Source of the DNA: a virus
Strand: one strand, 5' to 3'
IMG/VR virus record: IMGVR_UViG_3300020178_000670
Location: 1 to 42,026 of that record
Length of the DNA stretch: 42,026 nt
A program made the translations under genes and the position numbers. The notes under the pieces are model-generated. The model was not told the origin of the DNA. It was given only the letters and a program-made list of their open reading frames with translations, and did not search any database. Positions 1-42,026 of this stretch are shown here, one piece after another (position 1 is the stretch's first letter; every line of letters starts with the position of its first letter).

Positions 1-190
1 CTGTGGTAGGATCACCATTAATTGAGGTATTTATTGTTGTTCTTGTTCTGGTCGAGGCATAACCTAATGCCATTTTAGCAGAAGCACTATATCCTGTTAA
101 GTCAAATGCACTTCCATCTGTATCTTTTACAGTTACATCTGAAGTAAATGTAGCTCCTTGTTCAATGTATAGGTTAGCCGTCGCAGCCAT
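1..190 (-). CDS. Phage structural-type protein, N-terminal part only (runs off window)
   Basis: An open frame begins with ATG at 190 and is still open at base 1, so only about 63 N-terminal residues are visible. They read as a beta-rich start (MAATANLYIEQGATF...) with alternating Thr/Ser/Asp and a segment like DLTGYSASAKM. From memory, this kind of start occurs in small virion-associated proteins of T4-like cyanophages; I did not run a search. It lies 8 bases downstream of the 199-417 gene and probably shares its late transcript. No catalytic motif is visible. The function is unknown, and a structural role is inferred from composition and position. Confidence 0.6.
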   Translation of the reverse strand, partial: MAATANLYIEQGATFTSDVTVKDTDGSAFDLTGYSASAKMALGYASTRTRTTINTSINGDPTT

Positions 191-198
191 TTAGTTTT

Positions 199-417
199 TT
201 ATTCCTCTTTTTCTTCAACAATCTCTTTAGGTTCTTGTTCTTTAACTAATTTCTCTATCTTTTTATTATAAAAGTCTGTCAAAACATCAATTTTTTCTAA
301 TTCTACTTGATGTCTTGCTTTAGAGTTTAGAATTTCCTGTCTTGCAATTAGTGTGTTTTTCAAATCAAGACTCAAACTTTGTTCATCATATTGTTTTCCA
401 TTTATGGTTATTGACAT
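199..417 (-). CDS. Small phage protein with a coiled-coil tail, 72 aa
   Basis: ATG at 417 is preceded by a good ribosome site (AGGAG, 7 bases upstream) and by an exact late promoter octamer at 461-468. The first 10 residues (ITINGKQYD) look like the short beta hairpin of small phage proteins of the DUF6447 type. Residues about 20-60 are a charged helix or coiled coil, and the tail is Glu/Lys-rich. There is no enzyme motif. Its late promoter and its place just before a structural-type gene suggest it is made with the virion proteins, but its role is unknown. The DUF6447 comparison is from memory and is weak. Confidence 0.75.
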   Translation of the reverse strand: MSITINGKQYDEQSLSLDLKNTLIARQEILNSKARHQVELEKIDVLTDFYNKKIEKLVKEQEPKEIVEEKEE

Positions 418-460
418 AATATTCTCCTCGTTTATGGTTATAAATTTATATCTATAGTAC

Positions 461-468
461 TATTTATA
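461..468 (-). promoter_or_regulatory. T4-type late promoter octamer
   Basis: On the minus strand this reads exactly TATAAATA. It lies 44 bases before the ATG at 417, in the gap between two minus-strand genes. In T4-like phages this octamer is the -10 element read by the phage late sigma factor with the sliding clamp. Confidence 0.7.
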
Positions 469-473
469 ATACA

Positions 474-1346
474 TTATTTAAGTTTGTCAAAAATTACAGG
501 TTGATAATTTTCTATTGATTTTGAGTAATCAAATGCCGTTCTCCATAGTTGTCTATCTTTATTTTTAACAGCTGATCTTCTATGACTTGTAATTAGTTGA
601 TCCATAAACAATAAATCACCCTTTCTAAACACATGGTGTATCATGTATTTTGATCTTGTTACATCATTCCATAATTTATTATAAAATGTATCAAAATCTT
701 CTATTTCTTTACCATCTCTATACCATGCTTTATATAGATAGATAAACATAGGATACAAATATTCTTTGCCGTTTACAGGATGTTTTGCAACTAAAGGTCG
801 TCTATCTATTTCTTCTTTATAATGTTTTTGTCCTGTTCTAAAGTTTTGTTCACCAACATTTTTGTATGCTTTAGAATAGACACCATCATCTCTCCATATT
901 CGTGCTCGATCACCTTCATTATTAAGATTTATATCTATACTTCTATAATAATTTTTATCTTCTTCAGATAAATTTTCAAAAGCATATTGTTGATTTACAA
1001 TTGAAAGAACAGTATCTATACATTCTTCAACACAATATAATCCTACACAAATTTCTTTAAAGTTATATCTTCCAGTACCATTTGCATGCCATTCTAGTTC
1101 TGTTGGACCAAACATACCAATTGGTTTGCCATTAATAACAGCACCTGACACAATACTTATTTGTGGTGAGTCTTTTGGATTCATAAAGTAGTCCAATTCT
1201 TCTACCTCACCTATTCTTGCACAAACTTGAGCAAGTTGCTGTCTTGTTAAATCTTGTTCATGTAAAACAACAGAGCCTTCATTAACAATTTTATAAACTA
1301 ATTCTGTTAACTCTTTATCTGTATAATTTATTATTTGTTTACTCAT
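474..1346 (-). CDS. TauD/TfdA-like Fe(II)/2-oxoglutarate oxygenase with Asn in the metal triad
   Basis: The 290-residue protein has the TauD-family layout. The first metal motif is at H87-A-N89 (EWHANG). A segment at 187-205 with KHP and a Gly turn resembles the TauD lid region. The distal histidine is H255 in SHRRS, followed by Arg residues (R265, R269) of the kind that hold 2-oxoglutarate. The usual Asp/Glu of the HxD/E motif is Asn, so the enzyme may be non-classical, halogenase-like or inactive. I chose ATG at 1346: it overlaps the upstream stop as ATGA. A longer frame from a TTG at 1373 has nothing to recommend it. It is paralogous to 3983-4798, which has the same Asn. The substrate is unknown; the accessory cassette suggests tailoring of a small metabolite or an amino acid. 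Confidence 0.8.
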   Translation of the reverse strand: MSKQIINYTDKELTELVYKIVNEGSVVLHEQDLTRQQLAQVCARIGEVEELDYFMNPKDSPQISIVSGAVINGKPIGMFGPTELEWHANGTGRYNFKEICVGLYCVEECIDTVLSIVNQQYAFENLSEEDKNYYRSIDINLNNEGDRARIWRDDGVYSKAYKNVGEQNFRTGQKHYKEEIDRRPLVAKHPVNGKEYLYPMFIYLYKAWYRDGKEIEDFDTFYNKLWNDVTRSKYMIHHVFRKGDLLFMDQLITSHRRSAVKNKDRQLWRTAFDYSKSIENYQPVIFDKLK

Positions 1347-2227
1347 AAATTTTCTAACAATGGTGTTATACAAATTCTTGCTGTATCATTCCATTTCATT
1401 CTACGTCTTTCAGCATAATACTCATCTCTAGTGGTTGCTAAATAAAAACAATCAGACGGTTTAAAGCTATATTCATTACAAATTTGTACTTGTTTTTCTC
1501 TATACTTATTCCACATTTCATCAACTTTAAAATTACTTATTATTAATTCTATAGTTTTAACGCCATTATAATTCCAATTCTCAAATCTTTTTAATCTATC
1601 AAGTGTAGAATGTGGTTCTTTTGTATATACTAATCCAAGTCGTTGACCTATAAGACCAAATCCTTTAGAAAAACTAAAAAAAACTTGTTCAGTATTTTTT
1701 GGTAGATTTATTCTTTGAATATTTGTTGAACCTACATAAGTACAATCTAAAATTACAGGTGCTTCAATTTTACCTGGATCAAAATAATTTCCATCAGCAG
1801 CTGAGGGTATTGATATATACAGAGGTTTATTATTATCTATTTTGCCTTTCAATGCTGCTCTTCCAGTTTCCTCATTCATATATTGACCCGGCACATCACA
1901 AGTTACAATACTAGGTCTACTTATAATGTCAGCATATTCATATTCACCGTAACAAAGTTTTTGCCACTCTCTTTTTTCTGTCATTACCCAATGATGAATA
2001 GCATCTGTTGTACCATTTGTAAAATAACAATAATTGAAATCTGATAAATCTATTATTTCACTTACCCATTTTCTATGTAATTCTTCTACCTTATTTAAAT
2101 CATTTGTTGCATGACCACTACCTCTTTTATAATAAGTATCTGAAATTAGTTGTTGACTTATTATATCTTTTACTTCTTTAAATGTTGGTACGTCTACCCA
2201 ACGATTATCTTTTAATTTTTCCTTCAT
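1343..2227 (-). CDS. Fold-type I PLP-dependent aminotransferase-like protein
   Basis: The 294-residue protein shows the marks of a fold-type I PLP enzyme: a Gly/Thr-rich phosphate-binding turn at 71-76 (NGTTDA), an Asp for the pyridine nitrogen at D161 (ILDCTY), and the Schiff-base lysine at K188 in FSFSKGFG. An Arg near the C-terminus (R284) could bind the substrate carboxylate. It is shorter than normal class I/II aminotransferases (about 350-420 aa), mostly in the N-terminal and small-domain parts, so it is a reduced family member. It overlaps both neighbours by ATGA (2227-2224 and 1346-1343), so it is coupled to two oxygenases. The exact reaction, whether transamination, decarboxylation or beta/gamma elimination, cannot be read from the sequence. 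Confidence 0.75.
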   Translation of the reverse strand: MKEKLKDNRWVDVPTFKEVKDIISQQLISDTYYKRGSGHATNDLNKVEELHRKWVSEIIDLSDFNYCYFTNGTTDAIHHWVMTEKREWQKLCYGEYEYADIISRPSIVTCDVPGQYMNEETGRAALKGKIDNNKPLYISIPSAADGNYFDPGKIEAPVILDCTYVGSTNIQRINLPKNTEQVFFSFSKGFGLIGQRLGLVYTKEPHSTLDRLKRFENWNYNGVKTIELIISNFKVDEMWNKYREKQVQICNEYSFKPSDCFYLATTRDEYYAERRRMKWNDTARICITPLLENL

Positions 2228-2844
2228 ATATTCAGTAAGTCGTCTGTACCGTCTAAAGTAAACATTAAAGCTATTCTAGGTTTTTTACTCATATTTACAA
2301 CAGCATGTTTATAACCTATATTTAAAAAATATGCTTGTCCATCTTCAAGGTTATACGCTTCAATCTTATCATTTCTTTTAAATAAATTAATTACATTATT
2401 GTCACCATATATAGGCACTATACATCTAACACCATAACTTACATCATAATCAACATGCCAAGGTATCATTTTACCAGGCGCTAATTTTGTTATTCTTATT
2501 CTACTTGCAGGTGCTTTACATTGAGATACAATATTTTCAAAATAACTACCTTTATAAATTTCAGTTGGCATATTATATAAATGTTCTTCTTTTCTTTTTA
2601 ATCTTTCTTTTATACTTGTTGTATGAGATAAAATTTCACTAGGTGTTGTTAAATTTATTTGTTCAAAATTATCATATACACTTTTTACCAAATCTTCATG
2701 GTTCATACATAACATTGGATTGGCAGACCTAACGTCAACAAACGTATCTGCTATTAAATCAGTTGACTTTCTTAACTGTGCTAAATTAATATTTAAATTT
2801 AAATTAGCTATTGTTGGTAGATTGTGTTTCGATAATTTCTCCAT
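2224..2844 (-). CDS. Aspartyl/asparaginyl beta-hydroxylase-like 2OG oxygenase
   Basis: The 206-residue protein has a cupin-type metal site in the C-terminal half: H130-V-D132 in the IPWHVDYD segment, then R140 and VPI (143-145), then H180 in YKHAVVNMS, then R190. The order His-x-Asp, Arg, His-x-x-x-Asn-x-Ser, Arg is that of aspartyl/asparaginyl beta-hydroxylase-like enzymes, here with a complete HxD carboxylate. The N-terminal 100 residues are unrelated to anything I recognise. The start ATG at 2844 has AGAGAA upstream and lies 41 bases inside the 3-prime end of the preceding gene, a long overlap for this cassette. The target may be a protein side chain or a free amino acid. Confidence 0.8.
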   Translation of the reverse strand: MEKLSKHNLPTIANLNLNINLAQLRKSTDLIADTFVDVRSANPMLCMNHEDLVKSVYDNFEQINLTTPSEILSHTTSIKERLKRKEEHLYNMPTEIYKGSYFENIVSQCKAPASRIRITKLAPGKMIPWHVDYDVSYGVRCIVPIYGDNNVINLFKRNDKIEAYNLEDGQAYFLNIGYKHAVVNMSKKPRIALMFTLDGTDDLLNI

Positions 2845-3409
2845 TGTGTTCTCTTTCTATTATAAAATTAGATTTAGGTTGCCAGTTGTAGTCACCTTGT
2901 AATCTAATACTATAAACATACTGTAACATTGTACCTGTTTTAAACAAAAACTTTGTTTCTAATTTTAAATTTTTGTACCACTCTCCATTTATAAATTTTT
3001 TAAATGCAGTATCAGTCATCTTTCTTTTTCTTTGATATAGATTATTTATTGCTCTATTTTTAATGTCATGTGTAATGTAAAGTATCTTAAATCCTTTTTC
3101 TCTTGCCCACTTTATCTGGTGTTCAGCCATAATTAATCCACAATGAGTATGTCTATATTCTTTTAAGATATGATAACGACAAACTCGCACTGCTACAGTT
3201 GGATCGTTTGTATAGTGTGAACTTTCAGCAGCTGATATTGATATTAACTTATCATCTTTAAAACACATCCACGTTTCTATATTAGGATTATCAGGATTAT
3301 ATTTTTTATAAGTTATACTATTATTGCCTTCATTAAAAGTTTGTAATCTAAATCTCTCAATTAAAGGCCAATACTTATTAGGATTTTCTGAATATCTTTT
3401 TACTATCAT
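2804..3409 (-). CDS. GNAT-family acetyltransferase-like protein
   Basis: The 201-residue protein fits a GNAT fold. A central strand with VRVCRY leads to a YRHTHCG turn in the acetyl-CoA pyrophosphate loop region. A helix (MAEHQIKWAREKG) and a strand (KILYIT) follow, then a NLYQRK segment resembling the usual N-x-Y-x-K motif near the C-terminus of the fold. The pyrophosphate loop is degenerate compared with the usual R/QxxGxG/A. I use ATG at 3409, which overlaps the upstream stop as ATGA; a TTG at 3436 would add nine residues without a ribosome site. The acceptor is unknown. N-acylation of an amino sugar or amine made by the nearby aminotransferase is possible but is inference. Confidence 0.65.
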   Translation of the reverse strand: MIVKRYSENPNKYWPLIERFRLQTFNEGNNSITYKKYNPDNPNIETWMCFKDDKLISISAAESSHYTNDPTVAVRVCRYHILKEYRHTHCGLIMAEHQIKWAREKGFKILYITHDIKNRAINNLYQRKRKMTDTAFKKFINGEWYKNLKLETKFLFKTGTMLQYVYSIRLQGDYNWQPKSNFIIEREHNGEIIETQSTNNS

Positions 3410-4014
3410 ACATGAGCAATAAGTCTTCGACCACAAAATATTTCTGCCTCAACAATATATTGTTCTTTAAATTTATATTGTTGCATATTGTTTGTAATTG
3501 TTTTTAACTTTAATTTTTCTTCATAGTATTTTTGTGTGTGATACGGTTCTTGTATTACAGCATTTTTACATTGATAGTAATTCATTATATCAGTAAACAT
3601 TTTATAATGATTTTCTTCATATAACAAAACACCACTAAAAATAATACAATCTACTTTGTAATCTACTGATTTTAGATTTGCCCAATCTCTTACTTCGTAC
3701 TCAATGTTGTTTTCATTAATCCATCTTTTTTGAGCAAACTCTATAGGCTCTGGCGATGTATCAAAACCGTAGTAACGATAATCTTTATAATTTTTTTCAC
3801 GTAAAAAATCATTGATAGGTCCATGTCTGCAACCAATATCAACAATACCTTTATAATTATTTTTTATAATTATTTCTGCTTGTTTTTCAAATATAGGTTT
3901 TGCTTCTAAAGTATCTAAGTATGACATATCTCTTAAACTATACTGTCTTTTCATAGGTATTTCACCAGTTTTAGTTGTGATATTAGGCCAAGGTATAGAT
4001 TTGTTTAAAGTCAC
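3406..4014 (-). CDS. SAM-dependent methyltransferase, GTG start
   Basis: The 202-residue protein is a class I methyltransferase. Motif I is GIVDIGCRHG (about residues 56-65), an acidic residue follows in YYGFDTS (binding the SAM ribose), and a later hydrophobic strand reads DCIIFSGVLLYEE. The start is set by the ribosome site. GGAGGA (4026-4021 on the minus strand) directly abuts a TTG at 4020, which is too close, but stands six bases before GTG at 4014, a normal spacing. The gene overlaps the end of the preceding oxygenase by 32 bases and couples by ATGA to the GNAT gene. The N-terminal 25 residues precede the fold. The methyl acceptor is unknown. Confidence 0.75.
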   Translation of the reverse strand: MTLNKSIPWPNITTKTGEIPMKRQYSLRDMSYLDTLEAKPIFEKQAEIIIKNNYKGIVDIGCRHGPINDFLREKNYKDYRYYGFDTSPEPIEFAQKRWINENNIEYEVRDWANLKSVDYKVDCIIFSGVLLYEENHYKMFTDIMNYYQCKNAVIQEPYHTQKYYEEKLKLKTITNNMQQYKFKEQYIVEAEIFCGRRLIAHV

Positions 4015-4798
4015 TTGCAATCCTCCATAATAGTCTATTGTTATCCATCACAGGTGTTCTACGGTGTAAACTTGTAAATTGATCCATTAATAACAAGTCA
4101 CCCTCTTTAAAAATGTGATGATATTGATATTGTGATTTAAATATTTTAGGTTTTAATTTATTAATCATTTCTTCAGCGTCTATTTGTTTTTTACCTTCCC
4201 ACGCTTTTGTTATAAAATGATACGGAAAATAAAAATATTCTAAGCCTGTATGGGGATGTTTATCAACTAGTTTACGAATACTTCCTTTGTTTTTACTCAT
4301 AAATTCTAATTCGGGATCGTCATCCTCTAAATTGTATATTGTATTGTTTTTAAATTTTAATCTTATTGTAATTGATCTCCAATAATTCTTTTCATCATCT
4401 GACATATCATAAAATGGTTGTTGAGTGTTACAGACACTTAAAGTTGTATTAATATCTTCTTTTACACAATACAAGGCAATTAAAATTTTGTCTATCAAAT
4501 GCCTAGAATTTCCATTTGAATGCCAACCTAATTCTGTATCTCCAAACATACCTATTTTTTTACCATCAACTTTTTTACCTGTAACTAAAAAGATTTCTGG
4601 ATAATCTTTTGGATTCATAAACAAGTTAGGAGCCTCACACTCACCAAATCTTTTCATTGTATCAATATATTCTTTTTCATTTAATTGTTGATTATAGAAT
4701 ACAGCTACACCTTGTTGATGTACATTTTTTGCAACATCAAGTAATTCTTCATTAATCATATCTTTTATTTGTTTATCTATTTTTTTAGGGTATATCAT
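3983..4798 (-). CDS. TauD/TfdA-like 2OG oxygenase, second paralogue with HxN
   Basis: The 271-residue protein is clearly related to the 474-1346 gene; they share blocks such as the FMNPKD segment, an LG/EWH-x-NG metal motif and D-LL-MDQ before the distal histidine. The metal ligands are H93-S-N95 and H245 in LHRRT, with R255 and R259 nearby for 2-oxoglutarate. As in its paralogue, Asn replaces the expected Asp/Glu. Both copies keep the same change while the rest has diverged, which argues for selection and against decay. It starts with ATG at 4798 in an ATGA overlap with the previous gene. Chemistry other than plain hydroxylation is possible. The substrate is unknown. Confidence 0.8.
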   Translation of the reverse strand: MIYPKKIDKQIKDMINEELLDVAKNVHQQGVAVFYNQQLNEKEYIDTMKRFGECEAPNLFMNPKDYPEIFLVTGKKVDGKKIGMFGDTELGWHSNGNSRHLIDKILIALYCVKEDINTTLSVCNTQQPFYDMSDDEKNYWRSITIRLKFKNNTIYNLEDDDPELEFMSKNKGSIRKLVDKHPHTGLEYFYFPYHFITKAWEGKKQIDAEEMINKLKPKIFKSQYQYHHIFKEGDLLLMDQFTSLHRRTPVMDNNRLLWRIASDFKQIYTLA

Positions 4799-5454
4799 AA
4801 TATATTTTCTACCATTTCTTTAAAATCTTTATAGTCTAATATCTTAGGTATGTTATTCCATCTTGTTACCCAAGCACATCTAGGTGCTTCTGTAATAACT
4901 ACTCTATGCATAATATCAGTTCTAATTAACACTGGTCTATTTTCTAAAACTATTTCACCTATTTTTCTATCACTTAAAAACTTTTCAAACTCGGGTGTGT
5001 ATTGACCCATTTCTTTTTGTGCTTTAAACTCATGGTAGTATGCATGACCATGTGCGTTTTTTTCAGGCAAATAAACTTCTTCATCTTTTGTTTCAAAATA
5101 ATCAATACGAGATTTACCAAACACAGGTATAACAATGTTATAACCATTAGGGTGTTCAGTATCTAAATCTATATCTGTATGAGCAAATACATCTTTTTCT
5201 GTACTATCAGCTGTATTGAAACCTGTTGAACGAAATTGATAATGTGGATGTACTTTTCTATGTTTAGATAATATAGGATTAAATACTTGTTCATATCCCG
5301 TAGGTTTACCTGTTTTATTATCTTCAAGTGAATAACTTACAAATGGTGTTTTACCAAATGTATTGTTAACATTACTTTTAACTTTATTGTACAAAGACAA
5401 AAGTAATTCTGTATCAGTTGCTACGTTTATGTATTCAGCTACACCTTGTATCAT
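4795..5454 (-). CDS. 2OG-Fe(II) oxygenase-like protein with HxD...H...R
   Basis: The 219-residue protein carries H92-T-D94 (FAHTDID), a core strand NIVIPVFG (107-113), and H183 in DIMHRVV followed by R192 and a WVTRW strand. This arrangement of HxD, distal His and Arg on double-stranded beta-helix strands fits 2-oxoglutarate oxygenases of the cupin type. It is not closely similar to the TauD-like pair or to the beta-hydroxylase-like members nearby. The insert between residues 125 and 165 is rich in His, Lys and Glu and may form a lid. Both ends are coupled by ATGA overlaps (5454-5451 and 4798-4795). The substrate cannot be inferred. Confidence 0.7.
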   Translation of the reverse strand: MIQGVAEYINVATDTELLLSLYNKVKSNVNNTFGKTPFVSYSLEDNKTGKPTGYEQVFNPILSKHRKVHPHYQFRSTGFNTADSTEKDVFAHTDIDLDTEHPNGYNIVIPVFGKSRIDYFETKDEEVYLPEKNAHGHAYYHEFKAQKEMGQYTPEFEKFLSDRKIGEIVLENRPVLIRTDIMHRVVITEAPRCAWVTRWNNIPKILDYKDFKEMVENIL

Positions 5455-5882
5455 AGTTTATATAAAACACCATCTATAAATGGGTCCTCAAATTCTTTTG
5501 TTATACTTCCATTTTCAACTAACAAAGCATATCGTTCACTTCTTACACCAAAACTGTCTCCCCAATCAACATCTTTTTTAAGATGTTTTGTAAACACTGC
5601 CAATGGATCAGATACACTATCTATTTCAGAATGACCATGTTGTTTATTCCAAACATCCATGACATATGCGTCATTAACACTTACAAATATTACTTTATCT
5701 ACACCAAATAATTTTAACTTATCTAATTTTTCTGCAAACCCTGGAAGATGTTTATTTGTACAAGTGTTTGTAAATGCACCAGGAATACCACATAATATAA
5801 TTTTTAATTTATCGTCTACTTCATAGGGTACAATTTTTTTATCTTTTAAAATGTAAAGACCTTTACTACTTATTTTTTCCAT
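5451..5882 (-). CDS. Peroxiredoxin, Prx5/type II family
   Basis: The 143-residue protein contains the peroxidatic site P35-x-x-T38-x-x-C41 in PGAFTNTC, then HLPGF, the VIFVSVNDAYVMDVW block and R117 in RYALLVENG. These are typical of the Prx5 (type II) thioredoxin-fold peroxidases, which reduce hydrogen peroxide and organic peroxides with a thiol donor. The usual Pro after the Thr of the active site is Asn here. C31 is a second cysteine near the site, but no clear resolving cysteine is visible near the C-terminus, so it may be a 1-Cys enzyme. Its ATG at 5882 lies 13 bases inside the FMN reductase gene. It may protect the redox enzymes of the cassette or the infected cell from peroxide. Confidence 0.85.
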   Translation of the reverse strand: MEKISSKGLYILKDKKIVPYEVDDKLKIILCGIPGAFTNTCTNKHLPGFAEKLDKLKLFGVDKVIFVSVNDAYVMDVWNKQHGHSEIDSVSDPLAVFTKHLKKDVDWGDSFGVRSERYALLVENGSITKEFEDPFIDGVLYKL

Positions 5883-6451
5883 TTACTATCCCATTCATTA
5901 TATTTTTTCTGCCAATCACTTACTTGATCTAGCATGTTTTTGTTAATTATTTCTTTACTCTCACTTTCGACAAACTTGTAATTATCTGGTACTAACTTTT
6001 CCCAACAATCATGTTTTACAAACATTTTTTTTACGTTACCACCTAACTTTTCTAACAACTCTTTTGTCATATCAAAATGTCTATCGCCAGCACCTTTTTT
6101 AACAGGTGTAAATGATATAACATATATTTCTTTATTTGATATTGAATACTGTTGACCTAAATCTGCATTATAATATGCCTTTACAACTAACCAGTCCATA
6201 AGATTTTTAAAACCTACACAATAATGACCAGTGTATTCAGGTATAGAAAAAACTAATTTATCACTTTTACTTAATATATTGTCTATAGCTTCTACCTCTT
6301 TAGGAATAATACCGTCTGGTCTATTTGAATTGCAAATAGGTAAATCCAATTTAATGATGTTTGAAAATTTGATGTAGTGGTCCATTAATAATAGACCTCT
6401 ATAACTCATAGAGCTTTCACTATAACTAAAAGATACTGCTGTCGTATTCAT
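5870..6451 (-). CDS. NAD(P)H-dependent FMN reductase-like flavoprotein
   Basis: The 193-residue protein has the flavodoxin-like fold of the FMN_red family. The hallmark is PEYTGHY (71-77) followed by KNLMDWL (82-88), equivalent to the PEYN...KNALDWL motif that contacts the flavin in azoreductases and FMN reductases. A Gly-rich loop follows at about 118-124. The N-terminal phosphate loop, normally GSxRxxS, is altered to a Ser-rich FSYSESSMSY. The enzyme would pass electrons from NAD(P)H to FMN or a quinone. Its neighbours are a peroxiredoxin and a desaturase, and two nitroreductase-like proteins lie in the plus-strand cassette. The ATG at 6451 has an AT-rich, weak ribosome site. Confidence 0.75.
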   Translation of the reverse strand: MNTTAVSFSYSESSMSYRGLLLMDHYIKFSNIIKLDLPICNSNRPDGIIPKEVEAIDNILSKSDKLVFSIPEYTGHYCVGFKNLMDWLVVKAYYNADLGQQYSISNKEIYVISFTPVKKGAGDRHFDMTKELLEKLGGNVKKMFVKHDCWEKLVPDNYKFVESESKEIINKNMLDQVSDWQKKYNEWDSKWKK

Positions 6452-6476
6452 AATTTAAAAATCAATATAATATATA

Positions 6477-7106
6477 TTACTTAAATAACTTCTCTGCTAA
6501 CCAACCACCTGTATCGTATTTGTGTAATCGTATTCTTTTAAAATTGTCATGGTGATTTCTATGATATCCTTCACCTGCAATAAAAAAGTTTAACCATGGT
6601 ACATTTGCACCACCTGGAGTTCTATGACCTACTGTATTTAATAAACCAAATCCTATTTTAGCAAATACAAATGGTACAACACAAAATGATATCCAAAAGT
6701 ACGGACTAATTAAAAAACTAATTATATTTACTGAAATTAAAATATGTAACCAGTATTTGTGGCAAAAAACTAGTCTAGGATTTTTATACAAATCTCTAGC
6801 ATATTTACTTGGTATATTTTTTATATCCCATGTTGTAAATAATACTTTCCAAAAACCTACATACTTAGATGCATGAGGGTCTTCTGGACCATCTGAATGT
6901 TTGTGATGAATACGATGGCTTGCAATCCAACCAATGGGTGTTCTTATACATGCAATCATCAGCATTGAAAGACCTAACACTTCAAACCATACAGGAACTT
7001 TAAACTGATTGTGACAATAATGTCTATGTAATAAAATACTAGCACCTAAGTGTGAAATTATTTCGGACCAAATGACACCTATAAAAATAGCAAATAACCA
7101 ATCCAT
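6477..7106 (-). CDS. Compact membrane fatty-acid desaturase
   Basis: The 209-residue protein shows all three histidine boxes of the membrane di-iron desaturases: HRHYCH at 27-32, HRIHHKH at 64-70 and HRNHH at 182-186. Hydrophobic segments lie at about 2-25, 40-58 and 118-155. This matches the delta-9 acyl-CoA or acyl-lipid desaturase family but is shorter than the usual 260-380 residues, mainly because the ends are trimmed. It would introduce a double bond in a fatty acyl chain in the inner membrane, using oxygen and a ferredoxin- or cytochrome-type donor that is not visible here. An effect on membrane fluidity, or lipid tailoring of the cassette's product, is possible. Confidence 0.85.
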   Translation of the reverse strand: MDWLFAIFIGVIWSEIISHLGASILLHRHYCHNQFKVPVWFEVLGLSMLMIACIRTPIGWIASHRIHHKHSDGPEDPHASKYVGFWKVLFTTWDIKNIPSKYARDLYKNPRLVFCHKYWLHILISVNIISFLISPYFWISFCVVPFVFAKIGFGLLNTVGHRTPGGANVPWLNFFIAGEGYHRNHHDNFKRIRLHKYDTGGWLAEKLFK

Positions 7107-7112
7107 TATATT

Positions 7113-7400
7113 CTATTGACCCTCTAAACTATAAGATACTGAATTTTCAGAACAAAAGTTTTCTAAATTTTGACCGTTTTGTGTATTAACTGGTTCATTT
7201 ATAAATTCCTGATAGGCAGCTTGATCTACAAAGACTGTTGTCCAAGTTTCTACTAAACCATCAACAGTTTTAACAGGTTTTTGTGTTATTTTACCTTGGT
7301 CAAAATAACTATCAATCAAAGCTAATATGTCATTGTTCCAAAAGTTAATTTCAACACCTTCGTTTGGTTTTTGATAAACGTTTCTAAATGTATAACTCAT
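7113..7400 (-). CDS. Uncharacterised small phage protein, 95 aa
   Basis: The protein is acidic and soluble-looking, with no transmembrane segment or metal motif. It has one Trp-rich stretch (VETWTTVFVD) and a Cys near the C-terminus. It lies between the desaturase and an oxygenase gene with gaps of 6 and 8 bases. An exact TATAAATA octamer sits only 6 bases before the ATG at 7400, so it may have its own nearly leaderless late transcript. I do not recognise the family. Confidence 0.65.
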   Translation of the reverse strand: MSYTFRNVYQKPNEGVEINFWNNDILALIDSYFDQGKITQKPVKTVDGLVETWTTVFVDQAAYQEFINEPVNTQNGQNLENFCSENSVSYSLEGQ

Positions 7401-7405
7401 AATAC

Positions 7406-7413
7406 TATTTATA
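7406..7413 (-). promoter_or_regulatory. Late promoter octamer very close to the start codon
   Basis: It reads exactly TATAAATA on the minus strand and overlaps the stop codon of the 7409-7858 gene. Only five bases separate it from the ATG at 7400. It would give a leaderless or nearly leaderless message, so it may be a chance match. It is the only exact copy I saw in or beside the minus-strand accessory cassette. Confidence 0.4.
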
Positions 7414-7858
7414 TAACCCCTACTATATGTATTCTATCCAGCATGGAGGCGTTTAATGCTGTGTGATTTTTTGTTGTATCAACTACATGATAATTACCAT
7501 CTGCAGGATAATGAAAAATTTGTTTATCTATAATTATAAAACAACTTTCATTTGTTTCAATAGGTATGTGTATTCTTTTTGATAAATCTTTATGATAAGT
7601 ATAACATGTTTTAGGTTTTAAATTCATTACTCTGGTACGATACATTTTTAAATCTGATAAAATACTGTTAATATAAGGCAGATCAAAAATAAATGTGCTA
7701 AAATCTGTTTCTTTATATCCCATTTCATATTTTTCATTCCATTTACCCACACCCCAAAATGGATCTAAATTATCTTTGGTACCTTGAAGACAAATTTGTT
7801 CATCAAACTTAGGTAATAGCTTTAGTTCACTTTTTATTTTTTCTATATCTAAGGACAT
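7409..7858 (-). CDS. Short aspartyl beta-hydroxylase-like 2OG oxygenase
   Basis: The 149-residue protein has H89-K-D91 in YHKDLS, then RIHIPI (95-100), IIDKQIFHYPADG (109-121), H132 in NHTALNAS, and R142-I-H144. The HxD, RIHIP, H-x-x-x-N-x-S and Arg order is that of small cupin-type aspartyl/asparaginyl beta-hydroxylase-like proteins. All ligands are intact. It is about the minimal size for a double-stranded beta-helix. Its ATG at 7858 overlaps the upstream SDR-like gene by 10 bases. It is the fifth oxygenase-like gene of the cassette; its target is unknown. Confidence 0.75.
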   Translation of the reverse strand: MSLDIEKIKSELKLLPKFDEQICLQGTKDNLDPFWGVGKWNEKYEMGYKETDFSTFIFDLPYINSILSDLKMYRTRVMNLKPKTCYTYHKDLSKRIHIPIETNESCFIIIDKQIFHYPADGNYHVVDTTKNHTALNASMLDRIHIVGVI

Positions 7859-8283
7859 ACAGTTATCTCTTTGACTCTATGTGGTTGATTTAACACCCAA
7901 TCTATAATTGAAATACAATAATCAATAGACATTTTTTTACTGTCTATATTAGCACTTCTTGGTGAGTCAAAATAACCAAAGTTAATTATACAAGTGTCAA
8001 CACCTTCATAATAAAGTTGTTCATTTACATCTCTTAGTGTTTTCTTTTCAATACCATATCTATACATTTCTTTGTGACCTTTTATCCAATCACTTCCTGC
8101 AGACCCTATATTGATTATTTTTTTATGAAGTTTTGCAGCCTTATAAAGCAATTCTACTTGTTGAAAACCATCATGCTTACAATTAATGAATATATCACAA
8201 TTATTTAAGTCATCAACTGTATCATATTTTTCATTTAATACTTTACCAAGGCCTCTACGAGTACCAGTAATATAGAATTTCAT
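7849..8283 (-). CDS. Short-chain dehydrogenase-like protein, shortened (144 aa)
   Basis: The ATG at 8283 begins MKFYITGTRRGLG, a TGxxxGxG nucleotide-binding turn (6-13). A strand DIFINCKHDG follows where SDRs have NNAG, then INIGS (57-61) for the catalytic Ser region, and Y76-x-x-x-K80 (YGIEK) as the catalytic pair. The protein is only 144 residues against about 250 for the family: the C-terminal substrate part is reduced and the NNAG motif is degraded. A frame extension upstream to 8409 runs into the divergent gene and is not used. It is the first gene of the minus cassette, with its leader in the divergent promoter region. It is probably an NAD(P)H oxidoreductase, but the reduction in size leaves activity uncertain. 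Confidence 0.65.
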   Translation of the reverse strand: MKFYITGTRRGLGKVLNEKYDTVDDLNNCDIFINCKHDGFQQVELLYKAAKLHKKIINIGSAGSDWIKGHKEMYRYGIEKKTLRDVNEQLYYEGVDTCIINFGYFDSPRSANIDSKKMSIDYCISIIDWVLNQPHRVKEITVCP

Positions 8284-8305
8284 ATACTTATTTAGACGAT
8301 AAATA

Positions 8306-8334
8306 TTGACAAATTTATCAAAATGTGTTATAAT
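8306..8334 (+). promoter_or_regulatory. Perfect consensus sigma70 promoter for the plus-strand cassette
   Basis: TTGACA at 8306-8311 and TATAAT at 8329-8334 are separated by exactly 17 bases, the ideal host housekeeping promoter. The first gene starts at 8341, so the transcript leader would be very short or absent. The -35 lies in a near-perfect palindrome (8306-8321, seven of eight pairs), which could be a repressor site. Such promoters are typical of early phage transcription. Confidence 0.85.
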
Positions 8335-8340
8335 ATATAT

Positions 8341-9210
8341 ATGAAAATTGTAAATATAGTGTGTACAAGTAAGCCTGGTGATGGTCTCTTTCATTATAGT
8401 TATGAACACTGTTGCTATCTTAACTCAATTGGCATTAAAAGTCAACTAGTAATTTTGACACATCACAAATTTAGTCAACAAGACTATATTAATGCTATTA
8501 ATGAATGTTATATAAAATACGAAAATGTGGTATTTAACTTTTATACACCTTCATCAAACGATATAACATTAATACTAGGAAGAAGTATGTTGACACTAGC
8601 ATACTTGAACAAAAGCTCATACACAAATGATCAATTACTTACTTTACATTTGTTGTTTAGTGGTAACCTCATATCTGTATATTCAGAAAATCATCCTAAA
8701 GAATATTCAAACGCCGTAGATTATTTTAAACCAAAAAAGATATACGACTTATGCGATTATGATGTTTATCCTAATGGCATAGGAGAACAATTTGAAAAAA
8801 TAATAAACTTTAGTATTTACAAACCAGTTAAATCAGATATACAATTTAAGTATCTGTTTTTAGGTACAAATGAAATATACTATAGAGAAATAGAAAAACA
8901 CATAGACAAATATCCAAATCACGGTATTGTAACTTACAATGAAAAGTGGATTAATCCTAAGTTAAATAATCTATTCGTACCTATTAAAAATATATTAGGA
9001 AAATTTGAAACATATGTTTATACAAAACCTAATTTTGACCCAGCACCTAGATTATTTGTAGAGTTTAAATGGTTAGGTAAAAAAGTAGATTATTTAAGAG
9101 ATAAAAGTATGAAAGACGGTGGTATGGTTTATTGGAACAGACCTGTGCCTACGAAACAGATTTATAAAGACAATATAAATATTTTAGTTGATTTAATTAA
9201 AAGAATATGA
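8341..9210 (+). CDS. Putative GT-B-like glycosyltransferase, first gene of plus cassette
   Basis: The ATG at 8341 directly follows the consensus promoter. The 289-residue protein begins with a Rossmann-type strand (KIVNIVCTS) and a Gly-rich turn (KPGDGLFHYSYEHC), as in the N-terminal domain of GT-B glycosyltransferases, where the acceptor and Gly loop lie. The middle has FKYLFLGTNE (strand and turn). The C-terminal part has PAPRLFVEFKWLGKKVDY, which resembles the E-rich donor site helix of retaining GT-B enzymes. No DxD motif is present. The family cannot be named with certainty. Its neighbours (SGNH hydrolase, sugar aminotransferase, three GT-A-like genes) support a role in glycan assembly. 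It ends in an ATGA overlap with the next gene. Confidence 0.55.
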   Translation: MKIVNIVCTSKPGDGLFHYSYEHCCYLNSIGIKSQLVILTHHKFSQQDYINAINECYIKYENVVFNFYTPSSNDITLILGRSMLTLAYLNKSSYTNDQLLTLHLLFSGNLISVYSENHPKEYSNAVDYFKPKKIYDLCDYDVYPNGIGEQFEKIINFSIYKPVKSDIQFKYLFLGTNEIYYREIEKHIDKYPNHGIVTYNEKWINPKLNNLFVPIKNILGKFETYVYTKPNFDPAPRLFVEFKWLGKKVDYLRDKSMKDGGMVYWNRPVPTKQIYKDNINILVDLIKRI

Positions 9211-9974
9211 AAAAAATATTATTAGTTAGTGGTGATAGTTTTAGTGACAAAAACTTCTCTACAACGATTCATCCAGAATTAGACACATCTTGGCCTAAAT
9301 GGCCTGAACTCTTAGCCGACAAGTTAAATATGGAATGTATTAACATAGCAAAATCTGGTGCAGGTAATGATTATATCTATGAAGCATTAGTTGATACTTT
9401 ACAAAACATTGACAAAGAACAAATAGGATTAGTAATAGCAGCTTGGTCTCAATGTCAAAGAAGAAGTTGGCAAGAATCAAAAAATCTATATTGGAAAAAC
9501 AGTAGAGTGGATACAAAGGGTGATGTATTCTATTGGACAAAAAGAACTATGAGATATTGGTATAGTTTTCAAGTATTATGTGAAAGATATAATTTACCGT
9601 ATAAACAATTTCAAATGATTTCACTTTTTCAAGGATGGTTAAACGGTTTACATCAAAACGACCATGAGGTATATAAAAATAAATTAAATCCAGATCCTAA
9701 TTTTATAGAAAAACATATTTATCCAGGTGATAAAAATAAAGATGAAAAAATCTTAACAAACATGGTATTTAACCATGAAGATCATATTAATACTAAAAAC
9801 TTTATAGGTTGGCCAATATTTTTTAGATTTGGAGGTTTTCACGTTGAGTATAAAGTATTAAGAGATGCAAACCATCAACCGTTAGATGGCATGATAATAT
9901 CTAAACATGATGCTCATCCTACAGCAAAAGGTCAAAAGGCAATAGCGGAGTTTATATATGACAGGTTGGGATAG
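9207..9974 (+). CDS. SGNH/GDSL-type hydrolase or esterase
   Basis: The 255-residue protein has the SGNH blocks in order: GDSFSD at 9-14 with the nucleophile S11, a Gly block around SGAGND (50-55), and D235-x-H237 in DAHPTAKGQKA near the C-terminus. These supply the Ser, oxyanion-hole Gly and Asn, and the Asp-His pair. Family members remove or transfer acyl groups on sugars, lipids or peptidoglycan. An insert between about 100 and 190 is rich in aromatic residues and may bind a glycan. It overlaps the previous gene by ATGA and the next by 17 bases. There is no signal peptide, so it should act in the cytoplasm, for instance on an acylated sugar intermediate. Confidence 0.8.
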   Translation: MKKILLVSGDSFSDKNFSTTIHPELDTSWPKWPELLADKLNMECINIAKSGAGNDYIYEALVDTLQNIDKEQIGLVIAAWSQCQRRSWQESKNLYWKNSRVDTKGDVFYWTKRTMRYWYSFQVLCERYNLPYKQFQMISLFQGWLNGLHQNDHEVYKNKLNPDPNFIEKHIYPGDKNKDEKILTNMVFNHEDHINTKNFIGWPIFFRFGGFHVEYKVLRDANHQPLDGMIISKHDAHPTAKGQKAIAEFIYDRLG

Positions 9975-11220
9975 AGAATATTTAAAACATAAAGACGAAT
10001 ACCTAGAACTTTTTGATAAGTCAATGCAAAAAGAACAAGAAAGTAATGTTGAGTTTTTGGAAGATAAACTTAAACTACTCACAGGTAGAAAATATGCTGT
10101 AGTTTGTAGTAATGGCACAGACGCATTACATTTTGCTTTAAGAAGTTTAGATATAAAAAAAGGCGATGAGGTATTGACAACTAATTTTTCTTGGATTTCT
10201 ACTGCGTCTTGTATATCTATGGTCGGTGCAACACCTGTATTTTGTGAAATTGATATATCATCTTATCATATGTCATTAGATAGTATTAAACGTATGTATT
10301 CGGATAAAGTCAAAGCAATAGTTTATCCACATCTATTTGGTAATATGTCAGATACAAAAGAGATAATAGATTTTTGTAAAGAAAAAAATATTACATTTAT
10401 AGAAGACGCAGCTCAGTCGTTAGGCGCAAGTCTTAATGGTGTCAAAGCAGGATCAATAGGTGATATATCAACGTTAAGTTTTAACGCAAACAAAGTTGTT
10501 GCTGGGATTGCAGGAGGCGGAGCTATACTTACAGATGATAAAGATAAAGCAGAGATATTTAAAAAATTAAGAAGACACGGCAATAATGAAATATTAGGTT
10601 ATAACTCTAAAATGTTGTTAATGAACGCTGAGTTTATAAACTTTAGATTAAACAAAATGAAAGAATGGCAATCTAAAAGACAGGAAATCGCAAAACAATA
10701 TAATGAACAATTAAAAGATTATGTCACAATACAACCCACAACAAACGGCCTTGATCATAATTATCACAAATATGTTATTAGACTGCCCAACAAAGAGATA
10801 CGAGATGAATTGAAAAATACCTTAAACGCAAAAGTACATTATGATAAGCCATTATCAGAAAATGTTATGTATAAAAACATTGAATATAGAAAAGATAAAA
10901 CTTATGAAAGTAAGTTAGTTTGCGACACAATACTAACTTTACCTATTCATCCATATATGACACAATCAGAAATAGATAAAATAATTAATGTAATTATTAT
11001 TACCTTAGAACACAAAAATAATAAATTTGTAAACAATATGAAAAAGATATTGGGTAATAACTTATTTGATAAAGAATTACTTAAAGAAACTACTGAAGAT
11101 ATTTACGATTATATTGTTGAAAAAATATATCAATTGCCAGAGTACATTGAAGAAGTTGAATTTAAAGATAAGAGAAAACTGAAGATAGCATTTAATAAAT
11201 TTTACAATAAAATAAAATGA
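9958..11220 (+). CDS. DegT/DnrJ/EryC1/StrS-family sugar aminotransferase with C-terminal extension
   Basis: The 420-residue protein shows the family motifs: SNGTDALHFAL (51-61) for cofactor phosphate, TTNFSW (74-79), D150 and Q153 in IEDAAQSLGA (148-157), and the Schiff-base lysine K179 in SFNANKV followed by GGGAILTDD. Members convert keto-sugar nucleotides into amino sugars with PLP. The typical length is about 370 residues. Here residues about 350-420 form an extra Lys/Glu-rich helical tail, NNKFVNN onward, that I do not recognise. The start ATG at 9958 has AGCGGAG seven bases upstream. The gene couples to the next by ATGA. It is the strongest sign that the plus cassette makes a modified sugar. 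Confidence 0.9.
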   Translation: MTGWDREYLKHKDEYLELFDKSMQKEQESNVEFLEDKLKLLTGRKYAVVCSNGTDALHFALRSLDIKKGDEVLTTNFSWISTASCISMVGATPVFCEIDISSYHMSLDSIKRMYSDKVKAIVYPHLFGNMSDTKEIIDFCKEKNITFIEDAAQSLGASLNGVKAGSIGDISTLSFNANKVVAGIAGGGAILTDDKDKAEIFKKLRRHGNNEILGYNSKMLLMNAEFINFRLNKMKEWQSKRQEIAKQYNEQLKDYVTIQPTTNGLDHNYHKYVIRLPNKEIRDELKNTLNAKVHYDKPLSENVMYKNIEYRKDKTYESKLVCDTILTLPIHPYMTQSEIDKIINVIIITLEHKNNKFVNNMKKILGNNLFDKELLKETTEDIYDYIVEKIYQLPEYIEEVEFKDKRKLKIAFNKFYNKIK

Positions 11221-11807
11221 ATTTTGCAAATATAAGACTCAATATAGAAAATAGTCCTAGATGCACATTAGAATGTCCTCTTTGTAAAAGAACTACATAC
11301 TTTGATTTAAACAATACCAAAATAGTTCCTGGTGTTGATTTGTCCCTAAAAGATTTTAAAAAATGTTTAGATTTCTTTAAAGGTGGAATTACATTTGGTG
11401 GTCAATTGTCTGATCCGATATTTAATAAAGATTTAATAGAAATGTTAAAGATGTGCAAAGAAAACGAAGTTGATACAAGTGTTTTAACAGCAGCTACAGG
11501 TAGAAAAGAAGATTGGTACAAAAAAGCTTTCTCAGCAAACCCAAATGCTGAATGGACGTTTGGTATAGATGGCCCTCCACATTTAAGTCATAAGTATAGA
11601 AAGAATCAGAATGGTGAATTTTTATTTGAAATGATGATAATGGCAAAAGAAATGGGATTAAAAGTGTATTGGCAATATATTGTTTTTGATTACAACGAAA
11701 AACATTTAGAAGATTGTAAAAAATATTCAAAACTTTTAAAAATAGATATGGAAATATTATATTCTCAAAGAAGTAAAAGGGATAAAGGTGATTTTACGTA
11801 TGAATAA
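11217..11807 (+). CDS. Radical SAM protein, N-terminal part without SPASM domain
   Basis: The 196-residue protein starts with the radical SAM cluster C16-x3-C20-x2-C23 (CTLECPLC), followed by GGITFGGQLSDP at 56-67, which stands where family members have GGEP. Further strands give SVLTAATG and WTFGIDGP. The core matches the first two thirds of the 'twitch' or SPASM-type radical SAM enzymes. The protein stops right after the barrel, and the missing cysteine-rich tail is encoded immediately downstream in another frame (11800-12195). The pair may be a split gene, a +1 frameshift site or an assembly error. It would cleave SAM reductively to start a radical reaction; the substrate is unknown. Confidence 0.8.
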   Translation: MNFANIRLNIENSPRCTLECPLCKRTTYFDLNNTKIVPGVDLSLKDFKKCLDFFKGGITFGGQLSDPIFNKDLIEMLKMCKENEVDTSVLTAATGRKEDWYKKAFSANPNAEWTFGIDGPPHLSHKYRKNQNGEFLFEMMIMAKEMGLKVYWQYIVFDYNEKHLEDCKKYSKLLKIDMEILYSQRSKRDKGDFTYE

Positions 11808-12195
11808 TAAACTTAAAAAATATAAATCTGAACTTACTTTTCCTGATAAAGATAAAAATGAATTAAAGCCTAAATGTATTTTTGAAAACCAAGAACTTAC
11901 CTTATCAAGTATGGGATATTTTACACCTTGTTGCTGGGTTGATGACGAGTTATATAGAAATCAACCTTGGGTAAAAAGTTTATTTAAAGAGCATTTAAAA
12001 TTACAAAATAATGAAAAAGTTGAAGACATTTTTAAAAGTAAAGAATGGACAGATTTTTATAATATGTTAAGAAATAATCCCAAAGATGCTCCACCTGTAT
12101 GTTATAAATTTTGTAGTAAAGGTGTCATTACAAGAAAAATAAAAAAAAAAGAACATGAAAAAAATAACTCAATTTATACAATGGTAAAACACTAA
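11800..12195 (+). CDS. SPASM/twitch-like iron-sulphur domain, separate from its radical SAM half
   Basis: The 131-residue protein contains the Cys pattern of the auxiliary cluster domain of radical SAM enzymes: PKCIF, then FTPCCW, then VCYKFC near residues 105-109. It has no SAM-binding motif of its own. ATG at 11800 overlaps the previous gene by 8 bases and has AAAGGTGA eight bases upstream, so independent translation is possible; a GTG at 11788 is another option. Together with the upstream 196-residue protein it would make a full radical SAM-SPASM enzyme of about 325 residues. The frame shift needed is +1. The Lys-rich C-terminal tail (KIKKKEHEKNN) looks disordered. Confidence 0.7.
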   Translation: MNNKLKKYKSELTFPDKDKNELKPKCIFENQELTLSSMGYFTPCCWVDDELYRNQPWVKSLFKEHLKLQNNEKVEDIFKSKEWTDFYNMLRNNPKDAPPVCYKFCSKGVITRKIKKKEHEKNNSIYTMVKH

Positions 12196-13019
12196 TGAAA
12201 ACCTTAGACGAAATACAAGATAATTATTTAGCTATAGACTTCTTTTTGTCAATGTCATGTAATAAGAATTGTCATTACTGTACAAGTTATACTTTAGAAA
12301 TGAGAAATCTAACAGTTGATATGAACTTTTTAAAACAAACTTTAGGTTATCTTAAAAATTATAAAATTAGAATATGTCTATTAGGTGGTGAACCTGGCCT
12401 TATCAAAAACTTAGATGATGTAATAAATGAAATAAAAAAATATCCTAACTTTGTATGTTCAGTATTATCTAATTCATTTGTTCGTAAAAGATATCCACAT
12501 ATACTTGAAGATAGAGATATACTTTATGTTGAACACAATATATTAGATTGGTATGAAAATGAAGTAACAAAATTAGGTAACTTTGATTATATACCTGAAA
12601 ATGATTTTAACAATTATAATGTTGTTGTAAGAACGCCTAACTATTACAAATATAAAGATAATCATCCTGATGTATTACAAAAATTAAATCACAAAAACAC
12701 AATGTGGAAAGCATTTAATGGTAGGTCAAAAGATTTTACAGATGTTATACAAGCAGATGAAATTGATCGTAAAATGTGTGCGGCCTTTCCTATGGTCCCA
12801 GTTATTGATTTTGAAAAGAAACATATTGTACATTGTAGTAAAAAGTTTGCTAACAATACCGAACTATCTAAAACATTTGAACTGACACAAGAAAATATTG
12901 ATAAGATGATGAACTTTAGATTGTTTAAATATGAAAATTATTGTAAGACCTGTACTGAATGGGTACAACCAAAAGGACATTTTCCTATGAGAAAATATGC
13001 AAAGGTACTAAATGACTAA
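12195..13019 (+). CDS. Radical SAM enzyme with CX3CX2C, GGEP and C-terminal cysteines
   Basis: The 274-residue protein has C22-x3-C26-x2-C29 (CNKNCHYC) and GGEPG at 64-68, the two landmark motifs that bind the 4Fe-4S cluster and the SAM amino group. The C-terminal third holds further cysteines (RKMCAAF, IVHCSKK, YCKTCTEW) that could bind an auxiliary cluster, as in SPASM enzymes. Start ATG at 12195 overlaps the previous stop by one base (TAATG). It ends 8 bases inside the carbamoyltransferase gene. Together with the neighbouring split radical SAM protein it suggests two sequential radical steps on one substrate, for example an epimerisation, a methylthiolation or a sugar rearrangement. Confidence 0.85.
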   Translation: MKTLDEIQDNYLAIDFFLSMSCNKNCHYCTSYTLEMRNLTVDMNFLKQTLGYLKNYKIRICLLGGEPGLIKNLDDVINEIKKYPNFVCSVLSNSFVRKRYPHILEDRDILYVEHNILDWYENEVTKLGNFDYIPENDFNNYNVVVRTPNYYKYKDNHPDVLQKLNHKNTMWKAFNGRSKDFTDVIQADEIDRKMCAAFPMVPVIDFEKKHIVHCSKKFANNTELSKTFELTQENIDKMMNFRLFKYENYCKTCTEWVQPKGHFPMRKYAKVLND

Positions 13020-14496
13020 AATATATTCTGTAGCACTAAACTTACATGATCACAATACCTATGATGGTGTGTTTCATAATCAAAGAGAAAGATTTACAAG
13101 ATTTAAACATAATCTACCTTATCATGCTGAGGCTTATGCTCATCAATCAGATATTTTAAATCCTGCAGATTATAGACTAAACAATGAATTTGTAAAACAA
13201 TATTTTGTTAGAAAAGAAGATGTATTAGCATTTACATATACCTATGGTGGTGTTAGAATGTGTAAAGATATGTTACCGCAAGATGTATTCAAATATGAAC
13301 CTAAAAAACTATGGGATTATTACTACAAAGATGGATTATATTTTATAGATCATCATCAATCTCACGCCACTTATGCCTTTATTAATTCAGGTTTTGAACA
13401 ATCGGATATATTAGCAATTGATGGTATAGGATCAAAATATAGATGTGTGTTTTTTGATAAAGACCAAAATTTAATGGATTTGTCTGATAAGTTACCTATA
13501 GGTTGGTTATGGAATCATATGTCTAACTTTACAGGTTTTGGCACACTAGGTGCAAGTAAACTAATGGGACTAGTTGCATATGGTAAATTTAGTCAATACT
13601 ACTATAATATTTTTCAAAGAATATTAAACGGCCCGATTACTGAAAAAAAACAAGATTTTTCCTACATAAGTATAGACAATTATGGATTGCACGATTTAGC
13701 CCACACACTACAAGTATTTACAATGGATAAGATAGAAGAATACGTATATCCACTAAAAAGTTGTGACAATCTTTGTATTGCTGGTGGTGTTGCATATAAC
13801 GGTTATATGAATGAAGAATTTACAAAACATTATAAAAATGTATTTGTACCACCTGCTGTTGGTGATGAAGGACAGGCAATCGGTACATATCAACACGCTG
13901 ACTACATATTAAATAACAATATACACAAATCAGAAACATTTGCTGGTAAACAATATGAATATAATGAAGGTGAACAAGTGAATTATAAAGAGGTTGCACA
14001 AGCAATTGCTGACGGTAAAATAGTTGGTTGGTTTCAAGGAAAATCTGAAAGTGGCAATCGTGCATTAGGTAATAGAAGTATATTAGCTGATCCTCGTAAT
14101 CCTGACATCAAAGATATTATTAATCATACCATAAAAATGAGAGAAGACTTTAGACCATTTGCACCTGCTGTTTTAGAAGAACACTATAAAGAATATTTTG
14201 ATACAAGATTACCCAGTCCTTATATGAGTAGAATATGTAAAGTTAAAACTGATAAAGTGCCAGGCATAACACATAAAGATAATACCGCAAGAATACAAAC
14301 AGTTAATAAAAAATTTAATGAAAAGTTTTATAACATTATAAATGAGTTTTACAAAATAACAGGCGTACCAATGTTATTAAACACAAGTTTTAATTGTCAG
14401 GAACCCATAGTAGAAACACCCGAACAAGCTATTAGAACATTCAAACGAACAGCATTAGATATATTAGTTATAAATGATAAGATTTTAAAAAAATGA
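13012..14496 (+). CDS. NodU/CmcH-family O-carbamoyltransferase
   Basis: The 494-residue protein matches the family in both domains. In the N-terminal kinase-like part it has HHQSHATYAF (114-123), IDGIGSKY and, further on, CIAGGVAYNGYM. In the C-terminal YrdC-like part it has WFQGKSESGNRALGNRSIL, PRNPD, KMREDFRPFAPAVLEE, and LLNTSFNCQEPIVETPEQA. Such enzymes make a carbamoyl adenylate from carbamoyl phosphate and ATP and transfer the carbamoyl group to a hydroxyl of a sugar or antibiotic. It is shorter than the usual 550-600 residues; the N-terminus lacks the normal GxxHDxSA start. The start ATG at 13012 has AAAGG upstream, and the gene ends in an ATGA overlap. In this setting O-carbamoylation of a surface sugar is the likely job. 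Confidence 0.9.
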   Translation: MTKIYSVALNLHDHNTYDGVFHNQRERFTRFKHNLPYHAEAYAHQSDILNPADYRLNNEFVKQYFVRKEDVLAFTYTYGGVRMCKDMLPQDVFKYEPKKLWDYYYKDGLYFIDHHQSHATYAFINSGFEQSDILAIDGIGSKYRCVFFDKDQNLMDLSDKLPIGWLWNHMSNFTGFGTLGASKLMGLVAYGKFSQYYYNIFQRILNGPITEKKQDFSYISIDNYGLHDLAHTLQVFTMDKIEEYVYPLKSCDNLCIAGGVAYNGYMNEEFTKHYKNVFVPPAVGDEGQAIGTYQHADYILNNNIHKSETFAGKQYEYNEGEQVNYKEVAQAIADGKIVGWFQGKSESGNRALGNRSILADPRNPDIKDIINHTIKMREDFRPFAPAVLEEHYKEYFDTRLPSPYMSRICKVKTDKVPGITHKDNTARIQTVNKKFNEKFYNIINEFYKITGVPMLLNTSFNCQEPIVETPEQAIRTFKRTALDILVINDKILKK

Positions 14497-15188
14497 AACA
14501 TTTTGATTTATTAGAGCAAAAAAGAAAACACGTTAAAACTTATAGTGAAAAAATACCTCCTAAGAAGTTAATAGAACAGGCATTATGGAAAGCGTGGAAA
14601 ACTTCTCCTTCTAAAAATAATGCTATGGCATATCAAGTAATAGTTTGGGGACCTGATAAAGAATTAGAAAAGGCAGCTATTCATAGTTTAGTTGTAAAAA
14701 ATCACAAACACGCTGAAGATAGAGCTGTTGAAAAAAAGTTAATGAATAAAACTCAAGATGTTAAATTGGGTGTAGTTGAAAACCCATATTATCGACACAT
14801 AAAAGAAAATCCGTATTTAATAACAATACATAGTAGAATAGCAAAACCAAATAAATTTTATGAAGAACAGATAAAAACAGGACACTTTTACGATCAAGCA
14901 TATAATCCAGAAGATATAATAGACTCTGTAGCTGTTGAAGTAGGTATATTTGCAGCTAATTTGACAAACTATTTACTAGAAGAAGGATTAGATATGTCTT
15001 ATAATTCTTGTTTCAAAAGAGATATTAAAGACTGGCACAACGTTGGTTTATATATGGTTAAACAAAGACCGATCACAATGATATCTTGTGGTTATGCTGA
15101 AAGGTATAGACGTGATGATTTAAAAAGTTGTGGAAAAGAAACTTGGGATATAAAACCTGAAATAAATGATATTGTAAAATGGATATAG
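14493..15188 (+). CDS. Nitroreductase-like FMN flavoprotein
   Basis: The 231-residue protein begins with a nitroreductase-like block, KRKHVKTYSE and later APSxxN-like TSPSKNNAMAYQVIVWG (37-53), which binds FMN phosphate in this family. A long helix around 145-163 (VAVEVGIFAANLTNYLLEEGL) matches the dimer-interface helix, and ISCGYAE near the end matches the C-terminal strand. Members reduce nitro groups, quinones or flavins with NAD(P)H; some fragment flavin (BluB). It is coupled by ATGA to the carbamoyltransferase. A second, longer relative lies at 17355-18233. The partner or substrate is unknown. Confidence 0.75.
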   Translation: MKHFDLLEQKRKHVKTYSEKIPPKKLIEQALWKAWKTSPSKNNAMAYQVIVWGPDKELEKAAIHSLVVKNHKHAEDRAVEKKLMNKTQDVKLGVVENPYYRHIKENPYLITIHSRIAKPNKFYEEQIKTGHFYDQAYNPEDIIDSVAVEVGIFAANLTNYLLEEGLDMSYNSCFKRDIKDWHNVGLYMVKQRPITMISCGYAERYRRDDLKSCGKETWDIKPEINDIVKWI

Positions 15189-15769
15189 ACTTACAATTAT
15201 TTAAAAATATAATGGCAGAGGCCAGACACAATGATGATCTTTTAGACTCATATAGTCCTAATCAATTTAAATCAAAAGAGGTATTAATTAATCACATTAA
15301 TAGTTTAAATATTTTAAATGATAAATCTGAAATTATAATACTAGGAAGTTGGTATGGCAGTATATTAATTCCTGCATTTAAACAAGTTAAACGAATTACC
15401 GCTATAGATTTAGATAAAAATGTTATTAGTATTGCTAAAAACAGATTATTTAATCATTATAAAAATGTAGATTTTATTACCAGTGATGTTTTTGACAAAA
15501 ACAGATATGGTAGAATACAAAATGCCACTTTAATTATTAATACGTCTTGTGAACATATGAAACCTATGAATGAATTAAAGGCTTTAGAAAATTCAAAATC
15601 ATATTTTGCTTTTCAGTCTAATAATATGTTTAATATACCTACACACATCAATTGTGTAAATAACATAGAAGAATTTAAAGAACAAATGCCAAGTAACGCA
15701 AAAATAATGATTGAAGATCACATTAAAGATGATAGAGGCACTAGATTTTTATTAATAGGTAAATTATGA
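15179..15769 (+). CDS. SAM-dependent methyltransferase-like protein
   Basis: The 196-residue protein has a Rossmann methyltransferase layout: a degenerate motif I EIIILGSWYG (51-60), ITAIDLDKN with the acidic D77, and VDFITSDVFD for the adenine-binding strand. The stretch TLIINTSCEHM holds the usual motif IV position. The GxGxG of motif I is reduced to GSWYG, which occurs in small-molecule methyltransferases of marine phages as far as I remember. It overlaps the nitroreductase by 10 bases and the next glycosyltransferase by ATGA. The acceptor, perhaps a sugar or amino sugar, is inferred only from its neighbours. Confidence 0.65.
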   Translation: MDIDLQLFKNIMAEARHNDDLLDSYSPNQFKSKEVLINHINSLNILNDKSEIIILGSWYGSILIPAFKQVKRITAIDLDKNVISIAKNRLFNHYKNVDFITSDVFDKNRYGRIQNATLIINTSCEHMKPMNELKALENSKSYFAFQSNNMFNIPTHINCVNNIEEFKEQMPSNAKIMIEDHIKDDRGTRFLLIGKL

Positions 15770-16629
15770 AAAGAGTAATTTATAGTTTTTACATTGACAT
15801 TCCTAAAGATGAATTAGATATATTTGACAAAAATATACTTAAAAAAAATCATACACCAATAAATTATGTGACTAAAGATGCATTTAAACAAAACTATTCT
15901 AAGTTAGTGGCCTGCAAACAATGGTATGCTGATCAAATAAATGTACCTTTTAAGATGTTTGAATATGATACTAATTTTATATTATATAAAGATAACCTAC
16001 AATCAAAATATCCATTTCTAACAACCTACAATGTGGTTAATTTTTATAAACTACATTTACTGTATGAGCTATCTAAACAATATGATGAAATACTTTATTT
16101 AGATTTTGATGTTGTGCCTATGAAGTCAGACAACTTTTTTGAAACTTGGGACTTATCAAAAGGTATAGCGATCCATCACAATACACATAAAGTAATTAAG
16201 ATGGAAGCGGTAACCGAATATTCACAAACTATTCGTAGTCCAACATCAAAATACTATAATACTCAAGCTATGTTATTAGATAGAGGTTTGAATCCTGTAC
16301 ATAAGGTTGTAAACACAGGTATTGTTGGTGCAAGTAAAAAACATTTACAACAACTTAAATACTTTGATAATTTTGATTCGGATATGAAAGAAATGAGTAA
16401 ACTAACAACAGGCCATGATATGTTTCCAAAAAAAATAACAAACTTTTTTGGTTGGGATAATGAAACACTTTTTGCAGTTAAACTTGCAGAAAACAAAGTA
16501 GATGTACAATGGTTAGATGACAACTGGCACTATTTTTTTTCAACACAAGGTTTTATACCAAAAGATATAGTATTATGTCATACTATTAATAAACAATTTG
16601 ATGTTGTTTGGAGAGCATATAATGCTTAA
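15766..16629 (+). CDS. GT-A-like glycosyltransferase with DxD motif
   Basis: The 287-residue protein has D113-F-D115 in EILYLDFDVVP, the metal and nucleotide-sugar binding motif of GT-A transferases, followed by a long connecting segment and NTGIVGASKKHLQQL at about 184-198, which resembles the post-DxD acceptor strand. A WDNET segment near residue 226 may supply the catalytic acid or base. It overlaps the methyltransferase by ATGA. The donor and acceptor are unknown. It is one of three adjacent DxD-type proteins in the cassette and is the longest. No membrane segment is present, so it works in the cytoplasm, most likely on a nucleotide sugar. Confidence 0.75.
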   Translation: MKRVIYSFYIDIPKDELDIFDKNILKKNHTPINYVTKDAFKQNYSKLVACKQWYADQINVPFKMFEYDTNFILYKDNLQSKYPFLTTYNVVNFYKLHLLYELSKQYDEILYLDFDVVPMKSDNFFETWDLSKGIAIHHNTHKVIKMEAVTEYSQTIRSPTSKYYNTQAMLLDRGLNPVHKVVNTGIVGASKKHLQQLKYFDNFDSDMKEMSKLTTGHDMFPKKITNFFGWDNETLFAVKLAENKVDVQWLDDNWHYFFSTQGFIPKDIVLCHTINKQFDVVWRAYNA

Positions 16630-17362
16630 AATTTGTACAGTTTATTTCAAAGGTACATATACTCCAGACTATGTGTCAAAACTTTATAGATCATTAAAAA
16701 GAAACAGTACAATACCTTTTCAATTTATATGTTTAAGTGATACAGATGTTGAAGCTGATATTGTGTTACCGTATAATCACCATAGTCATGTAAAAAAACA
16801 TTGGCATAAGTTAAAGTTTTTTAGTCCACAGTTTGCTTATCAACAACCAGGTGATGATATTATCATAATGGACATAGATCAAGTTATTACAAATAACGTA
16901 GATGACTTATTAAACTATCCTGTAAATGAGAATGAACTTGTAAGTTATGGACAATGGTGGGATATTAAATTAAAATTAAATGGTGGATTTTACAAATTTA
17001 AATCTGGTAGTTTAAAAACTGTATGGGATGATTTTGCACTAAATCCTGAATACTGGCAGTTACACTATTATAATAAGGGTGATGTTCACACAAAGTATTA
17101 TGGAGAACAAAATTATGTTAATTGGAAAGTACAAGAACACAATATAAAACTAACTTTAACACCACAACAATGGTTATGTAAATATACAGATGATTTTAAA
17201 CAAAATTTAAAATTAAATAAAATTTATAGCAAAAAGTTTAATACAGATTATATGATATTAGATAATGTTAATAAATATATAAAGATTATTCACTTTACAG
17301 GTATTAATAAAACAATACATAACAGTAATCATAAATTTTTAAAGGAATATTGGAATGAGTAG
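16622..17362 (+). CDS. GT-A-like glycosyltransferase, second DxD protein
   Basis: The ATG at 16622 has GGAGAG six bases upstream and overlaps the preceding stop by 8 bases, so the longer frame from 16598 is not used. The 246-residue protein starts with CTVYFKGTYTP and carries D84-I-D86 in IIIMDIDQ. The following GGFYKFKSG segment sits where GT-A enzymes have the glycine-containing acceptor loop. The C-terminal HFTGINKTIH stretch supplies His residues that may help bind the metal, as the C-terminal HxxG in GT8 enzymes. The similarity to its upstream neighbour is mainly structural. The sugar is unknown. Confidence 0.75.
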   Translation: MLKICTVYFKGTYTPDYVSKLYRSLKRNSTIPFQFICLSDTDVEADIVLPYNHHSHVKKHWHKLKFFSPQFAYQQPGDDIIIMDIDQVITNNVDDLLNYPVNENELVSYGQWWDIKLKLNGGFYKFKSGSLKTVWDDFALNPEYWQLHYYNKGDVHTKYYGEQNYVNWKVQEHNIKLTLTPQQWLCKYTDDFKQNLKLNKIYSKKFNTDYMILDNVNKYIKIIHFTGINKTIHNSNHKFLKEYWNE

Positions 17363-18233
17363 TAAAGACTGGACAAGAAAAGAGTGGGAAGAGTGGTATA
17401 AAAAAACCATGTATTCATTTGATATTGAAAGACAAAGTGTATTAAATGCTCAAAAGTGTCAAAGAAATTGGGATAGAACAAGAAAAATATTACCAGAAGT
17501 AAGAGATCACTTTTTATGGTTAGCACAAAACGCTCCATCAAAACAATATGAAGCGTATTATGATGTATACTGGACTGATAATAAAGAAGTAATAGATGAA
17601 TGTTCTAACTATACATGGGGAAATACACATAGTAGAACACCACCATCTAATTGGAAAAATTCTCAACAAAGAGCTTCACTCTATATTTTATTTGTAGGAA
17701 AAGAACCAGAAACTCGATTAAATTGTAATGCAGATGGAACTTTAAAAGAAAATTCACACCATGAAAGATGGCTTAATGCTTACGTAAGTATAGGTATTGC
17801 AATGGGTTTAATTTTACAGTCTGCAAACAAATTAGGACTATCTACAGGATGTAATAAAAGTCATAATGACATAAACGGTGATGATTATTGGCCTAAAAGA
17901 TTAGGTATATTAGAAGATGTAGATAAAGGTAAAAAATTAATATCTTATGGCATTGGTATAGGGTTTCCTATAAAAGGTAAACCAAGATATTGGTCAGATC
18001 AAACTGAATTAATGATAGGTGCGGCTAACGGAAGTAAAATTACTACAACTAATATGGAAAAACATCCTAGAACTGGTCACTCTATGAGAAAAGTAAAAAT
18101 AGTTGATATTACAAAACACGCAGGAGAAACTATAGAGGATCCATATGGCAATTTTCATAAAATTCCAGATGAGTCTTTAACAAAAATAAATACACCAAGG
18201 ATAAGAAAAATTAATCTTATTGAAATAAAATGA
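17355..18233 (+). CDS. Second nitroreductase-like flavoprotein, longer form
   Basis: The 292-residue protein has the nitroreductase blocks QNAPSKQYEAYYDVYW (53-68; the APSxQ FMN-binding motif) and VSIGIAMGLILQSANKLGLSTGC (142-164; the interface helix and GL-TG-C turn), then YGIGIGFP. An N-terminal helical extension of about 35 residues (WTRKEWEEWYKK) and a C-terminal tail are extra compared with the usual 200-220 residues. AAAGGA stands eight bases before ATG 17355. It may use flavin reduced by the FMN reductase at 5870-6451, but that is inference. It is coupled by ATGA to the last gene of the operon. Confidence 0.75.
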   Translation: MSSKDWTRKEWEEWYKKTMYSFDIERQSVLNAQKCQRNWDRTRKILPEVRDHFLWLAQNAPSKQYEAYYDVYWTDNKEVIDECSNYTWGNTHSRTPPSNWKNSQQRASLYILFVGKEPETRLNCNADGTLKENSHHERWLNAYVSIGIAMGLILQSANKLGLSTGCNKSHNDINGDDYWPKRLGILEDVDKGKKLISYGIGIGFPIKGKPRYWSDQTELMIGAANGSKITTTNMEKHPRTGHSMRKVKIVDITKHAGETIEDPYGNFHKIPDESLTKINTPRIRKINLIEIK

Positions 18234-18814
18234 GAATAATTTGTTGTAGATTTGGTAATAAATTTACTCAATGGCATGTTGATAACTTAAAACACATGAT
18301 AGACGAATACTCTGGTCTAAAATATGATAGTTTTGAAGTTATTGAAGATGATCTATACGGCAATTGGTTTAACAAGTTTCAAATGTATGATAGATTTAGA
18401 GATAGTGAAAATTTATATTTTGATTTAGATGTAGTTATCTATGACAGACTTCCTAATCTTATAAGAAAAAACTTTACACTATTAGATGACACATGGTGGA
18501 GAGAACCAGCTCATACACCTTTAAATTCATCAATAGTATCTTGGACAGGTGATGTATCTTATATATGGAATAAGTTTAAAGAAAATGATAAAGAATATAT
18601 TAAAACATACACTAAAGGCAGTGATGAATGGTACTACAAAAATATAAAATATGAAACTTACGATAGAATATGTCCATCAATAAAAGATTATATTTATCAA
18701 AAACCACCACAGTTCAGTATATGTACACTTGGACAAATGCACCACTTACAAGAAGAAGGATGGACAGGTTGGTATTCTAATTATTTTTTATCTAAACACT
18801 CAAACGCAGCTTGA
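18230..18814 (+). CDS. Short GT-A-like protein with DxD, last gene of the plus operon
   Basis: The 194-residue protein starts MRIICCRFGNKF and carries D65-L-D67 in NLYFDLDVVIYD, the same context as in the two preceding GT-like proteins. It is the shortest of the three; the C-terminal acceptor part is reduced, with a Trp-rich stretch (DDTWWREP) after the DxD. The gene ends at 18814, where its last 34 bases overlap the end of the convergent minus-strand gene, so two messages run into each other here. No terminator hairpin is seen. The donor and acceptor are unknown. Confidence 0.65.
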   Translation: MRIICCRFGNKFTQWHVDNLKHMIDEYSGLKYDSFEVIEDDLYGNWFNKFQMYDRFRDSENLYFDLDVVIYDRLPNLIRKNFTLLDDTWWREPAHTPLNSSIVSWTGDVSYIWNKFKENDKEYIKTYTKGSDEWYYKNIKYETYDRICPSIKDYIYQKPPQFSICTLGQMHHLQEEGWTGWYSNYFLSKHSNAA

Positions 18815-19275
18815 AGAACATTTATTTTGTTACTAGCTTGTCTTAGTTTCTTTTTTGCGTTTTCATTTTTAGAATCTCTTATTTCTTCCAACTCAAACAA
18901 CGCAAGTTTTAAAGCAAACAAATGATCTTCATTTTCAATATTTTTGAAAATAGCATTTACCAATGAAGGATAAAATTTTGTATTTAAATCTGCATTACCT
19001 AATATTAGTCCTTGTTTTTTAGCAATATTGACTATCGAGTCTTCAAACAACTTTTGCTCTGTTTTATTTTTTTGATAAGTTGACTCATGTAATTGATCAA
19101 TATTCATATACTTTATAAGTGCTTGATATTGAGGATTATTTTCTTCGTATGGTATGATGGTTGTAAATACTGATTTTTTATCTTCAACTGTTGTTTGCAC
19201 TTCTATATTTTTTCTTTCGTTATCTATAAAATATGCAGTTAAGAAATTGTCTTTTAAAAATTCTTCAGTTAACAT
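18781..19275 (-). CDS. Uncharacterised late phage protein, 164 aa
   Basis: ATG at 19275 has AAGGAGAAC seven bases upstream and an exact late octamer at 19309-19316. The protein is acidic, without transmembrane segment. Residues about 115-155 form a charged helix or coiled coil (ALFELEEIRDSKNENAKKKLRQ). The N-terminal half reads as a beta domain (AYFIDNERKNIEVQTTVEDKK). It follows the 313-residue structural gene, so it may be an assembly protein or a chaperone. I do not recognise the family. Its 3-prime end overlaps the convergent gene at 18814. Confidence 0.75.
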   Translation of the reverse strand: MLTEEFLKDNFLTAYFIDNERKNIEVQTTVEDKKSVFTTIIPYEENNPQYQALIKYMNIDQLHESTYQKNKTEQKLFEDSIVNIAKKQGLILGNADLNTKFYPSLVNAIFKNIENEDHLFALKLALFELEEIRDSKNENAKKKLRQASNKINVLQAAFECLDKK

Positions 19276-19300
19276 TTTTGTTCTCCTTTATATATTCATA

Positions 19301-20242
19301 CTAAGATTTATTTATACGTAAATAATAAGTATTCGCTGTTACTGCTGTTCCATCTGGAAATTCTTGTGCTCTATAGTCGTCTGTGTTTACATACAATTGT
19401 TGATAGTTACCAGAACCATTTAAAATAGTATCACCCATTCCAGAACCTCTTGTATTACCAGAACCAGATGTTCCTAAATTATAACTAATTGAATAGCCAT
19501 CAGCAGATGAAGCTGCTGTATATCTTATCCATTCTTGTACTAATGAATTAAATGTAGCAGATGTAAACTGTTGAATGTTATTTGATGCGTTAACATAATA
19601 TGGCAACGTAAAAGTAGGTGCTGAACCATTTACTCTATGTAAATAATAATTTGTAATTGTTGTTGGTTGATCCAGTGTTTCTGGAATACCACCAGCAGTA
19701 TATAAACTTGTATCAGCTCTTGTATCTGTAAATATCGCTGTTGCTGAACCACTTACTTCAGTTGCACCAGCAACAGATGAAGAACTTGAAATAAAATAAG
19801 TTCCTGCTTGTTGTGTAGTTGTAGTTGCGGCTGTTAGTAAATCTATTGCTGGATGTAAAAAAGTATCTTTTACATCTTGTAAATTCATTGCTTGTATTTG
19901 ACCACTTGCATTGTAGTATGATGGCCAAGTTTTACCTGTATCAGTTGTAGGTGTTACTGCTGCTGTAGTTTGATTAATTTTTGAATAACTTACTGTTACT
20001 GTACTAGGTTCTGCTGTTGTAGCTTCACTTGGGAATGCTGTTGTACTTGTTGAATAAGAACCAGCTTGTTTTCTTGTATCCGTAATTGTTCCTAGATTAC
20101 CACCTGAACTAACTACTGATAATGCAACACTAGGATTCAATGAATATTGATAAATTACTTGATCTACTATCGAGTCAACCATTGAGGTTGACATCTCTCT
20201 TAAATTTCCACTTACTTCATATAAAGGTTTTCTAACTGCCAT
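19301..20242 (-). CDS. Late structural protein of cyanophage/pelagiphage type, 313 aa
   Basis: The protein has the bias of phage virion proteins: Thr/Ser/Ala/Gly-rich, almost no Cys, and short beta strands. The start (MAVRKPLYEVSGNLREMSTSMVD, with VIYQYSLNPSVALSVV following) resembles a family of virion structural or tail-fibre-adjacent proteins of T4-like marine phages that I recall, though without a named function. Its own exact late promoter (20273-20280) and a GGAGATATT ribosome site precede ATG 20242. It lies beside fibre-like and giant structural genes. It could be a fibre or baseplate-associated protein. Confidence 0.7.
   Translation of the reverse strand: MAVRKPLYEVSGNLREMSTSMVDSIVDQVIYQYSLNPSVALSVVSSGGNLGTITDTRKQAGSYSTSTTAFPSEATTAEPSTVTVSYSKINQTTAAVTPTTDTGKTWPSYYNASGQIQAMNLQDVKDTFLHPAIDLLTAATTTTQQAGTYFISSSSSVAGATEVSGSATAIFTDTRADTSLYTAGGIPETLDQPTTITNYYLHRVNGSAPTFTLPYYVNASNNIQQFTSATFNSLVQEWIRYTAASSADGYSISYNLGTSGSGNTRGSGMGDTILNGSGNYQQLYVNTDDYRAQEFPDGTAVTANTYYLRINKS
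19309..19316 (-). promoter_or_regulatory. Late promoter octamer for 18781-19275
   Basis: It reads exactly TATAAATA on the minus strand, 33 bases before ATG 19275 and inside the last codons of the preceding gene, followed by an AAGGAG ribosome site. Confidence 0.75.
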
Positions 20243-20272
20243 AATATCTCCATTATTTAATATTAATAAATC

Positions 20273-20280
20273 TATTTATA
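20273..20280 (-). promoter_or_regulatory. Late promoter octamer for 19301-20242
   Basis: It reads exactly TATAAATA on the minus strand, 30 bases before ATG 20242, in the short gap between two structural genes. Confidence 0.8.
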
Positions 20281-20285
20281 ATATT

Positions 20286-21137
20286 TTATGCTCCTGCTCC
20301 ATATATTGTTTTTACAACTGTACCTGATGAGTTTAAAATCTGTAGTGTAACAACGTTTTTAAGTTGATCTTGTCCTATTGCGTCATCAGCCATTTTAGCT
20401 TCTGATATTTGATTGTCAGCAATATCGTCTGTTGATATTGTACCATTTGCAATCATTGTACTTGTAACAACACCCGAACTTCCTGTGGTTATAATTGTAC
20501 CAGTTTCATTTGGCAAAGTTATTGTTCTATCTGCTGTTGGATCTTGTGCTATTAAATTTATCTCATAAGTATCTGAAGTAGCACCTTCAAAATATAAACC
20601 TTCTTTAGTATAAATGTATCCTAACGTTTCTATATGTTTTGAACCAAAATATACAGATGCTCCTGAACTACTTATATTGTCAGCGGTTAATGTTCCAGTT
20701 ACAGTTAAATTATCATCAACAGTAATTAAAGATGTGTCTGAAGAACTAATTGTATTGCCAGCAACTTGAATAGTTCCTAATGAATGTGTACCAGTTCCTT
20801 GTGCTGTAAATTCACCTGTAACAGTTACATCATTTGGCAATCCAATTGTTAAAATATCAGGACCACTAACCACAGCAGTAATTTGATTTGTTGTTCCATT
20901 AACAGTTAATGTTTCACCACCTCCAATAATTTGAGATGTTGAAGAACTGTCAGTAATTGTCCAACCTGCAGTAGATGTAGCAATACTAATGGTTTCATTC
21001 ATAGCATCAACTAAATTAGTTGAACTAATAGCACCAGATAGATTTGCAATATCACCAAAATCATTAGCCGCTAAATCATTAAATTGCGTTCTAAACGTTT
21101 CTAGTGTATCGGTTACTGTTATATTTTTTACAGCCAT
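20286..21137 (-). CDS. Tail-fibre-like structural protein with a conserved C-terminal tip
   Basis: The 283-residue protein is Thr/Ser/Gly/Asn-rich, with repeats of beta-strand and turn (VTGEFTAQGTGTHSLG, NLTVTGTLTADNISSSG), as in trimeric fibre shafts. A segment with ITLPNETGTIITTGS looks like the knob or chaperone-like tip of many marine phage fibres. The last 25 residues, ending LQILNSSGTVVKTIYGAGA, are clearly the same as the end of the 30106-31281 protein, so this is a shared C-terminal module. No late octamer precedes it; it probably rides on the message from upstream. Host-receptor contact or virion attachment is possible. Confidence 0.7.
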   Translation of the reverse strand: MAVKNITVTDTLETFRTQFNDLAANDFGDIANLSGAISSTNLVDAMNETISIATSTAGWTITDSSSTSQIIGGGETLTVNGTTNQITAVVSGPDILTIGLPNDVTVTGEFTAQGTGTHSLGTIQVAGNTISSSDTSLITVDDNLTVTGTLTADNISSSGASVYFGSKHIETLGYIYTKEGLYFEGATSDTYEINLIAQDPTADRTITLPNETGTIITTGSSGVVTSTMIANGTISTDDIADNQISEAKMADDAIGQDQLKNVVTLQILNSSGTVVKTIYGAGA

Positions 21138-21173
21138 TATTGTTTAACTACCTCTTTACCAGTTTCTATTATC

Positions 21174-21398
21174 TTAATGTTTTTCATCAACCACCTTTAA
21201 TAATAATTGTTTAATTTCTGTTAATTCATTTTTTAATGTATTAATATCTCTAATCATTTCTCTCAATTTGTCACTTTCTTTATTTTTTTGAGTGACTCTT
21301 TGCATATATGCGAAATACCCTTTTCGATCAGAATTAACAATAGCTTGTGTTCTTGTATCTTTTATAAAACTTCTATCTTGTTCTATTACTTTTCTCAT
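21174..21398 (-). CDS. Small coiled-coil phage protein, 74 aa
   Basis: The protein is highly charged and helical. A leucine-spaced stretch from about 45 to 70 (LREMIRDINTLKNELTEIKQLLLKVV) suggests a coiled coil. ATG at 21398 overlaps the preceding stop by one base (TAATG), so it is translationally coupled to the 528-residue structural protein. It may be a chaperone or trimerisation factor for a fibre, but that is inferred only from position and size. Confidence 0.7.
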   Translation of the reverse strand: MRKVIEQDRSFIKDTRTQAIVNSDRKGYFAYMQRVTQKNKESDKLREMIRDINTLKNELTEIKQLLLKVVDEKH

Positions 21399-22984
21399 TA
21401 CGTTGCCAATGCGATTGCTCTTAAATCTGTTACTCTTGGTGGATAAGCAGGATTAGTTCCTGTCATTACCATTTTAATTGCAAATGATGTAAACTCTCCA
21501 AGACCATCTACAGTAAATTTTTGTTCATTGTAACTTGTATTATATTCTGGACTATAAGGCGTTTGTGAACGACTTTCAGAATAATTAATTGTATCGTCTG
21601 CTAAACCTGTTGAATTAAAGTAAACATAAGGAATTTCATCAAAAGGTCTACTATCATCAACATGTCTAATTTTAAATAACATTTTAATATTAGATGTAGG
21701 ATAATTGTTTGCACTTATTCTAACATCTAATGCTGTTGCTGGGTTATCTAATAAAATTTCTTTTGTAATATATTTTGCAGCTGCACTTCCGCCAGTTGCT
21801 GATGTTTCATCTACAAAATCTGTTGTGTTTGAATTATTAGGATCATCTAAACGATTTGTAATTAAAATCATATTTGCTCTAGCTAAATCAATAACAGGAG
21901 AAATATTTTCGTGTTGTGTTGACATTTCAAATTTATATGTTAGTGATTTATTTCCAGCAAAATGAGTTGTTTCATTTATAGGTGAAGCAACTTGTTGTTG
22001 TTCAGTTATATAAAAATTATCATTTGGAACAACTTCATTTTCGGTTTGAGCTACATAAGATGTTTCACTGCCGTGTATAGATTGTTTTGAAATTGTTGTA
22101 AGTCTATGTGTTACTGAAGTATCTCCAGGATGCATAAACCCTATTTGAGGTTGTACAACTTCAAATGCGATATTTCTTGTAGCAGTAACAGATGAGCCAC
22201 CAACACTTCCTGTTGAAGTTGCTGAGTCACCAGATATTGTAATTGTATAACTATCTAAAGTTACATTTCCAATATCATGCGTACCATTGATAGCACTTCC
22301 TAAAATACCGTTATAGTCTGTACCATCAGTTAAACCAGCAATTGTAACTTTATCTGGTTTATCGTCATTCATACCGTGATTTGGGTGATTAATTTTTACA
22401 ATAGAAGGATTTGAACCAAATGTTGATCCAGATCCTGCTGTTTTATTAGTTTCAATAGGATTATTTTCTAAAGTTTCAGCAGTTAAAGCTGAGTTATTAA
22501 ATGTTACAGTACCAGTTGTGTTTGTTGTAAAGTTTGCTTTTTTTATTGAGAATTTAATGTCTTGTAGAGGTGACTCGTTTTGTCCACCTACGTTTTGTGA
22601 TTTAAATAAAGAGCCAACTGCAGGTTGTTCCGAAACTCGTCTTGAGCCTCCAATAACTGTTTGTCCTAATTCAGAAACATATAAAACATATTTTGTACTA
22701 TTTGCTGTTATACCAATAGCATAACTTATACCACCCTTTAAAAATACTGGTGAATCAAAAGTAAATGTTGTAGCTGTTGTACCATCAGTTGATGTGTTTA
22801 CATCAGCGGCCGCTTTTGTGACTACACTAAATGGTAATATTTTTGAACCAGGTCTATCTCTATAAGTTTCTAATAGAGCAACATTAATAGGCTGAATCGT
22901 ATCTTTTTCACTAAAATATAAGTCTAGTGATGTTACAAAACACCCTTCTTCTACCTGATTTACAAATGTTTGAGCTATTGCCAT
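21398..22984 (-). CDS. Structural protein following the DUF4815 protein, 528 aa
   Basis: The 528-residue protein is built of beta-strand-rich segments with the Thr/Ser/Asn bias of virion proteins. It begins with MAIAQTFVNQVEEGCFVTSLDLYFSEKD, resembling the receptor- or carbohydrate-binding beta-sandwich that follows DUF4815 genes in marine T4-like phages, as far as I recall. It starts directly after the giant gene's stop: the stop ends at 22984, which is also the A of this ATG. A related C-terminal block (PYVYFNSTGLADD, TDLRAIALA) hints at a second sandwich domain. It is probably part of the baseplate or tail-fibre complex. Confidence 0.75.
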   Translation of the reverse strand: MAIAQTFVNQVEEGCFVTSLDLYFSEKDTIQPINVALLETYRDRPGSKILPFSVVTKAAADVNTSTDGTTATTFTFDSPVFLKGGISYAIGITANSTKYVLYVSELGQTVIGGSRRVSEQPAVGSLFKSQNVGGQNESPLQDIKFSIKKANFTTNTTGTVTFNNSALTAETLENNPIETNKTAGSGSTFGSNPSIVKINHPNHGMNDDKPDKVTIAGLTDGTDYNGILGSAINGTHDIGNVTLDSYTITISGDSATSTGSVGGSSVTATRNIAFEVVQPQIGFMHPGDTSVTHRLTTISKQSIHGSETSYVAQTENEVVPNDNFYITEQQQVASPINETTHFAGNKSLTYKFEMSTQHENISPVIDLARANMILITNRLDDPNNSNTTDFVDETSATGGSAAAKYITKEILLDNPATALDVRISANNYPTSNIKMLFKIRHVDDSRPFDEIPYVYFNSTGLADDTINYSESRSQTPYSPEYNTSYNEQKFTVDGLGEFTSFAIKMVMTGTNPAYPPRVTDLRAIALAT

Positions 22985-25900
22985 TATATTGTTCCTCTAG
23001 TTTTATTTATTCTATTTTTTTTTATTTTTCCAATCACACGACAAATTGGTTTACCTATATTGTGTAATAGACTTCCAATAATTGTTTTCTCACCCGCAAG
23101 ATATTTTGCCCAATGTGGAACTAAATGTTTTGTAAAGAAGAACGCAATTTTACCAATTTTTGTATTTGATTTCATTTCTTCAATTAATGGATAAGCCCAA
23201 GCGTGATAACCTATCATCAATTCTGGATCATTTAACATAGCCCATTTACCATATTCTTCGTCAAGTTCCCATAATCGTTTATCTAATAATCCAAGTTCAT
23301 AGATATAATCACAAAGAACCTTACCACCAGAAGAGCCTTTATTGTGTACTACATATCCGTCAGCGATGTATGAATTATCATTTGAAACATTAAAGTTATA
23401 TAAAGGCAATTGAGGATTGTTGATTACTTTTGAATTAATACTAGTAATTTCAACTAAACCATTGTTTGTTACAAGTTTATCACCAACTTTTAATTCACCT
23501 TTTAATTGTTCATAAAGTTCTACACCATCACGTTCTTTTGTTTTTTCTGGTTTAATAGATTTCCAACCTTCTTCTGTCATAAATGGGTGTTCAGAAGTAA
23601 AGAAGTAATGTTCATTATCATTAAATGAGTATAATTTTCTTTCAGCCAATAAAGTAGGATCTAATTTAATAACTGTGTTTTCTTCTTTGTATCCTTTTAC
23701 TTTATCGCCAACTACAACATCTTCAATATTTTTAAATGTGCCATCAGCCATTGAAACTTTAGTACCTGCTATGAAACAACTACCACCAATACCAGCTTTA
23801 TTATCTTTTATAGCTTGAGCAGTTTTTGCTCTTTCTGCATTTCTTTCTTTTAAATCTGAATAAGTTCTAACATTTGGATCATTATCATCTGGATCTATCC
23901 TATCTGGAAGACCATCTTTATCTCTATCTTCCCATCCACCACTATCATTATTATCTGTTCCTCTATTTGAACCAGAAGATGAACCACCTGAAGAATAAGT
24001 TGTTGATGAAGTAATTTCTCTTACAGAATTTTCTTCTAATAGTTTTGTTTCTATAACATCTGGAACACGAGTTGCATAAACTGTTTCTTGTTCTGTTACT
24101 AACAATCCTTGTGCTCTATATTTTGTAGAAGCAAATGATTCATTATTTCTACCTGTTCTAAAGTTTGACTGTGAGTCTGTAATTTTAAATACTCTTTCTC
24201 CACATCTCCATTTTGGATTACCACTTACAGATGGATTTGGAATAGCAAATGTTCCTGAAAGTGAACCATTAGCATCAGATGTTAATTGTCCACCTAAAGA
24301 ACCTCCAGTAGGTGTTACATATGAATCAACATCTACATCTTCAAAATAAGCATAATGTTTAGATAAAGGTTTTAACCCCGTTACTGTAAATGAAATTGTT
24401 TTAGACCTGATATAGGGTACATAAGATAAATCAACAAGTCTTTCTCCAAATGATTGTTGAACTACTTGTGATGATAATTCTCTCTTTAATCCTGAACGTG
24501 TAGCACTACCTGTTCTTCCTTCTTTAACAGTTGTTTGATTACCACTATGTGTTTTTTCTATAAATGTTCCTGTCCAGTTATTTTGCCATTCATTCCATAC
24601 TGTTCCTGTTCGGTGAGATGGATTTGGAATATCTTTGATACTATTATAAAGTAAATCATTATTTACAACTAAATCTGGAGATGTTTTTGTATCTTTCCAT
24701 TCATCAAATTCAGGTGTGATTTTCATATTTCCAACATATGTAAAAACATTAAATGGATTTACATTTACTGTTGTTGTAGCACTTAAATTAGAAACCAATT
24801 CTACTTCCGTGTAAGGTAAGGTAATTAAGTCACCTGTTTTTTGATAACCAGCAGCTGTTCTAGCTGTATCATTTGTTGCTGTTTCTATCAAAGAAACTTG
24901 ATCTGTAAAACATCTTGGTCTTACAACACCATTTTCTAAATCCATAGAACATTGATAATCTGAATTTGTAGTATCTCCTACATTATGACCTTTAAAAGTA
25001 TCTACTAAAAATCCATTTTTAAATCTGTTAAAACCATTAGCGTCTTGTATTTCTAAATTTAATGTTTCTTGTTCTAATAAAGATAAACTTGTATAATACT
25101 CTAAATTTTTAATTCTACTTTCTAACTTACCAATATCTCTCATTGTATATCTTCTATTATCTACAGGAATGACTGTAACATCACTTGTACTAAAAGTATA
25201 TGCAGGTAATCTCAAATAACATAGAATAATAGAGTTATCAATTGTATCAGGTCTTTGAGGATCAACAGCCGAAGCACCTCTTGCTTGTTTAAACTGGCCA
25301 CTTGTTGTCATATAGATTGCATCTATACGAGAGAGATAAAATTCAAAATCTGCTCTAAAATTTGATCCTGGTTTTGGAATATCTACTGAAACAGCATTCG
25401 TACCAGTAAAGTTTTTAGCACCTGTTGCATCTTTATCATTGTATCCTATAACATTACTATCATCTGCAACTCTTGGTCTAAAATCAACACACTCTCTTAA
25501 CTCTAATGTTTCTCCTTTATTTTCAGATTTAAATGTAGGAATATTTGTATAATCAATCGCATAACTATCTACACTAAAATAATCTCCAGCGCCGTGTGTA
25601 AAGTAATCAAAATTAATTAATAATTGTCCAGTAGGTACTTGAGAACCTGACTTTAATTTAAGTCTACCTAAATCATAAAAATTATCTCTTTGACCATTGT
25701 CCAAATCAAATCTATCAGTTATGTTTGTATGTGAAGTAGTAGCAGCAGTTGCAAAATCTGGAGACATATAAACAGAATTTAATTGATAAATGTCTGCCTT
25801 ACCTAAAGATATTATTGAATTTGTTGCTGTTGCTTCTGTTGTAATACTTGTTGTAGCGCCTGAAACTAAAGTTTTTAATTTTTCTACTGCAACATTTCTA

Positions 25901-28545
25901 ACTATTGTTGCTGTAAATTTAACTTCAGAGTTTCCATAGTTTGAACCCAAGTCAATAGTTAACTGATTTGAATTACCTGATAATGAAAATATTGTATTAC
26001 CTTCGTGGTTATTTCCTGATAAAGAAGTTATTTCACCAACTTCACCTGATGATGAACCTGCAGTTATATGCATTAACGCATAATCTCCTGAAGATAACGA
26101 AGCAAAAGTTTCATTTGAACCTGCATTAAAAATACCAATACCATCACCTGTTAGAGTCGTAACAAATTGTCTTCTAACGGTAAATGATGTGTCAGTTAAT
26201 CCGTTGTTTGTAGCAGTTTTTAAAGTTTTAATAACTTTTTCTGGTAATTTATAAACTAAAGTATTGTTTGTTGTTTCTTGTAATTTTGTTCTTCTTCTTT
26301 CAACTGGTGAGGCCGTTGTAACATCAGAACCACCTACAGCGGCAGATAATGTTAAACTTGTATCACTTACAATTGCTAATACAGTAGCAGTTAATTCTTC
26401 TCCAGTATTATCAGTAAATACAATTGTGTCCCCACTTATTAATTCTGTTGTAAATTTTGTTCCTTGACCAATAACATCAGCACTACTATTTGCTACACTA
26501 ATAGTTCCTGTTAAAGTATATTGTGAATCATCTGTTGAAGATGTTGCATTACTTGTTAATACTGTATCTGCTGTAAACGCTGGTGTATTAGCTTGATAAA
26601 TTTGTTTTACATTTTTAAAATCATATACAATAACAGATTTAAAATAATTTGTATCTGTAGTTATGACTGCTGTATTACTTGAAGTAGCACCTGTAATTGT
26701 ATCACCAGCAGTAAAAGTTCCACTTTTGTTTGATATAACTACGATACCATTTTGAGCTGTTCCACCTGAAGTGTAACCACTAAATCCTGAAGTATCAGTA
26801 GCAATTGTAAATTCGCTAGCACCTGTAACAATAATTTCATATGTGTTACCATTTACTTCAGTCATACCACCAACGCTGTCAAAAGTAACATTTTGTCCTG
26901 TTGATAAATTGTGTGATGATGATGTTGTAACAGTTAATAAAACTGCTGATGTTGCCACCATATTTGAAATAGCAGCTGTAACTGAAGTCGAAGCGGCCTC
27001 TACAATACCACTTGCGCCTGATACATTTGTTACAGTTTCACCTGTTGTAAGTGAATGTGCTAATTTTGTTCTTAAATGTGTAAATGCTGTAATATTAAAT
27101 AAACCTAATTTATAATTTGATGTAGTATTAGATGATGACGCACCAACTGTACCTGAATTGTATTCAAAAAATCTAGGATGTGCTACACCTATTTGATGTA
27201 TGTCAGTACCTACGCCACTATTTGCTGAACCACGTGAAGAAGTCGCTTCTTTATATAAAGATACTTCTTTATAAGCTTCTGTATCACCAGCAACTGTATC
27301 TACATCTGGCGATCCATAAATGTTTGAAACTTCTACAAAATTACCTAACGCTAATCCAGTTGTAGAATTATTAACTGTTTTAAAATCTCTGGACTTATCT
27401 ATTGTAACATATTTTGTAGCTATAGTTTCTAACTCATAACCTTGAACATATGCTTTACCTGATCCTAATCCAATAGCTAATCTTGCTTTTGATTCTTCAG
27501 CTGTTAAATCAAATTCGTAACGTGGATCTAATACTGTTCCTACTCTTGTTGTATCTGGTCTATAAATACCTCTTTCATATTGAGATATAGTTGAGTCAAA
27601 ATGATGTTCTCTTACATCAATGTCAAAATTTCTTACAACATAGTTTCCTGATTCATCAAATGTTCTACGAGCAAGTGTGTCAGCAATTAAACTATAATCT
27701 GTTTTTATAACTTTTGTAATTAAGTTACCATTATCAATTCTTAATAATTCTATAAAGTCATCATCTTCAGTAGATGTTAAATCTTTTTTAGCAAGTGTTA
27801 ATGTAATTTTAAATCTATGAGCGCCTGGTGCATTTACATTTGAAGAACCTTGAGCGTTATCATTTAAAGAGGTATCATCTGAAGGTGTAATTAAACTTTC
27901 TGTAATTGTAAATCCAACTTTAAAACTAGGGTTTACAAAATAAGGTTCTAATATTATTGTTTGTGCTTCATTTTGTACAAAAAATCCATTTACATAATAA
28001 ATTCCAGCTTCTACTCTCACAGCAGATCCAGTTCCTACTGCATTTGAGTCAATAGGTAATGCTACTCCATTTGTACCTACTGTAGCAGTTTCACCACCAT
28101 CTCCTGTTAAAGTTTCTGTACTAACAAATCTATTAATAACTCCAGCACTAGCACCTGTACTTGCTGTTTTTGTATAGTTGACAAATATTGTTGCGGCTTC
28201 TGTATCAGTAGCAGCAGTTGCATTTATAACTTCAGCAACTACACCATTCGTGTCACCTGTAAAAATTGTACCAATTAAATCAGATACATTTGAAGTTGAA
28301 AATGTTGAAAGTTTAACGAAATGATAAGTGTTTATATATTGTATTTCACCAGGAATAACTTGAGCGCCATCTTTAAATATGTGATCTCCAAATCTTTTAA
28401 TTTGATTTTGAAGTATTGATTGTACTTGAGTTAATTCTCTTGCTTGAACAGCAAATCCAGGACGAAATAAAATTTTATGAAATCTTTTTGACTCTAAATA
28501 ATCATCAAAGTACGGACTAATATTAAAATCAGTTTTTGTGGCCAT
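22984..28545 (-). CDS. Giant DUF4815 virion structural protein with embedded Hint domain
   Basis: The 1853-residue protein begins like the DUF4815 proteins of T4-like marine phages (LESKRFHKILFRPGFAVQ, then ARELTQVQSILQNQI), a family of large baseplate or tail proteins. The middle is beta-rich with repeated 'TxGxTSxxA' modules. Residues 1513-1539 are a Ser/Gly linker, and 1540-1559 form a calcium-loop motif of thrombospondin-3 type (Asp-rich, DxDxDGxxD). Residues 1590-1735 are a Hint (hedgehog/intein-like) domain starting at C1590 and ending at H1734-N1735. The last 118 residues are a separate Cys- and Lys-rich region. The domain may cleave the protein into parts during assembly. The gene sits between gp8 and the 528-residue structural gene, as expected for a baseplate module. 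Confidence 0.85.
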   Translation of the reverse strand: MATKTDFNISPYFDDYLESKRFHKILFRPGFAVQARELTQVQSILQNQIKRFGDHIFKDGAQVIPGEIQYINTYHFVKLSTFSTSNVSDLIGTIFTGDTNGVVAEVINATAATDTEAATIFVNYTKTASTGASAGVINRFVSTETLTGDGGETATVGTNGVALPIDSNAVGTGSAVRVEAGIYYVNGFFVQNEAQTIILEPYFVNPSFKVGFTITESLITPSDDTSLNDNAQGSSNVNAPGAHRFKITLTLAKKDLTSTEDDDFIELLRIDNGNLITKVIKTDYSLIADTLARRTFDESGNYVVRNFDIDVREHHFDSTISQYERGIYRPDTTRVGTVLDPRYEFDLTAEESKARLAIGLGSGKAYVQGYELETIATKYVTIDKSRDFKTVNNSTTGLALGNFVEVSNIYGSPDVDTVAGDTEAYKEVSLYKEATSSRGSANSGVGTDIHQIGVAHPRFFEYNSGTVGASSSNTTSNYKLGLFNITAFTHLRTKLAHSLTTGETVTNVSGASGIVEAASTSVTAAISNMVATSAVLLTVTTSSSHNLSTGQNVTFDSVGGMTEVNGNTYEIIVTGASEFTIATDTSGFSGYTSGGTAQNGIVVISNKSGTFTAGDTITGATSSNTAVITTDTNYFKSVIVYDFKNVKQIYQANTPAFTADTVLTSNATSSTDDSQYTLTGTISVANSSADVIGQGTKFTTELISGDTIVFTDNTGEELTATVLAIVSDTSLTLSAAVGGSDVTTASPVERRRTKLQETTNNTLVYKLPEKVIKTLKTATNNGLTDTSFTVRRQFVTTLTGDGIGIFNAGSNETFASLSSGDYALMHITAGSSSGEVGEITSLSGNNHEGNTIFSLSGNSNQLTIDLGSNYGNSEVKFTATIVRNVAVEKLKTLVSGATTSITTEATATNSIISLGKADIYQLNSVYMSPDFATAATTSHTNITDRFDLDNGQRDNFYDLGRLKLKSGSQVPTGQLLINFDYFTHGAGDYFSVDSYAIDYTNIPTFKSENKGETLELRECVDFRPRVADDSNVIGYNDKDATGAKNFTGTNAVSVDIPKPGSNFRADFEFYLSRIDAIYMTTSGQFKQARGASAVDPQRPDTIDNSIILCYLRLPAYTFSTSDVTVIPVDNRRYTMRDIGKLESRIKNLEYYTSLSLLEQETLNLEIQDANGFNRFKNGFLVDTFKGHNVGDTTNSDYQCSMDLENGVVRPRCFTDQVSLIETATNDTARTAAGYQKTGDLITLPYTEVELVSNLSATTTVNVNPFNVFTYVGNMKITPEFDEWKDTKTSPDLVVNNDLLYNSIKDIPNPSHRTGTVWNEWQNNWTGTFIEKTHSGNQTTVKEGRTGSATRSGLKRELSSQVVQQSFGERLVDLSYVPYIRSKTISFTVTGLKPLSKHYAYFEDVDVDSYVTPTGGSLGGQLTSDANGSLSGTFAIPNPSVSGNPKWRCGERVFKITDSQSNFRTGRNNESFASTKYRAQGLLVTEQETVYATRVPDVIETKLLEENSVREITSSTTYSSGGSSSGSNRGTDNNDSGGWEDRDKDGLPDRIDPDDNDPNVRTYSDLKERNAERAKTAQAIKDNKAGIGGSCFIAGTKVSMADGTFKNIEDVVVGDKVKGYKEENTVIKLDPTLLAERKLYSFNDNEHYFFTSEHPFMTEEGWKSIKPEKTKERDGVELYEQLKGELKVGDKLVTNNGLVEITSINSKVINNPQLPLYNFNVSNDNSYIADGYVVHNKGSSGGKVLCDYIYELGLLDKRLWELDEEYGKWAMLNDPELMIGYHAWAYPLIEEMKSNTKIGKIAFFFTKHLVPHWAKYLAGEKTIIGSLLHNIGKPICRVIGKIKKNRINKTRGTI
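23341..23778 (-). other. Hint (intein-like) domain inside the giant structural protein
   Basis: The 146-residue region begins with C1590-F-I-A-G-T-K-V, then MADGTFKNIEDVVVGDKV, the classic Hint start. The B block is present as TSEHPFMTEEGW (H1653), and the end is SYIADGYVVHN (H1734-N1735). The residue after Asn is Lys, not Cys/Ser/Thr, and the next residues are GSSGG. A true intein needs a nucleophile at +1, so splicing is unlikely and self-cleavage is more likely. No homing endonuclease is present. The flanks are Gly-rich (IGGS before C, GSSGG after N), as expected of a flexible insertion point. Confidence 0.85.
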
Positions 28546-28562
28546 TTCTATCCCTATGTATG

Positions 28563-30056
28563 TTAAAATTCTATAATCAGTTTAATATTTTCTGTTTGAT
28601 CTACAGCTCTTGATATTGGTGTTCTATTTTCAACATATAAAACATCTCCTGTATCGTGGTCGATTTCAGGTACAGAATATCCTGAAGCAAAAATAACATT
28701 ATTAACTGGTGATGAAGCAGATGTGTCGGGTGTGCCTGTTGCACTTGAACTTTGTCCTGTAATTACGTTTGCACCAGAAAAATCAATTAAATTACCGTTA
28801 CTGTCAATACCAGCATCACTATGTCTTGTCTGAATGTAATATAAAATATTATTTGTTGAATCCCATTCTACAACTTTACCAACAGCACCTGTTGTTGCTT
28901 GATTAATTTCTTCATCAACTGTAAATGTACCTGGTGTTGGTGAAGCAGCAATTTTAATTGCCTTTGTTAATCTGGCTGTTGTTGATGTTACAGCAGAAGA
29001 ATTTTTTGTAGGATCTCTTAACAAAACAATTTTTCTAAAATCGTTTACAGCAGAAAAGTCTCCTGTATTTGCAGATTCACTACCTTCTAATGAAGTATTT
29101 AACATCACAAAGAAACCACCCAATTCTTCTAAAGCATTTGCACCATGTCCACCTTTTGGAGGAATGATTACATCTAATTCAGCGCCAGATAAACCTGTAG
29201 CACCAGCGGCAACAATTTGAGCATTACTTACTGTTGCAAATGTATAATTTACACCAGCAGTTGTTACGGTTACTGAAGATACTAAACCACCCGAAACTAC
29301 AACTTCGCATAGTCCGCCTGATCCATCACCTCTTATTGGAATATTTGAAAATGTTCCGTTTGTACCACCCGAACCAGCAGATTTGATTTTAATAATATCT
29401 ATTGCACCATTAATAGCATTAGATATTACGTTTAAATGATCTGTTCCTGCATTTGCATTTGTAGGAATTGCCATAAAATCTGTTGATAGAAAATTAGATT
29501 GTTGAGCAGCAGATAAGGTATACATATATTTCCATATGTAACCGTCTGTAGTTGTAATAGGAGTTGTCGATACTCCAGTAGGTTCATCATTGACTGTTGC
29601 ACCATTATTATTATCTAAACACTTATAAACGTTTCTATCTGACGACAAAACATAAAAAGTAGAATCGAATAAAGTAATTGCACCACTAGTAGATGTTATT
29701 CTAGTTGAAGTAGAACCAGTTGTATATTCTCCATAATCATGTCTGTAAATATCGTAAACTGTACCAGATGTCCAGTTTCTTCTTGGAATTACAAAAGAAA
29801 TATCTGATCCTGTAATTCTTTTAGCCGCAGTTAATTCATCAAATGTATAAAATTCATTAACTACTGTATCACCAGGAGTTGTAGGATTTGAATCTGTACC
29901 CTCATAATCAGTACGTCCATCAGCTCTAGTTAAGGTACCCCAAGCCTGAGGTCTTCCAATACCTAGATAGTATATGTTATTTGCGGGTTCTGAGAAAGAC
30001 TCATGAAATTGTTCCGCATTATTTAATCTAAACTTATTTGTTATAATTGCTGGCAT
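28563..30056 (-). CDS. 8: Baseplate wedge protein, T4 gp8-like
   Basis: The 497-residue protein starts with AIITNKFRLNNAEQFHES and, further on, YYLGIGRP, and contains FVIPRRNW at about residues 88-95, which matches the VIPRRDW signature of T4 gp8. T4 gp8 has 334 residues; this form has insertions, mostly Thr/Ser/Gly-rich beta segments between 210 and 450. gp8 is a dimer in each baseplate wedge and joins gp10 to gp7 and gp6. It has its own exact late promoter (30076-30083) upstream of ATG 30056. The order gp25, gp6, a large protein, a fibre gene, gp8 is consistent with T4-like marine phages. Confidence 0.85.
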   Translation of the reverse strand: MPAIITNKFRLNNAEQFHESFSEPANNIYYLGIGRPQAWGTLTRADGRTDYEGTDSNPTTPGDTVVNEFYTFDELTAAKRITGSDISFVIPRRNWTSGTVYDIYRHDYGEYTTGSTSTRITSTSGAITLFDSTFYVLSSDRNVYKCLDNNNGATVNDEPTGVSTTPITTTDGYIWKYMYTLSAAQQSNFLSTDFMAIPTNANAGTDHLNVISNAINGAIDIIKIKSAGSGGTNGTFSNIPIRGDGSGGLCEVVVSGGLVSSVTVTTAGVNYTFATVSNAQIVAAGATGLSGAELDVIIPPKGGHGANALEELGGFFVMLNTSLEGSESANTGDFSAVNDFRKIVLLRDPTKNSSAVTSTTARLTKAIKIAASPTPGTFTVDEEINQATTGAVGKVVEWDSTNNILYYIQTRHSDAGIDSNGNLIDFSGANVITGQSSSATGTPDTSASSPVNNVIFASGYSVPEIDHDTGDVLYVENRTPISRAVDQTENIKLIIEF

Positions 30057-30075
30057 AATTTTTCTCTATATTGTA

Positions 30076-30083
30076 TATTTATA
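30076..30083 (-). promoter_or_regulatory. Late promoter octamer for the gp8 gene
   Basis: It reads exactly TATAAATA on the minus strand, 20 bases before ATG 30056, in a short intergenic gap. An AGAG ribosome site follows. Confidence 0.8.
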
Positions 30084-30105
30084 CACTTTCTTTTAATGTT
30101 TTAAA

Positions 30106-31281
30106 TTAAGTTCCTGTTCCATATAATGATTTTAAGACACTTCCGGATGAGTCTAAAATTTGTAAATTTACAGCACCATTCAGTTGAGTTGAGGTAATTC
30201 CACCATTTTTAACTTGCAATACTCCTGAATTGACATTGATTGTATTATCATCATAATCTACAGAAAAAATTGTTCCTGTAATATCTATACCATCACCACC
30301 TGTAAAAGCTGGTAATGTTGAAATTTGGGAGAAATTGATATTTGTAGTACCAAAAGTAATCGTACCTTCAGTATTCATTACATACAATTCACCAGCACCA
30401 GTGTTACCTTCACTCACAAAGAAAGCATCACCTTCTCCTAAAGCATCAGGATCAGAAACACCATAACTATCAGCATCAGTTGCTCTTGTAAGTACCCAAG
30501 CAGTTGCTCCATCACCAACAGTTGTTACTGTGTAAATACCATTATGAACAGCGTTAGTTTGATTGTAAACTAAAACTCTATCGTTTGTACTTAGAGTAAT
30601 ACCGTCTATAATTATAGCTGTTAAAGTTCCATTGTTTGTTAACGTTGCACCTACACCTGAAGTACCGTTATTATAAGTTGCGTTTAGATTTGTTATAGCT
30701 TCTACTCTTACAGGATCATGGTAATGAATACCAGCAGAAGCAATTGTATCAACATAAGTTTTAATTGCTTTTGCTGAAGCAAGAGTATTATGTAATGATG
30801 AAACTGTAGTTAAATCAGTATCTAAAACACCAGACGCTAAGTCAGCAACTTCTATATTTGAAATTGAGTTACCAGTGCCATTTGCGTCAAATGTTTTATT
30901 TGTAAATGATATTGTAGAACTTGCTAAATCACTTATTTGTGATGAAGTTATAGATAAAGCAGCTTCGTGTTGTGTTACTGAACTTTGAGTTATGTTAACA
31001 TCAGGCACATCTGCCCAAGTAACAGATGATGTTAAATCATTTGTTTCTGAAACTGAAGTTATATAGCCAGTATCATTTGTCCATTGTGATATATTTCCTG
31101 ACTTGTTTGTTAAAGTATGTGTAGATGATGCTGTTAGTACATCTGAATTTAATGTTGTACCATCACCTATTGCTGTATAAATTTCATTGAAATTATCATT
31201 AATTAGATCACCAGCATCACGTAATGTTGAACCTGTACCATCATTTTGTATAGTTCCGATATTTATTGTTTGTTTTGTCAT
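30106..31281 (-). CDS. Fibre-like structural protein between gp8 and the gp7-position gene
   Basis: The 391-residue protein begins with MTKQTINIGTIQNDGTGSTL and RDAGDLINDNFNEIY, a start that is common in T4-like marine phage fibre and baseplate-associated proteins (from memory). The middle is beta-rich with a DGTTLNSD repeat and a chain of Asn/Thr/Gly turns. The last 25 residues (LQILDSSGSVLKSLYGTGT) are homologous to the end of the 20286-21137 protein. Late octamer at 31295-31302 plus an AGAGAG ribosome site precede ATG 31281. The role may be a short fibre or a wedge-associated protein. Confidence 0.75.
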   Translation of the reverse strand: MTKQTINIGTIQNDGTGSTLRDAGDLINDNFNEIYTAIGDGTTLNSDVLTASSTHTLTNKSGNISQWTNDTGYITSVSETNDLTSSVTWADVPDVNITQSSVTQHEAALSITSSQISDLASSTISFTNKTFDANGTGNSISNIEVADLASGVLDTDLTTVSSLHNTLASAKAIKTYVDTIASAGIHYHDPVRVEAITNLNATYNNGTSGVGATLTNNGTLTAIIIDGITLSTNDRVLVYNQTNAVHNGIYTVTTVGDGATAWVLTRATDADSYGVSDPDALGEGDAFFVSEGNTGAGELYVMNTEGTITFGTTNINFSQISTLPAFTGGDGIDITGTIFSVDYDDNTINVNSGVLQVKNGGITSTQLNGAVNLQILDSSGSVLKSLYGTGT

Positions 31282-31294
31282 AACTCTCTCTTAC

Positions 31295-31302
31295 TATTTA
31301 TA
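31295..31302 (-). promoter_or_regulatory. Late promoter octamer for the 391-residue fibre gene
   Basis: It reads exactly TATAAATA on the minus strand, 14 bases before ATG 31281, directly ahead of an AAGAGAGAG ribosome site. Confidence 0.75.
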
Positions 31303-31304
31303 TA

Positions 31305-33914
31305 CTATCCAGCATCCATTGTATTATTAGTGTTATCAAATGTTATGGAAGTTTGATCCATTGTTGATTGTGAAATAACACCAACCTGAGCAGGTATAGT
31401 AAAATTTGTTTTAAGTTTTCTTCCATCTTCATTGGAAGTCATTAAAAAGATTGCGTTTGAACCGTCTAAAGATGTTCTAGTTCCTTGAACTTTAATATCA
31501 TTTAATATTTGAAAAGTAATACCACTACTACTAAAAGAATTGTTTGCAGTAACTCCAAATGCAGTATTAGCAAATTTATTTAAAACACCAAATCTTGGTC
31601 CAGCGTATGCAAATCCTTGTCTTACATTTACTAAGTCACCCAATGAATTAGATAAATTTCTTCTCACTCTACTTACATAATCTATATTTATAGGTTGTGT
31701 TTTTAAGGTAACATCTCTTGTTGTTTTATCAAATGGAGTAATAGTACTAGTATCAAAATCTGCTGATACAGCTAATTCAGGATTTGTTCTTAAAGTTGTT
31801 CCATCAGTTTCAGTTCCTAATCTTCTTCCTACAATTGTAGAATATAATTTTGTTAAAATATTTCTTAGAATTTCTGTAATTCCAGAATTAATTCCAGTAA
31901 TTCTCTTAATTTGTAAATTTAATCTACTTGTTAAATCAACTTGTCCTGTAAAATAAAAACCAGCGGTGTGCATTGTCTTTTTAAAAGAATTACGCCAACT
32001 ATTAATTGATTGACCAACTTTTAATACATAAGAAAAGTCCTGATAGTATAAACTATCTTGTATCTTCATTGTTTGTTCAGAAACAAATCCATCTTCGTTT
32101 AAAAACTTACCGTCTGTATCACCTACAGAAACAATGTTTACGCTAATATTTGCAACATCTAATTTGTTTAAAACTGAACTACCGCCACTTGAAGATGTTA
32201 TAGTTTCTTCAATCGAAAAATTACCTGTTACATTTTTAAGTTTTAATAAATTTCTATCGTTATCATAGTTAACTATTGTTCCAGTAGCACCAGAAGAACT
32301 ACCTGTAACTGTGTCATTTATGCTAAAATTTCCTGTTACTGTAGTTAAAATTAAATTTTGATAAAAACTCAAAGTAGGAGGAGATGGAGAATTTTCATAT
32401 CCTTCTCCTAATTCATTTGTTTTTATTCCTATAATTCTTCCTATTTCAGATCCATAAGATAATATTTTTGCATCCGTACCAGAAGATGATGTTATCGAAA
32501 CAATAGGTAATGAAATATATCCAGAACCAGAATTTGTAACATAAATATCCGTAATATCGCCAGTTCCAGTTCCTGTTTCTTGTACTATTTTATTTCCTGA
32601 ATATGTATCACCACTTGTAGTTTCATCTTCTAATATAATGTGATCTTCTGTTGGGGATGTAGATGATTCTTGTGTAAATCCTCCACTAACAACTGAAACA
32701 AATCCAGAAGCATTAACACCTTGTGTTCCTGTATTATTAAAAACTAAATTATCACCTATGGAATATCCTGAACCACCGTCATCAACAATTATTTCAGTAA
32801 TACCTCCAGAACCAATATCATTTACAGAAAATGTAGCTCCTACTCCTCCACCATTTACAGAAATTAGGTCTGTATATGAATAAAGATTACCATCATTATT
32901 AATTGTTTTTGCACCAGGTATACCTGTGATATTTGCTTTAATAAAGTAATCATCCAAGTCGGAAGTTGTTCCCCTAATTTCTTCACCAATTGTAAATACA
33001 CCATCATACGTACCATTGTTTATTATAAATTCAGAAACTTCTTTATTACCTAAAATAAGTTTTTTTACTGATTCAACAACGGCTGTGGCACCTGACGTTT
33101 GACCTGTAATAGTACGACCTACTAAATTAATTGTATTACCAGTCGTTGATATAGCTCTTAAAACTTTTTGTGTGTCCCATTGTCCGTCAGAAACACGTAA
33201 CATTTGTTCTCTTGGATAAATTGTTTCTGATACACTATTAAATAAAATTCTAAAAAATAACTCATGTCCCTTTTGAGTACCTTTTAATCGGTACATAGAC
33301 TTAATGTTTTTAATTAAATTTCTTTTATTTAAATTAGGAGCTAAATTTTCAGGTATTGTTTTTAAAAACTCATCTCTAAATTTTGTTAAAAAATCAGAAA
33401 TAACGTTATCAGTATCTCTAAAGTTTGTAAGTTGTTGAATGCTATGTACAGGATTAGGACGATAGTTATTAATGATTGCTTGTGCGTTAGAAGAATTGCC
33501 TGTTACAATTTCTCCCTTTATAAATTTATCTTGTGCTGATATAAAAATTCTATTATTTTCTAAATCTTCAGCAACAACAGTAGATGTTGCGTTTGAAGTT
33601 TCGCCTGTAATAACTTCACCAACTGTGAATTTACCAAAAGATGAATCTTCTAAAATTAATTTATCACCAGCATCTAACTGTGTTCTTTCAGAACTGATTT
33701 TACTTCCGTCTAATAATAAATTATCTGTACGACCCGTTTCATTTTCTAATGATATGCCGTCAGTAGATTCAATTGATGTAACCTGCATTTCGGCAGATTC
33801 CATAAATGTAAAATAAGTTTTTAGAAATTGTACAAATTGTGGATGATCATCAACTACAAAATCTGGTAATTGACTATTGATAAGTGTTGAAATTTTATCA
33901 TTAAATTTTGCCAT
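31305..33914 (-). CDS. Large baseplate wedge protein in the gp7 position
   Basis: The 869-residue protein begins with a helical segment (KFNDKISTLINSQLPDFVVDDHPQ, then VQFLKTYFTFMESAEM). A conserved-looking block follows at about 175-230: FRDEFLKTIPENL, then KSMYRLKGTQKGHELFFRILFN. It lies just after gp6 and before gp8, where T4 has gp7 (1032 aa), and the two are similar in size class, but I cannot prove homology. At least five copies of an 'x-G-E/D-x-I-T-G-x-T/S-S-x-A-T-x-x-V' module are visible (VGEVITGETSNAT; KGEIVTGNSSNAQ; GRTITGQTSGAT; DTVTGSSSGAT; EETITSSSGGSS). It is probably the wedge component that links gp6 and gp8. No late octamer precedes it. Confidence 0.7.
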   Translation of the reverse strand: MAKFNDKISTLINSQLPDFVVDDHPQFVQFLKTYFTFMESAEMQVTSIESTDGISLENETGRTDNLLLDGSKISSERTQLDAGDKLILEDSSFGKFTVGEVITGETSNATSTVVAEDLENNRIFISAQDKFIKGEIVTGNSSNAQAIINNYRPNPVHSIQQLTNFRDTDNVISDFLTKFRDEFLKTIPENLAPNLNKRNLIKNIKSMYRLKGTQKGHELFFRILFNSVSETIYPREQMLRVSDGQWDTQKVLRAISTTGNTINLVGRTITGQTSGATAVVESVKKLILGNKEVSEFIINNGTYDGVFTIGEEIRGTTSDLDDYFIKANITGIPGAKTINNDGNLYSYTDLISVNGGGVGATFSVNDIGSGGITEIIVDDGGSGYSIGDNLVFNNTGTQGVNASGFVSVVSGGFTQESSTSPTEDHIILEDETTSGDTYSGNKIVQETGTGTGDITDIYVTNSGSGYISLPIVSITSSSGTDAKILSYGSEIGRIIGIKTNELGEGYENSPSPPTLSFYQNLILTTVTGNFSINDTVTGSSSGATGTIVNYDNDRNLLKLKNVTGNFSIEETITSSSGGSSVLNKLDVANISVNIVSVGDTDGKFLNEDGFVSEQTMKIQDSLYYQDFSYVLKVGQSINSWRNSFKKTMHTAGFYFTGQVDLTSRLNLQIKRITGINSGITEILRNILTKLYSTIVGRRLGTETDGTTLRTNPELAVSADFDTSTITPFDKTTRDVTLKTQPINIDYVSRVRRNLSNSLGDLVNVRQGFAYAGPRFGVLNKFANTAFGVTANNSFSSSGITFQILNDIKVQGTRTSLDGSNAIFLMTSNEDGRKLKTNFTIPAQVGVISQSTMDQTSITFDNTNNTMDAG

Positions 33915-33920
33915 TGTACA

Positions 33921-35762
33921 TTAGTAACTTGATGTTGTTGTATATCCTACTCCAGCCTCAGATGATCCTCCAACAAAAGTATCTTCAACAACCGTTATGT
34001 TTGAATTTGCAATATCTATTTCTATAATTTGATTTCTAACAGGAACAACATCATTTGAAGCAGGTGTAACTGTTAATTCTATAACTGTTGATGTGTTACC
34101 TCTAATATTTGAAATTGAAGAAACATTTAAAGAATTAATTGTAATTTGTCCTGTAGAATAGTCTATAGTGCCTTGTAAGTTATTTGCATATGTTCTAATT
34201 CCAGAAACAAGATAATATCTTCTTACATTACCTTGTCCATCATCATCTAAAAACATTTCCCTTGAGTCACCTGAAACTGTAAATCCTGATGAAGAAAGAA
34301 TTGGCTCGTGTCCTGTATGAGGATTATAAATTGCATTTCTAAAGTAAACATCATATTTTGTAGATGAATTTAAAGTTGGTGTAAAAGTCTTTCTAATTTC
34401 TAATGTTGTAATATTTGAAAGTATAGAACTATCAACATCATCTATGATTCCTGTTAATTTAGAATATCTAAACACACCATCAAATCTTTGTAATGTATTT
34501 GTATTAAAATCTGATATAGCATCTATGACTTCTGATTGTAAAGTTTCAGCAGTTTTTGATGTTGATTTTTTATCAAATTTAGCATTTACACTTAATAATA
34601 CAGAAGTTATTTCTGGATCTACAATTTCAGGTCTTACAGACGCAACATTATAAGGACGTAACGAAGTAATAATATTTTGTTTTGTAGAATTTGTTAAAGT
34701 AGAACCTGATGCAGCCTTGATTGCAATTTTTACAACACCATAAACTGGAGTTTCATCATCCTCTCCACCCCAAGCACTTATTGATAAAGCATTTGGATAA
34801 ATTGATCTGACTAAAGTTTCATAATCAGTTGTTGTGACAGCACGATCTTGGGCTGTATATTGTAAAGGTGCGTTATATCGAATTGATTCCTTTGACTCTG
34901 ATTCTGCACCTCCTTGTGCTGATGAATTAGTTGTAATAGAAACATTTGTAAAACCGTCTATTGATCCTGTTAATGTAAATGTTGAAGTACCATTAGCTTC
35001 AGTTTTATTTGTAACAATGTATTCTAGTATGACAATATTACCGTCTGATAAATTTTGCCCTAGTACACCATCACCAAAATATACTTGGAATTTTCCGGTA
35101 TCTGTTTCTTGTAAAAAATATGCTTTTGATGTTGATGTTAAACTTTTTAAACCATTTGCAAGTGTGTATGTTGTCAAAGAGGTATCAACTGCTGATGTCT
35201 GAACTGTAACTTTTAATGTTGAGGTATCAGCATTTACACTTGGAATAATAAATTTTTGATCTACGTCTGTACTATCAACTGTGTAACGATAAGTTACCAG
35301 TGTACCTTCATATATGTTAATGTCAGAAAATCTATAAACTCCATTTGATGGTGTAATAGTCGTATCTGCATTTGTAACAAATTCATATGATATTCCATCT
35401 ATCGTAGAAGTAAACGTTGTTCCTTTATTCATTGTTACTGAAGTTCCTGAAGCATTATTTAAAAGTATATCTACATTTGCTACAGGAGCTTTTGGAGATG
35501 ACGGAGTATATCCCAACATTTTTGCTAATGAAACAATATTTTTTCTTATGTCAGCACTATCCAAATATAATTCGTTTGCCAACATATTGGCATTAAAACC
35601 TAGATAATGTGTATTGTAAGCAAGTGTATCTAATAAAACAGCAAAACCTGATCCTTCAAAATTATAATCTGAAAATTGAGTTTGATCTTGTAAAAATGCT
35701 CTTAAATTGGATTTGATTGTATCAAAATCTAAATCTGAAACTACGAATTTATTACTTGCCAT
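33921..35762 (-). CDS. 6: Baseplate wedge protein, T4 gp6-like (gpJ family)
   Basis: The 613-residue protein matches the gp6/gpJ family: a start with FVVSDLDFDTIKSNLRAFL, the NFEGSGFAVLLDTLAYNTHYLGFNANM block (38-64), and the C-terminal core RYNAPLQYTAQDRAVTTTDYE and SISAWGGEDDETPVYGVVKIAI. gp6 dimers form the inner ring of the baseplate that ties the wedges together. Length is close to T4 gp6 (660 aa). It lies 1 base after the gp25 gene's stop codon, so both are made from one message. The TAA at 33921 is followed by a 6-base gap before the next ATG. Confidence 0.9.
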   Translation of the reverse strand: MASNKFVVSDLDFDTIKSNLRAFLQDQTQFSDYNFEGSGFAVLLDTLAYNTHYLGFNANMLANELYLDSADIRKNIVSLAKMLGYTPSSPKAPVANVDILLNNASGTSVTMNKGTTFTSTIDGISYEFVTNADTTITPSNGVYRFSDINIYEGTLVTYRYTVDSTDVDQKFIIPSVNADTSTLKVTVQTSAVDTSLTTYTLANGLKSLTSTSKAYFLQETDTGKFQVYFGDGVLGQNLSDGNIVILEYIVTNKTEANGTSTFTLTGSIDGFTNVSITTNSSAQGGAESESKESIRYNAPLQYTAQDRAVTTTDYETLVRSIYPNALSISAWGGEDDETPVYGVVKIAIKAASGSTLTNSTKQNIITSLRPYNVASVRPEIVDPEITSVLLSVNAKFDKKSTSKTAETLQSEVIDAISDFNTNTLQRFDGVFRYSKLTGIIDDVDSSILSNITTLEIRKTFTPTLNSSTKYDVYFRNAIYNPHTGHEPILSSSGFTVSGDSREMFLDDDGQGNVRRYYLVSGIRTYANNLQGTIDYSTGQITINSLNVSSISNIRGNTSTVIELTVTPASNDVVPVRNQIIEIDIANSNITVVEDTFVGGSSEAGVGYTTTSSY

Positions 35763-35763
35763 T

Positions 35764-36189
35764 TTATCTTAATCTTTCTAAAAATGTTTCTACTGTTACT
35801 GGTTCAGGAACGCCAACAACATAAAACATAATTCTTAAATGATAACTGTTTCTATCCAAATCTGGACTTGCTAAAATTTGAACTAAATTAACTCTTGGTT
35901 CAAAATTATTAATTACTTCAGCAACTTTTCTTTGTAAGTTAAGAGCAGTTAATGGTGACATTGGTTCAAACAACATTGCTCTTACATCACTTCCTATTTC
36001 AGGATGAAAAGGTCTCTCATAATGATTAGTGTTAATCAAATTTCTAACACTTCTTTTAACTGCCTCTACGTCTGTCAATTTATTAACGTCATTAGTGACA
36101 GTATTGCGTCCAAAATTCAAATCTAAATCTTTATAGATTCTATTAGTTCTTTTCGAATTATTGGTGCTACTAGCATCATAGTTTGACAT
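35764..36189 (-). CDS. 25: Baseplate wedge protein, T4 gp25-like
   Basis: The 141-residue protein matches the GPW/gp25 family: IYKDLDLNFGRN at 18-29, then VEAVKRSVRNLINTNHYERPFHPEIGS (43-69) and the core EPMSPLTALNLQRKVAEVI. gp25 is the lysozyme-fold-like wedge protein at the tail tube-sheath junction. It is about the size of T4 gp25 (132 aa). The late octamer at 36198-36205 ends 8 bases before its ATG at 36189, giving a very short leader. Confidence 0.9.
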   Translation of the reverse strand: MSNYDASSTNNSKRTNRIYKDLDLNFGRNTVTNDVNKLTDVEAVKRSVRNLINTNHYERPFHPEIGSDVRAMLFEPMSPLTALNLQRKVAEVINNFEPRVNLVQILASPDLDRNSYHLRIMFYVVGVPEPVTVETFLERLR

Positions 36190-36197
36190 AACAGTAA

Positions 36198-36205
36198 TAT
36201 TTATA
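36198..36205 (-). promoter_or_regulatory. Late promoter octamer for gp25 and gp6
   Basis: It reads exactly TATAAATA on the minus strand, with eight bases between it and ATG 36189. The implied leader is a few bases at most. It could drive gp25, gp6 and the genes after them. Confidence 0.6.
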
Positions 36206-36207
36206 CA

Positions 36208-36495
36208 CTAACCGGCGAAAACATTAGGAGAACCTTGAGCATTTGTACTTCCACAAGATATACTATCCCCTATTCTAGCAAGTGCTTTTCCATTGACAAA
36301 AACAGTTGATGAACCTGTTGCTTGACTGCCTGCGTGGCATGATGGACCGCAACAATGTACTGCCCAACCATCTCCAACTCTATGAGCACCAATACTGTTT
36401 ATAAAAACATTACCAGAAGCACTAATATTTGCTCTAGGTGGAAAACAACCGTGTCCAGTACATTGATCTCCTAATCTAACTGCTGCTTGAGCCAT
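36208..36495 (-). CDS. PAAR-domain spike-tip protein
   Basis: The 95-residue protein has the PAAR fold pattern: RLGDQCTGHGCFPPR at 7-21, then SGNVFINSIGAHRVGD, the metal residues in VHCCGPSCHAG (His and Cys), SSTVFVNGKALARIGDSISCG and the closing QGSPNVFAG. PAAR proteins sharpen the tip of phage or type VI spikes and bind a zinc ion through Cys and His. Here they would cap the gp5-like spike encoded at 40908-42026. ATG 36495 overlaps the previous stop by one base (TAATG), so it is coupled to the 36495-36968 gene. Confidence 0.9.
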   Translation of the reverse strand: MAQAAVRLGDQCTGHGCFPPRANISASGNVFINSIGAHRVGDGWAVHCCGPSCHAGSQATGSSTVFVNGKALARIGDSISCGSTNAQGSPNVFAG

Positions 36496-36968
36496 TATCT
36501 TCCTAAAGTTTTTGTTTGTCTATTAATGACATTTTGTATTTGTTGTTGACCTTCAGTCCAGTCATTTGTTACTGTAATAGTGTATGTTTCAGATAAACTA
36601 TCACCTAAATCACTTGTAGCTGTAACAACATATGAATATACTTGTGAAATTGTATCATCTGGAGTATATCTAATTAAATTTCCAATAGCACTAGGAACAT
36701 TGTTATAATTTTGAACGGAAGTATAACTACCATTACTAAACCAATTCCAATTTGTATCTGTAAAAGGTGTTTCGTAATTGCCTGTTATAGAACAACTAGC
36801 AACTCCATTTATTAACGATACTCCAGTATTTGAAGTATTTGCGGTTACAATTACTGAAACAATACTATCTCCAGCTTCGTCTGTAGTAGCAGATATTGTT
36901 TTTGTAAAATCTTCAATAACGCTTATTTCACCTAAATCAGTATTAACTGGAGAAAAAGTTATCGGCAT
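36495..36968 (-). CDS. Beta-sandwich structural protein of the baseplate module
   Basis: The 157-residue protein is a mostly beta protein, with an Ig/cadherin-like look (DEAGDSIVSVIVTANTS, ITGNYETPF, YSYVVTATSDLGDSLSETYTITV). A helical C-terminal tail of about 20 residues (QQQIQNVINRQTKTLG) may anchor it. It precedes PAAR and gp25. It may decorate the spike or baseplate; no family can be named. Confidence 0.65.
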   Translation of the reverse strand: MPITFSPVNTDLGEISVIEDFTKTISATTDEAGDSIVSVIVTANTSNTGVSLINGVASCSITGNYETPFTDTNWNWFSNGSYTSVQNYNNVPSAIGNLIRYTPDDTISQVYSYVVTATSDLGDSLSETYTITVTNDWTEGQQQIQNVINRQTKTLGR

Positions 36969-37002
36969 TGTGAATACCCTTGTACTCTACAAACAGCAGG
37001 CA

Positions 37003-37209
37003 TTATCTACTCAATTTCTTTGTTCTACCCCAAGGTAACTTAATTGTTTCACTAATTTGTTTACCTTTTTTACTAATATATTCAACACCTATGAATTTAT
37101 CTTTAAATTTTGACTGAACCGACTTAACTGCCCTTGTTAAACTCATTTGTTCTGTTTTTTCTTCTTGTCCACTTTCATTCCAAAAGTAAAATTCTCTATT
37201 TTTTCCCAT
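37003..37209 (-). CDS. Small basic phage protein, 68 aa
   Basis: The protein is Lys/Arg-rich, with a beta-like stretch FYFWNESGQEE and a conserved-looking central part SLTRAVKSVQSKFKDKFIGVEYISKKGK. ATG at 37209 has GGAG nine bases upstream, which also overlaps the end of the small zinc-type gene at 37213-37374. It could bind nucleic acid or another phage protein; nothing more can be said. Confidence 0.7.
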   Translation of the reverse strand: MGKNREFYFWNESGQEEKTEQMSLTRAVKSVQSKFKDKFIGVEYISKKGKQISETIKLPWGRTKKLSR

Positions 37210-37212
37210 TTT

Positions 37213-37374
37213 TTATGCTCCATTAAATAATGCTGTTATATCTTCGATTTTTTCCACATTTTCTTTGTGTCGGCATTGAGTACAACACACAGTTTCGTTT
37301 TTTTCGCCATAATCTTGTAAACAATACCCTTTACAATGGCAAATATGTCCGCAATTTTGACAATATTCTTTCAT
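37213..37374 (-). CDS. Cysteine-rich zinc-binding-like microprotein, 53 aa
   Basis: This frame runs from ATG at 37374 to TAA at 37213. The product has eight cysteines and three histidines in its first 36 residues: C5-x2-C8, C12-x-C14, C18, C30-C31-x2-C34 and H10, H13, H36. That is the density of a zinc ribbon or zinc finger that could bind one or two zinc ions. The C-terminal 17 residues are acidic and helical. The stop lies 4 bases before the next ATG, so it is probably cotranscribed. Small zinc proteins of phages often act on host RNA polymerase or DNA, but that is inference. Confidence 0.7.
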   Translation of the reverse strand: MKEYCQNCGHICHCKGYCLQDYGEKNETVCCTQCRHKENVEKIEDITALFNGA

Positions 37375-37386
37375 ATCTCTATTTAT

Positions 37387-37569
37387 CTAAAAATTACAAC
37401 GTCCTTTTATCGCTCTTAACTCGGTTTCAGACAAATTTTTCTGATTTTTTAACGCTGATTCGCCTATTTGCTCTAAATCTGGTGCAATTTTGCAACTTTT
37501 TACACAATTTGTTAAAAAAATGAGAACAAATAGTGAACAAATGAGTAAAATAATTGATTTTTTTGACAT
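37387..37569 (-). CDS. Short secreted lipoprotein-like protein, 60 aa
   Basis: The start MSKKSIILLICSLFVLIFLTNC is a typical lipoprotein signal: two Lys, a hydrophobic stretch of about 14 and the lipobox L19-T20-N21-C22, although Asn at -1 is unusual. The mature part (C22-F60) is short and polar with two further Cys (C26, C58). The late octamer at 37589-37596 lies 20 bases upstream of the ATG. Phage lipoproteins of this size act as outer-membrane spanins (Rz1-like) in lysis or as superinfection exclusion factors. Which of these, if any, is not determined. No neighbouring Rz-like inner-membrane gene is seen. Confidence 0.65.
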   Translation of the reverse strand: MSKKSIILLICSLFVLIFLTNCVKSCKIAPDLEQIGESALKNQKNLSETELRAIKGRCNF

Positions 37570-37576
37570 TTTTCGC

Positions 37577-37605
37577 TTGACTTTCAGTTATTTATAGTGT
37601 AATAT
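37577..37605 (+). promoter_or_regulatory. Sigma70-like promoter for the plus-strand small genes
   Basis: TTGACT at 37577-37582 and TAATAT at 37600-37605 with a 17-base spacer precede ATG 37619. It overlaps the minus-strand late octamer at 37589-37596, so the two promoters face away from each other in a shared region. Confidence 0.6.
37589..37596 (-). promoter_or_regulatory. Late promoter octamer for the lipoprotein gene
   Basis: It reads exactly TATAAATA on the minus strand, 20 bases before ATG 37569, inside the spacer of the divergent plus-strand promoter. Confidence 0.7.
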
Positions 37606-37618
37606 GGACGTATAAACA

Positions 37619-37969
37619 ATGAAAAACAAAAGAAAAAACACTATGAAAAACAATGAACTAAACAAATACAACATTGAAATTACTTTATTAAAAAAATTAT
37701 TTGTTGCAAAAAAAGATTTTAATAAAGTTACTGCTATTAAATACGATAATAACTTAAATATACAAATTCCTGTATATGAATATAAAAAACCTAGTTATAC
37801 GTTTAAACACACAATCAAACCTTTTGCAAAAATGAAGACTTTTAGAGAAAGTTTTCCACCACCAAAAGATGCAAAAATACCATCTATCTATAAAAACTAT
37901 CAAAACAATTATAGAACAAAATCAGTTGAGAGATTTATTAGTAAATTTAGTAAAGAAGATAAACAATAA
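37619..37969 (+). CDS. Basic phage protein of unknown function, 116 aa
   Basis: The protein is Lys/Asn/Tyr-rich and mostly charged, with a proline-rich part (RESFPPPKDAKIPSIYK) near residue 80. It has no membrane segment. ATG at 37619 follows a sigma70-like promoter closely; a second ATG at 37643 would remove 8 residues, and neither has a clear ribosome site. It could be an early protein that binds a host factor, but no family is recognised. Confidence 0.65.
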   Translation: MKNKRKNTMKNNELNKYNIEITLLKKLFVAKKDFNKVTAIKYDNNLNIQIPVYEYKKPSYTFKHTIKPFAKMKTFRESFPPPKDAKIPSIYKNYQNNYRTKSVERFISKFSKEDKQ

Positions 37970-37978
37970 GGAGAATAT

Positions 37979-38158
37979 ATGACTAACATTTTCGCATTTA
38001 CAGGAATATTATCGTTAATACTTGCCGCTGGTGCTATTGATGATTGTAATGGTGCTTGTATGGGACAAGAAAATTATACAATAATGTTTATTTGCTTGAC
38101 AGTCGCTATAATTTCTGTTATACTAATTATATTAACTATGAAAAAGGAGACTAACTAA
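37979..38158 (+). CDS. Small inner-membrane protein with two hydrophobic segments, 59 aa
   Basis: The frame runs from ATG 37979 to TAA 38158 with AAGGAG upstream (37968-37973). Residues about 4-20 (IFAFTGILSLILAAGAI) and 34-53 (TIMFICLTVAIISVILIIL) are hydrophobic and joined by a short Asp/Cys-containing loop, DDCNGACMGQ. It looks like a two-pass membrane protein or a small toxin- or holin-like protein. The next promoter (38096-38124) lies inside its 3-prime half. Confidence 0.65.
   Translation: MTNIFAFTGILSLILAAGAIDDCNGACMGQENYTIMFICLTVAIISVILIILTMKKETN
38096..38124 (+). promoter_or_regulatory. Strong sigma70-like promoter for 38160 onward
   Basis: TTGACA at 38096-38101 and TATACT at 38119-38124 with 17 bases between them, inside the preceding small membrane-protein gene. 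A ribosome site AAAGGAG and ATG 38160 follow. Confidence 0.75.
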
Positions 38159-38159
38159 T

Positions 38160-38525
38160 ATGATAACCGTAAATACTACTGCTAAAAACCTTGAAGAAGG
38201 TATTAAAATAATGATGAATTGTGCTAAAAAAGATTATGAACAAATGTCAACTAGTTATGGTAAAAAAGAATTGGAAGGTTATTCTAAAGAACAAGTTGAT
38301 AATTGGGATAACAAAACAAAAGTTTCACAAGGTAAGAAGTACATTAAGGTTGTACAAGATACTGGTGTTTTTTGTTTTATTGCAAAAGAAGATTTTAAAC
38401 ATTTTAAAAAAGGTGATATATTAAAGGCAGCAGGATGGAATGCACCTGCATTAAACTCACCAAGAGGAAATGTATTAACAGGTTACTATCCAATTCAATG
38501 GACAGGACCTTTATATTTAAAATAA
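38160..38525 (+). CDS. Small phage protein of unknown function, 121 aa
   Basis: The protein has a clear soluble layout: a helical N-terminus, KYIKVVQDTGVFCFIAKED as a beta hairpin, then FKKGDILKAAGWNAPALNSPRGN and YYPIQWTGPLYLK. The motif 'GDI-K-AGWNAPA--PRGN' looks like a conserved loop that occurs in small proteins of marine phages, from memory, but with no known function. Ribosome site AAGGAG is 11 bases upstream. It is the first gene after the 38096 promoter. Confidence 0.75.
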   Translation: MITVNTTAKNLEEGIKIMMNCAKKDYEQMSTSYGKKELEGYSKEQVDNWDNKTKVSQGKKYIKVVQDTGVFCFIAKEDFKHFKKGDILKAAGWNAPALNSPRGNVLTGYYPIQWTGPLYLK

Positions 38526-38543
38526 CCAACATAGGAGAACATT

Positions 38544-38819
38544 ATGACAAATGAACAATTAAGAAATGAAATTATTGAAGTTGCAAAGAAAGTTGGTGCT
38601 ACAGATGTGAATGTAGTTTGTGGTTCTTTGTTTTGTAAATTCAACAAGAATATTCACAACGTAATGGCAAATAATCTTAAAACTGTACTACAAAAGTTTT
38701 TTGATAAAAAGAAACCAAATGATACTTTGGTTAAAATGTCAGGTGCCTTACCTGATTATGAATATGCCTACGACTTTATGCCTGTTGTAGATTTCAGATT
38801 AAACGAATACGGAATTTAG
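38544..38819 (+). CDS. Small phage protein of unknown function, 91 aa
   Basis: Start ATG 38544 has AGGAGAAC just upstream. The protein has an N-terminal helix (NEQLRNEIIEVAKKVG) followed by an alternating beta part (VNVVCGSLFCKFNKN) and a helical middle with Lys-rich FDKKKPND. It is co-transcribed with the previous gene and closed by a terminator at 38846-38878. No family is recognised. Confidence 0.7.
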   Translation: MTNEQLRNEIIEVAKKVGATDVNVVCGSLFCKFNKNIHNVMANNLKTVLQKFFDKKKPNDTLVKMSGALPDYEYAYDFMPVVDFRLNEYGI

Positions 38820-38823
38820 AGTT

Positions 38824-38836
38824 ACCCTATAAGGGT
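38824..38836 (+). other. Small hairpin ahead of the terminator
   Basis: ACCCT-ATA-AGGGT forms a five-pair stem, followed by a T-rich run (TTGTTTTTC). It may act as a weak terminator in front of the main one. Confidence 0.35.
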
Positions 38837-38845
38837 TGTTTTTCT

Positions 38846-38878
38846 CCCACCGTGGTTGAAATTCCACGGTGGGTTTTT
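38846..38878 (+). terminator. Rho-independent terminator
   Basis: A perfect ten-pair stem, CCCACCGTGG and CCACGGTGGG, with the loop TTGAAATT, is followed by TTTTT. It lies between the plus-strand gene ending at 38819 and the convergent gene ending at 38884. It can act on the plus strand; on the minus strand there is also a short A/T run. Confidence 0.9.
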
Positions 38879-38883
38879 CTTAT

Positions 38884-39081
38884 CTACCAATTATTTGTGG
38901 ATTTAACTGCCTTGTGTGCTAACACTTTACCTTTATTCGTACCGTGTTTAACAATATAGCCAGATGTTCCATTTGCATTTATATCAACTTCTTTTCTAGC
39001 ACCAAATAACACTTTTGTTTTTTCTAACAAAGTTTGTGCTTTGTGTCTAGTTTTGAATAAATGGGTGAATCTGTCCAACAT
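38884..39081 (-). CDS. Riboswitch-controlled 'downstream peptide', 65 aa
   Basis: The protein is basic, with a helical N-terminal half (LDRFTHLFKTRHKAQTLLEKTKVLFG) and a beta-like C-terminal half with Gly/Lys (NGTSGYIVKHGTNKGKVLAHKAVKSTNNW). ATG at 39081 has the strong ribosome site AAAGGAGGG five bases upstream. The mRNA leader is a glutamine-II riboswitch (39106-39152) and the promoter is a late octamer (39162-39169). The family name 'downstream peptide' refers to short peptides that follow such riboswitches in marine cyanobacteria and phages. In some cyanobacteria small glutamine-riboswitch-controlled proteins inhibit glutamine synthetase; whether this peptide does so is a guess. Confidence 0.8.
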   Translation of the reverse strand: MLDRFTHLFKTRHKAQTLLEKTKVLFGARKEVDINANGTSGYIVKHGTNKGKVLAHKAVKSTNNW

Positions 39082-39105
39082 AACACCCTCCTTTAGTTAA
39101 AGTTA

Positions 39106-39152
39106 GGTGCGTTCCTTCGGCATTGCCTACTTCCGTCCTTTTAGGATGAACG
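39106..39152 (-). ncRNA. Glutamine-II (downstream-peptide) riboswitch
   Basis: On the minus strand, CGTTCATCC at 39152-39144 pairs (CGTTC with GAACG, 39114-39110) around the strongly conserved core GGACGGAAGTAGG and the end GCCGAAGGAACGC. These blocks match the glutamine-II aptamer as I know it, with the closing stem, the AAGTAGG core and the CGAAGGAACG end. A CACC (39109-39106) is complementary to GGTG (39087-39084), which overlaps the ribosome site AGGAGGG, so ligand binding could hide the ribosome site through a pseudoknot. The aptamer starts nine bases after the late promoter octamer. Confidence 0.85.
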
Positions 39153-39160
39153 ATATAATA

Positions 39161-39316
39161 TTATTTATATGAGATATTGATCCAAGGATAACAGAATGCT
39201 GTTACTAGATGAATTGTATCGTGGACTAATTTCCATTCGCATTCCATCCATTCACACTCATAAGTGTATTCTTGGAAGTTACCTGCGTTGGGTTGCCAAT
39301 TTAAGTTGTATACCAT
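39161..39316 (-). CDS. Trp/Glu-rich microprotein, 51 aa
   Basis: The frame starts with ATG 39316 (AAAGGA ten bases upstream) and ends with TAA at 39161-39163. The product holds four Trp, three Cys and many Glu/Tyr (WQPNAGNF, EYTYECEWMECEWK, HLVTAFCYPW). Composition is not random for this AT-rich DNA. The late octamer for the riboswitch gene starts within its last codons. No family is recognised; the W/C pattern suggests a small globular or metal-binding peptide. The remaining short pieces of this 273-base region hold the riboswitch and promoter. Confidence 0.55.
   Translation of the reverse strand: MVYNLNWQPNAGNFQEYTYECEWMECEWKLVHDTIHLVTAFCYPWINISYK
39162..39169 (-). promoter_or_regulatory. 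Late promoter octamer driving the glutamine riboswitch
   Basis: It reads exactly TATAAATA on the minus strand and is followed nine bases later by the start of the riboswitch stem. It overlaps the stop codon of the 51-residue ORF. Confidence 0.75.
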
Positions 39317-39354
39317 TTTATTAATATCCTTTGTGTGTCTATAAGTATAGTTAT

Positions 39355-39615
39355 TTAGTAATCTTGTTTTAATCCTAATAAATCTTTACAAACATTATAC
39401 CAATAGATACCACTTTCACGTAAACTATCATTACTACTTCGCAATCGCTCTAATTTACGTATAAGAATTTTTAGAGAAATTTTAGAAAATTTTTTAGATT
39501 CAAAGATTTTTTCCAACTTACTAATTACATTATCTATTTCCGTACACGTATAGTCAGGTACCTTGGGTGCTCGCTTTTTTAAACGAGTTATACCTAGTTT
39601 TTTACTGTTACTCAA
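39355..39615 (-). CDS. Basic, helical phage protein with TTG start, 86 aa
   Basis: The only start supported by a ribosome site is TTG at 39615: AAAGGAG stands five bases before it. The product has a Lys/Arg-rich N-terminus (KKLGITRLKKRAPK) and a helical middle with hydrophobic spacing (NVISKLEKIFESKKFSKISLKILIRKLERLR). It ends in a more polar part with a GIYWYN segment. The late octamer 39678-39685 lies 62 bases upstream. It may bind nucleic acid or a host factor, but no family is recognised. Confidence 0.65.
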   Translation of the reverse strand: MSNSKKLGITRLKKRAPKVPDYTCTEIDNVISKLEKIFESKKFSKISLKILIRKLERLRSSNDSLRESGIYWYNVCKDLLGLKQDY

Positions 39616-39677
39616 AGTAACTCCTTTTGTTAGACCAGGTCAATGTTTGAGAAAATGTAAAAAGAAATGTATGTGAT

Positions 39678-39685
39678 TATTTATA
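39678..39685 (-). promoter_or_regulatory. Late promoter octamer for 39355-39615
   Basis: It reads exactly TATAAATA on the minus strand, 62 bases upstream of the TTG start at 39615. Confidence 0.65.
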
Positions 39686-39766
39686 AAACTTATGCGAGAA
39701 TTGACCTATAGTTACCTATAGCTGGTTTCTGGAAGTTTCAACACCACTATATATAATTTTAATAAA

Positions 39767-40108
39767 TTACACACGTTCAATATCTTCTTCATCACACTTT
39801 GTACCATATTGTATTTCTACAACTTTTAATTCTGTGTCTTCATCATTAACTAACTGATGCCACGATTCACAATCAATGTGAATAGAATCAAACTTATTAT
39901 AGATACCTTTTAGTACTCTTGTACCTTCTGCTGTACGTGTATATAGTTTTGCTGTACCTTGTTCTACAAACCAATGTTCTGAACGTTTAAAGTGTCTTTG
40001 CATAGACAATTGTTTACCAGGTAATACAATTAATACTTTTACTTTTGTATCTCTAAAATTATCGTATAATACTGTGTAAATACCCCATTGTCTTTTTGTA
40101 TGTTCCAT
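39767..40108 (-). CDS. Mannose-6-phosphate isomerase type II-like cupin
   Basis: The 113-residue protein is the cupin domain of the type II phosphomannose isomerase / mannose-1-phosphate guanylyltransferase family: LPGKQLSMQRHFKRSEHWFVEQG (29-51) with the metal ligands Q37, H39, E44-H45, and the later SIHIDCESWHQLVN with H83. Normally this domain is the C-terminus of a larger ManC protein; here it stands alone. It would interconvert mannose-6-phosphate and fructose-6-phosphate or act as a related sugar isomerase. It starts with ATG at 40108 after AGGA. Together with the plus cassette it suggests sugar-nucleotide supply. Confidence 0.85.
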   Translation of the reverse strand: MEHTKRQWGIYTVLYDNFRDTKVKVLIVLPGKQLSMQRHFKRSEHWFVEQGTAKLYTRTAEGTRVLKGIYNKFDSIHIDCESWHQLVNDEDTELKVVEIQYGTKCDEEDIERV

Positions 40109-40121
40109 ATTATAATATCCT

Positions 40122-40256
40122 CTATTTTATGAAGTTTTTTAGCCAAGAAAAAAAATTGAATTTAAAGATACTTGATTTTTTGGCTAGTCTTTGTGCCTTA
40201 CGTTTTGCAAGAAATTTTCTTAACTCTTTTCGTTGTTTAACTGATAGTCCAGGCAT
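40122..40256 (-). CDS. Very basic microprotein, 44 aa
   Basis: The frame runs from ATG 40256 to TAG 40122. The product is dominated by Lys/Arg in the first 27 residues (VKQRKELRKFLAKRKAQRLAKK), then a hydrophobic tail (IFKFNFFSWLKNFI). It has no clear ribosome site upstream. It lies 13 bases before the isomerase start and could be a leader gene or a chance frame. Confidence 0.4.
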   Translation of the reverse strand: MPGLSVKQRKELRKFLAKRKAQRLAKKSSIFKFNFFSWLKNFIK

Positions 40257-40288
40257 AGAACTATTTAGTCAAAATCCTTGATTTTATT

Positions 40289-40318
40289 AAGTGAAAAATA
40301 CGCTAGGTTATTTCACTT
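40289..40318. repeat. Eight-base inverted repeat beside a promoter
   Basis: AAGTGAAA (40289-40296) and TTTCACTT (40311-40318) are perfect inverted copies, 14 bases apart. The right arm touches the -35 of the promoter at 40317, so it could be an operator or a hairpin. Confidence 0.45.
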
Positions 40319-40346
40319 GAATTTGCCAACCATTCGTGTATATTAT
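40317..40346 (+). promoter_or_regulatory. Possible sigma70-like promoter
   Basis: TTGAAT at 40317-40322 and TATTAT at 40341-40346 with 18 bases between them, ahead of the plus-strand gene starting at 40381. Confidence 0.45.
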
Positions 40347-40380
40347 ACGTATGATTAACAAAAAAACGAAAGGTAACACT

Positions 40381-40557
40381 ATGATAAAAGACTTAAACAA
40401 ATTTTGTAATATGATTAATGACGTTGATTTACAATTATATGAAATTGCAAAAATACTAAAAAAGTATGATTCGTCTTTAAATGTTGAAGATTTAATGAAT
40501 AATGTATTAGATCAAATAGAATCTAATGTTGCAAATCAAGTAAGAAATAAACAATAA
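40381..40557 (+). CDS. Small helical phage protein, 58 aa
   Basis: The ATG at 40381 follows a good ribosome site (AAAGG, eight bases upstream), so the earlier ATGs at 40336 and 40351 are not used. The product is helical and acidic, DLNKFCNMINDVDLQLYEIAKIL, with a leucine/asparagine-rich second half. It lies in the same direction as the next gene, 14 bases downstream. No family is recognised. Confidence 0.65.
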   Translation: MIKDLNKFCNMINDVDLQLYEIAKILKKYDSSLNVEDLMNNVLDQIESNVANQVRNKQ

Positions 40558-40571
40558 TTAAGGAGTAAACT

Positions 40572-40775
40572 ATGACTAATAAAATGAAAAAGATAGAAAA
40601 AGACTATGACCTAATGAAAGATAAAGTAGATGTTCTATTAGGTAAAATAGACAAGTTAGTAAGTGATTTTGACGATAAGTATGATGTTAATGTATCTAAT
40701 GATTTACACTATACGTTAGACTCTATTGCTGACTTAATAGAAGACAACTATGTAGATACCGACTTTGGTGACTAA
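40572..40775 (+). CDS. Small acidic phage protein, 67 aa
   Basis: ATG 40572 has AAGGAG seven bases upstream. The protein is an acidic helical coil (DYDLMKDKVDVLLGKIDKLVSDFDDKYDV) with a short beta-like end. It may be paired with the preceding gene. The stop TAA lies within the terminator stem that follows. No family is recognised. Confidence 0.7.
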   Translation: MTNKMKKIEKDYDLMKDKVDVLLGKIDKLVSDFDDKYDVNVSNDLHYTLDSIADLIEDNYVDTDFGD

Positions 40776-40807
40776 AAAAATACTCCGAAAAAATTTTTAG
40801 TCTTTTT
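40770..40807 (+). terminator. AT-rich terminator hairpin for the small plus-strand genes
   Basis: GACTAAAAA (40770-40778) and TTTTTAGTC (40794-40802) form a nine-pair stem, followed by TTTTT. The left arm covers the stop codon of the 40572-40775 gene. The stem is weak, so termination may be partial. Confidence 0.55.
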
Positions 40808-40907
40808 ATTAAGAATCGGCCTTCTGCATTTATCTAATGATTGTTATTGCATTTATAGATTAGATTTTATTCCTAGTTTCACATAGGCCTTTTCAGTCAG
40901 CCGTTTC

Positions 40908-42026
40908 CTAAGGGTTTAAATCTATTGTAGAACCTCTATGTATTACTGCACCTGATGTGTTTGAGGTCTTACTACCTTCTATCGTTTCTACTTTGTTACC
41001 TTGTACAGTTAGATTGTAGTTACCGCCTACGTTTACATTAAAGTCTGCGCCTACATCAAAGTTAAACTGGCCTGTCTTTGTAACAACATTAAGATTACCT
41101 TTATCTACTTGTATATTGACGTTTGCGTTTGGTCCTACTTGTATGTCGTAGTGATTATTAGATTGGCCGTCTTTGTTAATGTATACCTTATGGCGGCCGT
41201 CTATAGTAATATCTGAATTGCCTTGTATATACGCTTTGTTATCATTTGAGGTTAAGGTGTAATAATTGTTTTTAATAATGTCTATACGGTCACCGTTGGC
41301 CGTCATTTCTGTTGATGTACCACTTATATGTCTTTCGTGTATTCGTTCACTGCCTGCGGTATCATCATATTCTTTAATGTGGCCGCTTTCTGATTCAAAT
41401 ACGTGATTATATGGATAGACTGCATTATAGGCAATCTCTGGTTGATTCCATCTTTCTGCATCCGTTGCCGCATTTGCAATAATACCTCGTATATTATTTC
41501 GTATGCTGGTGACCAAGGCATTTATATCGGTATCTGCGGTAATATTATATTTACGTATTAATAGACTTCTAAAGGCATCCTCTTCAATGGTTAGTACAGG
41601 TGCATAAAGTAATGCTTCAATGGCATCTGCGTCATTGTTTAATAACTGGCCATTATATCGTTCTAGTCCTCGATAGTCAGGATCAATTAAACCTACCTCT
41701 TGTGCCTGTATAGCATCAAAATCTGATAACTGTTCTATATTATTTAAACCATCAAAACTGGCAATCGGTATACCTGTAATACGTGTTCTTTTACGTGCTG
41801 TAAGAGAGGCCGCTTCTTTGTCTGGATTGTTAACGGCCAGTCTATTTGTATCTGGCTCGTCTATGTTTTTTGGATAAACTGAAATGGTTGTAGGTTTTCC
41901 TTTATCATCTAATCTAAAGTTAGGATCATAAAATCCTTGAGATGTATTACCTAACTCACTTGGCTTGCCTGGTAATGTACCAACAACAATAAGTTCCTGC
42001 ATAAGATATTCACCATCTCTAAAGTA
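40908..42026 (-). CDS. 5: Baseplate spike protein, T4 gp5-like, 5-prime end beyond window
   Basis: The frame is open at base 42026. The residues before the internal Met at 42002 read YFRDGEYL, which looks like the OB-fold end of gp5, so the true start lies outside. The segment VVGTLPGKPSELGNTSQGF leads to a middle domain, and the C-terminal 140 residues are a beta-helix of repeats (NNYYTLTSNDNKAYIQGN, DIQVGPNANVNIQV, DFNVNVGGNYNLTVQGN), like the trimeric needle of T4 gp5. No lysozyme catalytic motif is visible in the part seen. It would be capped by the PAAR protein at 36208-36495. The stop is TAG at 40908-40910. Confidence 0.85.
   Translation of the reverse strand, partial: YFRDGEYLMQELIVVGTLPGKPSELGNTSQGFYDPNFRLDDKGKPTTISVYPKNIDEPDTNRLAVNNPDKEAASLTARKRTRITGIPIASFDGLNNIEQLSDFDAIQAQEVGLIDPDYRGLERYNGQLLNNDADAIEALLYAPVLTIEEDAFRSLLIRKYNITADTDINALVTSIRNNIRGIIANAATDAERWNQPEIAYNAVYPYNHVFESESGHIKEYDDTAGSERIHERHISGTSTEMTANGDRIDIIKNNYYTLTSNDNKAYIQGNSDITIDGRHKVYINKDGQSNNHYDIQVGPNANVNIQVDKGNLNVVTKTGQFNFDVGADFNVNVGGNYNLTVQGNKVETIEGSKTSNTSGAVIHRGSTIDLNP

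Follow-up and report, generated by a model that had tools for sequence, protein, structure and literature searches.

The gifB riboswitch of cyanobacteria, one of the closest described systems, resembles the locus reported here in its aptamer class (glutamine-I) and its short product. In the available sections of two papers (PMC11477058, PMC6698751), C1 and G59 of this aptamer form a P1 pair and C60 pairs with G23 on glutamine binding; a third, as far as its accessible text goes, has the type 2 glutamine riboswitch activate expression on glutamine binding, similarly to type 1 (PMC6316151). The glutamine-II class (RF01704) senses the same ligand through a shared core and, in the material available on it, also lies ahead of small peptides, but it has a pseudoknot architecture, unlike the aptamer described below. 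Phage examples are already published: Melnitz, Mosig and S-CREM1 carry glutamine riboswitches (PMC9004378, PMC9964418) of the same class as ours, in accounts whose available portions give neither a peptide target nor a switching logic. Parts of PMC9004378 interpret the Melnitz switch as controlling tmRNA, and speculate that it relates to lysis. According to the accessible text of PMC7029224, late promoters could not be predicted in pelagimyophages and no riboswitch turned up in a search; PMC9004378 subsequently described glutamine riboswitches in phages of this kind.

What is new is a module of promoter, sensor, hairpin and peptide, found in the window (the whole 42,026-nt stretch of viral DNA analysed), a 42-kb virus record that may be a piece of a myophage genome. 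Its 613-aa baseplate protein is 70.3% identical to that of Pelagibacter phage Mosig, 54.8% to HTVC008M, 53.9% to OM43 phage Melnitz and 37–39% to the listed cyanophages. Because the nearest baseplate relatives are Pelagibacter myophages, the host, judged on this one protein, is probably SAR11 (Pelagibacter). The locus differs from gifB in this probable host, in the phage late-type promoter ahead of the aptamer and in a product without demonstrated kinship to IF17/DUF4278; from Melnitz, Mosig and S-CREM1 it differs in its peptide, and neither promoter coupling nor peptide appears in the available text on those phages. Here each component can be given a name—the promoter, the sensor, the switch hairpin and one peptide family common to SAR11 phages—and a small construct could test whether a phage times a late step by a host metabolite. 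Our model, to which we give slightly better than even credence, joins a late promoter, a glutamine-ON hairpin switch and a peptide acting as a late or lysis-phase effector licensed by glutamine.

A glutamine-I aptamer in a phage leader

The aptamer (39106–39154, minus strand) is a glutamine-I (glnA, RF01739) element, with a P1/P2/P3 three-way junction and the conserved core. Its score, 61.2 bits, clears the gathering score of 35 (E = 2.9e-11 for the window as a whole), and it aligns to the full model (1–53) with zero non-standard pairs. An earlier note on this DNA had assigned it to glutamine-II and proposed a covariance-model check; RF01704 reaches only 12.4 bits in the window, below its gathering score of 33, which rules out that class, and it is the glnA model that matches. 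Both core strings that the note had picked out on the minus strand are present. The cyanobacterial setting it had invoked is dropped because the class is glutamine-I/glnA, and the nearest relatives by baseplate protein are SAR11 phages. From its sequence, the window aptamer would bind glutamine.

Of 92 relatives, 80 were used; aptamer counts from both collection scans, and counts from one further search, are counts among the matches listed, not prevalences. Further glutamine-I aptamers (L203–L322), in tandem in several genomes, lie ahead of amt- and glnA-like genes in records of alphaproteobacteria (SAR11-type) and of 43–54-aa basic peptides in SAR86 records (gene names read by eye). These finds contrast with one review, the available part of which restricts glutamine riboswitches to cyanobacteria. 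Two relatives, L141 and L142, have an aptamer (within 230 nt before the peptide start, which is 5852 in L141) with an insert in the P3 loop, read as a hydrophobic ORF of 30 aa that starts and stops inside the P3 stem. In S-CREM1, too, the annotated glnA element has a long P3, and RF01739 does not detect it at the model cut-off.

Coupling to a late-type promoter

An octamer of the T4 late-promoter type, TATAAATA, occupies 39162–39169 on the minus strand, overlapping the last codons and stop of an upstream 51-aa ORF (39161–39316). As had been noted before, nine bases follow (39153–39161), after which P1 (CGTTC) begins at 39152. The octamer is not enriched in the window (13 found, 12.9 expected); its placement is the distinguishing feature, 11 of the 13 copies lying 6–81 nt upstream of a same-strand start, for comparison with 150-nt upstream zones that make up 9.6% of strand-positions around a hand-picked gene list. 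Related leaders repeat the arrangement. Among 39 unique full leaders, 36 show a late-like octamer (TATAAATA, CATAAATA, GCTAAATA or ACTAAATA) 6–9 nt ahead of P1 and 38 show one at most 35 nt ahead (shuffled mean 3.2, maximum 10), counts that come from kin and are not independent events. Such pairing of promoter and aptamer occurs in 14/15 leaders of the window peptide family and 9/9 of a group encoding 76–78-aa peptides, and is rare in three other aptamer groups taken as controls (0/20, 2/20 and 2/12).

The sequence at 39169–39162 is thus probably a T4-type late promoter, and the earlier description of a glutamine riboswitch directly behind one stands as regards placement. It shares with promoters of that type an octamer before late genes; it differs in that the window transcript is predicted to start almost inside the aptamer. 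Under T4 late-promoter geometry, transcription would begin at about 39155–39157, putting the RNA start 3–5 nt before P1. Among 72 relatives of the upstream 51-aa ORF, ten have an aptamer within 230 nt behind them by pattern search, each followed by the window peptide family, and 62 do not. A full-text search of open-licence papers, within the text it exposes, returned no description of a glutamine riboswitch coupled to a late promoter.

A phage-borne family of small basic peptides

The product is a 65-aa peptide (gene P0001, phrog_32989; 38884–39081, minus strand) with pI 10.4 and a net charge of +9 by K/R/D/E count, which bears out the previous reading that the riboswitch leads a 65-codon gene for a small basic peptide (ORF 39081–38884). 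It is a real gene under purifying selection in close pairs: dN/dS is 0.15–0.48 for the eight closest pairs with L072, whose copy is identical to the window's. Over 967 pairs (dS 0.1–1.5, ungapped) the median is 0.32, with a quarter of pairs at 1 or above. The peptide matches phrog_32989 (E = 1.5e-10), as do all 72 aligned members; this profile has no assigned function and is 54 aa long, the window peptide having a longer C terminus.

No Pfam family matched the window peptide, and DUF7196 matches 5 of the 72 members (best E = 0.0023). We discarded the idea that VKHGTNKGK is KOW-like, because the motif glycine is replaced in many relatives and the 72 members together match 15 Pfam families without a KOW model among them. 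The structure model is weak (pLDDT 75.5, pTM 0.37), consisting of an N-terminal helix with the rest poorly defined; it has no significant fold match, 8p4c/8p4d (E = 8.3) being the only PDB fold hits. Profile hits to PDB entries (6tji 'Cake10' and others) were rejected, as they cover 15 residues of repeat proteins and repeats inflate the score.

Searching with tblastn (E up to 10) gave relatives in 28 phage records. Pelagibacter phages account for 26, some genomes being entered twice; by names and taxonomy lines the records span podo-, sipho- and myo-types. All 12 fetched phage records were recovered by profile search as well. Host genomes returned none in one family search (0/110, among them the genome from a record with Pelagibacteraceae in its title) and none in a second set at E 0.001 (0/28), in which one match at E = 0.0094, in a search run at E 0.01, looked unrelated. 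The search control matched 4/4 pelagiphages known to have the peptide, and neither Mosig nor Melnitz. Across the sets searched, the family is phage-borne. Open-licence papers, in the text open to full-text search, yielded no published description of it.

Among 112 peptide matches, the start pattern passed over 22 (relatives from phage records, fusions to SpeD, truncated ends and a number of divergent copies); by pattern, 56 of the remaining 90 have an aptamer and 34 do not, L141 and L142 being counted with the 34 despite the P3-insert aptamers that they carry. Many of the leaders without an aptamer (L152–L184) show a TATAAT-like box overlapping the palindrome TTAGGTTCACCTAA just before the Shine–Dalgarno sequence, perhaps a repressor operator. 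HTVC008M (L326, KC465899.1) has an unannotated peptide relative at about 18220–18384, whose frame appears shifted, with stop codons inside the match.

Genomic company and a second peptide in the same slot

Baseplate genes flank the module in the window. Opposing genes lie in the path of the peptide mRNA, which is probably monocistronic; a strong hairpin (38846–38873) followed by a T-run, read by eye on the plus strand (38846–38880), is a probable terminator of the convergent plus-strand genes. Elsewhere the family keeps varied company. A script classed 57 distinct relatives as riboswitch-less, a class that includes L141 and leaders cut by a contig end (for example, L359). An endolysin or holin gene lies no more than 2.5 kb from 28 of these, and the other 29, many at short loci, have neither; an M15 endolysin (phrog_894) lies within that distance in 23, and a holin (phrog_3427) is directly upstream in five. 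Homologues of a 125-aa protein of L153 (phrog_20984), which is without known function and reads as one transmembrane segment plus a coiled coil, are found on the same strand at up to 2.5 kb in 28 of the 57.

Other relatives adjoin GroES or terminase (DNA maturase) genes, and in L402 one is flanked by what we read as portal-holin and scaffold-coat genes. L194–L196 and L411 carry the motif as a fusion with AdoMet decarboxylase (speD), and a speD gene is directly upstream of the peptide in L398 and L399. A peroxiredoxin-like gene follows the riboswitch–peptide module in L038, L024, L357, L368 and L370 (Redoxin model run on L038). The module is also present in a large phage (L186–L188; the L188 contig is 182 kb) whose helicase is nearest to those of jumbo phages (53–54% identity), and it therefore probably moves between phage lineages. 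A guess that the gene downstream of the peptide in L188 encodes a C-N hydrolase was abandoned, since neither Pfam nor PDB gave a match.

Mosig has a late-like octamer, an aptamer and a short basic ORF at a site syntenic to that of the window, and its riboswitch-led peptide is unrelated to the window peptide (no BLASTP match). The Mosig-type peptide occurs in four Pelagibacter phage records, none among the 28 with the window family. Its carrier L501 has an upstream gene 83% and a downstream gene 86% identical to window-family flanks in two contigs; in HTVC023P a 119-aa protein and then a peptidase M15 come after it. No aptamer was found within 150 nt upstream of the Mosig-type peptide in 17 metagenomic relatives. 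That one small basic peptide can stand in for another at this position suggests an equivalent job.

Candidate roles of the peptide

The reading that we favour, of a late or lysis-phase effector, is drawn from this company: about half of the riboswitch-less class lies near a holin or endolysin, and others lie near other late genes. The same neighbourhoods fit, without proving, the lysis idea of PMC9004378. Late structural or assembly protein ranks second and glutamine-synthetase inhibitor third.

That the peptide is a minor structural or assembly protein, its dose merely tuned by glutamine, strikes us as doubtful. The late promoter would suit such a part, as would the position between baseplate genes, the relatives beside GroES and terminase, and the portal–scaffold setting of L402; yet an unrelated peptide fills the same slot, which is unlikely for a part with fixed contacts, and the motif is also found fused to AdoMet decarboxylase.

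The earlier note had the peptide acting on host nitrogen metabolism. In its strongest form the peptide would be a phage counterpart of IF7/IF17, made when glutamine is plentiful, binding host glutamine synthetase and shutting it down. On the available text of PMC7760959 and PMC6316151, IF7 is likewise 65 aa long, positive charges abound in both IF7 and IF17, and a glutamine-I switch controls IF17; in cyanobacteria and SAR86 as well, glutamine switches lie ahead of short peptides; and host glnA, gltBD and amt transcripts rise in two pelagiphage infections, according to the accessible part of PMC12753301. Comparison of the family profile with five IF-like peptides, picked by eye from cyanobacterial loci, nevertheless gave a probability of 0.5% (E = 0.13), and in a separate run its score was reached by 1 of 30 column shuffles, which is suggestive, not significant; IF7/IF17 sequence homology is set aside on this result. 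With 28 of the 57 relatives classed riboswitch-less near lysis genes as well, we regard inhibition of glutamine synthetase as unlikely and the broader nitrogen-metabolism claim as weak.

The late or lysis-phase effector reading extends to a tentative generalization, which we hold well short of even: SAR11 phages would have a host-specific class of interchangeable small basic late or lysis effectors, the large ones under the late-promoter/glutamine-ON module, with glutamine licensing the last step of infection.

A hairpin from C60 over the ribosome-binding site

Immediately after the GAACG of P1 comes C60 (39109, minus strand, in the published numbering), the first base of an anti-Shine–Dalgarno arm. 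The expression-platform hairpin (39084–39109, minus strand), drawn from folding and leader alignments, pairs CACCU (39109–39105) with GGGUG (39088–39084) and CUUU (39102–39099) with AAAG (39094–39091), covering the Shine–Dalgarno sequence GGAGGG. The complementarity of CACC (39109–39106) to GGTG (39087–39084) had been pointed out before and is confirmed, as is the strong ribosome site (GGAGGG at 39091–39086, ATG at 39081–39079, minus strand). Folded alone the hairpin has −9.1 kcal/mol, against −6.6 without C60, and in the predicted free state the Shine–Dalgarno sequence is hidden by the arm that overlaps the aptamer.

Minimum-energy folds from C60 to the start codon were compared for 121 unique platforms of phages and cells, a set made up of leaders with a start and Shine–Dalgarno sequence within 75 nt, most SAR11-type glnA/amt leaders thus falling outside it. 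C60 is paired in 29/29 platforms of the window peptide family and throughout four other phage groups (8/8, 5/5, 3/3 and 9/9). Cell leaders agree (6/6 SAR86-type, 22/25 YRG-type and 13/16 other), the YRG-type count showing that in cyanobacterial leaders, too, the anti-Shine–Dalgarno arm mostly begins at C60; phage YRG-type leaders pair it in only 5/20. Platform sequences vary between groups (CACCU/GGGUG, CAUCUUUC/GGAGGGUG, CGCCUC/GAGGCG), which means that the pairing itself is kept. Across 27 leaders (25 of 37 unique leaders plus L010 and Melnitz), 94.2% of cells in the 9-pair hairpin are paired and 12 cells have changed on both sides, against a shuffled mean of 4.0 and a total reached by 0 of 500 shuffles. 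The two outer pairs are invariant; the innermost is open in 10 of 26 leaders.

That most other glutamine-switch groups keep the C60 pairing in different sequences suggests that glutamine turns translation ON, as in cyanobacterial gifB, and we infer this direction for the window switch, where it is well motivated. A dedicated message from the late promoter would carry the glutamine-I aptamer at its 5′ end or a few bases in. As long as glutamine is absent, the stretch from C60 onwards would form the hairpin over the ribosome-binding site; with glutamine bound, C60 would be drawn into the aptamer and P1 locked, depriving the hairpin of its closing pairs. The weakened hairpin would then allow more translation. 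Within the text reached by a full-text search of open-licence papers, no published description of this platform in phages was found.

It is rather improbable that the switch works the other way, with glutamine cutting translation, or acts through termination or RNA decay. Glutamine-I aptamers do precede SAR11-type glnA- and amt-like genes, where repression by glutamine would make sense, and a constrained fold with P1 forced and C60 unpaired gave no release of the Shine–Dalgarno sequence, its G's re-pairing with CACCC in the coding region. Yet the hairpin begins at C60, the very base withdrawn by ligand binding, and the SAR11-type amt- and glnA-like start codons lie about 60–160 nt beyond the aptamer, whereas the window start adjoins it instead. 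Inspection by eye shows no T-run downstream of the hairpin and hence no intrinsic terminator. That the riboswitch is a functionless relic in this phage we consider very improbable, for although the data are sequences and many peptide relatives do without a riboswitch, aptamer and hairpin together keep 94.9% of cells paired in the 27 leaders; both sides have changed in 56 cells (shuffled mean 16.8), there is covariation within P2 and within P3, and the core is invariant.

The Melnitz element

Among the relatives aligned, Melnitz (L003, MZ577097.1) has its aptamer at 2999–3047, behind the tmRNA body (Rfam alpha_tmRNA, 2574–2991). No tmRNA precedes the 31–51-aa peptide group as it does in Melnitz (0/16 loci, ARAGORN). 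ARAGORN extends the Melnitz tmRNA into the aptamer, which lies directly before an anti-Shine–Dalgarno hairpin and an unannotated 32-aa basic ORF (from about 3069). On this arrangement, the published reading of the Melnitz switch as controlling tmRNA may be wrong.
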